A stretch of DNA of 64,000 nucleotides from Chloroflexota bacterium (GTDB taxonomy: Bacteria > Chloroflexota > Anaerolineae > Anaerolineales > UBA4823), in assembly GCA_029265355.1 (NCBI GenBank), contig JAJUJL010000019.1, positions 1 to 64,000 on the forward strand. Direction: 5' to 3'. The position numbers and the translations under genes are program-made. How positions within the stretch are numbered: position 1 is the stretch's first letter; each line of letters opens with the position of its first letter. Shown in pieces: positions 1 through 64,000 of this stretch. The notes under the pieces were generated by a model that worked only from the letters and a program-made list of their open reading frames with translations, did not search any database and had not been told where the DNA came from.

Positions 1-142
1 CCTGGCTGGCGGCGGGCAGAGCCGCTTCTTCCTTGCCAGCTATGTGCCCACCGCCGCCGGCGAGATCGTCTGGACGGTCACCCTCAGCGATGATGATCCT
101 GATGACGACTCCGCCCTGGCTTCTACTCGCGTCGAGCCGTAG
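1..142 (+). CDS. C-terminal fragment of a secreted repeat-type protein (partial)
   Basis: An open frame entering from the left edge (codons from base 2) runs 46 residues to a TAG at 140-142. The peptide contains SRFFLASYVPTAAGEIVWTV followed by an Asp-rich stretch and ends ASTRVEP. That alternation of beta-strand-like segments with an Asp-rich turn resembles the last Ig-like (CARDB/DUF11-type) repeat of cell-surface proteins, which is an inference from composition only. It converges on the lasso operon. The start and most of the protein lie outside the window. Confidence 0.5.
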   Translation, partial: LAGGGQSRFFLASYVPTAAGEIVWTVTLSDDDPDDDSALASTRVEP

Positions 143-215
143 GGAAAGCCTCCATCCTCCTGTTCACCCAGGCGGACCGTCTCCGCAAAATACCCTTATA
201 TTGTTGCAGGGAAGG

Positions 216-1409
216 TCAGGCAGCCAGCCGGCGTTGCCGGTAATGGCGGTAATAGCGGCGCAGCCATAAAAATGGTCTCAGCAGCCCATACAATGGGAAA
301 AGAGCATCCGGCAGAGGCAGGTCCTGCCAGTCGTGCGGGAAGATCCACAGTTTGCGCAGCACATCCCATTTGTAGCGCAGCCCATCTTTGAGGTGCAGGG
401 CATACAAAGCAAGATGCAGGCGCTGCATCTTGCCGAACTCGGTGCCGCGATAGTCACGGTTTTGGATAGCCTTGATCGAACTCCTCACCAGCCTGTGAAC
501 CCGTGCGTCCTGCGCGCCGGGGATCGCCCCAGGAACGGGCAGCGCCAACAATCGGTTCGCCAGCAGCGCGCCCTGCCCCAAGGAGCGAAGCAGTCCGAGA
601 TCGGTCATCCTGGCTTGCAGTGCTTTCCAATCGTTTTCATTGGCACAGCGCAACCAGGCGGCGAAGTCCAACAGCCACTTCAAGCGCACCCAGTTGTGCT
701 TCGAACCATGAACCAGCAAATAGACCGGCAAATCCTCGTCTGCCAGGGCAAACAAGCGATTACCAAACTGCGACAGTGGCTGAGCGCGCGACAGCATCTG
801 CGCGACGGTGTGCGGTGATACCAAATCGGGTGAAGCGATCGACCAGTGCAGCTCGAGATGGATGTGCGGTTCGGGCAAGAAGTAGCTGCTGTGATACCAC
901 TCCTGCTGGTAGGCTTGCCGTTGGCGGGGAGTCAATGGGATGGCAGGGACCACTCGCTGGCAACCATGTTCCAGGAGCAGCGCGTCAGCCTGCGCAAGCC
1001 GATCCGGGTGCACCAGCAAGTCCAGGTCGGTGCTGGTGCGCAGGCTGGCATCCCCAAACAGGCGCTGCGCCAATACAGGGCCCTTCAATGTGCACAGTGG
1101 AATGCCTGCCTGAGAAAACCATTCAGAAATGCGTCCCAATGCCAGCAAGAGCTGCAGAACGCGCTGGCGATTATGCTCGGCTCGCTCTCTGAGCGCTGCA
1201 AGCACGGGCGCGGGAACCAGCCCAGCGGCATAAGAACTCAGGCTGCGGTAAACCATAGGAATGAGATGATGCCGCTCAACCAGGGTAACAAAAGCCTGCC
1301 AATCCACGCCAGGGTGGCAACAGGCAACCAGGCGCAAAATTTCCACCTCCTGCTTTGGAGGCAAGGCGCCCGTCAAAAGAAGCTGCAGATCAGGACTGAA
1401 TTCGGGCAA
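216..1409 (-). CDS. Nucleotidyltransferase family protein of the lasso-peptide cluster
   Basis: This 397-residue protein matches the uncharacterised nucleotidyltransferase family (NTP_transf_5 type) that accompanies paeninodin-like lasso peptide clusters. The signature is LKGPVLAQRLFGDASLRTST followed directly by DLDLLV at about residues 108-133, giving the LKG...R..xDxDLLV pattern in which the two Asp residues would bind metal. The start is TTG; no better ATG precedes it and the ribosome site is weak. It is the last gene of the minus-strand operon, 90 bases after the precursor gene. Its substrate is unknown; in related clusters it is thought to modify the peptide or its phosphate, but that is inference. 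No lasso exporter gene lies between it and the left edge. Confidence 0.85.
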   Translation of the reverse strand: MPEFSPDLQLLLTGALPPKQEVEILRLVACCHPGVDWQAFVTLVERHHLIPMVYRSLSSYAAGLVPAPVLAALRERAEHNRQRVLQLLLALGRISEWFSQAGIPLCTLKGPVLAQRLFGDASLRTSTDLDLLVHPDRLAQADALLLEHGCQRVVPAIPLTPRQRQAYQQEWYHSSYFLPEPHIHLELHWSIASPDLVSPHTVAQMLSRAQPLSQFGNRLFALADEDLPVYLLVHGSKHNWVRLKWLLDFAAWLRCANENDWKALQARMTDLGLLRSLGQGALLANRLLALPVPGAIPGAQDARVHRLVRSSIKAIQNRDYRGTEFGKMQRLHLALYALHLKDGLRYKWDVLRKLWIFPHDWQDLPLPDALFPLYGLLRPFLWLRRYYRHYRQRRLAA

Positions 1410-1499
1410 GATTACACGGAGAATAAAACCAAACTTCCGAAGTTCTGGACGCCCAGGCTTCGGAAGCTGTTGGAATCACAATCTTAAGATAGGCTGGGC

Positions 1500-1628
1500 T
1501 TAGGAAAAGCCGTCGGCATCAAAATTTTGACCCTGGCTGATGGCTGTTTCCTGGATATCCATTTTCTTGAGCTTCGGTGGAGTCCAGATCTGCTTTGCTT
1601 CTTTCTGCGGTTCGGGCGTATGCTCCAT
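1500..1628 (-). CDS. Lasso peptide precursor (paeninodin-like, 42 residues, C-terminal Ser)
   Basis: A 42-residue ORF begins with ATG at 1626-1628 behind a clear AGGAGA ribosome site and ends GFS-stop. The leader shows W15-x2-P18-x-L20-x3-D24-I25-x2-T28, the spacing of paeninodin-type lasso leaders, in which the conserved Thr sits at position -2 of the core. This predicts the core ISQGQNFDADGFS (13 residues), with Asp8 of the core as the likely macrolactam partner of residue 1. The last residue is Ser42, the kind of C-terminal Ser phosphorylated by the HPr-kinase-like enzymes of these clusters, and such a kinase is encoded at 4390-5292. An alternative core beginning at Gly33 with Asp at position 7 is possible but leaves Thr at -5. 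It lies unusually between the cyclase gene and the nucleotidyltransferase gene. Confidence 0.82.
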   Translation of the reverse strand: MEHTPEPQKEAKQIWTPPKLKKMDIQETAISQGQNFDADGFS

Positions 1629-1705
1629 AGGGGTCTCCTGTGAAAATACAAGAACAATCTGGGTTGGCGAACAAACGAACTGCGATTTATTACAGAATTT
1701 ATACC

Positions 1706-3658
1706 TTAAAAGTGCGAAAAACGCAACAGGAAAAACCCGACCATGAGCCCGCGCATGAGGATCGTACCGCAGGCCGCATTTTTTTCGTGGGTCAGGCCGC
1801 TTTCCAGGGAGGCCAGTATACCTTGCATGCGCTGCAGGTCGAGCACCTGGCGGGCAAGCTCGTGCTGGTCCAGGCGAGTCAGTGCCATCTCCACCTCGCG
1901 CCGGCTGGACAGCAGGCGCGCTGCCAGGTCGGCTGCTTGCAACCCTCGCCGGGTGTTTAGCCGCACCGCATCCGGCAGGTAGCCCCGCATGGCCCGGCGG
2001 ATCAGCCAGCGATCCACCCCCTGGCGCTGGTACTGCGTTTCCGGGATTGCCAGGCAAAGCTCGATCAAGCGGCGATCCTGGGTGGGGTCGCGCACTTCGA
2101 TCCCGTAAGCCCCACCCTTTTCGTGCCAGGAAGCCCCCAAAACGCTCCGCCCCGGCTGAATGATCGCCAGGCGCTGCTGCAATGGATCGGGATGGGTTAA
2201 CAGGGGCAAGTAACCAGCCTGCGCCATCTCCCGCTGCAGGCCAATCTGGCGGGCAAACTCTGCCCGGATGGCCGAATATCCTTTCCAGGCGTTGGCGCCC
2301 AGGCGAAACCGGCTGCGAATCTGATACATCATCGGCAGCGCCAGCGGTTTGAGCAGGAAGCGCCGCACCGCGCCCCAGTGGCTGAGCTTTGCGCCAGCTC
2401 GCGCCGATCCGAAAGCCTGCCAGAAGCCAGGCTGCTCCTCCGGTCGCGCAAACAGGGACGATGGTTCCAGCATGGGTAAAAGGCTTTCCCCGGCGCCAGC
2501 CCAGGAAATGACCGCGTTGCCCATCTGCCCGGTCAGCAGCGCACCTACCACGCGCTGGCGCGCCTCTTCAAGCAGCGCCGCCAGCCAGTGCTGGTTTCCA
2601 GCGGCGTGCACAGGCTCATCATGCACCCACAACATGCGCTCGATTGCTGCCAGGGGTGTGATATGCCCGGCAGGGATGAGAACATGCTCGACATTGCCCG
2701 CCAGGCGCGCGGTTTCCTGTGCCAGCGAGGTTTCATCGCCAAAGCGGCGCTCATCGGTGTAGCGGCTGGGATCGCTCAGCGGTATAGAGGTGAAAGCCAA
2801 CAGGCGCTCGTCGCGCTGGCGCAGCAAGCTCGCTGCCATCGCGGTGACCGAGCCCGAATCCAGCCCGCCGCTCAGCGTCACACCAACTGGCCGCAAGCTG
2901 CGTAGGCGAGTGGAGACTGCCTGGGTAAAAACCTCCATGAAAGCATCCACATAATCGTCATCGGTTTTCAGGCGCAGCTCAGAAACGTTTTCAGGAGACC
3001 AATAGCGCCTGATTTTCACCCCTTCAGGTGAAACAGCCATGCAGTGAGCTGGCGGCAGCCTCGAGATGTGCTCATAGCTGGTTTGCACACCATCTCCAGG
3101 CCAGGCGGTCAACAGTTGAGCGAGGCGCAGCAAATTGGGTCTCTTGGGAACCGACTCCAGCGCCAGCAAACCTTTCTTTGAGGAAGCAAACACAAAGCGT
3201 CGGGAATCATGATAGTAATAAAGTCCTGTATTGCCGTGTTGGTCACGAGCCAGGAAAAGCCGGCGCTGGCGTTCATCCCAGATGGCGAAATGCCAGTCGC
3301 CATCCAAATGCGAGATGCACGCCTCATCCCAGCGCAGGTAAGCCTGCAGGATCAGCTCGGCATCGGTCACCACCGTCGCAGGTGCGCTGATTTCCAGGCG
3401 CTCGAGCAGCTCGAGCCGGTTATCGAGGCGTGCCCCGGCGGTCAGCGTCAATCCGCTGGGAGCATGGTGCAGCGGCAAGCGCTCGCCAACCGCTTCCGGC
3501 GTGCTGGCGGCGTTCAGGCAGCCCAAGCCCACCGGCCCATGGCGCCAGGTCTGGCCTCCGTCCAGCGCCCAGTAAGCCAGGGCCTGCCGCATGGACGTCA
3601 ATTCTTCCTGGGCTGGCGGCGCGCCATCCAGGTTAAACAGGCCAAAAATCGCATTCAA
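1706..3658 (-). CDS. Lasso cyclase (asparagine synthetase-like C protein)
   Basis: This 650-residue protein has an N-terminal glutamine-amidotransferase-like domain (starting NAIFGLFNLDG) and a C-terminal ATP-pyrophosphatase domain with the PP-loop SGGLDSGSV at about residue 262. In lasso clusters this enzyme adenylates the Asp/Glu side chain of the core and closes the macrolactam ring. The residue that is the catalytic Cys in true asparagine synthetase (MCGIFG) is Ala here, as expected for lasso cyclases that do not use glutamine. The start is a TTG overlapping the TGA of the B2 gene (TTGA), which suggests translational coupling; the nearby ATG is out of frame. It is a biosynthetic cyclase, not an asparagine synthetase, because of its position among B1, B2 and the kinase. 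Confidence 0.92.
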   Translation of the reverse strand: MNAIFGLFNLDGAPPAQEELTSMRQALAYWALDGGQTWRHGPVGLGCLNAASTPEAVGERLPLHHAPSGLTLTAGARLDNRLELLERLEISAPATVVTDAELILQAYLRWDEACISHLDGDWHFAIWDERQRRLFLARDQHGNTGLYYYHDSRRFVFASSKKGLLALESVPKRPNLLRLAQLLTAWPGDGVQTSYEHISRLPPAHCMAVSPEGVKIRRYWSPENVSELRLKTDDDYVDAFMEVFTQAVSTRLRSLRPVGVTLSGGLDSGSVTAMAASLLRQRDERLLAFTSIPLSDPSRYTDERRFGDETSLAQETARLAGNVEHVLIPAGHITPLAAIERMLWVHDEPVHAAGNQHWLAALLEEARQRVVGALLTGQMGNAVISWAGAGESLLPMLEPSSLFARPEEQPGFWQAFGSARAGAKLSHWGAVRRFLLKPLALPMMYQIRSRFRLGANAWKGYSAIRAEFARQIGLQREMAQAGYLPLLTHPDPLQQRLAIIQPGRSVLGASWHEKGGAYGIEVRDPTQDRRLIELCLAIPETQYQRQGVDRWLIRRAMRGYLPDAVRLNTRRGLQAADLAARLLSSRREVEMALTRLDQHELARQVLDLQRMQGILASLESGLTHEKNAACGTILMRGLMVGFFLLRFSHF

Positions 3659-4110
3659 CCGCGCCCCTCGCTAAACACCGCAATGACTTTGAATCGCTCG
3701 TGCTGCGGCTCGCCGGTCAGGATCTCATCCCCGCAGCGCAGCCAGGCGTGCGCCTCCAGCCAGGTTTCCCGACCATGATCCACACCCAGGTAAAAAACGC
3801 TGGGCAGACCGCGCCGGCGCAGCATCCAACTGGCGGCAATCGCCTGCGCCAGGCACCTGGCGTCCCAGGGAAGATAATGAGCCAACACCCGCACGGCCCA
3901 CCCTACGCGCTGCGCCTGCTGCACCGCGCCGGATGCAAGCGGTGTCGCAGGCGGCGGCGCTCCCAGGCGGCCCAGGCTGGGAGCGATTTTTCCAAAGGGA
4001 ATGAGCCTGATCGCCGCCTGCGCAACGACCAGCGTCCATGCAGCTTCAAACAGAGTGAAGCGCTGCGCCCAGTCCAGCTCAAGCCACTTGTTGATCGCCT
4101 TGCGCCACAA
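3655..4110 (-). CDS. Lasso peptide B2 leader protease
   Basis: This 151-residue protein matches the transglutaminase-like cysteine protease (B2) that removes the leader from lasso precursors. The catalytic Cys86 lies in WDARCLAQAIAASWMLRRRG and the His121 in LEAHAWLRCGDEI, the usual Cys...AHAW arrangement, with an acidic residue following. The N-terminal ~60 residues are a hydrophobic helical region typical of the family. It overlaps the B1 gene by 32 bases and the cyclase gene by 4 bases, so the three are expected to be translated together. B1 and B2 are split here, as in Gram-positive and Chloroflexota clusters, rather than fused. Confidence 0.9.
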   Translation of the reverse strand: MWRKAINKWLELDWAQRFTLFEAAWTLVVAQAAIRLIPFGKIAPSLGRLGAPPPATPLASGAVQQAQRVGWAVRVLAHYLPWDARCLAQAIAASWMLRRRGLPSVFYLGVDHGRETWLEAHAWLRCGDEILTGEPQHERFKVIAVFSEGRG

Positions 4111-4393
4111 TGTGGATCAATCCTTCTTTATTCAGCTCTGCAAGGAAGGCGCACACCTGCTGTTCGCAGGCGCTGCGCTCTACATCATATTCTTCGCTCA
4201 ACTGTGCGCATATATCCCCCACCCGGCGCGGCTGGGCGATCAGCGTCCAGATGCGCTGACCGGTGGCGTCCAGCCCATAGTAGGAGGGGCGCGCCAGGCT
4301 CATCAGCACTGTTTCGCCATCCAGCTCGCTGGTCAGCAGGTTCTCAGTTTGCACAACGCAGGTATTTAAATCGATGGCAGCCGGTTTGGTCAT
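4079..4393 (-). CDS. Lasso peptide B1 / PqqD-type RRE protein
   Basis: This 104-residue protein has the PqqD fold signature: an N-terminal beta hairpin (about 17-35) followed by YYGLDATGQRIWTLI and a winged-helix-like segment ending in LNKEGLIHI. In lasso systems this RiPP recognition element binds the leader, usually through the conserved aromatic, Pro and Leu, and hands it to B2. Here the matching leader residues would be W15, P18 and L20 of the precursor. Its ATG overlaps the TGA of the kinase gene (ATGA). PQQ biosynthesis is excluded because none of the other pqq genes is present and all neighbours are lasso genes. Confidence 0.9.
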   Translation of the reverse strand: MTKPAAIDLNTCVVQTENLLTSELDGETVLMSLARPSYYGLDATGQRIWTLIAQPRRVGDICAQLSEEYDVERSACEQQVCAFLAELNKEGLIHIVAQGDQQVA

Positions 4394-5292
4394 GACAGAA
4401 AGTCCCTCATAATCAGGTCTGCCAGCTCATCCAATAGGAATGGCTGGGTTGGGCGCATGACGCGCGCCAGGCGCGCCTGGCGCGCCAGTGCTTGCGCTTG
4501 CAGAAAATGCTGCTGCTCGAGCTGCATGCCTGCCAGAAAGTGCAGGCGGTAAGTATTGGCAGTCAGTTCGCGTACTTTATCAAAACCGGTCAGCGGCGTC
4601 AAGTGGATGCCTGCCTGGTTTGCGACGGACAGCACATACACAGCAGCGACAAGGGCAGGGCGGCATTCGAATTCCTTTAGCGGAAAATCATATTTCTCCT
4701 GCAGGCTGTGCGTCTGTCGAAGCTGTCGCGCTTCGCTGCCCAATTTTTCAACCGAATCGGACCACAGGCTGATGCGTGGGTAAGCTGCCGATACTTGTAT
4801 GCGCCCTGACGGGCTGGCGGTGATGGCGCAGATATCATCACTGAGCACGCGAAAGCCGCGCTGCTGGAAAGCACCCGCCAGCGTAGACTTTCCGCTGCCC
4901 GAAGCGCCCAAGAAGATCGCCGCGCCTCTTTCGGAAGCTACTGCGCTGCCGTGCAGTGGCCAGGCGCCGCGCTGGTGCAACAGCGCCCCCATTGCCGAAC
5001 CGAGCAGAAAAAGCTGCACATCCCTGTCATCGGCGCCGGGATAGCGCTCGACCACAATCTCGTGCCCGGCGGAAACCAGGTAGCGCGCCACGCCCGCGAT
5101 ATCCAGCAGGAAGCGCCCAGGAGCGATCTGGTAAGCCGCCCCACGCTGCTGAACATCTTCCAGCCCAGCCGGGACCGGACCGCAACGCACGCACAGGTCC
5201 GGCGGCAGGTCATCGCCATCCCAGGCTGGCAGGCGCGGCATGTCGATTTCTGATGTGATCTGCAGACCAAATGCGTGGTAGCGGTGAAGCAC
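4390..5292 (-). CDS. HPr kinase-like lasso precursor kinase
   Basis: This 300-residue protein resembles the C-terminal catalytic domain of HPr kinase/phosphorylase: HGSAV at 114-118, Walker A GASGSGKS at 129-136 and SDD at 151-153. The paeninodin (PadeK) and thermobacillus (ThcoK) kinases of this family phosphorylate the C-terminal Ser of the lasso precursor; the precursor at 1500-1628 ends in Ser. HPr and the usual HPrK N-terminal domain are absent. The GTG start has AGAGGA six or so bases upstream. It is the first gene of the operon, with a TATAAT box about 40 bases upstream, and overlaps the B1 gene by 4 bases. Confidence 0.88.
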   Translation of the reverse strand: MLHRYHAFGLQITSEIDMPRLPAWDGDDLPPDLCVRCGPVPAGLEDVQQRGAAYQIAPGRFLLDIAGVARYLVSAGHEIVVERYPGADDRDVQLFLLGSAMGALLHQRGAWPLHGSAVASERGAAIFLGASGSGKSTLAGAFQQRGFRVLSDDICAITASPSGRIQVSAAYPRISLWSDSVEKLGSEARQLRQTHSLQEKYDFPLKEFECRPALVAAVYVLSVANQAGIHLTPLTGFDKVRELTANTYRLHFLAGMQLEQQHFLQAQALARQARLARVMRPTQPFLLDELADLIMRDFLS

Positions 5293-5330
5293 AATCTTCC
5301 TCTCCGGCAGGCAAGCTGCTAAACTTCAGT

Positions 5331-5336
5331 ATTATA
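5331..5336 (-). promoter_or_regulatory. Candidate -10 box of the lasso operon
   Basis: The minus strand reads TATAAT here, about 40 bases upstream of the GTG start of the kinase gene. No good -35 hexamer stands 16-18 bases further upstream, so either an activator or another sigma factor may be needed. The 240-base divergent gap 5293-5532 also has to hold the promoter of the DUF2804 gene, for which TACAAT (around 5485) is a candidate -10. Confidence 0.4.
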
Positions 5337-5532
5337 GCCGACGCGCGCCAGGAGCTCGGGCGAAGTAACAGGTTTGCAGAGTCGCAAAGCCCGACTTCTT
5401 GCCCGTGAAATGCAAAGAGCCTAACCTCAGCACCCAGGCGCAATTTACTTCTCCCAGCCTCCAGCACTCGGTTTGCCGTTATCCTGTACAATAGAATGTA
5501 AATCACCACGTTAAAGACCAGAAGAGCCAAGT

Positions 5533-6567
5533 ATGCAAAACGAAATCTTCCATCCTGGAAACCTGCTCAAGCCATCCGGTGAGTTGGCGCAGATAGGCTG
5601 GGCGCGCCAGCCGCTGCTGGACTGCAACCTGGAAAATGCCCGTTTCTACGCCCTGCGCCCGCTGCAGCGCTTGCGCATGAAGCGCTGGGACTATTACGCG
5701 GTGTTTACGCCGCGGCGCTTCTTCTCCGCCACCATCGCCGATTTAGGCTATGCCGGCAATATCTTCGTCTATACGCTGGATTTCGAGAGCGGTGAGCTGC
5801 ACGAGGAGGGGTTGGTGATCCCTCTGGGGAAGGGTATCGCCCTGCCGCGCAACAGCACTTCGGGCGACGCGCACTTCGCCAACCAGCACGCCAGGCTGGA
5901 TTTCACGCTGACCCCCGCTGGGCGGCGCATCGCCGTCAGTTGGCCTGCCTTCCACGCCGGGCGCGGGATCGAAGCCGATATCCTGCTGCGCTGCCCGCCG
6001 GAGCACGAATCGATGAATATCGTCATTCCCATCGGCAGGCGACGCTTCTACTATAACCGCAAGATCAACTGCCTGCCCGCTGAGGGCAGCCTGCGCTGCG
6101 GTGAGATCACTGAAACGCTAAAACCTGATGAATGTCTCGGTTCGCTGGATTGGGGGCGCGGGGTGTGGGAATACCGCAGCTTCTGGAACTGGGCCAGCGC
6201 TTCGGGCTTCCTGCCCGATGGGCGCCAGGTGGGCTTGAACCTGGGCTGCGGCTTCGGGGATACCTCCGCAGCCACGGAGGACGCCCTGATCCTGGAAGGG
6301 CGCATCCACAAGCTGGGGGCGGTGAAGTACGATTATATTTCCGGCGACTACATGAAGCCGTGGCGCTTCAGCGACCCGGAAGGACGCCTGGCACTGGAAT
6401 TCATGCCCTTCAAAGACCGCACAGCCATTACCAACCTGGGAGTGATCTACAGCGAAGTGCACCAGATGTTCGGGCGATACAACGGATACGCCGTGAGCGA
6501 CGAGGGCGAGAAAATACACATCCACGGTTTGATCGGTTTTGCCGAGGAACATCGCGCCCGCTGGTAG
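5533..6567 (+). CDS. DUF2804 family protein
   Basis: This 344-residue protein matches DUF2804: an N-terminal LLKPSGELAQIGWARQPLLD segment, a central NRKINCLPAEG stretch, GSLDWGRGVWEYRSFWNWAS at about 209-228, then NLGCGFGDTSAATEDA. The family is predicted to be a beta-sandwich of unknown activity. The Trp/Arg-rich central motif is conserved in the family and may form its active or ligand site. It is divergent from the lasso operon and appears to be a single gene with a short leader. No signal peptide is seen, so it is likely cytoplasmic. There is no evidence that it takes part in lasso biosynthesis. Confidence 0.8.
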   Translation: MQNEIFHPGNLLKPSGELAQIGWARQPLLDCNLENARFYALRPLQRLRMKRWDYYAVFTPRRFFSATIADLGYAGNIFVYTLDFESGELHEEGLVIPLGKGIALPRNSTSGDAHFANQHARLDFTLTPAGRRIAVSWPAFHAGRGIEADILLRCPPEHESMNIVIPIGRRRFYYNRKINCLPAEGSLRCGEITETLKPDECLGSLDWGRGVWEYRSFWNWASASGFLPDGRQVGLNLGCGFGDTSAATEDALILEGRIHKLGAVKYDYISGDYMKPWRFSDPEGRLALEFMPFKDRTAITNLGVIYSEVHQMFGRYNGYAVSDEGEKIHIHGLIGFAEEHRARW

Positions 6568-6811
6568 GCAGTGCACTTTGTCCATTTATCTGTGGGCAGA
6601 CCTTGCGCTGTATCGCAGCCTGGAATCCACTATCGTTCTTCAACGGCTACGGGATGTGGCTCATTTCGTGGCGAGATTTTGAATATTTATCGCGTTGCCC
6701 GCGCCACACAATTGCAATGCTTTAATCAGATAATTGGGGTAATATTTATTTATACGGGCCATGTGCTTGGCGCTGCCTGGCACAGGTTATTGATAAAGGA
6801 GAGAATAGACA

Positions 6812-7006
6812 ATGGCTTTCAGCTTCAAGAATTCGAACGGTCAGACATACTACCTTCACGCTTCAACACGCATCACCAAGAGTGGCAAGAAACAACAACT
6901 CTTCTTTTTCTCCAAGACCGTCAAAGCCGGCGCGCTGGATTCAATCCCGCAGGGCTACGAGGTGGCAGAGAGCAAATCCGGGCTGCCGGTACTGAAGAAG
7001 AAGTGA
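6812..7006 (+). CDS. Small Lys-rich conserved-looking protein (64 residues)
   Basis: The ORF starts with ATG after AAGGAGA and encodes a 64-residue basic protein beginning MAFSFKNSNGQTYYLHASTR and ending GLPVLKKK. The Tyr/Phe-rich beta-strand pattern and high Lys content suggest a compact nucleic-acid- or ribosome-binding protein, but I recognise no named family. It stands alone, preceded by an A+T-rich region and followed within 50 bases by a strong terminator hairpin, which supports a real, separately transcribed and possibly highly expressed gene. Confidence 0.72.
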   Translation: MAFSFKNSNGQTYYLHASTRITKSGKKQQLFFFSKTVKAGALDSIPQGYEVAESKSGLPVLKKK

Positions 7007-7052
7007 TTTTTTTGCTCACGGGCTGCCGGAACACGTCTACCCTCCGGTGCCA

Positions 7053-7087
7053 AGGCATGCTCTGGCGACGCTCAGGCATGCCTTTTT
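7053..7087 (+). terminator. Rho-independent terminator of the small Lys-rich gene
   Basis: AGGCATGC at 7053-7060 pairs with GCATGCCT at 7076-7083 and is followed by a run of five T (7083-7087). It lies 46 bases after the stop of the 64-residue ORF, so it ends that transcript. The double-hairpin repeat begins just downstream. Confidence 0.8.
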
Positions 7088-7108
7088 AATTTGCCGCAGG
7101 TTACAACC

Positions 7109-7220
7109 GGGTGTTTAGCCGGGTTTTTTTTACAAACATTCGAATGAACACCGGTGAAACCCTGAAGGAAATCGCCGTTCTGATTGCCAATTTGCTCTAA
7201 AAACTCTCGGCGGTTAAATC
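7109..7220 (+). repeat. Double-hairpin intergenic repeat, copy 1 (diverged)
   Basis: This is the most diverged of six copies of one ~115-base element. It starts GGGTGTTTAGCCGGG, contains ATTCGAATGAACACCGGTG and AAACCCTGAAG, and ends CTCTCGGCGGTTAAATC. Arms 1 (GTTTAGCCGG / CCGGTGAAAC) retain only an imperfect stem, with a run of eight T in the loop; arms 2 (AAATCGCC / GGCGGTT) are also weakened. It fills much of the 321-base gap 7007-7327, which otherwise holds only the terminator and the promoter region of the next gene. Confidence 0.75.
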
Positions 7221-7327
7221 AATGGCGATAAAAACAACAAATCTGCGTTTCTGTTTCCCAATCCCTTTCGCCAGGTGCATTTTCGGGTAAACTTGATGCA
7301 GCTCACCAGAGGTAAGCTGTTATCGCC

Positions 7328-7795
7328 ATGAGATCTGCAACCAAAACCCAGCCGATCATCCACACTGGCGCCTTTTTGCGCACCCTGCTCGCACCCCTGC
7401 TCGCCTGGAGCGCAGCCGTTGTCACCCTTACGCTGAGCGGGCAGCCGGGCGTGGTTTGCGCCACGCCGATGGCATGGGTGATGGCTTTCTGGTGCGGGGG
7501 TCAGTATGTGCGCTTATCCGGCGGGCGCCGGGAGCGCTGGCCCTTGTTGGCTCCGGCGCTGGTAGGGGCGCTGTTGGGCATGGGAATGAGCTCACTGTTC
7601 ATCCTGGTCAGCACGCTGGCAATGCCGGTGGGCAGCGATCCAGGAGAGATCGTCAAAGCTCACAACCTCACCATAGCGATCAGTCTTGGCAGCATCGTGA
7701 TGTGCACCCTGTTCAGCATGATCACCGCCTGGTTTACCCTTCAGCGCCACGCCCCTGCACAGCAACTTCCCGACGAGCGAGATTCATCCCGATAA
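7328..7795 (+). CDS. Four-helix membrane protein, unknown function
   Basis: This 155-residue protein has four hydrophobic segments (about 18-40, 46-60, 72-97 and 113-140), with a basic loop GGRRERW between the second and third. I recognise no family; the overall shape resembles DUF2798-like or other small membrane proteins. It ends 29 bases before the CRP/FNR regulator and probably shares its transcript. An AGAGG stands about ten bases before the ATG. Confidence 0.6.
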   Translation: MRSATKTQPIIHTGAFLRTLLAPLLAWSAAVVTLTLSGQPGVVCATPMAWVMAFWCGGQYVRLSGGRRERWPLLAPALVGALLGMGMSSLFILVSTLAMPVGSDPGEIVKAHNLTIAISLGSIVMCTLFSMITAWFTLQRHAPAQQLPDERDSSR

Positions 7796-7824
7796 GCTCA
7801 GAGTCCTGTTTTCACACGCACGCG

Positions 7825-8523
7825 ATGAGCGCCTCGAACCTGCAAATTGATCTGCTCCTAAAACGATTACAGAACTTTGAGTTCTTGCGCGGCCTGCAAG
7901 ATGATGCCTTGCTCGAGTTGGCACACAGCGCCCACTGGAACGTGTACCCGCCAGACACGGTCATTTTCTGGGAAGGCGATATCGAAAGCCATCTGTTCTA
8001 CCTGCAGTACGGCTGGTTGAAAGTGATCAAAGCCGGCCCCGATGGGCGCGAGCAAATCTTGCGTTTTTTAGGACCAGGTGAAATTTTCAACGAAATTGGC
8101 GTGTTTGCCAAACGCCCCAACCCGGCAACTGCCTTGACACTCGAGGAAGCCGGCGTCTGGCGCATCCCTCGCCATGCATTGGAGCAGGTACTATTCACTC
8201 ACCCGCACACTGCGTTGCAGATCATGGAGAACATGGCCGATCGTTTTATCAGCCTGGTGGAGTTGACTGCTGACTTGTCGCTGCGCCCGGTCGAGGCGCG
8301 GCTGGCGAAATTGTTGATTGAGCAATCCAGGGAGGGCGTATTCCACCGCCGCGGCTGGTCCACGCTCACCGAGTTGGCAGCTCACCTGGGCACCGTGCCG
8401 GATGTATTGAGCCGCGCTTTGCGCGAGCTGAGCCGAGCTGGCTTGATCGAAATAAACCGACAAGAAATTCGCATCCTGAACCGTGAAGAATTGGCGCAGA
8501 GGGCAATGCTCCAGGGAGAATGA
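7825..8523 (+). CDS. CRP/FNR family transcription regulator
   Basis: This 232-residue protein has an N-terminal cyclic-nucleotide-binding-like beta barrel (about 20-130, including the FLGPGEIFNEIGVFAKRPNP turn) and a C-terminal winged helix with WSTLTELAAHLGTVPDVLSR. The recognition helix VPDVLSRALREL carries the invariant Arg that reads the G of TGTGA-type half-sites. The barrel has no Cys cluster for an FNR-type iron-sulphur cluster, so it is more like CRP or Dnr. I use the ATG at 7825 because it begins just before the barrel; an upstream extension would overlap the preceding gene in another frame. It precedes a cupin and a polytopic membrane protein, and a perfect TGTGA-N6-TCACA box occurs at 38854. 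Confidence 0.88.
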   Translation: MSASNLQIDLLLKRLQNFEFLRGLQDDALLELAHSAHWNVYPPDTVIFWEGDIESHLFYLQYGWLKVIKAGPDGREQILRFLGPGEIFNEIGVFAKRPNPATALTLEEAGVWRIPRHALEQVLFTHPHTALQIMENMADRFISLVELTADLSLRPVEARLAKLLIEQSREGVFHRRGWSTLTELAAHLGTVPDVLSRALRELSRAGLIEINRQEIRILNREELAQRAMLQGE

Positions 8524-8607
8524 AAAAGTAGCGAAAATCCGACAAAAGTCGGGGCGATAGCCGGGGGGATTGAGTATAGTCAGGCATATCCCAAAAGGAG
8601 TGCCAAA

Positions 8608-8931
8608 ATGCCTGACACCATTTCTGAGATTTATTTTGCAGATACAAAGTCTAAAGCCGTCTTTGCTGACGATGGCCCTCAGCCACAGTTCCTGACCGAT
8701 ACGCCGGATTTCAAGGCTCTGGTGGTAGGGCTGGACGCCGGACAGCAGATTCCATTGCACCCCGGAGAAGCAGCGATATACCACTTCCTGCAAGGCACAG
8801 GCTTGATGACGGTGGGGGAGGAAACATACATCATTGCCCCCGGTGTGACGGTGATTGCGCCCAGTAGTGCGGTGCGCGGCATGAATGCCAAAACACGCGT
8901 CATCTTTTTAGGCGCAACGGGAGGAAAGTGA
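8608..8931 (+). CDS. Small cupin-domain protein
   Basis: This 107-residue single cupin begins at an ATG behind AAAGGAG. Cupin motif 1 is degenerate: LDAGQQIPLHPGEAAIYHFL has a His, a Glu and a second His at useful positions. Motif 2 is represented by APGVTVIAPSSAVRGM, without the usual final His. It may bind a metal or an oxidised small ligand. It overlaps or abuts the next gene, suggesting that the cupin and the membrane protein are co-translated, and both lie directly downstream of the CRP/FNR regulator. Confidence 0.8.
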   Translation: MPDTISEIYFADTKSKAVFADDGPQPQFLTDTPDFKALVVGLDAGQQIPLHPGEAAIYHFLQGTGLMTVGEETYIIAPGVTVIAPSSAVRGMNAKTRVIFLGATGGK

Positions 8932-8933
8932 CC

Positions 8934-10115
8934 ATGCCGCTGCCATATCTGGTCACGATTTTGCTTTATGTTCTCGTCGCCTTGCTGGTGGCAGCCGATA
9001 CGGCGCTGGCCAGCCTGGGACTGACCGGCGCATTTGCCGCACTGCGCTGGGTACGTGTGCATTTCATCACCCTCGGGATCATCTCGCAAGCCATCTTCGG
9101 GCTGCTGCCCAGCTTGGTAGCAACGCTATCCGGTCAACCGCGCCCTCACATGCGCTGGAGCACCTGGCTTTCGCTGAATGTTGGGCTGGTGCTGCTGGCT
9201 GCAGGGTTTCCAGGCGCCAACCAGGCGATGATTTTTAGCGGCGGCACGCTGATCTTCACTGCGGTCACGTTGCTGTTCCTGCAGCTTTGGCAGGCTCGCG
9301 GCGGGCAAACGCCAGCCAGTCTGAAATTCTACCTGACTGGGCTGTTCTACCTGCTGGTCGGCATCATTATTGGCACGGGCCTGTGGCTCAATTGGAGCGA
9401 GTACCTTTACATCAAGGTTCCGCTCGAGGCGCACATTCACGCCAACTCATGGGGCTTTATGTCGCTGGTTTTTGCCGGGCTGCTGGTGGATGTTATTCCG
9501 ATGATCACCGGGCGCCCGCTCGGTTCAAAAAACGCAGTTGCCATGGTTTATTGGGGAATGACGCTGGGCGCATTCGGGCTTGTTTTGGGTCCCTGGTTGG
9601 GTGGCAGCCTGCCGCCGACCGTGGCAGGCCTGGTGCTGCACCTGGGTGCCACGATTGGTCTGCTGGTCTTAATGATACGCGCCCTCTTAGCTGGTGGCAG
9701 GCTCTCCGGGGCGGGCGCCTGGCACCTGGTTTCATCCTATCTGTGGATACTGGCACCGGTCTTGGTGGCGCCGTTCATCATCCTTGGCTATTTGGAGGGA
9801 GGACCGATCGAATCCACCGCCCCGCAGCCGCTGATCTACGGTTGGGTGCTGCAGTTCGGCATTGCCCTGATCCCCTTCTTCGCACGCCGCACCTTCTTGA
9901 AGGAAGACCCTGCCCCGCTTGGCGGCTGCTGGGGCAGCCTGTCAGCCGTGACGCTTGGCAGCGCAATGGTATGGATCAGCATCTTTATCAGCCCACCGCT
10001 GCGCGGGGCGTTGTACGGCATTGGCTTTGCCCTGTACGCCCTGGCGCTCATCCATCCGCTAAAGGAGCTGGTACAAATCGCAAGCAGCGCCATCAGTAAA
10101 TACGAGCAGGCCTGA
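8934..10115 (+). CDS. Polytopic membrane protein, NnrS / haem-copper-oxidase-I-like
   Basis: This protein of about 393 residues has around twelve hydrophobic helices. The segment PLEAHIHANSWGFMSLVFAG places two His residues at the start of a helix, like the haem- or metal-binding His of NnrS and cytochrome-oxidase-subunit-I-like proteins; HFITLGIIS near residue 45 gives another helix-embedded His. An exact family could not be fixed by eye. I use the ATG at 8934 (GGAGG nine bases upstream); a GTG at 8928 overlapping the cupin stop (GTGA) is the alternative. The pairing with a CRP/FNR regulator and a cupin suggests a role in NO or oxygen response, which is inference. Confidence 0.65.
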   Translation: MPLPYLVTILLYVLVALLVAADTALASLGLTGAFAALRWVRVHFITLGIISQAIFGLLPSLVATLSGQPRPHMRWSTWLSLNVGLVLLAAGFPGANQAMIFSGGTLIFTAVTLLFLQLWQARGGQTPASLKFYLTGLFYLLVGIIIGTGLWLNWSEYLYIKVPLEAHIHANSWGFMSLVFAGLLVDVIPMITGRPLGSKNAVAMVYWGMTLGAFGLVLGPWLGGSLPPTVAGLVLHLGATIGLLVLMIRALLAGGRLSGAGAWHLVSSYLWILAPVLVAPFIILGYLEGGPIESTAPQPLIYGWVLQFGIALIPFFARRTFLKEDPAPLGGCWGSLSAVTLGSAMVWISIFISPPLRGALYGIGFALYALALIHPLKELVQIASSAISKYEQA

Positions 10116-10186
10116 CAAAGTGACAACTGGGATGGCTTAATGGAAATGAACGGCCCGCATGGCAATGAGTTTATTAGGAGATTGCC

Positions 10187-10225
10187 ATGACCAGCACAGT
10201 ACGCTTGACTTGCAATGACAGCTAA
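10187..10225 (+). other. Possible 12-codon leader ORF upstream of the 10246 gene
   Basis: ATG at 10187 follows TAGGAGATTGCC, a good ribosome site, and the frame reads MTSTVRLTCNDS then TAA at 10223-10225, 20 bases before the next start. It is too short for family recognition and may be a leader peptide or chance. Confidence 0.2.
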
Positions 10226-10245
10226 GATCAATAAAGGAGAAGCTC

Positions 10246-10629
10246 ATGGATAAACTACTGTACAGGATCGCAGCCGTGCTGGCTTTCATCATCGGCGCCA
10301 TGGCGGTCTTTGCCGGCGGGCAGGTGCTGCTGGGCAGAGATCCGGGGTACTATGTCATCGACTGGCTGCCTGTCTATAACTTTGCCCTGGGCGTGCTTTC
10401 CGTCGCAGTTAGCGCCATTTTGATCTGGCGACGCTCTCGCTATGCGTTGCCTGCAGCCCTGGCGACCTTCAGCGTGCACGCATTGGTCATGCTCATCCTG
10501 CAGACGGCCTACCACTCGGTGGTGGCGCCCGATAGCCTGCGAGCGATGACGATCCGCATGGCAGCCTGGTTAATCATCCTGGCGTTGATGTATTTTGGGC
10601 TGCGCAAGAAACAAGGCGCAGCGGTTTGA
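10246..10629 (+). CDS. Small four-helix membrane protein, unknown function
   Basis: This 127-residue protein starts with ATG after AAAGGAG. It has four predicted helices (about 5-25, 40-60, 65-90 and 100-120), with YHSVVAPDSLRAMT in the last external loop and a basic tail GLRKKQGAAV. I recognise no family. It follows the NnrS-like gene by 130 bases in the same direction and may be part of the same region of membrane functions, but nothing in the sequence fixes its role. Confidence 0.6.
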   Translation: MDKLLYRIAAVLAFIIGAMAVFAGGQVLLGRDPGYYVIDWLPVYNFALGVLSVAVSAILIWRRSRYALPAALATFSVHALVMLILQTAYHSVVAPDSLRAMTIRMAAWLIILALMYFGLRKKQGAAV

Positions 10630-10677
10630 TCCCTTCGTTGCACGACTTTTTCTAACCAAGCCAGCAAGGAGATTGAG

Positions 10678-10743
10678 ATGCAAGTAGAGCCTGCACACTT
10701 CCCGATTCCGCCCATTCATACCCACAGGATGGGATCTCATTAA
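10678..10743 (+). other. Short ORF (21 codons) with good ribosome site
   Basis: ATG at 10678 stands behind AAGGAGATTGAG and encodes a 21-residue peptide with a His-rich end (IPPIHTHRMGSH) before TAA. It may be the remnant of a gene cut by the repeat at 10771 or a small peptide gene; no family is recognised. The rest of the 430-base gap 10630-11060 holds the repeat, a GCCGCGG/CCGCGGC hairpin (10983-11008) and a TATAAT box at 11024-11029. Confidence 0.25.
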
Positions 10744-10770
10744 CCTGACCGCAAATTGTGGTTCGAGATG

Positions 10771-10884
10771 GGTGTTTCGCCGGAAGGGATTTCACCAAAA
10801 TGTTGCTAAAAACCGGCGAAACCCTGGAGTAAATCGCCATTCTCATCACCGGGTTTTTCTAGATACTCCTAGCGGTTTACTCAG
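10771..10884 (+). repeat. Double-hairpin intergenic repeat, copy 2
   Basis: Begins GGTGTTTCGCCGGAAGGG at 10771; the first stem is GTTTCGCCGG paired with CCGGCGAAAC (about 10813-10822). The second stem pairs GAGTAAATCGCC (about 10827-10838) with AGCGGTTTACTC (10871-10882). It is in forward orientation and wholly intergenic. The middle of hairpin 2 is altered (CATCACCGGGTTTTTCTAG) relative to the other copies. Confidence 0.85.
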
Positions 10885-11060
10885 TTCTTCACCATCTGGC
10901 ATCCCGTGAGCCATCCTTGATTGGAAGCCATCGATGCCGGGCAATGAACTCATTCACATGAAAGCCAGCAACTGCGCAAGGTGCCGCGGGCGAAAAGATG
11001 TCCGCGGCATTTTGAATTACAGATATAATCGATCATATTCTCCTCAAGTTTGGACGTAAT

Positions 11061-12236
11061 ATGCCGCATCCCACCCTTCCCACCATTGCAGAGGTCGAGA
11101 CCATCGCCAGCCTGGACGATGCGGTGCTGCGCAATCTGCGCATCACCCAGTGTTATCACGAGCTGGCTTTGGTCATGGTCTCGCGTACGCCAGGGCATGC
11201 CAACTGGTGCACGTTCGCCACCTGGGCCTCCAAGCAGGCTGGGCAGACCATCCGCAAACAGGATCTGGCTCGCACGCTGGAAGACCTGCTCGGTTCGCAA
11301 GCGGCGGTCGACCAGGCCACCTCACGGCTGGTAACCGCCGCGCAGCGGCTAGGCGCACAGAGCGGCGCCGGCCAGGTAATGGACTTTCTCATAAGGGTGC
11401 TCGACCCGGAAAATGCTTTTGCCCGCTCCAGCCAGGCGGTGGCGCGCGGTAATCTGAAAGTGTTCGCCGAGATCGGTTACCAGTTCGCCCGCTTCTATCA
11501 CGAGCTGCTGGACAGCGCGGTGTACGACGCCGAAAAAATCGCCCGCTTTTGCACCGCGCTGCGCCCCGGCGATCCGCCGGATGGTCAACGCTACCTGCGA
11601 CAGGCTTTCCAGCATTACTACCAGGCGCTGTTCGAGCGCGACGAAAGAAATCGCGCTGAGCTGATGCTGTTAGCAAATATCGAGATCGGCTTTCACGAAC
11701 AAACCCGCTTGCAACCGGATATCAACGAGGCGCTGGCCGCGCCGGTGCTCTCGCCCCAGGATTTCACCCGCAACCTGCTCAAAGCCCTGCGCCCCGAATG
11801 GGGATGGCTGGCTGCGCCAATCTGGGCGATACTGCGCCTGTTGGGGCAACTCACCGAACTGGATGCAGCCGTCCAGGATTACCTATTCGGAGCGCAGCGC
11901 CAGGCGCAGTTCATCGTTACCGAAACGATGATGAGCCTGGAGCTGCCTGAACACGTGCGGCTGAGGCTCGGGGAAGATTTGCCCGCCGCCTTCCCACCGA
12001 TGCTGGCGCACATCGCCAATCCTGAGCTGGGCGCGCTGCTGGCGCAATTCGATCCCACACCAGACAGCACACTGGACTCGGGTGCAGTATACTGGGGTGA
12101 TCTGCCCGATCGGCTGCACTTCATCATCGATCTCTTCCGCTGTTACCATACCTCGCTGCAACTGTTCAACCCACCGTTCACTCCTGAGCAGGTTGCATCG
12201 ATCAAAGAAGGCCATCTTCCGCCAGGCCGGTTATAG
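11061..12236 (+). CDS. Soluble helical protein, unknown function
   Basis: This 391-residue protein begins MPHPTLPTIAEVETIASLDD and appears almost entirely alpha-helical, with no signal peptide, no membrane segment and no P-loop or obvious catalytic motif. A central stretch GNLKVFAEIGYQFARFYHEL and a later ERDERNRAELMLLANIEIGF contain many aromatic and acidic residues. I recognise no family with certainty. A TATAAT at 11024-11029 is 32 bases upstream of the ATG and may be its promoter. The gene stands alone. Confidence 0.7.
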   Translation: MPHPTLPTIAEVETIASLDDAVLRNLRITQCYHELALVMVSRTPGHANWCTFATWASKQAGQTIRKQDLARTLEDLLGSQAAVDQATSRLVTAAQRLGAQSGAGQVMDFLIRVLDPENAFARSSQAVARGNLKVFAEIGYQFARFYHELLDSAVYDAEKIARFCTALRPGDPPDGQRYLRQAFQHYYQALFERDERNRAELMLLANIEIGFHEQTRLQPDINEALAAPVLSPQDFTRNLLKALRPEWGWLAAPIWAILRLLGQLTELDAAVQDYLFGAQRQAQFIVTETMMSLELPEHVRLRLGEDLPAAFPPMLAHIANPELGALLAQFDPTPDSTLDSGAVYWGDLPDRLHFIIDLFRCYHTSLQLFNPPFTPEQVASIKEGHLPPGRL

Positions 12237-12332
12237 GCAAACTGGCTTTTAATTTTCAGGTCGCACTGGGTGCGCCGCTCAACAGCCGAACCGCAAAGAC
12301 ACATGTTGCACATTGCTAAATCGCATTTCGCG

Positions 12333-12349
12333 CACTTCGTGACGAAGTG
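12333..12349. promoter_or_regulatory. Perfect 17-base palindrome upstream of the aldo/keto reductase
   Basis: CACTTCGT-G-ACGAAGTG is a perfect inverted repeat 24 bases before the ATG at 12374. It could be an operator or a small 5'-UTR stem; no T run follows, so a terminator is unlikely. Confidence 0.4.
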
Positions 12350-12373
12350 GTTGATGTTCCAAAGGAGCCAAGT

Positions 12374-13402
12374 ATGCGTTACAAATTATTGGGCAAGAGC
12401 GGGTTACGCGTCTCGGAGGTGTGTCTCGGCACGATGACTTTTGGCGAGACCTGGGGCTGGGGCGCCTCTCGCGAGGAGAGTTGCAAGCAGTTCGAATTGT
12501 TTCTAGATCGCGGCGGCAATTTCATCGACACCTCGGTCAACTACACCGATGGCGCCAGCGAGACCCTGCTGGGCGAATTCATCCAAGAGAAGCGCCCGGC
12601 CTTGGTGATCGCCACCAAGTATTCGCTCACCAAACCTGACTCGAGCGACCCCAACTCGGGCGGCAACAGCCGCAAGAATATGATGCAATCCGTCGAGCGC
12701 AGCTTGAAGCGCCTGCGGACTGATTATATCGATCTGCTGTACCTGCACATGTGGGATTACATGACCCCCATTGAAGAAGTACTGCGCGGGTTGGATGACC
12801 TGGTGCGCGCTGGCAAGGTGCTGTACACCGCCATCTCCGACTCGCCCGCCTGGGTTGTGGCAGAAGCCAACACGCGCGCCGAGCTGATGGGGTGGTCACG
12901 GCTTGTGGCTTACCAGGCGCCGTATTCACTGCTCGATCGGGCAGTGGAGCGCGAGGTGTTACCGGCCGCCCGCCACTGGGATATGGCCGTGTTGCCCTGG
13001 GGTATCCTGGAAGCCGGCATCCTATCGGGCAAGTTTCTCAAGCCGGTACAGGGCGGCACTCGCCTCGATCCACAGAAGCTGGACCTGCCAGAAAAAGCGC
13101 AGGGTATCGTCGCTGAGGTGCAAAAGATTGCCGCAGAGACCGGGCGCTCTATGGCGCAGGTCGCCATCAACTGGGTGCGCCAGCAGCAGCACAGAGCGCA
13201 GATCATCCCTATCCTGGGCGCGCGCTCCGCTGAGCAGCTCGAAGAGAACCTGGGTGTCCTGGAATGGTCGCTGAGCGATGAACAGGTGCAACGCCTGGAT
13301 AACGCCAGCCAGATTGAGCTGGGCTTTCCGCATTCGATGCTGCCCGGAAACCGCTACCTCTTCGGCACGACGTTCGACAAGATCGATAACCACCGGCTCT
13401 GA
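12374..13402 (+). CDS. Aldo/keto reductase family oxidoreductase
   Basis: This 342-residue TIM-barrel NADPH-dependent oxidoreductase begins MRYKLLGKSGLRVSEV after AAAGGAG. The catalytic tetrad is visible: Asp in FIDTSVNY, Tyr in the same motif, Lys in IATKYSL and His in LLYLHMWD. The C-terminal IIPILGARSAEQLEENL is the usual NADP phosphate-binding segment. It resembles the YajO/Tas-type subgroup acting on small carbonyl compounds, with the exact substrate unknown. It stands alone upstream of the zinc-uptake regulator, separated by that regulator's own promoter. Confidence 0.92.
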   Translation: MRYKLLGKSGLRVSEVCLGTMTFGETWGWGASREESCKQFELFLDRGGNFIDTSVNYTDGASETLLGEFIQEKRPALVIATKYSLTKPDSSDPNSGGNSRKNMMQSVERSLKRLRTDYIDLLYLHMWDYMTPIEEVLRGLDDLVRAGKVLYTAISDSPAWVVAEANTRAELMGWSRLVAYQAPYSLLDRAVEREVLPAARHWDMAVLPWGILEAGILSGKFLKPVQGGTRLDPQKLDLPEKAQGIVAEVQKIAAETGRSMAQVAINWVRQQQHRAQIIPILGARSAEQLEENLGVLEWSLSDEQVQRLDNASQIELGFPHSMLPGNRYLFGTTFDKIDNHRL

Positions 13403-13432
13403 CCAAAGCTTGTTGAGACGCGAACATTCATC

Positions 13433-13475
13433 TTGACAGACGGTGCATCTTGCCTATAATTGAAAACGATTTTCA
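13433..13475 (+). promoter_or_regulatory. Consensus promoter with Zur/Fur-type operator
   Basis: TTGACA (13433-13438) and TATAAT (13455-13460) are 16 bases apart. Immediately downstream, over the expected start site, is the perfect palindrome TGAAAACGATTTTCA (13461-13475), a Fur/Zur-like box. A repressor bound there would block initiation, so the regulator and the importer behind it are probably autoregulated by metal. Confidence 0.85.
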
Positions 13476-13493
13476 TTATCAGAAAACATTGAG

Positions 13494-13937
13494 ATGAGCA
13501 CACCCTTTTCTTCCAGCAAAGATTGGCTCTCCCGCCTGGCCAACCACGGCTACCGGCTCACCGAGCCGCGCCGCGTGATCGTCGAGATCATCGCCGCCAG
13601 CGACAGGGCGCTCAACCCGCTGGAGGTTTTCGACCTAGGCCGAGACGCCTGCCCCGGACTCGGGCTGGTGACCGTCTACCGTACCCTGGAAAAGCTCGAA
13701 GACCTGGGTCTGGTGCAGCGCGTTCACCAGGCGGATGGTTGCCACGCCTACCTGCGCGCCGCCAACGGCCACGAGCACATCCTGCTGTGCAACCAGTGCG
13801 GGCAGGCGGTCTTTTTTGCCGGAGATGACCTGACCAGCCTGCTGGAGCGCGTCGCCCGCCAGAGCGGCTTTGAAATTCAGGAGCATTGGCTGCAGCTTCA
13901 CGGCCTGTGCGCCAGGTGCCGAGATTCGGTCAGATAA
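13494..13937 (+). CDS. zur: Fur family regulator, probably Zur
   Basis: This 147-residue protein has a winged helix with YRLTEPRRVIVEIIAASDRA and GLVTVYRTLEKLEDLGLV (recognition helix), then a dimerisation domain with HEHILLCNQCGQAVFF and a C-terminal CARC pair. The two CxxC pairs would bind the structural zinc, and His/Glu residues around HEH would form the sensory site. The zinc specificity is inferred from the znuABC-like genes directly downstream and from the box in the promoter; Fur or Mur function cannot be excluded by eye. Confidence 0.85.
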   Translation: MSTPFSSSKDWLSRLANHGYRLTEPRRVIVEIIAASDRALNPLEVFDLGRDACPGLGLVTVYRTLEKLEDLGLVQRVHQADGCHAYLRAANGHEHILLCNQCGQAVFFAGDDLTSLLERVARQSGFEIQEHWLQLHGLCARCRDSVR

Positions 13938-13987
13938 AACCACCTTCCCCATAAGTATTGCCTCATGGTACACAGGACCTTTGATTT

Positions 13988-14920
13988 GTGAATAAGAAAT
14001 TGACCCTTTGGATACTGCTCTTCTCCCTCATCCCCTGGTGGGTGGCAGCCTGTAGCAGCCCCGCTGCTCTTTCTGGGAGGCGCGAAAGGCTTAAGCTGGT
14101 CGCCTCGACCACCATCGTAGGTGACGTAGTGCGCCAGGTCGCTGGCGAGAGCGCCGAGCTGGTCATCCTGATTCCCACGGGCTCTGATCCACATACCTTC
14201 GAGCCACGCCCACAGGATATCGCTGCTTTGAGCGAAGCCGATGTCGTTTTCATCAACGGTCTTCATCTGGAAGAGGCGCTCAACCCGGCTTTGGAAAGCA
14301 ATGTGCGGGGCAGGTTGGTAGCCGTCTCGGATGGCATCCAGGCGCTGCCTTTCAATACCGAGGATGAATCTCTTGGAGAGGCAGAGCACGCCGCCGGCGA
14401 TCCGCACACCTGGATGGACCCCAACAATGTCATCATCTGGGTGCAGAATATCGCCGCAGCCCTGGCGCAGATCGACCCGCAAAACAGCGAGGCTTACCAG
14501 CGCAACGCCGAGGCTTACACTGCCGAGTTGAAGACTTTGGACAACTGGATACTTCAGCAGGTTGCACAAATTCCACAAGAGCAGCGCAAGCTGGTCTCCG
14601 ACCATGCCACTTTTGGCTATTTTGCCAAGGCATACGGTTTCGAGCAGGTGGGCCTGGTGGTGCCAGCCCTGAGCACCAACGCCGCGCCCTCCGCCCAGGA
14701 TCTTGCCAGCCTGGAAAATAATATTCGCAGCCAGGGCGTGAAGGCCATCTTTGTCGATTATGCCATCAACCCGGCGCTCTCACAGCAAGTGGCAGCTGAT
14801 ACGGGGGCGCAGGTGGTCTTTGTCTACACCGGCTCGTTGGGAGAATCCGGCAGCCAGGCGGATACCTATCTGGGCTTCATGCGCTATAATGTCAGCGCCA
14901 TCGTCGAGGTCTTAAAATAG
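13988..14920 (+). CDS. Metal ABC transporter substrate-binding lipoprotein (ZnuA/TroA family)
   Basis: This 310-residue protein has a lipoprotein signal (VAACSS) and the TroA-type cluster A9 fold. The metal-ligand positions are visible as His in GSDPHTFEPRPQD, His in GDPHTWMDP and His in SDHATFGYFA, with the late acidic ligand in AIFVDYAINP. Three His plus an acidic residue fit Zn or Mn. The His-rich loop of many ZnuA proteins is reduced to an acidic stretch around residue 125. It lies 50 bases after the regulator and 9 bases before the ATPase gene. Confidence 0.9.
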   Translation: MNKKLTLWILLFSLIPWWVAACSSPAALSGRRERLKLVASTTIVGDVVRQVAGESAELVILIPTGSDPHTFEPRPQDIAALSEADVVFINGLHLEEALNPALESNVRGRLVAVSDGIQALPFNTEDESLGEAEHAAGDPHTWMDPNNVIIWVQNIAAALAQIDPQNSEAYQRNAEAYTAELKTLDNWILQQVAQIPQEQRKLVSDHATFGYFAKAYGFEQVGLVVPALSTNAAPSAQDLASLENNIRSQGVKAIFVDYAINPALSQQVAADTGAQVVFVYTGSLGESGSQADTYLGFMRYNVSAIVEVLK

Positions 14921-14929
14921 CAGGAAACT

Positions 14930-15748
14930 ATGTATCCGCGCACCCCCCATCAGGAAGATCAGCCAATCCTTGACTGCGATCATCTCAGCCTTGCCTACAA
15001 CGGCAGCCTGGCGCTGGAAGATATCACCTTCCACCTGCACCCCGGCGATCTGGTAGCATTGGTCGGGCCCAATGGCGCTGGTAAAAGCACCCTTCTCAAA
15101 GTGCTCGCCGGCGTCCTGGCGCCCACCCGCGGGCGAGTCAGCATATTCGGCAGCGGTCCGCGCCGGCACGTCTGCATCGCCTTCATCCCGCAGCGCAGCC
15201 AGGTAGAATGGCAGTTTCCGGTCAGCGTGGCGGATGTGGTGATGATGGGGCGGAGCGCCAAACTGCGGCCCTTCGTTTGGCCCAGCAAACGGGATTGGGA
15301 GGCTGTGAACAGCGCGCTGGCTACCGTGGGGTTGGAAAACCTGGCAAAACGCCAGATCGGGCAACTCTCCGGCGGGCAGCAGCAGCGCATGTTCATCGCC
15401 CGCGCCCTGGCGCAGGAAGCAGAGCTGATGCTGATGGATGAGCCTCTGACCGGCCTGGACTTACCATCCCAGGAAAGCCTGCTAGCGCTGCTCAGCGATT
15501 TGCAAAAGAGGGGCATCACGGTCATGGCAGCCACGCACGACCTGGAACAGGCTGCGCAGTACTTCGACCGCATCATGCTCCTGAATCGCCGGCTGATCGC
15601 TTTCGGCGACGCCCAGCACGTGCTGCAACCCGAAAAGCTGATTCGCGCTTACGGCAGGCACATACAATTGGTGGAAACACCCAGCGGCCTGGTGGCGCTG
15701 GAGGATTCGTGCTGCGATAGAGGCGAGGAACATGAACACGCTGTATGA
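14930..15748 (+). CDS. Metal ABC transporter ATP-binding protein (ZnuC-like)
   Basis: This 272-residue ABC ATPase has Walker A GPNGAGKST, the signature LSGGQQQRMFIARALAQ and Walker B LMLMDEPLTGLD, followed by the H-loop ATHDL. It is a single-domain importer ATPase that would power the permease encoded next. It overlaps the permease gene by 17 bases. Confidence 0.93.
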   Translation: MYPRTPHQEDQPILDCDHLSLAYNGSLALEDITFHLHPGDLVALVGPNGAGKSTLLKVLAGVLAPTRGRVSIFGSGPRRHVCIAFIPQRSQVEWQFPVSVADVVMMGRSAKLRPFVWPSKRDWEAVNSALATVGLENLAKRQIGQLSGGQQQRMFIARALAQEAELMLMDEPLTGLDLPSQESLLALLSDLQKRGITVMAATHDLEQAAQYFDRIMLLNRRLIAFGDAQHVLQPEKLIRAYGRHIQLVETPSGLVALEDSCCDRGEEHEHAV

Positions 15749-16604
15749 GGCCTTGCTTCAGCCACTCTCCTACGCATTCATGCAGCGCGCCCTGGTTGCA
15801 GTAGTGCTGGTGGGCGCGGTTTGCGCGGTGGTTGGTACCTATGTGGTCTTGCGCGGCATGGCTTTCTTTGGCGATGCACTGGCGCATACCATCTTGCCGG
15901 GTGTGGCAGTTGGCTACCTGATCAGCGGTGGGGCGCGCGAGCCGCTCTTCTGGTGGGCGCTAGGCGCTTCGGTGATCTCAGCGCTGGGCATCGGCGCCAT
16001 CAGCAAGAATGCTACCATCAAAGAGGATACCGCGATTGGCATCGTCTTTGCTGGCATGTTTGCCCTGGGCATCGCCCTGATCTCCACCGTGCGCAGCTAC
16101 GCGGTCGATCTCAGTCATTTCTTGTTCGGGGACGTGTTGGGCGTCTCCAACCAGGCGCTGTGGAAGATCGGCGTTTTTGGCGCTGTGGTGCTGTTGATCG
16201 TTGCCGCGTTCTATAAAGAATTCCTGACCTATTCTTTTGATCCGGTGCTGGCGATCACGCTGCGCATGCCGGTGGGACTGCTCAACAACCTGCTGTTGGT
16301 GCTGTTGGCGGTAACCGTCGCCGTTTCGCTGCAGACCGTGGGTGTGGCGCTGATGGTCGCCATGCTGGTCACTCCAGCAGCCACAGCCTACCTGCTCACT
16401 TACCGCCTCCCGATGATGATGGCGCTGGCAGCGGTTTTCGCTGCACTCTCCGGGGTAATCGGGTTGTATCTCTCGTACTACACCAGCATCGCTTCCGGCG
16501 CGGCCATTGTGCTGGTGGCAACTGGCTTCTTCCTGTTGGCATTTTTGTTTGCACCTGGCCGGGGGATTCTATGGAAGCAGGACAGGCGTTTGCAGCATTC
16601 ATGA
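15732..16604 (+). CDS. Metal ABC transporter permease (ZnuB-like)
   Basis: This 290-residue protein of the ABC-3 family has about eight or nine transmembrane helices. The family segment VVLRGMAFFGDALAHTILPG at about residues 37-56 and the coupling-helix region around NQALWKIG are visible. It completes a regulator-binding-protein-ATPase-permease operon for zinc (or manganese) import. The promoter of the next operon follows about 30 bases after the stop. Confidence 0.93.
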   Translation: MNTLYEALLQPLSYAFMQRALVAVVLVGAVCAVVGTYVVLRGMAFFGDALAHTILPGVAVGYLISGGAREPLFWWALGASVISALGIGAISKNATIKEDTAIGIVFAGMFALGIALISTVRSYAVDLSHFLFGDVLGVSNQALWKIGVFGAVVLLIVAAFYKEFLTYSFDPVLAITLRMPVGLLNNLLLVLLAVTVAVSLQTVGVALMVAMLVTPAATAYLLTYRLPMMMALAAVFAALSGVIGLYLSYYTSIASGAAIVLVATGFFLLAFLFAPGRGILWKQDRRLQHS

Positions 16605-16632
16605 ATCTCATTGTAAAATCGCCCACCCTCTA

Positions 16633-16700
16633 TTGACAAGAATGACTTACGGGTATATAGTTATTGGGTTTTAATAAACCGGCAGTCGGTTTATTAAACC
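16633..16700 (+). promoter_or_regulatory. Promoter and inverted-repeat operator of the TetR operon
   Basis: TTGACA (16633-16638) and TATAGT (16656-16661) are 17 bases apart. Just downstream are GGTTTTAATAAACC (16667-16680) and GGTTTATTAAACC (16688-16700), which are inverted copies of one another and each nearly self-palindromic, separated by seven bases. The arrangement covers the start site and fits autorepression by the TetR protein starting at 16709. Confidence 0.75.
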
Positions 16701-16708
16701 GGAGTACT

Positions 16709-17407
16709 ATGCCCCGATTTGTAAATGAAGCCGAGCAAGCCGCCCGGCGCAACCAGATCATTGATATCGCTCAGCAGCTTGTCTATACCAAGGGCTATGA
16801 GCAAATGACCATCCAGGATATCCTGGATGCTCTGCAAATTTCCAAGGGCGCCTTCTACCATTACTTCGGCTCAAAACAGGAACTGCTCGAAGCCCTGGTC
16901 GAACGCCTGGTAGAGCAGGCCAGCCAGCTCCAGGACCCAATCCTGCAAGCTCCCAATTTAAATGCCCTGGAGAAGCTCAAGCAGTATTTCAACACCATCG
17001 GGCGCTGGAAAACTGAGCACAAGGCATACCTGCTCAAGCTATTGCGAGTTTGGTACAACGACGAAAACGCCCTGGTGCGCCAAAAATTGCACGCTGCGTC
17101 GCTGCAGCGTTTTGCGCCGGTGCTCACCCAGATCATTCGCCAGGGGATGCAGGAGGGCGTGCTGGCTCCCCATTACCCTGAGCAAGCTGGCGATGTGGTG
17201 TTGGCGCTGATGCTCACCCTGGGAGAGATGCTGGCCTGGTCGTTGATCACCGATCCGCCGGATGCCAATGCTCTGCCGCGCCTGGCAGACAGCGTGGCGG
17301 CTTACCAGGACGCTATTGAGCGCATCCTGGGGGCTCCCCCAGGCAGCGTGCACCTGTTCGATCCCGCTATCTTGCGGGAGTGGATGATCGAAAAAGAACC
17401 GGATTAG
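16709..17407 (+). CDS. TetR family transcription repressor
   Basis: This 232-residue protein has an N-terminal helix-turn-helix: IIDIAQQLVYTKGYEQMTIQ followed by DILDALQISKGAFYHYFGSK, the standard TetR pattern. The C-terminal ligand-binding domain is helical (about 60-230). The start at 16709 places MPRFVNEAEQ before the first helix; an upstream extension would run through the operator. It precedes an ABC export operon that it probably controls, through the inverted repeats just upstream of its own start. Confidence 0.9.
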   Translation: MPRFVNEAEQAARRNQIIDIAQQLVYTKGYEQMTIQDILDALQISKGAFYHYFGSKQELLEALVERLVEQASQLQDPILQAPNLNALEKLKQYFNTIGRWKTEHKAYLLKLLRVWYNDENALVRQKLHAASLQRFAPVLTQIIRQGMQEGVLAPHYPEQAGDVVLALMLTLGEMLAWSLITDPPDANALPRLADSVAAYQDAIERILGAPPGSVHLFDPAILREWMIEKEPD

Positions 17408-17483
17408 CGCCATCGCTACGCACCGGATGCGCCGTCCCTAATCCGGGTTGTCGTAGAATGCAACGAGGAAAGGAATGCAAACC

Positions 17484-18713
17484 ATGAAATTATATCTTCG
17501 CCTCGCCTGGCGAAACATCTGGCGCCAACGTCGCCGAACGATCATCATCGTTTCAGCTATCGCACTCGGTTTGTCGATGATGATGCTCTACGATGGGTTG
17601 ATTGTTGGATTCAACCAGGCGATATATGGCAACGCCATCAAAGTGCTGGGCGGCAACATCCAGGTGCGCGCCGAAGGTTACCGAGAAGTTGCCAACCAGT
17701 ATCCTCTGCTGCCGTTGGCGGACGACCAGGCAGTGGTGAGAACCGCCCTGGCAGACTCCAGGGTGTTGGCTGCCACGCGGCGCATCATCACCGGTGGCTT
17801 GATCAGCAACCGGGAAGGCGCCTTTGCGGTGAGCATCACCGCCATCGAGCCAGAAGCAGAACAATCGGTAAACCTGGCGGCGCAAAATGTGGTCGCTGGG
17901 AATTACCTGACTTCCAATGACCGAGATGTGATCTTAATCGGCAAGGGCCTGGCCATCGCCATGGATGTGCAGGTGGGAGATCGCGTTACGCTGGTCGGCC
18001 GCGACGTGCACGACCAGATGCAACGTCGTACGATGACCATCGGCGGCATCTTCGATCTGGGCATGGTCGAGATCGAGAAACTGACCGTGTACATATCCCT
18101 GGGCGAAGCTCAGCAAGTCTACGGACTCGACGGGAAGAGCACCGAGGTAGCCATCGTGCTTAAGCAGCTCGGACAGGAAGCGCCGGTGGTTACCAGTCTC
18201 AAATCCAGCCTGCCAGGCTATGACATTGCCTCCTGGGAAGAGAATTTCCCCGAGCTGCAATCAGCCATCGGCACCAAAGGCGGCGTGATGAACGTTTTCA
18301 GCGTGGTGATCATGGTGATCGCGGGGCTGGGCATTCTCAACATGCTGCTGATGGCCGTCTATGAGCGCACGCGCGAGATCGGCATCCTCGGCGCGCTGGG
18401 ATTGCGCCCAGGGCAGATCTCGCTGCTTTTCATCCTGGAAGGCTCGCTGATCGGGCTGGTGGGTGTGGCGGCGGGCATTGTCCTGGGGTTGTTGATCAAT
18501 GGCATTCTGATGCGGGTGGGTATCGATTACACCCAGTTTTCGAGCATGACCACCTACATGGCGCTGATCACCGACCGGGTATATCCCGGCTGGGGCGTCG
18601 ATAAACTGCTGCAGCGAGCAGCCACCGTGGCAATCATCTCCATGCTGGCAGCGCTGATCCCGGCGCGCGAAGCTTCACAGCACGAACCCGCCGAAGCGCT
18701 GCACTACGTGTGA
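17484..18713 (+). CDS. ABC transporter permease, FtsX/MacB (LolE-like) family
   Basis: This protein of about 409 residues starts with a basic stretch (LAWRNIWRQRRRTIIIVS), a first helix, a large extracytoplasmic MacB_PCD-like domain (about 50-270) and three C-terminal helices with [20 protein letters not shown]. This is the Type VII/MacB transporter layout. I prefer ATG 17484 because GGAAAGGA ends nine bases before it; ATG 17475 is directly adjacent to that site. The second permease, an ATPase and an HlyD-type lipoprotein follow, forming one export or lipoprotein-handling complex. Confidence 0.9.
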   Translation: MKLYLRLAWRNIWRQRRRTIIIVSAIALGLSMMMLYDGLIVGFNQAIYGNAIKVLGGNIQVRAEGYREVANQYPLLPLADDQAVVRTALADSRVLAATRRIITGGLISNREGAFAVSITAIEPEAEQSVNLAAQNVVAGNYLTSNDRDVILIGKGLAIAMDVQVGDRVTLVGRDVHDQMQRRTMTIGGIFDLGMVEIEKLTVYISLGEAQQVYGLDGKSTEVAIVLKQLGQEAPVVTSLKSSLPGYDIASWEENFPELQSAIGTKGGVMNVFSVVIMVIAGLGILNMLLMAVYERTREIGILGALGLRPGQISLLFILEGSLIGLVGVAAGIVLGLLINGILMRVGIDYTQFSSMTTYMALITDRVYPGWGVDKLLQRAATVAIISMLAALIPAREASQHEPAEALHYV

Positions 18714-18724
18714 GGGCTGCAACC

Positions 18725-19942
18725 ATGATACAACTCTTCAAACTGGCATTACGCAACCTGGGACGCAATCGGCGGCGCTCGTTTTTCTCAGCGCTGGCGC
18801 TGGGCATCGGCCTGGCGCTGCTCATGCTGATGGCCGCGTTTGTCGAAGGCGAAATGGGCAGCGCTATTGACCTGGCAATCCGCTTGCAAAGCGGACATTT
18901 ACAGGTGCGGGCAGCCTCCTATGACGAAACCAAGGGCAGCCTGAAATGGCAAGACCTGATCGAGAATCCGGAGCAGCTTGCCGCGCAGGTCGCCGCGCTG
19001 CCGCAAGTCAGAGTAGCCACGCCGCGCCTGTTTGCCAGCGGTTTTGTCGCCGTGCGCGACAGCTCCACTGGCGTGCGCGTCTGGGGCATTGACCCGGCCT
19101 CGCCAGCCAACGAGCCTTACCGGCAGGGGCTGCTCAGCGGAGAATTCCTGAAGGCCGACGACCGCCAGGGCATCCTGATCGGCCTGTCTCTGGCAGATCG
19201 GTTGAAGTTGAAACCCGGCGATACCCTGACCCTGTCCATCAATACCTCCAGCGGCGATATCGTCGAACAGCCCTTCACCGTGCGCGGCATATTCACCACC
19301 GGCACCGCCAGCTTCGACCGGGTTACCGTCCTGCTTCCCTTGAGCAAAGCGCAGACCATGGCGCAGGCCGAAAACCACGCCAGCACAATCTTTATCCTGC
19401 TGAGCGACAAATCGCAAGCCGATGCAGTTGCTCAAGCCATACAAACCCCCAACTACAAGGTCTTGACCTGGCTGGAGATGAACGAGTTGATCATGCAGAC
19501 CGAGGAGATGGCGAGCGGATACATGGTTTTCCTCTACCTGATCGTGCTGGTGATCACGGCAACGGTGACGATGAACGCCCTGATCATGGCAGTCTTCGAG
19601 CGCACACGCGAGATTGGCATACTGGCAGCTATCGGCATGAAAGGTCGCCGCATCATGGCCATGTTCCTGGCCGAATCAACCCTGCTGGCAACCGGCGGGA
19701 TCATCCTGGGTATCCTCTTGGGATTGCTGATTGTGGGCTACTTCACCCGTTACGGTTTTTATATTGGTGAATTCGGCATCAACACTTTCTACATCGCCAA
19801 TCGCATTTACACCAAGTTGACTGTGGAAGACACCCTCAACTTGGTCGCCTTATCATTCATCATTACCCTGCTGGCCGGGGTGTACCCGGCCCTCATGGCC
19901 GCCCGCATGGAGCCGGTTGAGGCGTTACGAGGCGGAGAATAA
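18725..19942 (+). CDS. ABC transporter permease, FtsX/MacB family, second subunit
   Basis: This protein of about 405 residues has the same layout as the preceding permease: N-terminal basic [19 protein letters not shown], an extracytoplasmic domain, and three C-terminal helices with [20 protein letters not shown]. The two are homologous but diverged, so a heterodimer is likely. ATG 18725 has GAGGG eight bases upstream; a GTG at 18710 overlapping the previous stop is the alternative. Confidence 0.9.
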
Positions 19943-19952
19943 GGAGCATAAC

Positions 19953-20654
19953 ATGGAAGTCGCAAAAGTAGAAAACGCCACCCGTGTGTATAAGACGGGC
20001 AAAGTAGAGACCCATGCCCTGCGCGGCGTGTCATTGACCATTGAAAACGGTGAATTCACCGCCCTGGTAGGGCCATCCGGATCGGGCAAGACCACCTTAC
20101 TGCAGCTCATCGGCTGCCTGGACCAACCCACCAGCGGGAGAGTATTCATCAAAGGCAAAGAAGTCAGCAAGCTCAATCGCAACCAGCGCGCCGATTTGCG
20201 CCGCCGCGAGCTGGGCTTCATCTTCCAGTTTTTCGCCCTGATCCCGACGCTCTCTGCGTATGAGAATGTCGAGATGCCGCTACTGCTGGCGGGACAAAGC
20301 GCCGCCGAGCGCCGCCAACGGGTAATGGAACTGCTCAAGGCCGTTGACCTGACCGAGCGCGCCCACCACCGCCCGGATCAACTCAGCGGCGGTGAGCAGC
20401 AACGCGTGGCAATCGCTCGCGCCCTGGCCACTAACCCGACCATCATCCTGGCAGACGAGCCCACCGCCAACCTGGATACTGCCAATGGCAAGCAGGTAAT
20501 GGACATCATGACCCGCCTAAACCAGGAGACCGGCGTGACCTTTATCTTCGCCACCCACGACCCGCGTGTCATCCAATACGCCCGGCGCGTCATCACCCTG
20601 CGAGATGGGATGGTGGCGGAAAACGGCGCCCAGCAGCCTCACACAGGAGACTGA
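19953..20654 (+). CDS. ABC transporter ATP-binding protein (MacB/LolD type)
   Basis: This 233-residue ATPase has Walker [10 protein letters not shown], signature [18 protein letters not shown], Walker [13 protein letters not shown] and switch ATHDPRV. It begins [20 protein letters not shown] after AAGGAG and lies 10 bases after the second permease. LolD/MacB-type ATPases drive mechanotransmission rather than substrate passage through the permease. Confidence 0.94.
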
Positions 20655-20655
20655 G

Positions 20656-21879
20656 ATGAAACTCAAAATGCTGTTCGGCCTGGCATTATCTTTAGCGCTC
20701 GTCGCTGGGCTAGCAGGCTGTGGAGCGATTGGCGGACGCACCCCAACGCCTTTACCAACCATTGTGCTTGGTGAACCTGGCTCAAGCGCTGCGCCGGGCT
20801 CGCCGATCAGCGCGCCGGTAGGTGTGATTGCTTCTGGTGTGGTAGCGCCTGGGCAGCAGGCGCGGCTGGCATTTACCCTGGCAGGGAAGGTCGAATCGGT
20901 GCCCGTCGCCGTCGGCGAGCAGGTGGATACCGGGCAGGTGCTGGCGCGGCTGGCAGGCGCAGAAGAGCTGCAGGCGGCCCTCTCAGCCGCTGAGCTGCAG
21001 GTGCTGAACGCCCAACAGGCGCTGCAGAGCCTGAGCGACGATCTGTTCGCTGAGCAAACCGCTGCTCTGCAAGCGCTGAACACAGCGCGCGAGGCCGTGC
21101 GCAGCGCCCAGCAGAAATTGGATGGGTTGGGCGTCTCGTCTGAGCCAATCGATATCCAGGTCGCACGCTCCAACGTGGCGCTGGCGAAGGACGCCCTGGA
21201 CAAAGCCACCAAAGATTTCAAACCCTACGAAAACAAACCCGAGGACAACCTGCAACGGGCAGCGCTGCTCAGTAAACTGGCGGAGGCTCAAAAACGCTAC
21301 GATAACGCCGTCAACCAGCTCAACCGCCTGACGGGTACGATCGTGCCTGAGTTCAACCTGCAGCAGGCGCGCACTGGGCTGCAGGTCGCCCAGGCGCAGC
21401 TCAAGCTGGCAGAAGATCGCTACAACCTGCTTTCCAGCGGCCCCGACCCCGATGCGGTAGCGCTGGCGCAGGCGCGGCTGAAAAGCGCCCAGGACCAGGC
21501 AGATGCCGCCCGGGCGCGGCTCGCCAGCCTGGAAATCCTGGCGCCTTTCGCAGGCACGGTCAGCCAGGTGTTCGTGCACAGCGGCGAGTGGGCGCTGCCA
21601 GGACAGGCGGTGATCGAGATCGTCGACCTGCAAAACATGCTGATAAAAACCACCGATCTGAGCGAGCGCGATATCTCGCGCATCACTGTGGGGCAGTCAG
21701 CTACGGTGTACATCGAGGCGCTGGATGCAACTGTCAGCGGACGCGTGACTCTGATCGCGCCTCTGGCGGATACCCTGGGCGGCGACGTGGTATACGAGAC
21801 CACCCTCGAGCTGCTGGAGCCCGTGCCCGGCCTGCGCGCTGGTATGACCGTGGAGGTGCAGCTCTCCAATCAGAAGTAA
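20656..21879 (+). CDS. HlyD/MacA-type periplasmic adaptor lipoprotein
   Basis: This 407-residue protein has a lipoprotein signal (LAGLAGCGAIG). A lipoyl/biotinyl-like half motif (GVVAPGQQARLAFTLAGKVE) is followed by a long coiled coil (about 100-285, many Leu/Ala/Gln heptads), the second lipoyl half (ILAPFAGTVSQVFVHSGEW) and a beta-barrel domain. It is a MacA/HlyD-family adaptor and completes the TetR-permease-permease-ATPase-adaptor operon. The ATG is one base after the ATPase stop. No outer-membrane channel gene is nearby, consistent with an envelope without a classical outer membrane. Confidence 0.9.
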   Translation: MKLKMLFGLALSLALVAGLAGCGAIGGRTPTPLPTIVLGEPGSSAAPGSPISAPVGVIASGVVAPGQQARLAFTLAGKVESVPVAVGEQVDTGQVLARLAGAEELQAALSAAELQVLNAQQALQSLSDDLFAEQTAALQALNTAREAVRSAQQKLDGLGVSSEPIDIQVARSNVALAKDALDKATKDFKPYENKPEDNLQRAALLSKLAEAQKRYDNAVNQLNRLTGTIVPEFNLQQARTGLQVAQAQLKLAEDRYNLLSSGPDPDAVALAQARLKSAQDQADAARARLASLEILAPFAGTVSQVFVHSGEWALPGQAVIEIVDLQNMLIKTTDLSERDISRITVGQSATVYIEALDATVSGRVTLIAPLADTLGGDVVYETTLELLEPVPGLRAGMTVEVQLSNQK

Positions 21880-22001
21880 AGCGGGTTTCACACGGCGCCG
21901 CCAGTTCCGTTTCGCAAGCATATCCTGAGACAGCGAGGAAACGACTCACCCAGTAGCTCAAGCGAGATACATGGCTTTCCCCTCCTCTCACCAAATCGGA
22001 T

Positions 22002-22023
22002 ATAATATATCCAATAAAGGAGG
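22002..22023 (+). promoter_or_regulatory. -10 box and ribosome site of the 22029 gene
   Basis: TATAAT at 22002-22007 lies in a short palindrome GGATATAATATATCC; a transcript starting near 22014 would have a leader of only about 15 bases, just long enough to hold AAAGGAGG at 22017-22024. The -35 region is weak. Confidence 0.55.
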
Positions 22024-22028
22024 TCGCC

Positions 22029-22607
22029 ATGCCCGACTCCATCACCGTCGCTGCTTTTGTGATCGGCCTGGTGTTTCTGATCGCTGCTTTGATTGGCAAA
22101 GAACTGAAAATCGCGGCGGTCGAAATGCCGGCCCTCAACAGCACGCAGCGGGTGATCGTTGGTGTATTGGGCGTCATTTTGGTGATTTTCGGCCTGACCG
22201 AGGGCCAGGGATTCGGACGCCAGGCTGATCCGCAGGCTGCGGCAACGACGCCGCCGCTCATTGCATCTGCTCCAGCAGCAACGCCGACGCAAACCAGTCC
22301 AAATGCACAACCAACCCAGACCAGCCTGGAGAGCATCGGAGTCGCCCTCCCTCCAGAGTTTGCCGGCAACATCCGCCGCGCCAAAGCCAGCTATGGCTGC
22401 GGCATCTTGCTGGGCCTGGCAAGCGACAACGAAGAGCAGCTATCTGTGTGTGGCCTGATGCCAAGCGTACCGGATGAATGGATCACCAAGGTCAAGCGTG
22501 TCAGTGTGGACTGCGCTACCATCGCCTCCGACCGCATTATTGTGGAGCTGTGGACAGAAGCTAATTACAGCGGCGAAACCTGGGGCTACACCTTTGACTG
22601 CCCATAG
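22029..22607 (+). CDS. Two-helix membrane protein with extracytoplasmic domain, unknown
   Basis: This 192-residue protein has two N-terminal helices (about 5-22 and 40-58), a Thr/Pro/Ala-rich linker (about 65-100) and a C-terminal domain of about 90 residues with four Cys (YGCG, SVCG, SVDCAT and FDCP) that could form two disulphides. I recognise no family. It lies immediately upstream of the large NTPase gene, whose frame overlaps its 3' end, so the two are likely cotranscribed; whether they work together is unknown. Confidence 0.65.
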   Translation: MPDSITVAAFVIGLVFLIAALIGKELKIAAVEMPALNSTQRVIVGVLGVILVIFGLTEGQGFGRQADPQAAATTPPLIASAPAATPTQTSPNAQPTQTSLESIGVALPPEFAGNIRRAKASYGCGILLGLASDNEEQLSVCGLMPSVPDEWITKVKRVSVDCATIASDRIIVELWTEANYSGETWGYTFDCP

Positions 22608-25600
22608 TGTCGAACAACCCCGCGATCTGTTTTTCGGAGAACTGATCCAGGCCTACCTGGACGATCCATATTTCCAGCCGCGCCTGTGGCTGAGCAGTCA
22701 GATCGAGAGCCTGCTGGCGGAGCCAGATTGCCGCTTCTTGCTACTGCTAGGCGAGCCGGGGGCGGGCAAGAGCGCCTTCCAAGCCTGGCTGGGCTCTCAA
22801 CAGCCGGACTGGCTGCGCTATTTCATCCGCCGCGACAGCCAGCACCCCTTGCGCAGCGGGGATGCGCGCTCCTTTTTGTTTGCCGTGGGGCACCAGCTCG
22901 CGGTGCGCCGCCCACAGCTCTTCGATCCCGGGCGGGTGAAGATCGTGGTCGAGCAGCGCATCGACGAGCAGCGGGTAGGTGGGCAGGCAGTCGGGATTGA
23001 CATCGCTGAGCTGATCGCCTCGCCCTTCTACCAGACCAGCCTGCAGGTAACCCAGCAGGTAGACATCCAATCCGGCGAGCTGGTGGGATTGAGCATCGGG
23101 CGCCTGATCCCAGAGCCGCGGTTCATGGAGCTAAACAACCTGCAGTTCCTGGCGCTGCTGAACCCGGCAGAGCTGCTCTACCAGCTCGACCCACAGCAGC
23201 GTTTAGTGGTGCAGATCGATGCCCTGGACGAGCTGCGTTACAGCGCCTCCGAAGGCAGCCTGCTGCACTGGCTGGCGGATTTGCCCGAGCTGCCGGAAAA
23301 CCTGCGCTTTGTGCTCACCAGCCGCCCGGATGAGGCCCTGCTGGACGATTTCCGCCGCAGACAGAGCAAGTGGCTGCGCGAAATCAGCATCGATCCGCAA
23401 TCTGAAGCTGTGCAGGAAGACCTGCGCGCTTACACCCGCGGGTTTGCCGCCGCGCCTGCCATCCAGGCGCATCTGCAGGCGGAGCAGGTCGACGCCGCGC
23501 TGTTCATCCAGACGGTGGTCGGCAGAGCCGATGGAAATTTTCTATATGTCAACCTGCTGCGTCGGAGCATCGAACAAGCGATCAATCAAGACGACCAAGG
23601 CGCGCTGCACGGACTGCTGCACGCTGAAGAGATCCCCGAGAGCCTGGAGGGATTGTATGCCCACTTCCTCACCCGGCTGCGCGCTCAGGTGGGCGAGGCG
23701 CGGGTCGAAGTTGAGGGAGAAACGCCGCTGAGTAGCATCTCACAGCCGGCCTGGGAAGCGCTCTACCAGCCAGTCTTAGGTGTGCTGGCGACTGCCTTCG
23801 AGCCGCTCGAGCCAGTCCAAATTCGCCAGTTGGCGCGGCTGCAAGTGGAAGAGCGCTTCTTGCAGTCTGCCTTGCAGCAGTTGGCGCAGCTCCTCGAATT
23901 GCGGGCGGGGCGAGTGAGCCTGTACCACGCCACCCTGGCCGAGTTCCTGACCTCGCCCACCACCCAGCAGCGCTACCCGGCGCTCTATCTGGAACCCGCC
24001 GAATGGCACCGCACGATCGCCAGCGCCTATCGCAAAAGCGCCCCATCCTGGGAGGCAGCAGCCTGGGAGCAGGTGGACGATTACGGACTGCTGCACCTGC
24101 CTCGCCACCTGCACGCCCTGGCGGCGGAAGCCCGCTACCGCGGAGAATACTTCAGCGTGTTCTGCCGGCCGTTTGTCATGGAAAAGCGCCGACGCTTTGG
24201 CTCCTATGCCCCAGTACACCAGGATTTGAGCCTGGGGTTGCAGACCGCTCTGCAAGGCGGACTGGCAGAGCTGCCAATCCTGGCGCGCCTGATCTTGCTG
24301 CGCGCCATTCTAAGCGCCATCACCAGCAGCCTGCCAGAGCAAATCATCGTCGCATTGATGCGCATTGGCGAAAGTGAACAGGCGCTAGGCGCGGCGGCGC
24401 TGATCCAGGCGCCGGAGCGGCGCGCCGAGGCTTATGAAGATATGGCGCGCCTCCTGATCGACCGCGGGCAGGTCGCAGAGGCCGGGCGCCTGCTGACGTT
24501 GGCGGCGGCGGGCTGGCAGCACGTTTTCGACCGTATGGAAGATTCGATGGTGAGCCACGATGACATCGCCGCCTACCTGGCAAAACCGGCTGCACTCGCC
24601 GCCCAGGCCGGCAAACTGATAGAGTACCTGAGGGCATACCAGCAGGCCGGCGGAAGCCTGGATCCCTACCTCCTGGCGCTGCTTGCCGACCAATTGGCCC
24701 AGGTATCCTCCAGGGAAGGCGCCATCGAGGCAGTTCACCTGGCGCTATCCAGCCTCCCGCATTGGAAGCTGAAACCGGACACCCACCTGGCAATGCTGGC
24801 TTTTGCCGCCCGGGCGTTGGCGCGCGCGGGCGCCTTGGAAGAAGCGGGCAAGCTCGTCCTGCAGGCGCAGCACGACAATCGCCAGGAAGCAGTGGTTGGC
24901 GCCGAATTGTGGCTGGCGCCAGCAATGGCTTTGCTGGGCGACTTTGACCAGGCGCGCCAGGTCACGCTGGCAAACCTGCAATACCAGGAAAGCCACGAGG
25001 CGCTACTGACCCTGGCAGATGCCCTGGCGCGACATGGGCACATCGAACAAGCTCTGACGTTAACTGACCACTGCGAAGACGATGAGAAAATAGACGAACT
25101 CCTTGAACAGATTGCCCGGGCGCTGGCAGAAAACGGCAAGGACGAGCTGGCGGCAGAGATTGCCGACAGGATGATCTACGGCGACCGCTACGCAAAAGCC
25201 ATGCGGGGCCTGAGCAGCATCCAGGCGCGCCTCGGCAGGCTGAGCGCCGCGCTGCGCAGCATCCGCCTGTTGGACCGCGCCCAACGGAAAGAGCCGCTGC
25301 CCTTGACGCTCAGCGAGCAGATTCAGAAAGTGCCGCGCGGGATACGAGCCAATGTGCCAGAACAGCAAGCCACCCAGCTCAGGCTGATCGCCAGTTTACT
25401 ACAGCAGCACCAGGAGCAGGCGGCGCAGGTGCTCGCCTCTGCCGAGGTGGAAAGTTTCACCGCCAGCCGAGACGAACGGCTGCGCACCGCCGCAACTCGC
25501 CTGTCTGCCCAGGCGGCCGCCGCTCGCGGCGACCTGGACAGGGCGCTTTCGATATACGAGGCGATGCCTTCCAGCATCGACCGCTTAGCGGTGCTGGTGG

Positions 25601-26937
25601 TCCTGGTTCATGCGCTTGTCGCCATGGAGGATGTAGCTGCGGCGCGGGCTCTGGTCGACCAGGCGCAAGATCTGACCCCGGAAGGGCGCGCCATGCTCGG
25701 CGCCGAACTGGCGCAGGCGCTGCACGCCGCGCAGCGTGAGCCAGAAGCGCACCTGGAGATGCAATGGGCATTGCGGCTGTTGGAAAGGCTGCCTGCTGAG
25801 CAAGAGGCGGTGCTCGCCTTGTGCGCAGCAGCGCGCCAATTGGCAGGCTTGGAACGCCAGGAGCCAGCCTTTGCACTGCTGGCGCTGGGGACGCAAATCT
25901 GCGAAAAATTGCAGCAGGTCATACCATACGTGCGCAGCGCAGCAAGCCTTAGCCAGGCGTACATGCAGATCGGTTCGCCGCAGCCGGCGCGTGAGTTGAT
26001 CGGGCAAGCCAGCCTGGTGCAAGTCAGCGACTACAGCACCCAGGCGGCAGCGCTGCGCCACCTGCTGCCAGCGGCGGCCGCGCTGAAGGATCTCAGCTAC
26101 ACGCTGCGGCTGGCGGGCGCCACGCTGCAGGTTGTGCAGCGGTTGGACGAGCCACTGGAACGGGCAGAAACACTGGCGGTTGTCGTCCGCTGTTTGGCAG
26201 AAAACGGCCTGTTCGAAGACGCCCTGGGGTTGGCAAGCAAAGTGGACAACCCGCTCTACTTTTTGCAGGCGCTGGGCGAGCTGCTGGAGCAACTCAACTC
26301 GCAGAGCAACCGCACCCTGGCGGATCAGACGGCAAAGGCAGCCTGGCAGCAGATGCAGCAAGGAACCGAGATGTGGCAGTACCACGGCAAGCAGTTGCAC
26401 CTCATCGAGGATGACATCGTACAGCAGCTCAAAGGCTACGCGGAAAATTGGCGCAAGGAGGCGCTGGTTTACAACCACCTGGCGCGAGGTTTCCAGCAAA
26501 CCGGTTTCCCCGACCAGGCCTTGCAAGCTTTCGACAAGGCAGGCCAGATGGCCGATAAGATCCATCGCAAGGCAGAGGGCGCCGCCGTGCTGGCAGAACT
26601 GGCAGAGACGGCGACGATGCTGGGGCAACGGGCCGCGGCAGGAGAGCTGGCAGAGCGGGCTGCTGAACTGGCGCGCAAAGCGGAAGACTGGGAAACCTAT
26701 GCCCTGGGTTTAAGCAGCGCGGCGCAGGCATATCTGTGCGCTGGCGAGGCGGGTAAGGCGCAGGAGCTGACGCTGGAGGCGTGGCAGGCGCTGGCGCGCT
26801 TCAGCCTGGCAAGCCGGGCGAGCGTTTATGAAGTGCTGGGGAGGAGCGCGGAGGTGCTGGCGGCGATCGATAAGGGAGATACGATGGAAGGGGTGGGAAA
26901 GTCGATGGCAGAGGTGGAGGAGTGGTGGTTGGAATGA
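22594..26937 (+). CDS. Large NACHT/STAND-like NTPase with TPR-like helical repeats
   Basis: This protein of about 1447 residues has a P-loop domain near the N terminus: Walker A LGEPGAGKSAFQAW (about residues 49-62), Walker B LVVQIDALDELRYS and the arginine-sensor-like VLTSRPDEALLDDF. A winged-helix-like region with SLYHATLAEFL follows, and then about 900 residues of Ala/Leu-rich helical hairpins typical of TPR-like arrays. This is the STAND layout of signal-transduction switches, but no effector domain is seen at either end. The start is uncertain: the frame is open back to an ATG at 22474, which would overlap the previous gene by 134 bases; TTG 22594 is the nearest sensible start. The gene has very high G+C and Gln/Ala content. 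Confidence 0.8.
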   Translation: MTAHSVEQPRDLFFGELIQAYLDDPYFQPRLWLSSQIESLLAEPDCRFLLLLGEPGAGKSAFQAWLGSQQPDWLRYFIRRDSQHPLRSGDARSFLFAVGHQLAVRRPQLFDPGRVKIVVEQRIDEQRVGGQAVGIDIAELIASPFYQTSLQVTQQVDIQSGELVGLSIGRLIPEPRFMELNNLQFLALLNPAELLYQLDPQQRLVVQIDALDELRYSASEGSLLHWLADLPELPENLRFVLTSRPDEALLDDFRRRQSKWLREISIDPQSEAVQEDLRAYTRGFAAAPAIQAHLQAEQVDAALFIQTVVGRADGNFLYVNLLRRSIEQAINQDDQGALHGLLHAEEIPESLEGLYAHFLTRLRAQVGEARVEVEGETPLSSISQPAWEALYQPVLGVLATAFEPLEPVQIRQLARLQVEERFLQSALQQLAQLLELRAGRVSLYHATLAEFLTSPTTQQRYPALYLEPAEWHRTIASAYRKSAPSWEAAAWEQVDDYGLLHLPRHLHALAAEARYRGEYFSVFCRPFVMEKRRRFGSYAPVHQDLSLGLQTALQGGLAELPILARLILLRAILSAITSSLPEQIIVALMRIGESEQALGAAALIQAPERRAEAYEDMARLLIDRGQVAEAGRLLTLAAAGWQHVFDRMEDSMVSHDDIAAYLAKPAALAAQAGKLIEYLRAYQQAGGSLDPYLLALLADQLAQVSSREGAIEAVHLALSSLPHWKLKPDTHLAMLAFAARALARAGALEEAGKLVLQAQHDNRQEAVVGAELWLAPAMALLGDFDQARQVTLANLQYQESHEALLTLADALARHGHIEQALTLTDHCEDDEKIDELLEQIARALAENGKDELAAEIADRMIYGDRYAKAMRGLSSIQARLGRLSAALRSIRLLDRAQRKEPLPLTLSEQIQKVPRGIRANVPEQQATQLRLIASLLQQHQEQAAQVLASAEVESFTASRDERLRTAATRLSAQAAAARGDLDRALSIYEAMPSSIDRLAVLVVLVHALVAMEDVAAARALVDQAQDLTPEGRAMLGAELAQALHAAQREPEAHLEMQWALRLLERLPAEQEAVLALCAAARQLAGLERQEPAFALLALGTQICEKLQQVIPYVRSAASLSQAYMQIGSPQPARELIGQASLVQVSDYSTQAAALRHLLPAAAALKDLSYTLRLAGATLQVVQRLDEPLERAETLAVVVRCLAENGLFEDALGLASKVDNPLYFLQALGELLEQLNSQSNRTLADQTAKAAWQQMQQGTEMWQYHGKQLHLIEDDIVQQLKGYAENWRKEALVYNHLARGFQQTGFPDQALQAFDKAGQMADKIHRKAEGAAVLAELAETATMLGQRAAAGELAERAAELARKAEDWETYALGLSSAAQAYLCAGEAGKAQELTLEAWQALARFSLASRASVYEVLGRSAEVLAAIDKGDTMEGVGKSMAEVEEWWLE

Positions 26938-27011
26938 GATCATGCTAAAATTGGAGGCAATTTCAATTGTAGTCTGAAATGGGGCACAAATACTAACGGG
27001 AGGGAACTGAT

Positions 27012-27371
27012 ATGAGCCGCGCGGCAGTGAGCGTATTTGTCTGGGGCATCTACATGCTGGTGATGGGAGCCACATTCCTGCTGATCCCGAACGCCGTCCT
27101 GCCGCTCTTTGGCTTTCCGCCTACCGATGAGGTCTGGATCCGGGGAATGGCTATGCTGGCAGCGGGACTGGGTTATTTCTACGTGCGTGCGGCACCGCAG
27201 GAAATGCTTCAGTTCTTCCGCTGGAAAGTTCACGGTCACATCTTCGGGGTCATCTGCATGGTGATGTTCGTCCTCCTGAAGCTGGGTCCACCGATGCTCC
27301 TGCTCTTTGCGAGCGCCGACCTGCTGGCGGCGGTCTGGACTGGGCTTGCGCTGCGCAATCCCGGGTCTTGA
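27012..27371 (+). CDS. Small four-helix membrane protein, unknown function
   Basis: This 119-residue protein begins MSRAAVSVFVWGIYMLVMGA after GGGAGGG. It has four hydrophobic segments (about 5-30, 40-58, 70-90 and 93-112). It resembles unnamed small membrane proteins common in Chloroflexota; no function can be assigned. It converges on the metallopeptidase gene with only 41 bases between stops and no clear terminator hairpin there. Confidence 0.65.
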   Translation: MSRAAVSVFVWGIYMLVMGATFLLIPNAVLPLFGFPPTDEVWIRGMAMLAAGLGYFYVRAAPQEMLQFFRWKVHGHIFGVICMVMFVLLKLGPPMLLLFASADLLAAVWTGLALRNPGS

Positions 27372-27412
27372 GCTCCTGAACGCACCTGTTTTGCTCGCAG
27401 AAATTATCCGTT

Positions 27413-28129
27413 TTATTCCTCCCACGCCTCATGCCCCAGCGGTGTGCGGTTAAGTTCCTTCCGCACCTGCTTCCAGTCCGGCAGAAATCGGTCCATCAGC
27501 GCCTTGAAGCGGGCGTTGTGCGATGGCTCGATGAGGTGCGCCATCTCATGCACCACCAGGTATTCCAGGCAGCGCGGCGGCTTCTTTGCCAGCTCGGTGT
27601 TGAAGCGCAGGCTGCGGCGGCGCGGATTGCAGGAGCCCCAGCGGGTCTTCATGCGCCGCACATAGAAGCTTGAAACCTTCACCCCCATCACCGCTTCCCA
27701 TCTGGCAATCAATGACGGGATGGCTGCTTCGAGCTGCCGGCGGTACCAGGCATCGAGGGCAGCCTGGCGCTTCTCTTTACCGCTTCCTGGGCGCACATGC
27801 AGCAGCAGCTCGCCGGGGCGCAGCTCGACCGAGGGAGGCCCACCGGTTTCGATCACCTTGAGCAGGTAGCGGCCACCCCACACGAAGTGGCTTTCACCGT
27901 CGCTGTATTCACCAGGGTTCTGGCGCGCCTGCAAGCGGATCTTTTCCTGCTGTTTCTCGATCCAGCCCAGCCTGGAGATGGCGAAGAGGCGGATGGTTTC
28001 GATGTCCATGCGCCGCGGGGCAGAGATGCGCACTATGCCGGCGGGGGGCAGGACGCGCAGGTAGAGGTGCTTGATGTTCTTGCGAACCAGGTCAATGGTC
28101 AGGTCGCCGAGTTGAAGGTGGCTGGTCAT
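27413..28129 (-). CDS. YgjP/SprT-like zinc metallopeptidase (M48-like, DUF45)
   Basis: This protein of about 238 residues has the zinc motif VVHEMAHLIEPSHNARF (HEMAH plus a downstream His) and the upstream family motif KTRWGSCNPRRRSLRFNTEL. This is the YgjP/DUF45 family of cytosolic metallopeptidases, linked in some organisms to type I restriction or DNA-repair neighbourhoods but with no such partner here. I prefer ATG 28129 (MTSHLQLGDL); GTG 28162 adds eleven residues but lies inside the terminator hairpin of the pullulanase gene. Confidence 0.88.
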   Translation of the reverse strand: MTSHLQLGDLTIDLVRKNIKHLYLRVLPPAGIVRISAPRRMDIETIRLFAISRLGWIEKQQEKIRLQARQNPGEYSDGESHFVWGGRYLLKVIETGGPPSVELRPGELLLHVRPGSGKEKRQAALDAWYRRQLEAAIPSLIARWEAVMGVKVSSFYVRRMKTRWGSCNPRRRSLRFNTELAKKPPRCLEYLVVHEMAHLIEPSHNARFKALMDRFLPDWKQVRKELNRTPLGHEAWEE

Positions 28130-28161
28130 TCGTGTTTCTGGGGCGCTCCAATTGACAAACA

Positions 28162-28183
28162 CCTCCCCGGAGATTTGGGGAGG
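28162..28183 (-). terminator. Terminator hairpin of the pullulanase gene
   Basis: CCTCCCC (28162-28168) pairs with GGGGAGG (28177-28183); on the minus strand it is followed by TGTTTGTC. It stands 39 bases after the pullulanase stop and just upstream of the metallopeptidase start. Confidence 0.55.
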
Positions 28184-28221
28184 CGTTCGTAACGTTTCTC
28201 AGATCTATTTCTTCTCGTTCT

Positions 28222-31845
<3,624 letters not shown>

Positions 31846-31867
31846 TTTGGCTCCGGGGAAAAAATTT

Positions 31868-31994
31868 AACCGCAAAAACATCCAGGACACGAAGTTTGCT
31901 CGAAGATCACAAAGACGAAAAAGATAACCGAATAAAACCTTTGTGATCTTTGCGCCTCTTTCGCGTTCTTTGTGTCAATCTTTTTCCTTTGCGG
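31868..31994. repeat. CGCAAAG-type imperfect inverted repeat
   Basis: AACCGCAAA at the left end faces TTTGCGG at the right end, and AGATCACAAAG (31904-31914) is a perfect inverted match to CTTTGTGATCT (31939-31949). The interior is full of CAAAG/CTTTG words, so the element can fold as one long imperfect hairpin. It sits directly upstream of the pullulanase gene and could be a small MITE-like element. The rest of the 367-base gap (to 32177) shows nothing else that I recognise. Confidence 0.5.
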
Positions 31995-32177
31995 CTTTGC
32001 ATAAAAAGGCATATTGGTGACGGCCTGGTTTGAGATAGCGGTAGAAAGTTTGCAATCGAGTTGATTTTACCGCAGAATGCACCTGCCTCAGCGCCCCCAT
32101 TTTCCTCTGCAGTAACCTGTATTGCTGGAATTCTTACCGGCGAAGATGGGGAGAGGCTCATAGTAACAGCGTACCGC

Positions 32178-32206
32178 TTGCGAATCAAGCGCAGACTCTC
32201 TATAAT
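32178..32206 (+). promoter_or_regulatory. Promoter implying a leaderless mRNA
   Basis: TTGCGA (32178-32183) and TATAAT (32201-32206) are exactly 17 bases apart, and the ATG at 32213 is where transcription would be expected to begin. No ribosome site lies between the -10 box and the ATG, so the transcript is probably leaderless. Confidence 0.6.
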
Positions 32207-32212
32207 GACGCA

Positions 32213-33028
32213 ATGAGCAGGGAATGGAGAGCAGGGTTTGTCCTGGTATGGGCGGCATTAACGCTGGCAGCGCTGGCGTGCAACCTGCCGGCGCGCCAGC
32301 AAGTGCAGTCGCCACTGGCAACCCTTCCATTCGACGAGGCAACCCATACGCCTTCGCCCAGCCCGCTGCTGCCCACGCCGCCTCTGGCGAGGACGGCAAC
32401 GCCCACCCCCACGCATACGATCACCCCCACGCCGACTGAGAGCGGCACGCCCACCATCACGCCTACTTATGCGATCCTGAGAGGCAAGGTGCTGGAGCGC
32501 GCCAACTGCCGCTACGGCCCCGGGGCGATGTACCTGTACAAATACGGGCTGGTGCCGGGCAGCAACCTGGAAGTGTTCGGGCGCAACGACCTGGGCACCT
32601 GGATCCTGATTCGCGCCATCGGCGGCACCAACCCATGCTGGGTGAAGGCCTCACTGATGGAATTGAAGGGCGACGTGATGAGCATCCAACCCACCTACAT
32701 CCCCCTGCCGCAGTCACCGTACTACGGGCCGCCGACGGGGGTGTGGGCCGGTCGCCGGGGGGACGAGGTGACCATCACTTGGGATCCGGTTGGCTTCCGC
32801 GCTGGCGACGACACCGCCTCACCGCCCTACCTGGTAGAGGCGTGGGTGTGCGTCCAGGGAGAACTGGTATTCACGCCGGTCGGATCTTATGCGACGATGA
32901 TCACCATCCGGGACGAGGGCGGTTGCAGCGAGCCCTCGCACGGGCGGCTGTTCACGGTGGAGAAGCACGGTTATTCGCGTTGGATCGAGATTCCGTGGCC
33001 TACCCCCTCCCAGCCTCCCCCATTTTGA
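32213..33028 (+). CDS. Lipoprotein with Thr/Pro-rich stalk and SH3-like domain
   Basis: This 271-residue protein has a lipoprotein-type signal (TLAALACNLPA), a long Thr/Pro/Ser linker (about 40-85), then a bacterial-SH3-like segment (VLERANCRYGPGAMYLYKYG ... CWVKASLMEL, about 92-150) and a C-terminal beta-rich part (about 165-260). The SH3-like module suggests binding to cell-wall peptides. The stop codon lies within a terminator hairpin. It is a family commonly found in several copies in Anaerolineae genomes, but no precise function is known. Confidence 0.78.
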   Translation: MSREWRAGFVLVWAALTLAALACNLPARQQVQSPLATLPFDEATHTPSPSPLLPTPPLARTATPTPTHTITPTPTESGTPTITPTYAILRGKVLERANCRYGPGAMYLYKYGLVPGSNLEVFGRNDLGTWILIRAIGGTNPCWVKASLMELKGDVMSIQPTYIPLPQSPYYGPPTGVWAGRRGDEVTITWDPVGFRAGDDTASPPYLVEAWVCVQGELVFTPVGSYATMITIRDEGGCSEPSHGRLFTVEKHGYSRWIEIPWPTPSQPPPF

Positions 33029-33095
33029 ATACAAAATGGGGGAGGGAAAACACATTTCCCCTCCCCAAAATCGTCTTTTGATTTTAGGGGAGGGT
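33014..33095. terminator. Bidirectional terminators between convergent genes
   Basis: CCTCCCCCATTTTG (33014-33027) pairs perfectly with CAAAATGGGGGAGG (33032-33045) around a four-base loop, and the TGA of the lipoprotein gene is in the stem. A second, slightly imperfect stem (CCTCCCCAAAAT near 33060 with ATTTTAGGGGAGG near 33081) follows and serves the carboxypeptidase gene on the minus strand. Confidence 0.75.
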
Positions 33096-33106
33096 CAGGG
33101 AGGGGA

Positions 33107-34579
33107 TTATACTGCCGCTTGCAAAAATGCCACCAGGTCCTGGTGGAGCTGGCGCAGGGATGGGATGTGAATGTACATCATGTGCCCGGCGGGGTAGTCG
33201 GCCATGGTGACATTATCCATGTAGCTGCCATCCAGGCCCAGGTGGTTCATGGTGTAGCGCGTCGCCAGATAGGGGGTCGCCAGGTCAAAGTAACCGTTGG
33301 CGACAAAGATTTTCAGATAGGGATTGTAAGCCATCGCCCGGCGCAGGTCTTCAGCCACGTTCACGTAGCGATTTTGGTAGGCATCGTAGCCCCACTTGGT
33401 ATACAGCGGCGCCAGGATGGCGTAAGCCAGGTCGCTTTCGAACTTCAGCTCGGCGCGCATGTAATGGTTCAGGGCAGCGGTGTAGGCGCCCTGGACGGCG
33501 GACATGCTGGGATCGAATTCGTAGAATTCGCCAGCCTGGTCGCGATCTTTTCCGGTGAAGCGGCTGTCGATGCGCCCAACAGTCTTGCCCTGCTCGCGCA
33601 ACAACTCCTTGCAGAAGCGGTGGATGTTGATGCGCAGCCCGGTGCGGTTGATATAGGCTTCTGAGAGGCCTGTGTAACGCGCCAGGCGGGCAGCCACGCG
33701 GGCGCGCTGCTCTTCTGGCAAGGCCGCGCCCTGCATCAGCGCCAGGGTGTACTCATTCATGGCAAACGCTTCCACTTCGCTCAGCGTCTTGTGCAGGTCG
33801 GCTTGCAGCTCAGCATCCAGCCGCTGGTGATACCAGGCAGTAGCAGTATAAGTGGGCAAGAAGAGAATGTAGGGAATGTCGTTGCCAGCGTTGAAATGGA
33901 TCGTCTGAAAATCGAGCACCACCGAAACCAGCATAATGCCATTCAGGAACATACCGTACTGCTGGTGCAGGAAGGCCGAAAGCCCGGCAGCGCGGGTGGT
34001 GCCATAGCTTTCGCCGATCAAGAATTTGGGCGAAGCCCAGCGCTGGTTGCGGGTAGTGTACAGGCGAATAAATTCGCCCACCGACTCGATATCTTTCTTG
34101 ATGTTGTGGAACTCGTCGGCCTTTTCACCGGGTACCGCCCGGCTGTAGCCGGTGCTGACCGGGTCGATGAACACCAGGTCGGTGTGCTCCAGCAAAGTGT
34201 ACTCGTTTTCCACCAATCGGTATGGCGGAGGAAAGGGACGCCCTTCATCATCGAGCAAAACACGCTTCGGCCCTAACAGGCCCAGGTGCAGCCAAACCGA
34301 AGATGAGCCCGGCCCGCCGTTGAAAGAAAAGGTGACCGGGCGCTGGCCCGGGTCATCCACGCCGTCCAGGGTATAAGCGATGTAGAAGATGGTGGCTTTT
34401 GGCTTCTCGCCTTTCTCCACATCCTCTTCTTTCAAGATAATCGTGCCAGCGGTGACAGTGTAGGCCAGTTGTTTGCCATCTACCGTGATCGTATGCCTGG
34501 TTACCGAGGTCAGCTCCTTGGGTTCGGGTTTTTCATCTTTCTTGGTTTCCTCGGGCTTGGCTTTTTCTTCTTCGCTCAT
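33107..34579 (-). CDS. Serine carboxypeptidase (S10 family)
   Basis: This 490-residue alpha/beta hydrolase has oxyanion-hole motif FNGGPGSSSVW, nucleophile motif LIGESYGTTRAAGL, Asp in VANGYFDLATP and His in DYPAGHMMYIH, the full catalytic triad of S10 carboxypeptidases. The N terminus (MSEEEKAKPEETKKDEKPEP) is charged and shows no signal peptide, which is unusual for S10 enzymes and suggests a cytoplasmic location in this bacterium. The ATG 34579 follows AGAAAGGATC. A separate terminator precedes it, so it is monocistronic. Confidence 0.92.
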   Translation of the reverse strand: MSEEEKAKPEETKKDEKPEPKELTSVTRHTITVDGKQLAYTVTAGTIILKEEDVEKGEKPKATIFYIAYTLDGVDDPGQRPVTFSFNGGPGSSSVWLHLGLLGPKRVLLDDEGRPFPPPYRLVENEYTLLEHTDLVFIDPVSTGYSRAVPGEKADEFHNIKKDIESVGEFIRLYTTRNQRWASPKFLIGESYGTTRAAGLSAFLHQQYGMFLNGIMLVSVVLDFQTIHFNAGNDIPYILFLPTYTATAWYHQRLDAELQADLHKTLSEVEAFAMNEYTLALMQGAALPEEQRARVAARLARYTGLSEAYINRTGLRINIHRFCKELLREQGKTVGRIDSRFTGKDRDQAGEFYEFDPSMSAVQGAYTAALNHYMRAELKFESDLAYAILAPLYTKWGYDAYQNRYVNVAEDLRRAMAYNPYLKIFVANGYFDLATPYLATRYTMNHLGLDGSYMDNVTMADYPAGHMMYIHIPSLRQLHQDLVAFLQAAV

Positions 34580-34654
34580 TGTTGAGGGATCCTTTCTGCC
34601 ACCTATTCTACCCCAAGAAGACCACACACCGCCCGCGCTGTTTCTGGCGCAGGG

Positions 34655-34685
34655 AAAAAACTCCCGCAGGTTTGTTACCTGCGGG
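34655..34685 (-). terminator. Terminator of the CtaB-containing operon
   Basis: CCCGCAGGT (34663-34671) pairs with ACCTGCGGG (34677-34685); reading the minus strand the hairpin is followed by a run of T (A6 at 34655-34660 on the plus strand). It lies 11 bases after the stop at 34697. Confidence 0.85.
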
Positions 34686-34696
34686 AAAGGCGTTGG

Positions 34697-35401
34697 TTAA
34701 CCGGTCGAACCGGGGGTGCGAATGGGCAGTGATTTGCCAGCCCAGTCCGGCAGCCGCAACCCGGCGCTCCACAGGCCAATCGCCAGGCTCCCCGCCAAGA
34801 CTAACCCCCACCCTGCCAGTAAGAAAGCGCTGTGCCACACATCGGCGTAATTGACACCCCCCCAGGTGTGGCTTGGCCCAGCCCAATACTGGACGGTGAG
34901 CAGCGCTGCGCCCGCCATGATGGCTGCCAGCCCCCCGCCCGTGCCTGAAGCGCTACCGGTCTTTGAGTAATCCGTCATCTGGCGCAGCCCAGGCAGCTGG
35001 AAGAGCAAGAAAACCGCCAGTGTGATCAGCGTGGTGTACACCACAGCATCCACCGGCATGGATTTGCCGCGCAAAGCGCGCGAAACGATCATGTGAACGG
35101 CGCCCACCGCCAGGCCCGCCAGCAGCGTGGCCAGCGTATAGCGGTAAGCATTGGCGCGGCCTTTGACCAGCAACACGACCGCCCGCACACCCATCACACC
35201 GATCGCCAGCGTGACCAGCACGAAGATCACGTATAGCCATTTATAGGGCGCGATCGGCGCCATGTTGGGGCCGAACTTCTCCGCCGCCAGGGCCACGCAA
35301 GTGGTGCCAGCGCCGCTCATCAACGTGAATACGGCAGTCAGCCCCATCAGGACGATGCCTGCAATGCGTAGCAGTTTTGAAAAGACATTCTCATGAGACA
35401 T
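34697..35401 (-). CDS. Six-helix membrane protein of the haem-related operon
   Basis: This 234-residue protein begins MSHENVFSKLLRIAGIVLMG and has about six hydrophobic helices. His residues occur in VGAVHMIVSRA, GPSHTWGG and DVWHSAFLLAG, at or near helix ends. I recognise no family. It is the last gene of an operon with a His-rich polytopic protein and a haem-O-synthase-like prenyltransferase; a role as a small haem-containing subunit is possible but unproven. Confidence 0.7.
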   Translation of the reverse strand: MSHENVFSKLLRIAGIVLMGLTAVFTLMSGAGTTCVALAAEKFGPNMAPIAPYKWLYVIFVLVTLAIGVMGVRAVVLLVKGRANAYRYTLATLLAGLAVGAVHMIVSRALRGKSMPVDAVVYTTLITLAVFLLFQLPGLRQMTDYSKTGSASGTGGGLAAIMAGAALLTVQYWAGPSHTWGGVNYADVWHSAFLLAGWGLVLAGSLAIGLWSAGLRLPDWAGKSLPIRTPGSTG

Positions 35402-35412
35402 ATGCTCTCCTT

Positions 35413-36267
35413 TCACAGAGCCTCGATCATCAGCAGCAGCATGGTGCTCAGCATATAGAGTGAGGCGAATTTGAACAGCCCGAAGTTCAAGCGTTCGCTG
35501 GGATGGGCAGCAGCGCGCAGGGCAAACACCAGCAATCCGAATGACAGCACGCCGATCAGGCGCAGGTAGCCAATCTGCAAGCCAATGCCAAGAGCTGCCG
35601 CGCCCAGGGCGATCACCTGCAGCACGCTGGAAATGGCAATCACCACGCGCGTGGTGCGGAAACCGTACACTGCCGGGAAGGTTGGTATGCGCGCTGCCTG
35701 GTAATCCTGGTGATAGCGCATGCTGAAGGTCAGGATATGAGTGGGTATCCAGAACAGCACCGACAGGCTGAGAGCGACGCCGATCCAATCCAACTCGCCC
35801 AGCCCCAAAGCGCGCCCCGCCAACACCGGCATACCGCCTGAGATGCCGCCCCACACCACCGACCAGGCGCTGCGCCGCTTCAGCCACACCGTGTAAACGA
35901 TCACATCGAAGAATAATCCGGCGAACACAATCAGCCCATACAGCCAATCCATTGCCAGCGCCCAGGCCACACCCGAGACAGCAAGCGCCAATCCCAGGAG
36001 CAGGGCTTCGCCGGGCGTCACCTTGCCCGCTGGCAGTGGCCGCCAGCAGGTGCGCTTCATTTGAGAATCGATGTCCCGGTCATACCACATGTTGAGCACT
36101 GTGCTGCCGCTGATCGCCAGGAACAGGCTGCCCATCAACCCCAGCAGCGTGCTCCAATGAATCACCGGACAGCGTGCGCTCATGAACCCTGCCAGCCCCG
36201 TCGCCAGCAGCAGGCCAGTTTGCAAGCTTTTGATCAAGGGCCAGTACTTGCCCCAGGCCGCCCTCAC
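35413..36267 (-). CDS. ctaB: Protoheme IX farnesyltransferase-like (CtaB/CyoE) UbiA prenyltransferase
   Basis: This 284-residue UbiA-family protein has about eight or nine helices. Motif 1 is NMWYDRDIDSQMKRTCWRPL, the CtaB form of the NDxxDxxM(K/R)RT motif, and motif 2 is around SMRYHQDYQAARIPTFPAVY. CtaB adds a farnesyl group to haem B to make haem O for haem-copper oxidases. I place the start at a GTG that overlaps the previous stop (GTGA at 36264-36267) with GGGAGG just upstream; the open frame extends further but would overlap the neighbour by 78 bases. Confidence 0.88.
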   Translation of the reverse strand: MRAAWGKYWPLIKSLQTGLLLATGLAGFMSARCPVIHWSTLLGLMGSLFLAISGSTVLNMWYDRDIDSQMKRTCWRPLPAGKVTPGEALLLGLALAVSGVAWALAMDWLYGLIVFAGLFFDVIVYTVWLKRRSAWSVVWGGISGGMPVLAGRALGLGELDWIGVALSLSVLFWIPTHILTFSMRYHQDYQAARIPTFPAVYGFRTTRVVIAISSVLQVIALGAAALGIGLQIGYLRLIGVLSFGLLVFALRAAAHPSERLNFGLFKFASLYMLSTMLLLMIEAL

Positions 36268-37172
36268 TTGACCACCTCCCGCGCGCAGCGAAAGCCGACT
36301 GCCGGGCTGTAGTATTCTGGCCCGGCGCTGTTGCGCGTCCAAACGCGCAGGTTATAGGCGTAGGTATCTTTGCTGCCGCCGCGCAGGTAGCGGTAGTGCT
36401 GCTTCTCATACACATCGCCCGTCCACTGCCAGACGTTGCCCGCCATATCGTACAAACCGTACGGGCTGGGTGAGTCGAGCGTGGCATAGCCATCATAGGT
36501 TTTGCCATTGTAGAAGCCGACCGGCGAAGTGCTGCCGCCTTTGCCAGCGATCTTTTCGAACAGGTCGTAGCTGGAGTAGTAATTGGCATTGTTGGGCTGG
36601 ATCTCATTCCCCCATGGGAAAGCGCGCCCGTCGTTGCCGCGCGCTGCCTTTTCCCACTCGATCTCGCTCGGTAAGCGCCAACCATAATACTGGCAGTAAG
36701 CCTGCGCTCCGAACCAGGTGACCAGCGTCATGGGATGATTGGCGTAAGCCGGCTGCGCCGAGAACGTAGCTCCAGCGTAGCTCAGGCGCAGACCGGGATC
36801 GTCCAGCGGCACATGCAGGTAATCGCCGGCCTTGATCTCGACCTCGTGCTCGTAGGCGTGGAACTCATCGCCTGGGTAATAACCCAAAATGCGCTGTCCA
36901 TCGAGCTTGAGCCATCCATCCGCCAGGGCGGAGTCGAGATACGCGGCAAACTGGGCAACCGTCACATCGGTGACCATGATCTCGTAATCATAGTTCACTG
37001 GGGTGACGTGGTTGTGCTGCCCAGATAAGAACTCGCCGCGCGGCACCAGCGCCCAGGCTGAGGCGTCCACACCGGTATCGATCTCCAGCGGCGGGGAAAC
37101 CACGGCCGCAGCGGAGGCGCAGGCCGAGAGCAACATGGCGCCCAACAGCAGCAGAGAAAATCGTCCACTCAT
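36264..37172 (-). CDS. Lipoprotein with FGE/SUMF1-type (NirV-like) domain
   Basis: This 302-residue protein has a lipoprotein signal (MLLSACASAA) and an FGE-sulfatase domain: PVNYDYEIMVTDVTVAQFAA, HPMTLVTWFGAQAYCQYYGW, RLPSEIEWEKAARG, FPWGNE, YDMAGNVWQWTGD and RGGS...VGFRCARE. The two copper-binding Cys of real formylglycine-generating enzymes (in the RGGS-to-GFRCA interval) are absent, so it is not expected to make formylglycine. Such domains (NirV, PvdO) often accompany respiratory or secreted metalloenzymes. Its position between the His-rich membrane protein and CtaB suggests a maturation role. Confidence 0.85.
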   Translation of the reverse strand: MSGRFSLLLLGAMLLSACASAAAVVSPPLEIDTGVDASAWALVPRGEFLSGQHNHVTPVNYDYEIMVTDVTVAQFAAYLDSALADGWLKLDGQRILGYYPGDEFHAYEHEVEIKAGDYLHVPLDDPGLRLSYAGATFSAQPAYANHPMTLVTWFGAQAYCQYYGWRLPSEIEWEKAARGNDGRAFPWGNEIQPNNANYYSSYDLFEKIAGKGGSTSPVGFYNGKTYDGYATLDSPSPYGLYDMAGNVWQWTGDVYEKQHYRYLRGGSKDTYAYNLRVWTRNSAGPEYYSPAVGFRCAREVVK

Positions 37173-37186
37173 TGCTCTCGTCTCCT

Positions 37187-38704
37187 TCAATCGTTGCCCG
37201 ATGCTGGCAGCGGCCGGGAATAACTCTCTGGAATCACTTCCTCGACCCCGGATTCGGCCAACTCCTGCGCCCAACGCCCCCGACTGTGGAACAAGTCGAA
37301 CAGGCGCCACAGCAGGAAGATCGCCAGCACCAGCAGCACCAGCGCCAATCCCAGGTCGGCGAAGAGCATCGTCCAGTTGACCAGCGGCTGCTGAGCCGAT
37401 TCGCTGACGAACAGGCGTTTCATCGAGAAGACCGTCACCGAGGCGAACGCCACATCCGAGCCGATGATCACCAGCCAGCCAAACCATTGGCGCAGCCGCC
37501 CTTTCAAGCCTGCCATATCCACAAAATAGAACAAGATGATCGTGGCAATGATACCGGACAGGATATGCCAGTGGCCGGTGAGGGTGATGCGCTCTTCACG
37601 ATGCGGCCAGACGCGGAAGATCTCGTCCAGGCGCACCGCCATGAAGATGCCCACTCCGCTGACGGTGAAGTTCATGAACACCATCTGCCAGGTTGCGCCA
37701 AACTTGACCGGGTCATGCAGCAAGGCCTGGATTTTCTGCAGCAAGCTGGCTTTTTGAATACCCTGCTCCGCCAACCGATCGCGGATCAGCTTGTTCCAAC
37801 CATAGATTACCAAAAACAGCGCCGCCAACAGCACCAGCACCGAGCCAACATAGATGATGGTGTGCGCCCACTCCACGACCACCACCGACCAGGCGCCAAT
37901 CGAGATCACGATTGTGCCCAGGATCATCATGGGCATGGCGATCTTGTGAAAGATGCCTTTGAAGTCGTACCACTTGCCGATGATCAGCGCCAGGGCGATG
38001 GCAATCAAGGTCAGCATGATATGCAGGTGTCCGATGATGGATTTCTGCAACACGGTCTTCTCCGGCTGGCGAATCAGATCTTCCGCCAGGAAGGTCTCGT
38101 GCCCGTTGCCCCAATACGAACCGGTGACTGCACCGAATACCGCCGATCCTAAGGTAGCCACCGCCATAACAAAAAACGCCAGGCGCTCCAGGTCCAGGCC
38201 GCCGGGTCCCCGGGCATAGGGCGAACCCTTAGGCAGGCGATATTCTTTACGCCAGGGCCACAGCGCCGCAGCCAGCAGCAAACCGGCAAAGAAGACCAGC
38301 GATAACCCCAGTAAGTACAGGCCATGAAAGGCAAAGTTGTGCCCGAAGTAACCGAACCCCAACCCAAAGACCATGGCGATCAGGTAACCAAAGGTGATCG
38401 TGGCGTTGATCGTGCGCTGCTCGTGACGCTTAACCGGCACCAGGTCAGTGATGAAATAGGTCTCGATGGCAACCACCGCCATGGCGATGGTGTGGTAAAG
38501 CAGGATGATGCGCCCCTCGCGTTCGGCTTCGACCATGCGCATGCCCAGGGTGCGCACCACCACATCGCGCACACCCCATTCCATCATCGGTCCGGAGAGC
38601 ATGCCCCAAATGGCAGTCACCAGCGAGATCATGGCGATGCCGACCAATGCCAGGCCCTTGGTGGAGCGGAATAAATAGTCATATCGTTTTGCCAATGCAG
38701 ACAT
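37187..38704 (-). CDS. Polytopic His-rich membrane protein, distantly haem-copper-oxidase-I-like
   Basis: This 505-residue protein has about twelve to thirteen helices. His residues sit within or at helices in LYHTIAM (71), GHNFAFHG (122, 127), IGHLHIML (226, 228), WAHTII (281) and TGHWHILSG (378, 380), reminiscent of the His ligands of haem-copper oxidase or NO-reductase subunit I, including the H-x-H of its tenth helix. The usual HPEVY and HH pair are not visible, so it is a distant relative or an analogue. It heads an operon with an FGE-like lipoprotein, CtaB and a six-helix protein, preceded by a CRP-type box at 38854. Confidence 0.7.
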   Translation of the reverse strand: MSALAKRYDYLFRSTKGLALVGIAMISLVTAIWGMLSGPMMEWGVRDVVVRTLGMRMVEAEREGRIILLYHTIAMAVVAIETYFITDLVPVKRHEQRTINATITFGYLIAMVFGLGFGYFGHNFAFHGLYLLGLSLVFFAGLLLAAALWPWRKEYRLPKGSPYARGPGGLDLERLAFFVMAVATLGSAVFGAVTGSYWGNGHETFLAEDLIRQPEKTVLQKSIIGHLHIMLTLIAIALALIIGKWYDFKGIFHKIAMPMMILGTIVISIGAWSVVVVEWAHTIIYVGSVLVLLAALFLVIYGWNKLIRDRLAEQGIQKASLLQKIQALLHDPVKFGATWQMVFMNFTVSGVGIFMAVRLDEIFRVWPHREERITLTGHWHILSGIIATIILFYFVDMAGLKGRLRQWFGWLVIIGSDVAFASVTVFSMKRLFVSESAQQPLVNWTMLFADLGLALVLLVLAIFLLWRLFDLFHSRGRWAQELAESGVEEVIPESYSRPLPASGND

Positions 38705-38826
38705 TGGATGACCTCCGATGTGATATTGTCGCCCTGAGGCAGCATCCGATGGTACCGAAAAGCCTCTGCGGTGGAGCGGTGAGGTCCTTCACATCGCTCC
38801 TGAGAAATCAACCTGTGCGCTATGTG

Positions 38827-38869
38827 ATTATTGCATAAAACCGCCAGACAGTCTGTGACAAATATCACA
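38827..38869 (-). promoter_or_regulatory. CRP/FNR-type class II promoter
   Basis: TGTGACAAATATCACA (38854-38869) is a perfect TGTGA-N6-TCACA site. On the minus strand AATAAT occupies 38827-38832 as a -10 box, so the expected start is near 38820 and the box is centred 41.5 bases upstream of it, the classic activator position. No -35 hexamer is needed in that geometry. The downstream gene is at 38704. Confidence 0.65.
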
Positions 38870-38907
38870 TACTGACAAAACTGTAACGATGGGCTTCGAC
38901 ATGGTTT

Positions 38908-38943
38908 AAAAAAAACCGCCGCCCGATGTGATAATCGGGCGGC
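38908..38943 (-). terminator. Terminator of the PAS-prenyltransferase gene
   Basis: GCCGCCCGAT (38918-38927) pairs perfectly with ATCGGGCGGC (38934-38943); on the minus strand the hairpin is followed by eight T (A8 at 38908-38915). It is 45 bases after the stop at 38988. Confidence 0.9.
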
Positions 38944-38987
38944 AAGCATACTACGTGGGAGGGGCGCTTGTTTCTGACTTTTCGCCG

Positions 38988-40289
38988 TTAAAGTCCGAGC
39001 AAGCGCGTCAGGCTGCCGCTGAAGAGGATGCCGGCTGCCATCAGCAGTCCGGAAACAAGGTGGAGCTGGATGGTGGCGACATTGGCGCGCACCAGCGTGC
39101 GACGCGCATACTCGCGCACAATGACCCGGCTGGCGTAGATTGCCAGCGGGGCGCCGCCCAGGATGAGCAGCGAGCCGAGGGGCAGAGCATGGCTCAGCGC
39201 CAGGTAAACGGCCAATCCAAAAGCGCCGATCATTAGCAAGGGGTAGCCCCAGCGGGCGCGTTCCCGCCCTAAGGCAACTACCAGGTTGATTTTGCCGGTC
39301 GCCCGGTCCGATTCCTCGTCCGGGAACTGGTTAATCCACAAGATAGCGGTGGTGAGCAGTCCAATGGGAGCTCCCAGCAGGAAATCGATCAGCGTCGCCT
39401 GGCCAGTCATCGCATAAACCGCCCCAGCAACCGCCAGCGGGCCGAAGTTCAAACCAATGAGCAGCTCGCCCAGGCCGCGGCGGGCAACCAGGCGCAAGGG
39501 CGGGGCGGTGTAAAAATACGAGGAGAATGCGCCGAACAAGCCAAAGAGCAACACCGCCGGAGAACCGGTCAGCGCCAGGTAAACACCCAGCCCGCCCGAC
39601 ACCAGCAATGAAACCAGCGCCACGCGGAACAGGGCGTTTTCTGAGATCAAACCCAATTCGATAGAGCGGCTGCCGCCGGTGTACGGCAGAAAGTAGGCGT
39701 TGTTCTGGCGATCGGCGCCACTGCGCCAATCGAAGTAATCGTTGAAAGTGTTGGCGGCGATGTGCATGGCAATGCCAGCGAAGAGCGTGGCGAAGAACCG
39801 CGCCCAAGGGAAGGGATTTACTGACCCATTCGCAGCAACCCAGGCTGCGCCGATCAAAATGGGCACAATGATGGCCGTCAAGAACGGCGCGCGGGTGATC
39901 ACCAACCAGGAGAAAATGCGCGTCATGGCGCTGATCTTAGGCGCTACCTGGCGCACGTCAGCATCGGTGAGCAACTCTGTGACACCACAATAGCCGATCT
40001 GCACGCCCTTTTTGAAAGTGGGGGTGATGCGCACGCGAGCGGCGATGGGCGTGCCGTCCTTGCGCAGAAAAACGGTTTCGGAGACAAACTCACCCTGTTC
40101 GGTGGCTTTTTTCAGCCAGGTGGGCACGTGCTCGAGCACGACCAGGCCGGGCGAAAACAGCGAAACGCGCTTCTTGCCGATCACTTCATCGGCGCGATAG
40201 CCAAAAATCTGCTCTGCGCCCCGGTTGTAAGTTTCGATGCGCCCTTCCATGTCGCAGGTGATCACGCTTTTTAACTGGGAATCTTTCAT
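38988..40289 (-). CDS. PAS domain fused to a UbiA/MenA-type prenyltransferase
   Basis: This 433-residue protein starts with a PAS fold (about 1-115: ITCDMEGRIETYNRGAEQIF, GKKRVSLFSP, FLRKDGTPIAARV and IGYCGVTEL). It continues in the same frame into an eight- or nine-helix UbiA-family domain with motif 1 NTFNDYFDWRSGADRQN and motif 2 PDEESDRATGK, the MenA pattern (1,4-dihydroxy-2-naphthoate prenyltransferase of menaquinone synthesis). GGAGG stands six bases before the ATG at 40289, so the PAS part is translated. No stop or shift separates the domains. It might couple prenylquinone synthesis to redox or another cue; that is inference. No other men gene is near. Confidence 0.88.
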   Translation of the reverse strand: MKDSQLKSVITCDMEGRIETYNRGAEQIFGYRADEVIGKKRVSLFSPGLVVLEHVPTWLKKATEQGEFVSETVFLRKDGTPIAARVRITPTFKKGVQIGYCGVTELLTDADVRQVAPKISAMTRIFSWLVITRAPFLTAIIVPILIGAAWVAANGSVNPFPWARFFATLFAGIAMHIAANTFNDYFDWRSGADRQNNAYFLPYTGGSRSIELGLISENALFRVALVSLLVSGGLGVYLALTGSPAVLLFGLFGAFSSYFYTAPPLRLVARRGLGELLIGLNFGPLAVAGAVYAMTGQATLIDFLLGAPIGLLTTAILWINQFPDEESDRATGKINLVVALGRERARWGYPLLMIGAFGLAVYLALSHALPLGSLLILGGAPLAIYASRVIVREYARRTLVRANVATIQLHLVSGLLMAAGILFSGSLTRLLGL

Positions 40290-40325
40290 TCTGGCCTCCA
40301 ATCATCGAAAGGTGAGGAAATAAAA

Positions 40326-40430
40326 TTATATAGATTGGAATTACGCACTTCGGGTGGGTTTGGGGATATTTTGGCGGGCTTCGCCCGCCAAAATATCCCC
40401 AACTTCCCCCAACTGCGTAAGTCCTATATA
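40326..40430. mobile_element. Small non-coding inverted-repeat element (MITE-like)
   Basis: TTGGGGATATTTTGGCGGG (40360-40378) pairs perfectly with its complement at 40384-40402 around a tiny loop, giving a stem of about 20 bp. Outside it, TTACGCA (40341-40347) faces TGCGTAA (40414-40420), and TATATAG faces CTATATA at the ends. The right end read outward-in, TATATAGGACTTACGCA, resembles terminal repeats of several bacterial insertion sequences and MITEs. It has no ORF and lies 37 bases upstream of the PAS-prenyltransferase start. Confidence 0.6.
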
Positions 40431-40559
40431 GACTAATTATATCAATAATATCTTGGTAACTGGTGAATTTCTTCACAATTCAGAACTTTGTGGCAACATG
40501 CTGCGGCGCGGCGGTCCAATTAGATGCCACGCTTTTCGCACCTTTCGCGTTCCAAGCCT

Positions 40560-41714
40560 TCACTCTGGTCTCCCCCACAGCCCATAACCAGCTTGCCGCC
40601 GGGCTTCGCGCCTGGTATGTTGCTCGTGAATTTCTGCCACATGCTGCACCTTTTCAGCAATAGCGGCTTCCAGCCACAGGCGCCCTTTCTCGGCGGTGGC
40701 GTGGGAGCCAGCGCCGTATGCCCCGGCGATCGAATCGTCGTCCCATGGCGGGTTAGCCGCCAGCGCTCCTCCCTCCACCCAATCCATATAATAAGAGGGC
40801 GTGCTGATAAAATCGACATCGTCCACCACGCGCTCCATGTGCACCAGCTCGGGGCGCAGGTGCAGCATGAGCGAGGTTTCCAGTTCGCAGGCATGCCCCA
40901 TGCCGCCAATGGGAGAAGTGCGGTAGCGCTGCAGGGCAGCCGCGCCTTCCGGCCCGGAAAGATACAGCCAGGCAGTGGCGCAGAAGATGCGCCGCCAACG
41001 CTCGCCGGCGTATTTGACCACATTGACCAGGAAGGAACAATTGCCGCCATGCCCGCTGAGCAGATAAAAGCGCTCAAAGCCACGTGTGACGAGCACCCGC
41101 ACCACATCCAGCCAGAAATCTTCGAAGGCGCGGCCCCCGGCATTGAGCGTGCCAGCAAAAGATGAGCGGTGGGTGCTCACCCCGTAGGGCATCACGGGGA
41201 GGCAAACCGCCCGCAGCGGGGCGGCCTGTGCAGCGCCCTGCGCCACCGCCTCAATGCAGATTGTATCCACCGACAGCGGCAGGTGGTATGCGTGCTGCTC
41301 GGTGTGACCGATGGGCAGCAAGACAACCTTCTCCCGCTCAGCGTCGCCTGGCAGGTCGAAGCGCCCGGCGCGCAGGTCGGCTCCCGGATGCGGCTGGCGA
41401 ATCTGCGCCGCCCCCAGCCCTAAATTGACCCCTTGTGGGGTGAGCACATACACCTGGCTGAATCCGTCATCGCGCAAGCTGTCCAGCAAATTGCTGATGT
41501 AAGCCGCCAGCAGAGTCTCAGCGACTTCCAATCCAGAGCCGCGCCAGCCGTATGGGAAAGCCGGCAGCAGGGCGATGCGCTCCGGAGCGCCCAAGGCTTC
41601 TGCCAGGCTATCCAATGAATAACCCGCTCCCAACGGCAATACCAGCGGTAGATCGCGCCGCAGCGCAGCCACTTCGGGCCAGGTCAATGTGTCGAAATGA
41701 AAGAAATCGGTCAT
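40560..41714 (-). CDS. Creatininase family protein with an extra N-terminal half-domain
   Basis: This 384-residue protein has a complete creatininase/amidohydrolase domain in its C-terminal ~260 residues: VVLLPIGHTEQHAYHLPLSV with D (Glu-x-His...Asp ligands), LLSGHGGNCSFL and HACELETSLML carry the metal ligands. The first ~115 residues also look like a decayed copy of the start of the same fold (LPLVLPLGAGYSLDSLAEAL, LLPAFPYGWRGSGLEVAETL and DDGFSQVYVLTPQG) but lack the metal ligands. Members hydrolyse cyclic amides such as creatinine or formamides in cofactor synthesis (FAPy, MftE). It is divergent from an oligopeptide importer, which may bring its substrate. Confidence 0.85.
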   Translation of the reverse strand: MTDFFHFDTLTWPEVAALRRDLPLVLPLGAGYSLDSLAEALGAPERIALLPAFPYGWRGSGLEVAETLLAAYISNLLDSLRDDGFSQVYVLTPQGVNLGLGAAQIRQPHPGADLRAGRFDLPGDAEREKVVLLPIGHTEQHAYHLPLSVDTICIEAVAQGAAQAAPLRAVCLPVMPYGVSTHRSSFAGTLNAGGRAFEDFWLDVVRVLVTRGFERFYLLSGHGGNCSFLVNVVKYAGERWRRIFCATAWLYLSGPEGAAALQRYRTSPIGGMGHACELETSLMLHLRPELVHMERVVDDVDFISTPSYYMDWVEGGALAANPPWDDDSIAGAYGAGSHATAEKGRLWLEAAIAEKVQHVAEIHEQHTRREARRQAGYGLWGRPE

Positions 41715-41919
41715 CGTGTTTTTTATATCCCATTGTGAGCGCTTTGAACAGGGAAGAAAACCGGTGAAATTCACTTACACACCAGCAATTTATACTGTAA
41801 AATGAAAGTACATCTTGCCCATTACAAAGTGAAACCAAACTGCCGGTTGGCATGGCTGCAAACACCCCACACCTGCCCGAAATGCGTATTTCCCAAACCA
41901 TTTGTTCCAGGAGGAGAAC

Positions 41920-43644
41920 ATGCGTACCCGATTCACTTTGTCCCTTCTGATCGCGGCTGCACTGATCCTGGCAGCCTGCGCCCCCACGCCGCCCACAACC
42001 CCATCCCCAGAAGCACCACCCTCTACAGAAGCCCCCGCCATCACTGAAGCGCCCTCCGTTGCCACCGAAGCCCCGCAACCGTCTGCTGAGCCATCTGTGC
42101 TGCGCATCGGTTGGGCCGGCAGCCCAGACACATTGAACCCTGGCACGGGACTGCTGTCCGAGTCGTACACGATCTACGGCCTGGTGTACGATACCATGTA
42201 CCAATATGAATTGGATGGCACTTACAGCCTGCGCCTGGCAAAAAGCGTGGACGTTTCCGATGATGGTTTGGTGTGGACCTTTACCCTGAGAGATGGACTC
42301 AAGTTCCACGATGGCACGCCGCTGACCGCCGAGGACGTAGTCTTTTCATACCAACTTTACCAGGTGACCGAAGACTTCCCCTATATGCCCGGCTATACGA
42401 CATACTTCGAGTCGATCGAGGCCAAATCGCCGAGCGAGGTGGTCATCACGCTGAGCGAGGCCATCCCCAATATGGAGGCTTCGCTGATCTACCTGTTCGT
42501 GCTGCCCAAGCACATCTGGGAGAAGGTGGAGAACCTGGCCGAGTTCGAAAACCTGGAGATGATCGGCAGCGGGCCATTCAAGCTGGCGGATTACCAGCAA
42601 AATGAGTTCGTCCGCCTGGAAGCGGTCAAGGATCATTTCTACCAACCCAAGGTGGACCAGATCGTCTTCCAGACCTTCGAGAACCAGGATGCGCTGGTGC
42701 AGGCGATACGCACCGGGCAAGTGGATATGATCACCGAGATGCCCAACACCGTCGTCGAGACGCTGCGCCAGGCAGAGAATGTCGCAGTAGTGACCGGCGT
42801 GCCCCTTGCGCCCGACATCGCTGACATTATCATCAACCAGGCTGATCCCGCGACCTGCCCAGTCGATGAGGGCGGCGTGTGTTCTGGCAACCCGGCCTTG
42901 CGCGAACTGAAGTTCCGCCAGGCGCTGGCGCATGCCACCAATAAACAGAAGATCATCGAGGTCGTGCTGCTGGGACTCGGAGACCCCGGGCTGACGCTGG
43001 TGGCAAACAGCCTGACCCAATTTTACAATGACCAGCTCCAGGACTACACCTACGATCCTGCACTGGCAAACCAGATGCTGGACGAAGCGGGCTTCCCGGA
43101 TAGCGATGGCGACGGCGTGCGCGAGCTGCCGGATGGTACACCCATCAACCTGCGCCTGAATTACCCCAGCGACAGCACCACCGCACCCCGCACCGCCGAA
43201 CTTCTCAAAGAGATGTGGGCTGAAATCGGTGTGAACCTGGAGATACAGCCGCTCGACCCGGATACGCTCTCCTCAGTGTGCTGCCCGGCTTTTGACTACG
43301 ACATCCTGATCTGGGGTTGGGGTTCCGATCCTGATCCGGGCTTCATGCTCAGCGTGCATCTCACCGACGAGATCCCCACGGGTCTGAGCGAGACCGGCTA
43401 TTCCAATCCGGAATTCGATGAACTGTATGTGCAACAGTCTACAGAACGCGATCCGCAGAAACGGCGCGAGATCATTTTCAAGATGCAGGAGATCCTGCTG
43501 CGAGATGTTGTGTATATCGTGCCTTTCTACGCCAAGGCCGTGCAGGCGTACCGTACGGACACGTTTACTGGCTGGATCACCGATGCGCCCAAGCTCTCGC
43601 TGGAAGATGTCAGTTCGCTGGTCAGGGTCGAGCCTATCAAATAA
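41920..43644 (+). CDS. Oligopeptide/dipeptide ABC transporter substrate-binding lipoprotein
   Basis: This 574-residue SBP_bac_5 protein has a lipoprotein signal (LILAACAPTPP), a Pro/Thr/Ser/Glu-rich linker (about 22-60) and the family motif LRDGLKFHDGTPLTAEDVVF. The ATG follows AGGAGGAG. It is the first gene of an importer operon (binding protein, permease, permease-ATPase fusion, ATPase) and would capture peptides or related solutes outside the membrane. Its 206-base upstream gap is shared with the divergent creatininase-family gene. Confidence 0.93.
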   Translation: MRTRFTLSLLIAAALILAACAPTPPTTPSPEAPPSTEAPAITEAPSVATEAPQPSAEPSVLRIGWAGSPDTLNPGTGLLSESYTIYGLVYDTMYQYELDGTYSLRLAKSVDVSDDGLVWTFTLRDGLKFHDGTPLTAEDVVFSYQLYQVTEDFPYMPGYTTYFESIEAKSPSEVVITLSEAIPNMEASLIYLFVLPKHIWEKVENLAEFENLEMIGSGPFKLADYQQNEFVRLEAVKDHFYQPKVDQIVFQTFENQDALVQAIRTGQVDMITEMPNTVVETLRQAENVAVVTGVPLAPDIADIIINQADPATCPVDEGGVCSGNPALRELKFRQALAHATNKQKIIEVVLLGLGDPGLTLVANSLTQFYNDQLQDYTYDPALANQMLDEAGFPDSDGDGVRELPDGTPINLRLNYPSDSTTAPRTAELLKEMWAEIGVNLEIQPLDPDTLSSVCCPAFDYDILIWGWGSDPDPGFMLSVHLTDEIPTGLSETGYSNPEFDELYVQQSTERDPQKRREIIFKMQEILLRDVVYIVPFYAKAVQAYRTDTFTGWITDAPKLSLEDVSSLVRVEPIK

Positions 43645-43740
43645 CCTGCCGGAACACAAGTCCCTGCCTCAGCGACACTTCCACATCATGGATAGGCTCG
43701 CCTCTGCAATGCAACCTTAACGCTGAGCATTCATCACTGC

Positions 43741-43776
43741 GGCATCGAGGGGGGTGGCTGCGCCCTCCTCGATGCC
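43741..43776 (+). promoter_or_regulatory. Intercistronic stem-loop after the binding-protein gene
   Basis: GGCATCGAGG (43741-43750) pairs perfectly with CCTCGATGCC (43767-43776) around a 16-base loop. It is about 97 bases after the binding-protein stop and 29 bases before the permease start and has no T run. Such stems often protect the 5' mRNA part and lower expression of the downstream genes. Confidence 0.55.
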
Positions 43777-43804
43777 CGTCAAACCCAACAGCCCGGAGGC
43801 TGTA

Positions 43805-44833
43805 TTGAAACGTTACCGCTACCTGGCTAAAAAGGTCGGCTGGGCGCTTTTCACCATACTTTTCGTTATCGTTCTCAATTTCTTTTTGTTCCGCATCCTG
43901 CCGGGCGATCCGGCGCGGGCTGGAATACGCGACCCGCGCCTGACGCGCCAGGCGGTGGAAGCTATCCGGGTGCGCTTTGGGCTGGATAAACCCGTCATCA
44001 ACTGCTTCGAATCCCTGAATCCGGTCAAATTCGGCGCTTGCACAGTCAACCCGTTGGACACGCAGTTCTTCATTTACGCGGCCAACCTGTTGAGGGGCGA
44101 AATGGGCATCAGCTACCACTCCAACCGCCCAGTGAGCAGCCTGCTCGTCGAGCGCTTGTGGAACACCTTGCTATTGATCGGCGCCGGGCAGATCCTTGCT
44201 ATCCTGCTGGGGATTGCCCTGGGCGTGGTAGCCGCCTGGAAGGCGCGCACGCCGGTGGATTACGCAGCGCTGATCTTCAGCCTGTTTGCCTGGAGCCTGC
44301 CCACCTTTTGGCTGGGAATTGTGCTGCTCTTCTGGGGCAGCGCTGTCGGTCTGCCAGTGGGCGGCAAGGCGACACCGGGATTGAGTTTTCTGCCGGCGAG
44401 CGAGCAGGCATTGGATATTGCCCGCCACATGATCTTGCCGACCCTCACCTACACGATCGTCTTTTTAGGGGAGTATATGCTGGTGATGCGCTCCAGCCTC
44501 TTGGATGTGCTCTCAGAAGACTACATTCTAACGGCAAAAGCCAAGGGGCTGAGCACGTTCCAGATCTTGAAAGACCATGCCTTGAAAAACGCTATGCTGC
44601 CTATGGTGACGATCATCGCCATCAATCTTGGCTTCACCGTGGCAGGCGCTTTGCAGATCGAAACCGTGTTCTCGTGGCCCGGTCTGGGTGGGGCTATCTA
44701 CGAAGCCGTGGGACGACGCGACTTTCCCGTGCTGCAAGGCGCATTCTTGATGATCGCTGTCAGTGTGATCTTCGCCAACCTGTTCGCCGATCTGCTGTAT
44801 TCGTACCTGGACCCGCGGGTGCAAACCGACTAG
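43805..44833 (+). CDS. Oligopeptide ABC transporter permease (DppB/OppB-like)
   Basis: This permease of about 342 residues has six helices; the N-terminal signature is YLAKKVGWALFTILFVIVLN followed by FFLFRILPGDP. The EAA-type coupling segment AKGLSTFQILKDHALKNAML is at about 248-267. The best start is TTG 43805, with GGAGG five bases upstream and the protein starting MKRYRYLAKK as is usual for the family; GTG 43754 or ATG 43772 would add residues encoded within the stem-loop. Confidence 0.9.
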   Translation: MKRYRYLAKKVGWALFTILFVIVLNFFLFRILPGDPARAGIRDPRLTRQAVEAIRVRFGLDKPVINCFESLNPVKFGACTVNPLDTQFFIYAANLLRGEMGISYHSNRPVSSLLVERLWNTLLLIGAGQILAILLGIALGVVAAWKARTPVDYAALIFSLFAWSLPTFWLGIVLLFWGSAVGLPVGGKATPGLSFLPASEQALDIARHMILPTLTYTIVFLGEYMLVMRSSLLDVLSEDYILTAKAKGLSTFQILKDHALKNAMLPMVTIIAINLGFTVAGALQIETVFSWPGLGGAIYEAVGRRDFPVLQGAFLMIAVSVIFANLFADLLYSYLDPRVQTD

Positions 44834-44836
44834 CCC

Positions 44837-46786
44837 ATGGCTGCCGCGCTCACCCCTCATCCTTCAGTTGCCTCCTCGCCCATCCAGTCCTTCTGGCGCG
44901 TTTTTCGCCGCAACCGCATGGGCATGATCGGCCTGGGAATGCTGGTCGTCATCGTCATCGTGGCGCTGCTGGCAGACGTCATCGCCCCCTACCCGCCATC
45001 TCAACCCACGAATACGGTGGCAGGTGATATCTACAACCCGCCCAGCAGCCTGCACTGGCTGGGAACCGACGACGCCGGCAAGGATGTGTTTTCCAATTTC
45101 ATCTTCGGGGCGCGCGTCTCGCTGATCGTTGGCTTCTTCGCCTCGCTGATCTCGATCTTCATCGGCGGCGTGTTGGGCATCCTCTCTGGCTATTTTGGCG
45201 GGCGCGTGGACAACCTGGTAATGCGCTTCACCGATATCATGCTGGTCATCCCCGACCTGCCGCTGATGGTGGTCATCGTGGCGCTCACCAAACCCAGCTT
45301 GATGAACATCATCTTTGTCATCGGATTATTGGGTTGGACCACCACGGCGCGCATCGTGCGCTCGCAGACCCTGGCGGTAAAATCACGCAAATTTGTACTG
45401 CGCGCCCGCGCCATCGGCTCTGGCGAGGCGCATATCATCCGGCGCCATATCCTGCCCCTGGTCATGCCGCTGCTCAGCGTGAACGCTGTGCTGGTGGTTT
45501 CCCTGGCGGTGCTGAATGAGAGCACGCTCTCTTTCCTCGGGTTGGGCGACCCTACTGCGCTCTCTTGGAGCCAGATGCTGAACTTTGCCTTTGCCCGCGG
45601 GGCGATGAGCGTGGGCGCCTGGTGGGCTTTGGCTGTGCCGGGGTTTGGCATTGTCTGGGTGGTGCTGGGGCTGACCTTGTTCGGCCAAGGATTGGAACAG
45701 GTGCTCAATCCGCGCCTGGAATTCCATCATCTTTCCCCTGGTTTGCAGCCCCAGCGCGGCAGCGCCGGCGAGTCTTTCAGCATGCTTTCCACCGGTGAAG
45801 CGCCCATCGTGGAGGTTAAGAGTGTTTCGGTGGACTACCTGACCCCCGGCAAGCCGCCCGCGCGCGCCGTGCACCAGGTGTCCTTTAGCCTGCGGCGTGG
45901 AGAAATGCTGGGACTGGTTGGCGAGAGCGGTTGCGGCAAAACCACGCTGATGTTGGCCCTGATGCGCCTGCTGCCAGCCACGGGTCAGATCAGCGCTGGA
46001 CAGGTCTTCTTCAACGGCCGCGAGCTGACCACCCTGGAAGAAGCAGCCATGCAGCAGGTGCGCTGGAAGGGCATCTCGATGATCTTCCAGGGCGCAATGA
46101 ACGCTCTCAACCCGGTGCGCACCGTCGGCGACCAGATTGCCGAGGCCATCATACGCCACGAGCCAGACTGTCCCAGAAACGAGCTGCGTGAACGAGTCGA
46201 CAAGCTGCTGGATCTGGTGGGTATCTCTGCGCAGCGCAGAGATCATTACCCACACCAGTATTCTGGCGGCATGCGCCAGCGCGCCATGATCGCCATGGCG
46301 CTGGCATGTAACCCGCAGGTGGTCATTGCCGACGAGCCCACCACCGCCCTGGATGTGATGATCCAGGCGCAGATCCTGGAACTGCTGGCCAACTTGAGCC
46401 GCAAGCTGGGCCTTTCGGTCATCTTTGTCACCCACGACCTGGGGGTGGTGGCCGAGATGTGCGACCGCGTGCTGGTGATGTACGGCGGCATGACCGCCGA
46501 GTACGCCGGCGTGGATGCGATCTACAACCAGCCCCTGCACCCCTACACACAGGAGCTGCTCAAAGCCTTTCCAGATCTCAGCCACCCCGGAGAGCGCCTG
46601 GCTTCGATCCCTGGGGTTCCACCCCGCCTTGACGCGCTGCCGCCAGGCTGCCGCTTCGCCCCACGCTGCCCGGCAGCATTCGAACGGTGCCGCCAGGAAT
46701 TGCCCGCCTTCCACCAGCCGCTGCCCCAGCACATCGTGAGCTGTCACCTGGTCGAAGGCGCAAACTTTGCGAGCGCGCAAACATGA
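44837..46786 (+). CDS. Fused oligopeptide ABC permease (DppC-like) and ATPase (DppD-like)
   Basis: This 649-residue protein has a DppC-type permease (about 1-300: FRRNRMGMIGLGMLVVIVIV, LGTDDAGKDVFS and ESTLSFLGLGDPTALSWSQM) joined by a short linker (about 300-330) to a complete ATPase with Walker A GESGCGKTT, signature YSGGMRQRAMIAMALACN, Walker B VVIADEPTTALD, and the C-terminal oligopeptide-ATPase Cys cluster (GCRFAPRCPAAFERC). The reading frame is continuous with no sign of a shift. Fused forms are known but uncommon. It overlaps the next ATPase gene by 4 bases (ATGA). Confidence 0.93.
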   Translation: MAAALTPHPSVASSPIQSFWRVFRRNRMGMIGLGMLVVIVIVALLADVIAPYPPSQPTNTVAGDIYNPPSSLHWLGTDDAGKDVFSNFIFGARVSLIVGFFASLISIFIGGVLGILSGYFGGRVDNLVMRFTDIMLVIPDLPLMVVIVALTKPSLMNIIFVIGLLGWTTTARIVRSQTLAVKSRKFVLRARAIGSGEAHIIRRHILPLVMPLLSVNAVLVVSLAVLNESTLSFLGLGDPTALSWSQMLNFAFARGAMSVGAWWALAVPGFGIVWVVLGLTLFGQGLEQVLNPRLEFHHLSPGLQPQRGSAGESFSMLSTGEAPIVEVKSVSVDYLTPGKPPARAVHQVSFSLRRGEMLGLVGESGCGKTTLMLALMRLLPATGQISAGQVFFNGRELTTLEEAAMQQVRWKGISMIFQGAMNALNPVRTVGDQIAEAIIRHEPDCPRNELRERVDKLLDLVGISAQRRDHYPHQYSGGMRQRAMIAMALACNPQVVIADEPTTALDVMIQAQILELLANLSRKLGLSVIFVTHDLGVVAEMCDRVLVMYGGMTAEYAGVDAIYNQPLHPYTQELLKAFPDLSHPGERLASIPGVPPRLDALPPGCRFAPRCPAAFERCRQELPAFHQPLPQHIVSCHLVEGANFASAQT

Positions 46787-47784
46787 GCGACACGATCCTC
46801 GAGGTGCACAACCTCTACAAACACTTTCAAGCAGGCCGGCCTTCCCTCTTTTCCAGGCAGGAGCGCTTCGTGCACGCTGTGGATGGCGTCAGCTTTACCC
46901 TGGCGCGGGGGCAAACCCTGGCGCTGGTTGGTGAAAGCGGCTGCGGCAAGTCCACACTGGCCTTGACTTTGATGGGGCTGGAAGTGCCCACGCGCGGCGA
47001 GATCATTTTCAACGGGCAAAACATCGGGCAACTGGATCACAATGGACGCCGCCAGATGCGCCAGCATATCCAGATGATCTTCCAGGACCCGTACGAGTCG
47101 CTCAATCCCACCCAGACCATCGGCGAGATCGTCGCCGAGCCGCTGCACGTGCACCGCCTGGCAACCGAGCGCAGCGAGCGCGAGCGGCGGGTGATGCAGG
47201 CTCTGGAAGACGCCGGGCTGAAACCTGCACAGGAATACCTGCATCGCTTCCCACACCAGCTTTCGGGCGGTCAGCGCCAGCGCGTGGTGATCGCCTCCGC
47301 CCTGGTATTGGAGCCTGCCCTGCTGCTGGCTGATGAACCGGTATCCATGCTGGATGTCTCGATCCGGGCTGAGATACTCAACCTGCTGGGCGAGCTGCGC
47401 GAAAAGCGCCAGATTTCTGTGGTCTTCATCACCCATGACCTGGGAACGGTGGGCTATGTCGCTGACCGGGCAGCGGTGATGTACTTGGGACGCATCGTAG
47501 AGATTGGCGATACCCGGCGAGTGCTGGAAAACCCGCAGCACCCCTACACCAAAGCGTTGCTTTCGGTCGTTCCGGTGCCCAACCCGCGCCTGCGCCGCCA
47601 GCGCATCATCCTGCAAGGCGAAACGCCCAACCCGATCGACATTCCAGGCGGCTGCCGCTTCCACCCGCGCTGCCCGCTGGCAACCGCCGCCTGTCGGGAA
47701 AGCGAGCCGGCGCTCATCCAGCTTGGCGAGCAGCGAACTGGCCAGCCCGCTGCCGACCACCAGGCTGCATGCCTGCTGCTATGA
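46783..47784 (+). CDS. Oligopeptide ABC transporter ATPase (DppF/OppF-like)
   Basis: This 333-residue ATPase has Walker A GESGCGKST, signature LSGGQRQRVVIASALVLE, Walker B LLLADEPVSMLD and the C-terminal GCRFHPRCPLATAAC Cys motif of the family. It forms the ATPase pair with the fused DppD part of the previous gene. It overlaps the previous gene by ATGA and the next by ATGA, so translation is coupled through all three. Confidence 0.94.
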   Translation: MSDTILEVHNLYKHFQAGRPSLFSRQERFVHAVDGVSFTLARGQTLALVGESGCGKSTLALTLMGLEVPTRGEIIFNGQNIGQLDHNGRRQMRQHIQMIFQDPYESLNPTQTIGEIVAEPLHVHRLATERSERERRVMQALEDAGLKPAQEYLHRFPHQLSGGQRQRVVIASALVLEPALLLADEPVSMLDVSIRAEILNLLGELREKRQISVVFITHDLGTVGYVADRAAVMYLGRIVEIGDTRRVLENPQHPYTKALLSVVPVPNPRLRRQRIILQGETPNPIDIPGGCRFHPRCPLATAACRESEPALIQLGEQRTGQPAADHQAACLLL

Positions 47785-48788
47785 ACAGCCGCCAACGCTT
47801 CCTGGAAACCCTGCGCGGCGGTTCCCCCGACCACCCACCGCTCTTCCCGGAGGGCATTCGCGAAGAGGTGCTGCGCGCCTGGCGGCGCCAGGGTTTGCCG
47901 CCCTGCAAGCCACTGGGTGAACTGTTCTATTACGATGAATTTGAAGAGCTGGCGCCAGATATCTATCCGCGACCCTACCCGAGAGACTGGTCGCAGCCGG
48001 GCAAAGTGGCGCGCGAGCTGCGCCGGCGGCTGGATCCTGACGATGCGCGACGCCTGCCTGAGGATTGGCCGTTGCGAGTGAGAAACTGGCAAGGGCGGCA
48101 GCACCCGCTCTTCCTGCGCCTGCACCAGGGTCTGTTTTTGAGCCTGGGCATCGAAGATTGGCCGCGTTTCAGAGAAGCCATTTTCCTGCTCGTGGATGAG
48201 CCAGCTTTCGTCCACGAAGTTCTGCAATTGCAGGCAGAATTTGCCGCCCGCCTGGCCAGGAACATCTTGCAACAGGTGGACGTGGACGCAGTCATCTTCA
48301 GCGAGCCGATCGCCAGCAACCACGACTCGTTGGTCTCGCCGCGCATGTACCGGGAATTCTTGTTGAACAGCTTGGGACCGATCTTCGAGACGCTTGCCCA
48401 CTTTCACGTTCCCGTGTTGATCTGGCGCTCGTACGCCAACCCGCGTGCCCTGATTGCTGAAGTGGCGCGCTCGCCATTCAACGCCATCTGGATTTGCGAA
48501 GCCCCTTGTGGCGCCATGAATTACAACCTGCTGCGCAACACGCTGGGCAGCAACCTGGGGCTGATCGGCGGCATTGACTCCGATGTGCTGCGCCAGGGAC
48601 CGGAGGATATTCGTCGCGCCGTGCAAGCCGTGCTGCCGCTGGCTCAGCAGGGAAGGTTTGTACCATTAGCCGACGGGCGTGTGCGCCGCGACGTTCCCTT
48701 CCAGAATTACGCCTTCTACCGCCGCACCCTTGAAGACAGCTTTTTAGCGCCACACCGCCCGTTACAGCCAGAATTTCAACAAGCATAG
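47781..48788 (+). CDS. Uroporphyrinogen decarboxylase-like (URO-D/MtaA) protein
   Basis: This 335-residue protein begins MNSRQRFLETLRGGSPDHPP, the family N terminus, and has DVDAVIFSEPIASNHDSLVS, SPRMYREFLLNSLGPIFETL, LIGGIDSDVLRQGPEDIRRA and GRFVPLADGRVRRDVPFQNY, all in the expected URO-D TIM-barrel order. Members of this branch are often corrinoid methyltransferases rather than haem enzymes; no corrinoid protein gene is adjacent. The ATG 47781 overlaps the ATPase stop. Cotranscription with an importer suggests that it metabolises the imported compound, an inference. Confidence 0.85.
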   Translation: MNSRQRFLETLRGGSPDHPPLFPEGIREEVLRAWRRQGLPPCKPLGELFYYDEFEELAPDIYPRPYPRDWSQPGKVARELRRRLDPDDARRLPEDWPLRVRNWQGRQHPLFLRLHQGLFLSLGIEDWPRFREAIFLLVDEPAFVHEVLQLQAEFAARLARNILQQVDVDAVIFSEPIASNHDSLVSPRMYREFLLNSLGPIFETLAHFHVPVLIWRSYANPRALIAEVARSPFNAIWICEAPCGAMNYNLLRNTLGSNLGLIGGIDSDVLRQGPEDIRRAVQAVLPLAQQGRFVPLADGRVRRDVPFQNYAFYRRTLEDSFLAPHRPLQPEFQQA

Positions 48789-49042
48789 TTCTGTCGGTTA
48801 ATTTCGCCGCGCTGCACAGGCAACGATCGATTGGCGTTTCACGATCCCTGATACCGGGATATGCTTAAAAAATTCTGCCAGATGAGAGAAAAATGGCTGG
48901 CCTCAGCTGCCTCCTAAAGACTCCTTGACCTGGCCCGCGATCGGCAGCAATGGAAGAATGGCGCCTGCTGGGCTGAGATATCGTATCTCTACCTGCTCAC
49001 AAAGCCTGGTTGATGGCTACCAGGTATCCCGCTGAAACAGGA

Positions 49043-49936
49043 TCAATAAACCTCTGGCACGAAGGTCTGGTCGCTGATTGGCGGGCGAACGTAGCCGATA
49101 TCCTTCTGGCGCGGCGGCAGTTCGATGGGCTCGGGTGTCAAATCCTCGTATGGGATCTGGCTCAGCAGATGACTGATGCAGTTGAGCCGGGCGCGCTTCT
49201 TGTCGTCCGAGTTGACCACCCACCAGGGCGCCTGTTTGATGTCAGTGTATTTGAACATCTCATCTTTGGCCTGGGAATACTCCACCCAGCGCGAGCGCGA
49301 TTGCAAGTCCATCGGGCTCAGTTTCCAGCGCTTGGTGGGATCGTCGATGCGCGCCTGGAAACGCCGCTCCTGCTCCTCATCGCTGACCGAGAACCAGTAT
49401 TTGATCAAGATGATTCCCGATCGCACCAGCATGCGTTCGAACTCCGGGCAAGAGCGCAAGAATTCGCGGTATTCCTCATCGGTGCAAAACCCCATCACCC
49501 GCTCCACGCCGGCCCGGTTGTACCAACTGCGGTCGAAGAGCACCATCTCGCCGGCTGCCGGCAAGTGTGCAACGTAGCGCTGGAAATACCACTGGGTGCG
49601 CTCACGCTCTGTGGGGGCAGGCAGCGCCACCACCCGCGCCACGCGGGGATTCAGGCATTCGGTGATGCGCTTGATCACGCCCCCCTTGCCAGCGGCATCG
49701 CGACCTTCGAAGATCACGATCACCTTTAAACCCTTGGCTTTGATCCATTCCTGGAGTTTCACCAGTTCGATTTGCAACCGGCGTAGCTCTTCAAGGTAAA
49801 CTTTGTTTTTCATTTTCTCACGCGGCAGATGCTCCTGCGCAACATTTCCCCCTTGATTCGCCTGCCTCGCTTCGCCGGTCTGCAAAGTTTCGGTTTTTTC
49901 TGACTTGCCATTCGAGCGCTTATTCTTTTTGCCCAT
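49043..49936 (-). CDS. ppk2: Polyphosphate kinase 2 (PPK2 family)
   Basis: This 297-residue protein has Walker A FEGRDAAGKGGVIKR, the lid motif RERTQWYFQRYVAHLP, Walker B-like EMVLFDRSWYNRAGVERVMG and the C-terminal YVRPPISDQTFVPEVY. It transfers phosphate between polyphosphate and nucleotides (class I, single domain). The N-terminal ~65 residues are Lys/Glu-rich and probably disordered. ATG 49936 has GGGAGG five bases upstream; the frame is open further but without a ribosome site. It stands alone. Confidence 0.94.
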   Translation of the reverse strand: MGKKNKRSNGKSEKTETLQTGEARQANQGGNVAQEHLPREKMKNKVYLEELRRLQIELVKLQEWIKAKGLKVIVIFEGRDAAGKGGVIKRITECLNPRVARVVALPAPTERERTQWYFQRYVAHLPAAGEMVLFDRSWYNRAGVERVMGFCTDEEYREFLRSCPEFERMLVRSGIILIKYWFSVSDEEQERRFQARIDDPTKRWKLSPMDLQSRSRWVEYSQAKDEMFKYTDIKQAPWWVVNSDDKKRARLNCISHLLSQIPYEDLTPEPIELPPRQKDIGYVRPPISDQTFVPEVY

Positions 49937-50249
49937 CTTGCCTCCCGCTGGAAGACCTAAACGTTTCCGCACCCAGCACACATCCGGATGCACGCAGCTT
50001 GCAAGCGAGCTACGCAACTGCAGCGCGCTATAACATAATTATAGGAAAAGTGGTTGGCATGTCAAATTGTAAATACATAGAACTTCCCCTCACTCTTGGA
50101 CAACGCAATGCCAACGCCTGCAAAGCCGTATCCGGAACCTGCAAACTGCGTCACAAACTATAGCACCCTGGTGCTCGCGTTGATACGTTCTCCAGCGTAA
50201 CCCCGCGTTTCTGCCGAATCCCCTTTTCATCTGTCCACTTAGGAGGGCT

Positions 50250-51491
50250 ATGTTCAAGCGACGATGGTACCTGGCAACCATTTTGGGCGCGTTGCTGTTA
50301 GCGGCTGCTCTGGCAATCGTCATGCCAGCATCCGCCAAGCAATCTCCGCTCACCCCAATAGAAAGATTGGGAAAGGCAATTTATTTCGACACCCGGCTTT
50401 CGCAACCTGAAGGGCAGGCCTGTGCAAGCTGTCATGCGCCTGAAGCAGGCTTTACGGGCCCCGATTCGTCTATCAACCTGACCACCGCGGTATACCCGGG
50501 GGCAGTGCCGACGCGATTTGGAAACCGTAAGCCGCCGAGCGCCGCCTATGCCGGCGATAGCCCGATCTTCTACTTCGATGAGGTCGAAGGGCTGTGGATT
50601 GGCGGCATGTTCTGGGATGGGCGCGCCACCGGTTGGACGCTGGGAGATCCACTGGCAGAACAAGCCCAGGGGCCGTTTCTCAACCCTCTGGAGCATAACC
50701 TGCCTGATGTGGTGAGCTTTTGTGAGAAGATTCAAACTGCCCCCTATGCCACGCTCTTCAAGAACGTGTGGGGCGGCAAGGGGCTGCGCTGCAAGAGCGA
50801 TGGTGATGCATACCTGGTCTATGAGCAAGCGGCGCGTTCGATAGCCGCTTACGAGCGCTCCATTGAAGTCAGCCCGTTCAGCTCCAAGTACGACGCCTTC
50901 CTGCAAGGGCGGGCGCAGCTCACCGAACAGGAAGCCTGGGGGATGGAATTGTTCAATGGCAAAGGCATGTGCAACCTGTGCCACATCTCAGAGCCCGGAA
51001 CGCTGGACCAACCACCGTTGTTCACCGATTTCTCCTACGACAACCTGGGCATTCCGCGCAATCCGGACAACCCGTTCTATGAGAACCTGGCGTACAACCC
51101 GGAAGGTGAAGATTGGATTGACCCTGGGCTGGGCGGGTTCTTGATGAGCGCCGGCTATCCAGCGGACCTTTATGAGCCCGAGTTGGGCAAGCACAAGGTG
51201 CCGACGCTGCGCAACGTAGATCGGCGACCTTACCCCGAATTTATCAAGGCCTATGGGCACAATGGTTACTTCAAATCGTTGGAAGCTATCGTGCATTTCT
51301 ACAACACGCGCGACGTGCTGCCAACCTGCGATGGGCAGACCTACACTCAGCCCGGCGTTGACTGCTGGCCGGCGCCTGAAGTGGAGCAAAATGTCAATAT
51401 CGATGAGCTAGGCAACCTGGGGTTGACCGAACTCGAAGAAGCTGCCATTGTGGCGTTCATGCGTACGCTCTCAGATGGCTATATGCCGTAA
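50250..51491 (+). CDS. Di-haem cytochrome c peroxidase-like protein
   Basis: This 413-residue protein has a signal or anchor helix (about 8-30, ending PASAK), haem site CASCH at about 57 and haem site CNLCH at about 248, with LGKAIYFDTRLSQPEG before the first and KVPTLRNVDRRPYPEFIKAY later. This is the CcpA/MauG layout. It is exported and reduces peroxide or modifies a partner protein. AGGAGGG precedes the ATG. The gene stands alone; the electron donor is not in the window. Confidence 0.92.
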   Translation: MFKRRWYLATILGALLLAAALAIVMPASAKQSPLTPIERLGKAIYFDTRLSQPEGQACASCHAPEAGFTGPDSSINLTTAVYPGAVPTRFGNRKPPSAAYAGDSPIFYFDEVEGLWIGGMFWDGRATGWTLGDPLAEQAQGPFLNPLEHNLPDVVSFCEKIQTAPYATLFKNVWGGKGLRCKSDGDAYLVYEQAARSIAAYERSIEVSPFSSKYDAFLQGRAQLTEQEAWGMELFNGKGMCNLCHISEPGTLDQPPLFTDFSYDNLGIPRNPDNPFYENLAYNPEGEDWIDPGLGGFLMSAGYPADLYEPELGKHKVPTLRNVDRRPYPEFIKAYGHNGYFKSLEAIVHFYNTRDVLPTCDGQTYTQPGVDCWPAPEVEQNVNIDELGNLGLTELEEAAIVAFMRTLSDGYMP

Positions 51492-51527
51492 GGCTATGTC
51501 AAAATCCACACGCTGGAGAACGTGAAC

Positions 51528-51564
51528 GCCGGCTCCTGGGCGGTGGGGCTGCCCAGGAGCCGGC
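51528..51564. terminator. Strong hairpin between convergent peroxidase and acyltransferase genes
   Basis: GCCGGCTCCTGGGC (51528-51541) pairs perfectly with GCCCAGGAGCCGGC (51551-51564), a 14-bp stem with a nine-base loop. It lies just 5 bases from the acyltransferase stop and 37 bases from the peroxidase stop. It lacks a long T run on either side, but its position suggests a bidirectional terminator. Confidence 0.6.
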
Positions 51565-51568
51565 CGAT

Positions 51569-52492
51569 TTATACCGAGGGGATCTCATCGCCAGCCTGCG
51601 CCAGGTGCCACGCCAACAGCGCCTCCGCCCGTGCAGCGATCACAGGCAACAGCGGCCCTTCCCCGGCTTGCTTTTTCAACTCCGCTACACCGACCGATTG
51701 GGCAAAAGTCAGGCGTGGCTGGAATTCCAGGCGATATTTCCAAAACAACTGCAGCATAACCTGGATGAACTCTGCCACGCGTTGCCGGTCGCGAACTTTG
51801 CTGCGCAGTCTCACCAGAGGGTGATTGAGAGAGGTCTCGGCAAGCACATGGCTAACGGTGGTCAAGACCAAGCGCACATCTGGCACACTCTGCATGAAAA
51901 TCTGCAAGCTCTTCGACCAGTTTTTGATGGCTTGCACCGCACCGGGTTGAACCGCCGGGTCGGGATCCATGCGACCGCTGGGAAAAATGAGCAATGAGCC
52001 GCTGGCGTGCAAGTGACGCAGCGCGGCTCTCACCACCCTCATCCTCGAATGCGGATCATCCCGGGTAAATAAAAAATGCTCTCCGGCATTGGGGAAGCTT
52101 TCAAAAAACGGCGCACCCGATACGATGATCTTCAAGTCACTCCGAGGGATGCAGGAAGCGATGGCAATCGAGTCATAGGCGCCAGGGTGATTCGACGCCA
52201 CGATCAGTGGACCCTGGGTTGGGAGATTTTGCTGTCCGCTCACCTGGATGCGATCCACAAACAATTTCAGCGCCCAGGCTGCTGCTTGAGGGAAGCCATG
52301 GCGAGCGACCCGTTCATCAAACTCTGCGGCGATATGGGAGAAACGGCTGGCGGGCACGTAGATGAAAGGCCAAATCACGCGGCTGATAACGCCCTGCGGC
52401 TGCAATCCCAGCGTCTTATAAATTTCTTCCATCAAGCAGCTTCTCAAATGGGTAACAAGCTGCGGACTGGCAACTACCGTGGCATTCACCAT
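51569..52492 (-). CDS. Lysophospholipid acyltransferase-like (PlsC family) protein
   Basis: This protein of about 307 residues has the acyltransferase motif 1 ASNHPGAYDSIAI (HPGAYD = HX4D), motif with FLFTRDDPHSRMRVVRAALR, and LLIFPSGRMDPD as the PEG-like motif 3. It probably acylates a lysophospholipid or related glycerolipid at the membrane. The start is uncertain: ATG 52492 (MVNATVV) is used; ATG 52432 (MEEIYKTLG) has a better-spaced GAGAAG. Confidence 0.8.
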   Translation of the reverse strand: MVNATVVASPQLVTHLRSCLMEEIYKTLGLQPQGVISRVIWPFIYVPASRFSHIAAEFDERVARHGFPQAAAWALKLFVDRIQVSGQQNLPTQGPLIVASNHPGAYDSIAIASCIPRSDLKIIVSGAPFFESFPNAGEHFLFTRDDPHSRMRVVRAALRHLHASGSLLIFPSGRMDPDPAVQPGAVQAIKNWSKSLQIFMQSVPDVRLVLTTVSHVLAETSLNHPLVRLRSKVRDRQRVAEFIQVMLQLFWKYRLEFQPRLTFAQSVGVAELKKQAGEGPLLPVIAARAEALLAWHLAQAGDEIPSV

Positions 52493-52611
52493 GGGGAAAT
52501 ACCTCACCGACTGCCAGGCGCCCAAACCACGCCGCGGACCCTGGCGCCACTTGTGAGTCGATCACTCAATAAAAATGGCACAGGTGCTCACGATTGTCAA
52601 GAGCAGTCAAG

Positions 52612-52726
52612 CTAAGTAAACCGCCGAAAGTGTTTAGAATAAATCCGCCATTGCGTCGGCGGTTTACTCCAGGGTTTCGCCGGTGCTCGTTCACATTTTT
52701 ATAAAAACACTTCCGGCGAAACACCT
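52612..52726 (-). repeat. Double-hairpin intergenic repeat, copy 3
   Basis: In reverse orientation: CTAAGTAAACCGCCGAAAGTG (first 20 bases at 52612-52631) opens hairpin 2, whose partner GGCGGTTTACTCC is at about 52669; hairpin 1 is GGGTTTCGCCGGTG facing TTCCGGCGAAACACC (about 52711-52725). It is nearly identical to copy 6 at 60162, 7.5 kb away. Confidence 0.88.
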
Positions 52727-52747
52727 AAATTCGGGAGATCAAAACAA

Positions 52748-52777
52748 TAAGCCGGGATCCCTTTGGAACCCGGCTTA
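52748..52777 (-). terminator. Terminator of the SWIM zinc-finger gene
   Basis: TAAGCCGGG (52748-52756) pairs with CCCGGCTTA (52769-52777), followed on the minus strand by TTGTTTT. It is 26 bases after the stop at 52804, with repeat copy 3 directly beyond it. Confidence 0.85.
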
Positions 52778-52803
52778 CGCTGCGCGATTTGCGGCTGCCT
52801 CAA

Positions 52804-53046
52804 CTATTGAAAAATCGTTTCCGGCAGCATGCCTTCCAGGATGATCTCAAGCGCCATGGTATGGCTGCAACGACCGCGAGTCTGGAAGAAGTCGCAGTCG
52901 CACTGCCAGGCACCATTGATGAGGTGCACAGTGTGGGGGTTGTTTTCGCCTTTGAAGGTGACAGTAAGCGCCTCGAACTCGATGCGATCCTTCTCTGCGG
53001 CATAGCGCTTGGCTTTCTCAATCTTGCCGATCATCCCATAGTCCAT
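52804..53046 (-). CDS. SWIM zinc-finger protein (80 residues)
   Basis: This 80-residue protein consists of little more than a SWIM zinc finger: CDCDFFQTRGRCSHTMALE gives the C-x-C-x(n)-C-x-H pattern, preceded by two beta strands (FEALTVTFKGENNPHTVHLI). SWIM fingers bind DNA or protein and usually occur in larger proteins such as SWI2/SNF2 helicases; none is adjacent. The ATG follows AAAGGAGACTTTCAG. A hairpin at 53139-53162 separates it from the upstream membrane protein gene. Confidence 0.88.
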   Translation of the reverse strand: MDYGMIGKIEKAKRYAAEKDRIEFEALTVTFKGENNPHTVHLINGAWQCDCDFFQTRGRCSHTMALEIILEGMLPETIFQ

Positions 53047-53138
53047 TCTGAAAGTCTCCTTTCGTTCGATAGTCCTCAGACTGACGCTGTTGATGGGAGC
53101 TTAGCCCTCCCGGTGAACTGCAACGCTTCAAATCAAAA

Positions 53139-53162
53139 GGCACGCGCTGAGAGGCGCGTGCC
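53139..53162 (-). terminator. Terminator-like hairpin upstream of the SWIM gene
   Basis: GGCACGCGC (53139-53147) pairs with GCGCGTGCC (53154-53162) around a six-base loop; on the minus strand TTTTGATT follows. It would stop read-through from the 53796 gene or act as an attenuator for the SWIM gene 90 bases downstream. Confidence 0.7.
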
Positions 53163-53295
53163 TGGGTATCCTTTGAAGTTCATATTCCTGATAAGCATCG
53201 TGCATACCGGTCTCTCTGTACCTGATCTGAGTATAAGCGGAGTCAGGCGGAAAGTCAACCAGGGAATCAATTTTTAAGAGATGGAATCGCCTGCC

Positions 53296-53409
53296 AGGTG
53301 TTTCGCCGGAAGTGGTTTTACAAAAATGCGAATGAACATCAGCGAAACTCTGGAGTAAACCGCTATTGCGACGACCGATTTACCCTATACACTTTCGGCG
53401 GTTTCCTTA
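53296..53409 (+). repeat. Double-hairpin intergenic repeat, copy 4
   Basis: Forward orientation: AGGTGTTTCGCCGGAAGTGG at 53296, first stem closed by CAGCGAAAC (about 53340), second stem GAGTAAACCGC (about 53353) facing CGGCGGTTT (about 53396-53404). Its last bases (CTTAA) contain the TAA stop of the minus-strand gene at 53407, so element and gene overlap by three bases. Confidence 0.88.
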
Positions 53410-53796
53410 ATCTCGGCTGTGCTCGTGCGTGCGCTCGGAATCGCCTACCAGCAACGCCAAAATGATCGAAACCAGGCTGACCACGATTGAACCGAGTAAC
53501 GCCGACCAGAAGCCATCCACCATAAAACCCACCCGAAAAGATCGCCCAATATAGCCTGCCAGGTAGAAGAGAAAAGTGTTAATCAGCAGGGTAAACAGTC
53601 CCAGCGTGAGCAAGATCAATGGGCAGGTTAGCAGCTTGAGCAGGGGATTTAGCAGCGCATTGACCACGCCAAAAATAAGCGCCAGCCAGATGTACGAGGT
53701 CCAGTTGGGGTTCTGGGGCGAGATACCTGGCACCAGGGCCACCGCCACATACAATGCGATTGCATTGATTGCCCAACGAATGAGAAAACGGTTCAT
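53407..53796 (-). CDS. Phage-holin-4-superfamily-like four-helix membrane protein
   Basis: This 129-residue protein has four helices and the family pattern ALYVAVALVPGISPQNPNWT, LIFGVVNALLNPLLKLLTCP and LILLTLGLFTLLINTFLFYL (PF04020-type, also called YvlD-like). The name refers to a resemblance to holins; in free-living bacteria it is a chromosomal membrane protein of unknown role, sometimes stress-induced. AAGGAGCGCTCT precedes the ATG. The C-terminal tail SERTHEHSRD ends at the repeat copy 4. Confidence 0.88.
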   Translation of the reverse strand: MNRFLIRWAINAIALYVAVALVPGISPQNPNWTSYIWLALIFGVVNALLNPLLKLLTCPLILLTLGLFTLLINTFLFYLAGYIGRSFRVGFMVDGFWSALLGSIVVSLVSIILALLVGDSERTHEHSRD

Positions 53797-53845
53797 AGAG
53801 CGCTCCTTTCACTTACTCTACGAAATACCAGGTAGTTAGTTGCGA

Positions 53846-54868
53846 TCAACGGGCCAGAAACCTATGTTCCATCCAGATGAGGGTCTGGTGCTCACTGAAG
53901 CCGGATACTTCGAACGCTCTACGAAAACGCCCGTAAGGGAAATCGAGCGATAAAACCCTGCGAGGTGAGAGCCGGGAAACCGCAAAACGCAGCAGCTCGA
54001 TCAGCGCTGACTCGGGAACATCCGAGGCAGCCGCTAACCACAAGTTATCCGCGTAGCCCAGGTACGACTGCCAGGATAACACAGCTTGCATTTGCCCCTG
54101 CCAGCGGAGCGCCCACTGGCGGATGAGCGCGTCGTTGAACAAGCGCTTCAAGAAACCCCAAAGTCCAGGTCGAAGCAAATCAATGCTCAGGGGCAGTTGC
54201 CAGGTGACTTCTGCGGGGTACAGCTCAGCCAACCAGGCGCGCTGCTGCTGCCAGTCTTCCGCTGCGCGCGGGCCAATCTGAAAATCAGCTCCCTCTTCTG
54301 GCGATGCTGCCGGGGCGCTTCTCCAGGCCTCTGGATCGCGATTTTCGGACAGGTTGCACTGCCAGGTCGTTCGCCTGGCTCTTTCCACAAAGTTCAGCGA
54401 GCGATATAGTTTCAGTGCCCCTTCATTCTCAGCGCGGGCGTGCAACCAGGCCGACTGCACCCCCTGTCGCTGAGCGTACTGCAGAGCAGCGGTGGTTAGC
54501 TGGCGGGCAATCCCCCGGCGACGGTGCTCAGGATGAACAGCGACGTTGGCGATCAAATAGTAACGCTGCTTATGGGTGGTGAAAGGGATCAATGTCAGGT
54601 TGCCGACGATTTTGCCATCTTCGTCCCACACAAAGCCACCCCCTGGCAAACCTGAGCCCGAAGCGAGGCTGCTGGTCCAGTTCAGGTAGGGACGATTGGA
54701 AGCCGCAGAGCGCATTTGTCGCAAGTAGCCACGACCTTCCGGGTCCAGGGTCTCGGAGAAACACAGTTCCACCAGGTCGGCGACTTTTAACAGGTCGCGC
54801 CGGGCGTCAAAAGGCCTCAATTGGCGACTGGTCGTGATAGAAAACAGCGGCTCGCTAATGGTAGACAT
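53846..54868 (-). CDS. GNAT family N-acetyltransferase with C-terminal extension
   Basis: This 340-residue protein has a GNAT core in residues 15-165: VGNLTLIPF, YYLIANVAVHPEHRRRGIAR (acetyl-CoA loop R-R-R-G-I-A) and ALKLYRSLNFVE. The C-terminal ~165 residues hold a second, weaker alpha/beta unit that could be a degenerate GNAT domain. The substrate is unknown. It is divergent from the PilZ-NurA-HerA operon. Confidence 0.85.
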   Translation of the reverse strand: MSTISEPLFSITTSRQLRPFDARRDLLKVADLVELCFSETLDPEGRGYLRQMRSAASNRPYLNWTSSLASGSGLPGGGFVWDEDGKIVGNLTLIPFTTHKQRYYLIANVAVHPEHRRRGIARQLTTAALQYAQRQGVQSAWLHARAENEGALKLYRSLNFVERARRTTWQCNLSENRDPEAWRSAPAASPEEGADFQIGPRAAEDWQQQRAWLAELYPAEVTWQLPLSIDLLRPGLWGFLKRLFNDALIRQWALRWQGQMQAVLSWQSYLGYADNLWLAAASDVPESALIELLRFAVSRLSPRRVLSLDFPYGRFRRAFEVSGFSEHQTLIWMEHRFLAR

Positions 54869-54946
54869 CGGCTATTCCAAACCAGGTTTATTAATTCTAC
54901 CCCAGGGCGGCCCAATCGACGGTTTGATTTTTCAATTCGCCAGCCC

Positions 54947-54976
54947 TTGCCCCTCAGGATTTAGGGAAGTACAATA
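54947..54976 (+). promoter_or_regulatory. Candidate promoter of the PilZ-NurA-HerA operon
   Basis: TTGCCC (54947-54952) and TACAAT (54971-54976) are 18 bases apart, pointing to the operon that starts at 55131. The transcribed leader would include repeat copy 5, so the repeat's hairpin would be present in the 5' UTR. Confidence 0.5.
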
Positions 54977-55010
54977 GGTCAAACATTTGTTCTCATGCAA
55001 AGGGCCGCCA

Positions 55011-55103
55011 GGCGTTTCGCCAGATGTGTCGTTACAAAAATGCTTAAGAATTCCGGCGAAACCCTGAAGTGAACCGCCATTGCGATTGCCGATTTACTCA
55101 GCA
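55011..55103 (+). repeat. Double-hairpin intergenic repeat, copy 5 (shortened)
   Basis: Begins AGGCGTTTCGCCAGATGTG; hairpin 1 pairs GTTTCGCC with GGCGAAAC (about 55057-55064). It has AAGTGAACCGCCATTGCGAT but stops at GATTTACTCAGC; relative to the other copies about 22 bases containing the closing arm of hairpin 2 are missing, which could be a deletion between two short TTTACT repeats. It lies 27 bases before the PilZ start. Confidence 0.85.
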
Positions 55104-55130
55104 TTGCCCTGAGCCCGAGGAGTTGCAGGT

Positions 55131-55841
55131 ATGTTGCCACCGGATGAAAAAATGAGCAAATTCCGGCGCCTGGCGGAACTGGGTCAGCCGGTCAAACTCA
55201 TCAACAACTACCGCGGTTTTCCGATCATCTCGAACGCCGAGATCGATGCCATCGAAGATGCATTTGTCACCCTGAAAACCTTCGAATACCAGGCCGTGTG
55301 CATGGCGCTGGAAGGCTTCACCTATCTGCAGCACACCACCTTTCCCGAAGTGTACCGCTGCACAACTGTCAGCGTCGATATCCCGGCGCGCAGCGCAGTG
55401 GTCACCGAGTTCACCGGAGTTGGCAATCTGATTGGAAAGCGCACTTACATCCGCGTCCAACCCAAGGAAACCATCCCGGTGGAGGTTTACGATGGCGAGC
55501 ATCGCATCCCGGGCAAGCTGGCGGATATCTCCACCATCGGAATGGGCATCTATACCCTGGCTACTTTCATCTACAGCCGGCTAGAGATTCACGAAGGGGA
55601 TGAGCTCTTCATCGATCTAAAGCTGCCCGTGGCAGACATGCCGGTTCGTTTGCAAGGCAGGGTCGCCAATGTCATCCGCCAGGAAGGTGAGTACCTGCAT
55701 CGCCTGGGAGTGAAGATCCTGCCCAATCCCGAAGGAGAGGTCTGGCTACGTTCCTATATCTCTGCTCGCCAGGAAGAGATCATGCGAGAGTTGAGCATGA
55801 TCTACGACTCACTGCGCTCCGAGCAACTGAAGGGTTATTAG
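55131..55841 (+). CDS. PilZ domain protein
   Basis: This 236-residue protein has an N-terminal YcgR-like part (about 15-105) and a C-terminal PilZ barrel with the c-di-GMP motifs RTYIR (RxxxR, near residue 105) and DISTIG (D/NxSxxG, near 133). Both motifs are intact, so it should bind c-di-GMP. YcgR-type proteins normally slow flagella or act on other machines. Here the gene is six bases upstream of nurA, in the same operon as the DNA-end-processing genes. A second upstream start codon in the frame is not seen. Confidence 0.88.
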   Translation: MLPPDEKMSKFRRLAELGQPVKLINNYRGFPIISNAEIDAIEDAFVTLKTFEYQAVCMALEGFTYLQHTTFPEVYRCTTVSVDIPARSAVVTEFTGVGNLIGKRTYIRVQPKETIPVEVYDGEHRIPGKLADISTIGMGIYTLATFIYSRLEIHEGDELFIDLKLPVADMPVRLQGRVANVIRQEGEYLHRLGVKILPNPEGEVWLRSYISARQEEIMRELSMIYDSLRSEQLKGY

Positions 55842-55847
55842 CGGCGC

Positions 55848-57038
55848 ATGGCTTTAGATTTCCAACAAGTACAGTCGCAAGTCAAGCAATTGGGCGAGCA
55901 GGCCCCGCAGCGCGCTCAGGTACTAGCGAAAAAACGCCAACGCGCCCTGGAGCGGCTCGAGCAAATCGCCAACCAGGCAGAGGAACTGCGCACCCTGGTG
56001 CAGCGCATCGTGCAGCAGCACGATCCTTCACTGCGCTGCGCCCTGCCCGTGATGCAGGCTGATGGCAGCAGCGAACCGCTGAACGCGAGCCACCCCCTGC
56101 CCGCGGTGGCGCCGACCTTGGTGCTGGCTGCCGATGGCTCACAGATCGAAATGGATCGCCATGCCCAGGTGCCATACTGCCTGGTCAATGTCGGCGCATT
56201 CCAGATGCATAGCCTCGCCCCTGAGCGACCGGTCACCCATGTGCAATGCCAGCTCTTCTATGATGAGCAGCTCTATACGATTACCGAGGCCAACCTGGCG
56301 CTGCAGCGCGATCTGCGCGAGCGGGCGTTGCTGGCTGATGTCGCCGAAAGGCTCGCAGGCCCAATTGTGGCATTTACGGATGGTCCGATTGAGCTGTGGG
56401 GGGGCAAAGCCAGCGGCGAAGAAGCCTCCACCTACCAAAAAAGCCTGCGTGATCACCTGGAAAACATGTCTCGCCTGCACAAGCGGGGGGTGATCGCGGC
56501 TGGCTATGTGGACAAGCCGGGCGCTGATCTGCTGGTGCGCTTGATCGAGATCAGCCTGGCAAAGCCCGACCAGTACCCACACATCCGCAATTTTCGAGAG
56601 CTGCAGGGAGTTACCGACCGCGATATCTTCTTCCACTTGCTCGAACCTGGCGAACGCTCGACGGTATTCGCCATGCAGTCGCAATCGGCGCACAATTACC
56701 AGGGCGAGCTGGCGCTGCACTTTTTCTACCTGAACGTGGGTAAACCGGGCCGACCCTGGTTGGCGCGCGTCGAGATCCCCGCCTGGGTAGCGCAGGATGC
56801 CCACCAACTGGATGTGCTGCACGGTGTACTGGTAGAGCAATGCCGTATACTGGGCGAGCGCCCCTATCCTTACGCGCTGCATCGCGCCCACGAGGTGGCC
56901 GTCGTCAGCCTGGATGAACGCAAGCAGGTCAGCGAAATGATCGCCCTGGAGCTGCTGCGCCGCGGGATTGAGGTGGGGCCTGGCTCACACAAGCAAGCCA
57001 TGAAAGATTCAGCAGGAAGGACAAGGTATTGGCGATGA
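55848..57038 (+). CDS. nurA: NurA domain nuclease
   Basis: This 396-residue protein has the NurA fold: LVLAADGSQIEMDRHAQVPY with the first catalytic Asp, IVAFTDGPIELWGGKASGEE with the second, and later GVIAAGYVDKPGADLLVRLI. NurA is a 5'-3' and single-strand endonuclease that works with the HerA hexamer at DNA ends. The N-terminal ~60 residues are a coiled coil. It overlaps the next gene by 4 bases (ATGA) and lies two genes before herA. Confidence 0.88.
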   Translation: MALDFQQVQSQVKQLGEQAPQRAQVLAKKRQRALERLEQIANQAEELRTLVQRIVQQHDPSLRCALPVMQADGSSEPLNASHPLPAVAPTLVLAADGSQIEMDRHAQVPYCLVNVGAFQMHSLAPERPVTHVQCQLFYDEQLYTITEANLALQRDLRERALLADVAERLAGPIVAFTDGPIELWGGKASGEEASTYQKSLRDHLENMSRLHKRGVIAAGYVDKPGADLLVRLIEISLAKPDQYPHIRNFRELQGVTDRDIFFHLLEPGERSTVFAMQSQSAHNYQGELALHFFYLNVGKPGRPWLARVEIPAWVAQDAHQLDVLHGVLVEQCRILGERPYPYALHRAHEVAVVSLDERKQVSEMIALELLRRGIEVGPGSHKQAMKDSAGRTRYWR

Positions 57039-57664
57039 ATCAAATCGAAATTGGCCGGCTGCTGCGCGCCGGAACCAGCGGCTTTGTCGCCGGCTGCCGG
57101 GTGTCTCAGGTGCAGGCGCCCTACCTGGGGGCGCTGGTGCGCGCCCCTTTGGAGGATGGCAGCCAAATCTATGGCATGGTCAGCGATATCCACATTGACG
57201 ATGATGGCGTGGTGCGCCAGTTGGTGACTGCCGAGACGGTCAGCCTGAGCGTGATCGAAGACAATCGTCTGAACCGCAATGTGCCGCTGGAGATCAGCGT
57301 GTTATCGGTGGGCTATGCAGAGAACGGTAAAATCTTTCACCTGCTGCCGCCGCGCCCGCCGCTCAGCCTGGATCTCATTTACCTGTGCGGTCCTGAAGAA
57401 GTGTGCGCCTTTACCAGCGCAGGCAGGTTTGGTTATTTCCGCCACATCCTGCGAGCAGTCGACCTGCCGATCAGTGAACTGCTGGCAAGCCACCTGCGCC
57501 AGGCAGACCGCGCCCAGCGAGCCTGTGGCAATCCCGGCTGGGCTGATGCCGCTGCCAGGGAGCTGATCACCCTGCTGCGGGATGATTACACGACGCTGAT
57601 GACCCTGCTCAGCGCCATGTCGGATGCATTGCCCGAGAACTACCAGGAGTTATTCAATGGCTGA
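57035..57664 (+). CDS. HAS-barrel-like protein between NurA and HerA
   Basis: This 209-residue protein starts MNQIEIGRLLRAGTSGFVAG and has a beta-rich part (about 1-95) with the pattern VRAPLEDGSQIYGMVSDIHI, similar to the HAS-barrel that opens HerA itself (IESGDWLYYGLVTDLQL). The C-terminal half is helical and contains no P-loop. No named family was recognised. Its position and the start overlapping the NurA stop, with its own stop overlapping the HerA start, suggest a third subunit of the complex. Confidence 0.75.
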   Translation: MNQIEIGRLLRAGTSGFVAGCRVSQVQAPYLGALVRAPLEDGSQIYGMVSDIHIDDDGVVRQLVTAETVSLSVIEDNRLNRNVPLEISVLSVGYAENGKIFHLLPPRPPLSLDLIYLCGPEEVCAFTSAGRFGYFRHILRAVDLPISELLASHLRQADRAQRACGNPGWADAAARELITLLRDDYTTLMTLLSAMSDALPENYQELFNG

Positions 57665-59384
57665 GATGCACCTGAACGAAGATTCCCAGCGCCCGGTGAT
57701 TGGTTATGTTGTGGGCGGCGGTTTGAAGGAAAACTTGCGCGTGCGCCTCACCATCGCTCCCCAAGAAGTACAGGAAGGGGCTTTTGTTGCCATCGAGAGC
57801 GGCGATTGGCTCTACTACGGGCTGGTGACCGACCTGCAGCTTGGCGCCACGGATCCGCGCTTCGCCGATGAGCAAAGCGAGCTGCGCCTGCCAGCAGGCC
57901 TGGCGCGCATGCTGCACGGGCAGACCTTGTTCACCAACCTGGAAATACTGCCAGCCCTGATGCTGGAACGCGGTCCAGATCCGGGTTCGCCGGCCTACCG
58001 GCGGTGGCGAGAAGCGATCGAGGCAGGATTGAAAGAAAAGCCGGCGCCTCGCCCGGTGAAAACCATCCCTCCCCACCACGCTGCTGTGCGCCTGGCAAGC
58101 CCGGGCGACATCGCCGAGATCTTCGGCAAGCAAGACGCGCCGGGCAACTTCGTTATCGGTTATACCCGCGAGCAGGAACACCCTGTGTGCATCAACCTGG
58201 AGCGTTTTGTCCAACGCTCGTCAGGCATCTTTGGCGCCACCGGCAGCGGCAAATCCTTCCTGACCCGCCTGTTGCTGGCAGGACTGATCCATCACAACCG
58301 CGCCTCGGTGCTGGTGCTAGACATGCACAATGAGTATGGCTTGGATGACGTCGCTTCGGATACCGTCAAACGTGTGCTGGGCTTGCGCACGCGCTTCCCC
58401 GGCAAAGTCCAGGTGGTGGGGTTGGGCGAAGGGGCGCTGATCCGCAATGCTCAACCCGATTTCAACCTGGAAATCGCCATGAAAGATATCCGACCCGAGG
58501 ACATCGAGCTGCTCACGCGTGAGCTGAACTTGAAGGAGACCACTCCGACCACCCTGGAAGCCCTCACCGCGACTTTTGGACAAGAGGGCTGGTTTGCAGC
58601 CTTCAAGTCTATGCGCTCAGGGGCAGTGGTGGAGGACGAGAGCGGCAAGAAAGTCCCCGCTGGCGACAGCGTGGCAGCCTGGGCGCTTCAGCACGGCGTG
58701 AATGTCATGGCAGCGGAGGGCTTGCATGGCAAGCTCAATCGCCTGTTCAACAAACCCTATATCGTCGAGAAACCAGCCAGCGATGGGCTGTCTGAGATCA
58801 TCAAGACATTGGAAGCTGGCAAGCATATTGTGCTCTCGTTTGGCAATTTCGAAAGCGACCTGGATTACCTGCTGGTGAGCAACCTGCTGACCCGCAAAAT
58901 TCGTGAGCGTTGGGAGCAATCCACCAACCGCTTTCGCACCGAAAAGCAGGGCGAGCCGCGCCCGCTGGTCATCGTCGTGGAAGAGGCGCACAAGCTGCTC
59001 AATCGCGAGATGGCCTCCCAAACCACCTTCAGCACCATCGCCCGCGAAATGCGCAAGTATTATGTCACTTTACTGATTGTTGACCAGCGCCCCTCGCAGA
59101 TCTACGACGAGGTCATGTCTCAGCTCGGCACGCGCGTTTCCGGCTGGCTGGGCGACGAGGATGATATCCGCGCCGTCTTGTCCGGGCTGGCCGGGCGAGA
59201 GGCCCTGCGCGGTATGCTGGCGCGTTTGCAGCTGAAAGAAGAAGTGCTGCTCCTGGGTTGGGGTGTGCCCATGCCGTTGCCGGTGCGCTCGCGGCGCTAT
59301 GACGACCGCTTCTGGGAAGAGTTGTTGGGACGCAGCCCGAGCAAGAAGAGCGAGACGGAGATCTTGAGCGAATTGGGCTATTAG
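57657..59384 (+). CDS. herA: HerA-like DNA translocase ATPase
   Basis: This 575-residue protein has an N-terminal HAS-barrel (about 10-85), Walker A GATGSGKSFLTRLLL (about residue 197), Walker B LVIVVEEAHKLLNR, the arginine-finger-like region QRPSQIYDEVMSQLGTRVSG and a C-terminal brace. HerA hexamers pump DNA and stimulate NurA resection. CAGGAG is 8 bases upstream of the ATG, and the start overlaps the previous stop by 8 bases. Archaea carry herA-nurA with mre11-rad50; those are absent from this window. Confidence 0.92.
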   Translation: MAEMHLNEDSQRPVIGYVVGGGLKENLRVRLTIAPQEVQEGAFVAIESGDWLYYGLVTDLQLGATDPRFADEQSELRLPAGLARMLHGQTLFTNLEILPALMLERGPDPGSPAYRRWREAIEAGLKEKPAPRPVKTIPPHHAAVRLASPGDIAEIFGKQDAPGNFVIGYTREQEHPVCINLERFVQRSSGIFGATGSGKSFLTRLLLAGLIHHNRASVLVLDMHNEYGLDDVASDTVKRVLGLRTRFPGKVQVVGLGEGALIRNAQPDFNLEIAMKDIRPEDIELLTRELNLKETTPTTLEALTATFGQEGWFAAFKSMRSGAVVEDESGKKVPAGDSVAAWALQHGVNVMAAEGLHGKLNRLFNKPYIVEKPASDGLSEIIKTLEAGKHIVLSFGNFESDLDYLLVSNLLTRKIRERWEQSTNRFRTEKQGEPRPLVIVVEEAHKLLNREMASQTTFSTIAREMRKYYVTLLIVDQRPSQIYDEVMSQLGTRVSGWLGDEDDIRAVLSGLAGREALRGMLARLQLKEEVLLLGWGVPMPLPVRSRRYDDRFWEELLGRSPSKKSETEILSELGY

Positions 59385-59509
59385 CGCTGAGGCGACTGAC
59401 TTACCGCTGCGAACCGCTCCAACGCGCCAGGGCGCGGGTGTTTGTGGATGAAACCTGTCATTCCTTCACATGCCTTTCAGAGTGAGAAGCCTTGAGATCA
59501 GGAGACGGT

Positions 59510-60004
59510 TTGAAAATCACAAGTAGTGAAACATCGCCTGGCTATTTCGTGCGCCGGCTGGCTGATGGGGATGAAGTTGAGTGGTTACGCATGCGCCAGT
59601 CGTTGTGGCCGGGTGAAACATTGAATGACCACCAGGCCGAGATTGAAGAGATGCACCGCGATCCGACTTGCCAGGTATTCGTTGCTGAGCGGGCGGCGGG
59701 AGGGCTGTGCGGCTTCCTGGAAATGGGACAGCGCAAGTATGCTGAAGGTTGCGACACTTCACCGGTGGGCTATATCGAGGGTTGGTACGTGGACCCCGAC
59801 ATGCAACGCAAGGGTGTAGGTAGGATGCTGGTGCAGGCCGCAGAAGACCGGGCGCGACAGCTTGGCTTGCTCGAAATGGCATCCGACTGCTTGATCGACA
59901 ATACAACCAGCCTGGCAGCCCACCTGGCGCTGGGTTATGAGGAAGTCGAGCGGTTGATTACTTTTAGAAAGGAATTGTACCCTCCAGATCATTCAGATGG
60001 TTGA
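59510..60004 (+). CDS. GNAT acetyltransferase, aminoglycoside 6'-N-acetyltransferase-like
   Basis: This 164-residue protein resembles AAC(6')-I enzymes: VEWLRMRQSLWPGETLNDHQ at the N terminus, GYIEGWYVDPDMQRKGVGRM (acetyl-CoA loop) and EMASDCLIDNTTSLAAHLAL, GYEEVERLITFRKEL. In pathogens such enzymes inactivate aminoglycosides; chromosomal relatives often have other or unknown substrates, so no resistance is claimed. The start is TTG 59510 behind GGAGACGG. Confidence 0.82.
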   Translation: MKITSSETSPGYFVRRLADGDEVEWLRMRQSLWPGETLNDHQAEIEEMHRDPTCQVFVAERAAGGLCGFLEMGQRKYAEGCDTSPVGYIEGWYVDPDMQRKGVGRMLVQAAEDRARQLGLLEMASDCLIDNTTSLAAHLALGYEEVERLITFRKELYPPDHSDG

Positions 60005-60161
60005 GCCTGGTAAATACCGCAATGGTGCACATTTGCCTCGGCTCCGTCTACAGGAAGGCTTCTATCGCTCGGCGAAGAAGCGAACCGCTCAGTGAGTTCA
60101 CTCTCGCCCCAAGCGCAGCGCATGGCTGAGGCGTCAGGTGGACCAGCACCACGTGGGGTTG

Positions 60162-60277
60162 CTAAGTAAGCCGCCGAAAGTGTTTAGAGCAAATCGGCCA
60201 TCGCGACGGCGGTTTACTCCAGGGTTTCGCCGGTGATCGTTCACATTTTTGTAAAAACACTCCCGGCGAAACACCTG
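60162..60277 (-). repeat. Double-hairpin intergenic repeat, copy 6
   Basis: Reverse orientation, nearly the same as copy 3: CTAAGTAAGCCGCCGAAAGT at the left; GGCGGTTTACTCCAGGGTTT in the middle; hairpin 1 GTTTCGCCGGTG facing CCCGGCGAAACACC at the right. It occupies the middle of the 310-base gap 60005-60314; the remainder of the gap shows no recognisable feature apart from the SDR ribosome site. Confidence 0.88.
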
Positions 60278-60314
60278 GTCACTGCCGCAGACAAACCAGA
60301 TTTGAGGAGAAGCT

Positions 60315-61085
60315 ATGAGCGAACAAGAAGTGGGTGTCCAAATTTTATCCCGCCATCCGGTTGATTTGGAGAACAAGGTTGCCATCGTCACCGGAGGCGG
60401 CACTGGTATTGGCCGGGCAACTGCCATAGCTCTGGCGTTCGCTGGCGCACGAGTGGCAATTTGCGGCCGACGCGCTGACCGGCTCGACGAGGTGGTCAGC
60501 AGCGTGCGCGCCATGGGCGCTGCAGGGATTGGCCTGGTAGCGGATGTTTCTGTGGATAAGGATGTTGAGCGCGTGGTGCGCAGTGTGATTGATCGGTTCG
60601 GCCGGGTTGATATATTGGTCAACAATGCCGGGATTTCAGCTAGCGGTTTTATCCATGAGATTACCTCAGAAACCTGGGATCGGATCATGGCTATCAATTT
60701 GCGCGGTCCTTTCTTGATGACTCGCGCCGTGTTGCCGGGGATGCGTGAGCGCAGGTGCGGGCATATCATTAATATCAGCTCGGAATCAGGGTTGGAGTAT
60801 TATCAAGGAGACGCCGCCTATGGCACATCCAAGCATGCCCTCAACGCCTTCAGCGAGTATATTCAACGTGAAAACCAGGATTTCAATATCCGCGTCAATA
60901 CCATCTGCCCTGGAATGGTTGTGACCGAGATGTCTGAAAATGAAGTGGGGCTGCAACACGAGAAGTGCCTCTTGCCTGAAGACATTGCTGATCTGGTGAT
61001 TTTTCTCCTGACACGCCGGCCGAATATCAAGATTGGAACGCCAATTTTGATCCAGACTATGTTAAATCCGTGGGTTTCGACGTGA
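60315..61085 (+). CDS. Short-chain dehydrogenase/reductase (SDR)
   Basis: This 256-residue classical SDR has the cofactor motif VTGGGTGIGRATA, NNAGIS, the catalytic Ser in NISSESG and YGTSK (Tyr-x-x-x-Lys). GRRADR after beta 2 favours NADPH. The C terminus is short and lacks the usual last strand motif. The ATG follows GAGGAGAAGC. The NUDIX gene follows within 30 bases. Confidence 0.93.
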   Translation: MSEQEVGVQILSRHPVDLENKVAIVTGGGTGIGRATAIALAFAGARVAICGRRADRLDEVVSSVRAMGAAGIGLVADVSVDKDVERVVRSVIDRFGRVDILVNNAGISASGFIHEITSETWDRIMAINLRGPFLMTRAVLPGMRERRCGHIINISSESGLEYYQGDAAYGTSKHALNAFSEYIQRENQDFNIRVNTICPGMVVTEMSENEVGLQHEKCLLPEDIADLVIFLLTRRPNIKIGTPILIQTMLNPWVST

Positions 61086-61110
61086 GTGTGTGAACCAGTG
61101 GATGGGTACG

Positions 61111-61593
61111 ATGAAGTTTGCCACGCTGTGCTATGTGCTCTATGAAGATCAGGTCTTGATGGTTCACCGGGTGAAGAAAGCTCAGGATATGCACCTGGGG
61201 AAGTGGAATGGCCTGGGTGGAAAGCTGGAACCTGGAGAGACGCCGGAAGAGTGCGCTGTACGGGAAATTCGCGAAGAATCAGGCCTGGAAGTGGCCGATT
61301 TAACCCTGAAGGGGATACTGACGTTCCCAGGATTTGCGAATGATGAAGATTGGTATGCCTTTGTGTTTATCGCCCGGGCTGAGGGGAAGGCGGTCATCGA
61401 CTCCGCTGAAGGAAACCTGCAATGGGTGCCGCGCGATGAACTGTCGCAGTTGAATTTGTGGGAGGGGGATTACATATTTCTCCCATGGATATTTTCGCCG
61501 GGTATTTTCTCAGGAAAATTTGTTTACCGCGAGGGCAAGCTGGTGGAGCACAAAGTAACTTTCTATTGCGAGGATAAAAACCATCCCCATTGA
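61111..61593 (+). CDS. NUDIX hydrolase, MutT/8-oxo-dGTPase-like
   Basis: This 160-residue protein has the Nudix box GLGGKLEPGETPEECAVREI followed by REESGLEV, exactly GX5EX7REUXEEXGU. Its N terminus MKFATLCYVLYEDQVLMVHR and the C-terminal WEGDYIFLPWIFSPGIFSGK match the 8-oxo-dGTP diphosphatase branch. The start could also be GTG 61090 or ATG 61102. It probably shares the SDR transcript. Confidence 0.92.
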   Translation: MKFATLCYVLYEDQVLMVHRVKKAQDMHLGKWNGLGGKLEPGETPEECAVREIREESGLEVADLTLKGILTFPGFANDEDWYAFVFIARAEGKAVIDSAEGNLQWVPRDELSQLNLWEGDYIFLPWIFSPGIFSGKFVYREGKLVEHKVTFYCEDKNHPH

Positions 61594-61598
61594 CCTCC

Positions 61599-62216
61599 CT
61601 ACTCCTGGCTGTATTTCTGGTAGATACTGAGCACTTTGTCGGCGTAGGTGTACCCGACATCCATCGGACCGTAGGCGCGCAGCGCCTCACGCAGATCTCC
61701 GTGGCGATGGATGAGTTGGTTGAGCATGCGCGTACCAAAACGGATATTGAATTCCGGATCAAACAATTCAGCCATGGTCGGGCGGTCGCTGAAGCAAGGC
61801 CCATTAATGCATTGAAATTTGGCAGCGATGCCATCGCGGGGCATGATTTGCATCAGGCCAACTGCACCGCTCTTTGAGTAGGCGTCCGGGTCTCCACCGC
61901 TCTCTTGCAAAATCAGCGCTGCGACCAGGTTTGGTGGAAGATTGTTTTGAGTGGCGTATTGCGTGACCAGGTTGCACCAGCGGTGGACTTCGAAGGGGAA
62001 TTGAGCGTTGACCTGGCAGGATTCGATCGAGGCAGAATTTTCTATTTCTTGCGAAACCGGTGCATGGTTAGCTATCCCTGGATCTAATGGTATGGCTTGC
62101 GCTTTTGCAACAGGTGGTGTGATATTCATCAGCGAGGAGAGAAAGGTGAGCACACCGGTCAGAATCAATCCACCGATTGCGCTCCCCGTGAGTACCAATG
62201 AGTGTCCGTGTGGCAT
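61599..62216 (-). CDS. Lytic transglycosylase (SLT domain), secreted
   Basis: This 205-residue protein has an N-terminal signal or anchor helix (about 9-30) and an SLT lysozyme-like domain (about 80-200): ALILQESGGDPDAYSKSGAV with the catalytic Glu, GLMQIMPRDGI, FDPEFNIRFGTRMLNQLIHR and LRAYGPMDVGYTYADKVLSI. It cleaves peptidoglycan glycan strands outside the membrane. AGGAGG is upstream of the ATG. It converges with the NUDIX gene (only 5 bases between stops) and is divergent from the 62354 gene across a shared LexA-like palindrome. Confidence 0.92.
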   Translation of the reverse strand: MPHGHSLVLTGSAIGGLILTGVLTFLSSLMNITPPVAKAQAIPLDPGIANHAPVSQEIENSASIESCQVNAQFPFEVHRWCNLVTQYATQNNLPPNLVAALILQESGGDPDAYSKSGAVGLMQIMPRDGIAAKFQCINGPCFSDRPTMAELFDPEFNIRFGTRMLNQLIHRHGDLREALRAYGPMDVGYTYADKVLSIYQKYSQE

Positions 62217-62237
62217 GAGTACCTCCTGAATTGCCTC

Positions 62238-62292
62238 TTGACAAAATAGAACATGTGTTCTATATTATATCAAGACAAGCGCAATGAATCAA
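62238..62292. promoter_or_regulatory. Divergent promoters around a LexA-like palindrome
   Basis: Plus strand: TTGACA (62238-62243), 17 bases, TATATT (62261-62266), toward the 62354 gene. Minus strand: TTGATT (62292-62287), 17 bases, TATAAT (62269-62264), toward the transglycosylase. The perfect 16-base palindrome TAGAACATGTGTTCTA (62247-62262) fills the plus-strand spacer and lies at the minus-strand start site. Its core GAAC-N4-GTTC matches the Gram-positive LexA (DinR) box. Confidence 0.75.
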
Positions 62293-62353
62293 GTCATTTT
62301 GAAAGGTTCCCCAAGTTCCTTTCGTTGGATTTGAAAAAATGGAGGTCTATGCC

Positions 62354-63112
62354 ATGAACACGTATATCAACCGTTATACTTCAGTGGACAAATTCGTGAA
62401 GAAGATCCGTCTCCAAAGAGGACTGGCGTTTGGGGCGATCATCATCGCCGCGCTGCTCGCGTTCGAGATCTTCAACTTCAGCACAACCGAATTCGCCCTG
62501 CGAGATCTGCTTGGAGAGTTGAGTTTTGCCGGTGTTCGGTGGGCTACCATCCTGGCGATTGCGTTCTGTGGTATCGATTTTGCAGGTATTGCTCGTCTTT
62601 TCACCCCTGAAGAAGGCGCCAACGAACCGACCGAGGTCTGGTACTTGTTCGGTGCGTGGCTTTTGGCTGCAACAATGAATGCGATGCTCACCTGGTGGGG
62701 TGTATCAATCGCCCTGATTCATCACCAGACCCTCGGAAACGAGGTCATCGCACGTGAGCTGCTGCTGCGTGGGGTTCCAATCTTCGTCGCCATCATGGTC
62801 TGGCTCATCCGAGTGTTGATCATCGGGACATTCTCGGTCGCTGGGGAGCGGCTTTTCTCACAGGCGGAGATTCGCATGGTGCCCTCTTCCGCAGGGGCGC
62901 AACTCCCAGCTCGCAGCTTCAATCCCAAAGCGCTCTCGCCTGCCGCTCGTCAGCAGGCCTCCATGTCTCCCCAGCCTCCCAAGAAAGCGACCTCCCGGTC
63001 GGATGAGTATCACGATCCCGTGTACAACAATACTCGTCCCGAGCCAACCTACCACCCAGCAACGATGACCGCCAAGTCTTACAAGCACTCCTCAACACCT
63101 TTCAGACGATAG
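62354..63112 (+). CDS. Four-helix membrane protein with disordered tail, unknown
   Basis: This 252-residue protein has four hydrophobic helices (about 22-45, 60-80, 95-120 and 140-160) and a long Pro/Ser/Lys-rich, probably disordered cytoplasmic tail (about 175-252, ending SSTPFRR). I recognise no family. ATG 62354 has GGAGG eight bases upstream; an ATG at 62339 is the alternative. Control by the LexA-like palindrome would make it damage-inducible, an inference. Confidence 0.7.
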   Translation: MNTYINRYTSVDKFVKKIRLQRGLAFGAIIIAALLAFEIFNFSTTEFALRDLLGELSFAGVRWATILAIAFCGIDFAGIARLFTPEEGANEPTEVWYLFGAWLLAATMNAMLTWWGVSIALIHHQTLGNEVIARELLLRGVPIFVAIMVWLIRVLIIGTFSVAGERLFSQAEIRMVPSSAGAQLPARSFNPKALSPAARQQASMSPQPPKKATSRSDEYHDPVYNNTRPEPTYHPATMTAKSYKHSSTPFRR

Positions 63113-63134
63113 CCACCTCTCCTCCGTGTCAAGA

Positions 63135-63162
63135 AAAGCCCCTCGATTGCGAGGGGCTTTTC
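63135..63162. terminator. Bidirectional terminator
   Basis: AAAAGCCCCTCG (63135-63146) pairs perfectly with CGAGGGGCTTTT (63151-63162) around ATTG. With A4 on one side and T4 on the other it can stop transcripts from the membrane protein gene and from the histidine kinase gene. Confidence 0.92.
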
Positions 63163-63171
63163 GTCTCCTGA

Positions 63172-64000
63172 CTAACTGGCTTCACCTTGTGAGCAATCAC
63201 CCTCTGCCAGCGGCAGCCAGACACAAAACGTAGTGCCTTTTCCTGGAGAGGATTGAACCTCAATGATTCCATCGTGATTACGGACGATCCAATACGCGAT
63301 GGACAGCCCAAGGCCATATCCCTTGCCTTCCTTCTCTCGAGTGCGCGACTTCTCACCACGATAAAATCTCTCAAAGATGTGCGCCTGATCTTCCAAGGGG
63401 ATGCCTGGCCCATCATCGGTCACCGTAATCCGGGCTCGTTTTTCATCTTTGCCCAAACCGACCACGATCGTTCCACCCGGCGGGGTATATTTAATCGCAT
63501 TACCGATCAAATTGACCAGCACTTGCTTGATTCGATCCTTGTCACCGCACACCAAAACTTGATCGATCTCACCCAATTTGAGCTGTTGGCGATCACGGCT
63601 GAGCACCTTCATCTGGTGCATGACTTCCAACACAATCGTATCCAACTCCACCAGAGTCATGTTGAGCGGCAATTTACCCGATTCGGCTTGCGCCAGCAAC
63701 AGCAGGTCCCCGACCATGCGCGTCAAACGGTCAACTTCATTTTCAATGCTCTCCAACGATTCGATATCCAGGCTATTCATCCTGCGCATTAAGTCAACAT
63801 TGCCCTTGATCACCGTCAGGGGTGTGCGCAACTCATGCCCCACATCCGCCAGGAATCTTCTTTGGGTGTTGAACAATCCCTCCAGGCGGGACAATGTCTG
63901 GTTGAAGGCCTTGATCAACTGACCCACTTCGTCATCTTCTGGGCCAGAATATGGAATTCTTCTCGATAGGTCATCTGCACGCGTAATCTGCAGCGCTACG
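63172..64000 (-). CDS. Sensor histidine kinase (HAMP-HisKA-HATPase), N terminus beyond the window
   Basis: The visible part is about 275 residues: the end of a HAMP domain (ITRADDLSRRIPYSG then EDDEVGQLIKAFNQ), HisKA with the phospho-acceptor FLADVGHELRTPLTVIKGN, and an HATPase domain with N box VNLIGNAIKYTPPGG, G1 VTDDGPGIP, F box HIFERFYRGEKS and G2 YGLGLSIAYWIV. It is an OmpR-family-partner type kinase. The reading frame continues off the right edge, so the ATG-like codon at 63927 is internal, not the start. The sensor domain and response regulator are not in the window. Confidence 0.93.
   Translation of the reverse strand, partial: VALQITRADDLSRRIPYSGPEDDEVGQLIKAFNQTLSRLEGLFNTQRRFLADVGHELRTPLTVIKGNVDLMRRMNSLDIESLESIENEVDRLTRMVGDLLLLAQAESGKLPLNMTLVELDTIVLEVMHQMKVLSRDRQQLKLGEIDQVLVCGDKDRIKQVLVNLIGNAIKYTPPGGTIVVGLGKDEKRARITVTDDGPGIPLEDQAHIFERFYRGEKSRTREKEGKGYGLGLSIAYWIVRNHDGIIEVQSSPGKGTTFCVWLPLAEGDCSQGEAS

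Follow-up and report, generated by a model that had tools for sequence, protein, structure and literature searches.

A predicted kinase- and nucleotidyltransferase-tailored lasso peptide operon in a Chloroflexota bacterium

The 64,000 nucleotide stretch of DNA analysed here (the window) comes from a Chloroflexota bacterium and carries a kinase gene beside genes for the production of a knotted ("lasso") peptide. Kinase-lasso chemistry was placed in Firmicutes and Proteobacteria in a 2021 review (PMC8498205), and paeninodins were called restricted to Bacillota in a 2026 paper (PMC13381572). Is this locus a paeninodin-type system outside that range? If so, which serine of the precursor would the kinase modify? 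And do its gene order and the lack of a neighbouring exporter set it apart, as the original prediction held? Here we investigate these questions by comparison with related clusters.

Gene content and the predicted precursor

What the sequence itself shows is the genes and their families, intact active-site motifs, the spacing of the leader, and the link of the kinase clade to C-terminal Ser. The six-gene lasso operon in this Chloroflexota bacterium is real and its gene set is complete for a lasso peptide. The genes lie in the order K-B1-B2-C-A-N on the minus strand, from 5292 to 216. They are co-directional and placed as predicted, the first four overlapping (4 nt shared by K/B1 and by B2/C, 32 nt by B1/B2), with the end of N at 216 falling outside the interval 1500-5292 first given for the operon. 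The features are as follows.

4390..5292, minus strand: K, lasso-peptide (HPrK-like) precursor kinase, 300 aa (TIGR04352, active-site residues, fold model)
4079..4393, minus strand: B1, RiPP recognition element, PqqD family (NF033536)
3655..4110, minus strand: B2, leader peptidase, transglutaminase-like Cys protease (NF033537, PF13471)
1706..3658, minus strand: C, lasso cyclase, asparagine-synthetase-like (NF033535, PF00733, SGGLDS motif)
1635..1639, minus strand: AGGAG Shine-Dalgarno of precursor A, 6 nt before the ATG
1500..1628, minus strand: A, precursor peptide, 42 aa (translation and leader/core pattern)
1542..1628, minus strand: leader, residues 1-29, W(-15)xxP(-12)xL(-10)...T(-2)A(-1) (spacing as in PbaA)
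1503..1541, minus strand: predicted core ISQGQNFDADGFS (cleavage placed by leader spacing and the Thr(-2) of related precursors)
1433..1467, minus strand: hairpin with a 10-bp stem and a U-rich tract after it, located between A and N (fold energy, shuffles)
216..1409, minus strand: N, nucleotidyltransferase of PsmN type (PF14907, E 3.6e-60)

The B1 protein scores 92 bits against NF033536 (lasso_PqqD_Bac), over the cut-off of 80. Among solved structures the nearest to it is 9x90 chain B (PbaB1; E 2.8e-15), and the two align without gaps. Of the 12 leader-pocket residues of PbaB1, 10 are identical in B1 (Y39, L41, I48, L65, Y69, V71, Q79, F83, L87 and L92) and two are altered (I44 to Thr and E75 to Ala); by this alignment B1 retains the paeninodin-type Trp pocket. 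B2 matches NF033537 at 102.6 bits (cut-off 33) as well as PF13471, and its Cys86 and His121 are invariant among relatives. A second lasso system was searched for in the genome and only this single B2, the sole Transglut_core3 match, was found. The best match of C is NF033535 (E 1e-120, 404 bits, under the curated 525); it also matches PF00733, has the SGGLDS motif and aligns at 41-49% to the cyclases of other kinase-lasso clusters.

N matches PF14907 at 204 bits with its DxD motif intact, D128 and D130 being invariant across nine aligned sequences. The hairpin between A and N has a fold energy of -27.2 kcal/mol (z -3.4), and 1 of 200 shuffles was as stable. It was not flagged by a simple terminator scan, due to its long loop. 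The hairpin is terminator- or attenuator-like and may limit the expression of N. No clear Shine-Dalgarno precedes N, and with the hairpin this means that N may be poorly coupled to the rest of the operon.

Precursors were sought as [WY]xxPx[LIVMF]-x(6-9)-T-x-core with Asp or Glu at core position 7-9. Precursor A, MEHTPEPQKEAKQIWTPPKLKKMDIQETA-ISQGQNFDADGFS in full (42 aa), is the only open reading frame in the 64 kb that fits, through W15, P18, L20, T28 and core Asp8; order-2 Markov sequences of equal length average 0.2. The leader motif in the solved paeninodin-type PbaA-PbaB1 complex is W-15, P-12, L-10 (PMC13381572). When the cut is placed two residues past Thr28, precursor A has W-15, P-12, L-10 and T-2, identical to the spacing of PbaA and of a Priestia "paeninodin family" precursor. 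The predicted core, ISQGQNFDADGFS, then has 13 residues, with a ring from Ile1 to Asp8 and the C-terminal Ser13 as phospho-site. Under the W(-17) spacing known from other lasso leaders the cut would fall before Gln32; this was rejected because the remaining core, at 11 residues, is too short for a lasso and position -2 would not hold Thr, whereas the paeninodin-type W(-15) fits. It is unusual for a core to begin with Ile and to have a tail of five residues.

The locus had been called paeninodin-like. This stands for the mechanism and the leader, but the curated paeninodin-precursor model NF033524 gave no match to precursor A at E up to 1, where Bacillota references reach 46-58 bits.

Is such a core long enough to thread? 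The product might instead be a phosphorylated branched macrolactam or a linear phosphopeptide, given the 13 residues, the five-residue tail with Phe12 as its sole bulky residue, the 11-residue core left by the alternative leader spacing, and the existence of linear polyphosphorylated peptides among the products of related enzymes (PMC13381572). Against this, B2 and C are present and intact, where the clusters for linear polyphosphorylated peptides (LPP) lack both, and the archaeal-type signal peptidase gene that replaces them as an LPP hallmark was not found in the operon. Cores of 13 to 15 residues with Asp8 also recur across kinase clusters of several phyla; one of equal length and layout, SGGGFVNDGGGFS, is in a deltaproteobacterial kinase cluster (L140), and AGGPGLTDAGVLS (L163) is of like layout. 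A phospho- or phosphosugar-Ser13 could, in addition, serve as the lower plug. A product other than a lasso is improbable.

The kinase and its target serine

K begins with GTG and is preceded by a Shine-Dalgarno-like sequence, GAGAGGA. It matches TIGR04352 (HprK_rel_A) at E 4e-9 and 35.9 bits (cut-off 200). Its scores against the HPr kinase models are far under their cut-offs (16.3 bits for TIGR00679, cut-off 240; 16.9 bits for PF07475, cut-off 33.3), which rules out a true HPr kinase; no TIGR00679 match was found anywhere in the genome. In the His-Lys-Asp-Asp motif of lasso precursor kinases (PMC9266682), H114, K135 and D152 of K are invariant in relatives and D153 is conserved in at least 90%. 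The predicted model (pLDDT 95.7) has the PEPCK/HPrK fold, and a profile of the Anaerolineae relatives of K retrieves HPr kinase structures at E 6e-10. Foldseek and VIA place PEPCK above HPrK across the whole chain of K, a ranking that is uninformative on the substrate because PEPCK and HPrK share the fold.

The kinase tree has 84 rows, made up of lasso-cluster kinases plus BsfK; the reference kinases and clusters compared were those of Paenibacillus, Priestia and BsfK, standing in for PadeK and ThcoK. Whether the precursor ends in Ser changes 7 times on this tree, against 17.5 times when shuffled (0 of 500 shuffles as low). K groups with the kinases of L032, L033, L035 and L037 (SH-aLRT 89, not starred), clusters in which almost every precursor has a terminal Ser. 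From this clade and the clustering of C-terminal Ser on the tree, Ser13 is the likely target of K. That the locus would be a kinase-tailored lasso cluster was thus upheld, K being no HPr kinase and sitting in a clade of mostly Ser-ending precursors.

Among 80 parsed precursors, 45 have a terminal Ser, with Ser5 present in 2 of these, whereas the other 35 lack it and 23 of them carry Ser5; the two features almost never coincide. Cores with Ser5 follow the pattern xxxGSxxD, and the kinases of that group form separate clades. Together with the action of Bradymonas BsfK on ring Ser3, this suggests two classes of phosphorylation site, C-terminal Ser and ring Ser5, put forward as a hypothesis since the sequences are related and the independent changes few. 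By its sequence, the window precursor belongs to the C-terminal-Ser class. The comparison yields a testable rule that predicts the Ser of a lasso kinase, at the C-terminus or at ring position 5.

Could K instead modify Ser2 in the ring? BsfK of Bradymonas phosphorylates ring Ser3 (PMC10368454), many kinase clusters that lack a C-terminal Ser carry an invariant ring Ser5, and the cyclases closest to C (L039 and L040) come from clusters of this Ser5 group. The window core, in contrast, has Gln5 and a C-terminal Ser, and K lies outside the Ser5 clades with nearest kinases whose precursors nearly all end in Ser, so there is little likelihood of a ring site here. Ser13 remains the preferred target.

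Gene order, export and phylogenetic range

The position of the precursor after the cyclase had been thought unusual. It is normal for such clusters: the published firmicute (paeninodin) order is itself C A K B1 B2 D (PMC5067487), and of 63 precursors examined, 50 lie downstream of the cyclase gene, 41 of them no more than 700 nt away. A Priestia plasmid annotated with a "paeninodin family lasso peptide" has C-A-K-B1-B2-D, and a Paenibacillus record has N-C-A-K-B1-B2. The proposed comparison of gene order with paeninodin-type clusters reveals no anomaly; the window order is that of paeninodin with the blocks C-A and K-B1-B2 swapped.

No exporter gene is next to the operon within the window, and as an observation the absence of an adjacent ABC exporter was correctly noted. 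It is not unusual for the phylum, since 16 of 18 Chloroflexota kinase clusters with full flanks also have none (clusters with at least 3 kb on both sides, counting only fused exporters within 5 kb). Kinase clusters without D have also been described elsewhere (PMC10368454, PMC11705953). The start of the window is the end of the contig, with nothing readable left of base 1. Bases 2-142 resemble the 3' end of an ORF that runs towards the operon on the plus strand, and this fragment has no Pfam family match. Since it faces the operon, a co-directional exporter directly beyond N is unlikely. A lasso D-type exporter elsewhere in the genome had also been suggested as something to seek; no orthologue was found in the draft (98.5% complete), where the best match to lasso D has 32% identity over nearly the full length, against 50-65% mutual identity for most D proteins of kinase clusters. 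General ABC exporters are present in the genome. Export by a general exporter is possible, as is retention of the product in the cell.

The least probable reading is a degraded operon that no longer functions. Two genes would then have been lost, the exporter that lies between A and N in L042, a cluster of the same order, and the sulfotransferase that many relatives have between K and B1. Every ORF that remains is nonetheless intact, starts overlap, catalytic residues are conserved and A has a good ribosome site; clusters without an exporter are also the norm in the phylum.

The predicted host phylum, Chloroflexota, was confirmed, and the relatives are named as Chloroflexota/Anaerolineae. It had been proposed that a Chloroflexota member would widen the range of this chemistry. 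Against the literature searched, where no description of kinase-lasso clusters in Chloroflexota was found, this is a fair claim; the operon is not isolated, as at least 26 other Anaerolineae genomes among 396 sampled have a kinase with B1, B2 or C (a lower bound, from the best loci only). The extension of range is real yet modest, and not owed to this operon alone. Further clusters are in records labelled Acidobacteria, Proteobacteria, Sporomusa, Riflebacteria, Wallbacteria, Bacteroidetes, Planctomycetota, Nitrospirae and Deinococcales, most of the non-Chloroflexota records being metagenome bins whose individual labels may be wrong. Kinase- and nucleotidyltransferase-tailored lasso chemistry is thus common among the Anaerolineae and occurs in many phyla.

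Proposed pathway and comparison with known systems

The operon probably serves to make a single short lasso peptide of class II type whose C-terminus is tailored, by the following steps. B1 would bind the WxxPxL leader and hand precursor A to K, which would phosphorylate, perhaps polyphosphorylate, Ser13 at the C-terminus while the precursor is still linear. Removal of the leader after Ala(-1) (Ala29) by B1 and B2 would follow, and C would link the amino group of Ile1 to the side chain of Asp8 around the threaded tail ADGFS. N would then probably cap the phosphate with a sugar or nucleotidyl group, in the manner of PsmN in the pseudomycoidin pathway. The phospho-site and ring size are predictions, and the succession of steps, the lasso topology and the chemistry of N are proposed by analogy with homologues, for which the kinase activity, B1-assisted phosphorylation and N activity have been demonstrated experimentally (PMC9266682, PMC10368454).

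A bolder proposal, and a long shot, is a minimal phospho-lasso of 13 residues, closed from Ile1 to Asp8, with a five-residue tail plugged by phospho- or phosphosugar-Ser13 and no dedicated exporter. If so, the product would act inside the cell or at its surface, and the wider family would split into C-terminal-Ser and ring-Ser5 kinases.

With the paeninodin-type clusters of Bacillota (PadeK, ThcoK) the operon shares the HPrK-like kinase, split B1/B2, cyclase, B1 Trp pocket, the W(-15)xxP(-12)xL(-10)...T(-2) leader, the C-terminal Ser and the placement of A directly after C. Unlike them, it has K-B1-B2 before C-A, no D exporter, a 13-residue core, a precursor outside NF033524, and a host in Chloroflexota. 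The pseudomycoidin cluster (PsmK, PsmN) likewise combines a kinase with a nucleotidyltransferase that is expected to attach hexose to the phosphate, whereas the window operon has no exporter, N is last behind the hairpin, and the chemistry of N is predicted. The Bradymonas bsf cluster also contains K, B1, B2, C, A and N, and some of its relatives lack D; in bsf ring Ser3 is the phosphorylated residue and the leader carries Ile(-2), in contrast to the Thr(-2) and C-terminal Ser of the window. The Anaerolineae cluster L042 (G050, JAADII010000006.1) reads K-sulfotransferase-B1-B2-C-A-A-D-N; it differs in its sulfotransferase between K and B1, its second precursor and the ABC exporter that separates A from N, and shares with the window the order K...B1-B2-C-A...N and precursors ending in Ser.

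Position of the precursor serine

The precursors of the lasso clusters that carry an HPr-kinase-like gene fall into two sets: those of the first end in Ser, and those of the second lack a C-terminal Ser and carry an invariant Ser as residue 5 of the ring. The core of the latter has the form xxxGSxxD8G. Among the parsed precursors, Ser5 is present in 2 of the 45 that end in Ser versus 23 of the 35 that do not (loci listed for the split: L039, L040, L041, L050, L113, L115, L124, L126, L128, L131, L154 and L170, with others). This division suggests two classes of phosphorylation site.

Kinases, sulfotransferases and multiple precursors

Two kinase genes lie in tandem after the cyclase at L050, L056, L120, L124, L135, L136, L144 and L155. 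In the kinase tree the two copies mostly belong to distinct clades, so they may act sequentially or at different target sites.

In many Anaerolineae kinase-lasso clusters a PF00685 sulfotransferase sits between the kinase and B1 (RRE) genes, for example:

L032 10534-11391, PF00685 sulfotransferase
L034 8625-9482, PF00685 sulfotransferase
L042 9047-9964, PF00685 sulfotransferase
L115 11829-12689, PF00685 sulfotransferase

The window operon has no sulfotransferase at this junction, where the two genes overlap. The literature searched turned up no sulfated lasso peptide. Four different precursor ORFs lie downstream of the single cluster at L032 (14291-15470), an arrangement suggesting one enzyme set for several peptides.

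Intergenic hairpin and likeness to LPP clusters

Between the precursor and nucleotidyltransferase genes of the window is a possible terminator or attenuator:

1433-1467, minus strand, stable hairpin with U-rich tail

One further observation is a likeness to the SpI-RRE-HprK core of linear polyphosphorylated peptide (LPP) RiPPs, which to our knowledge have been described in Bacillota only.
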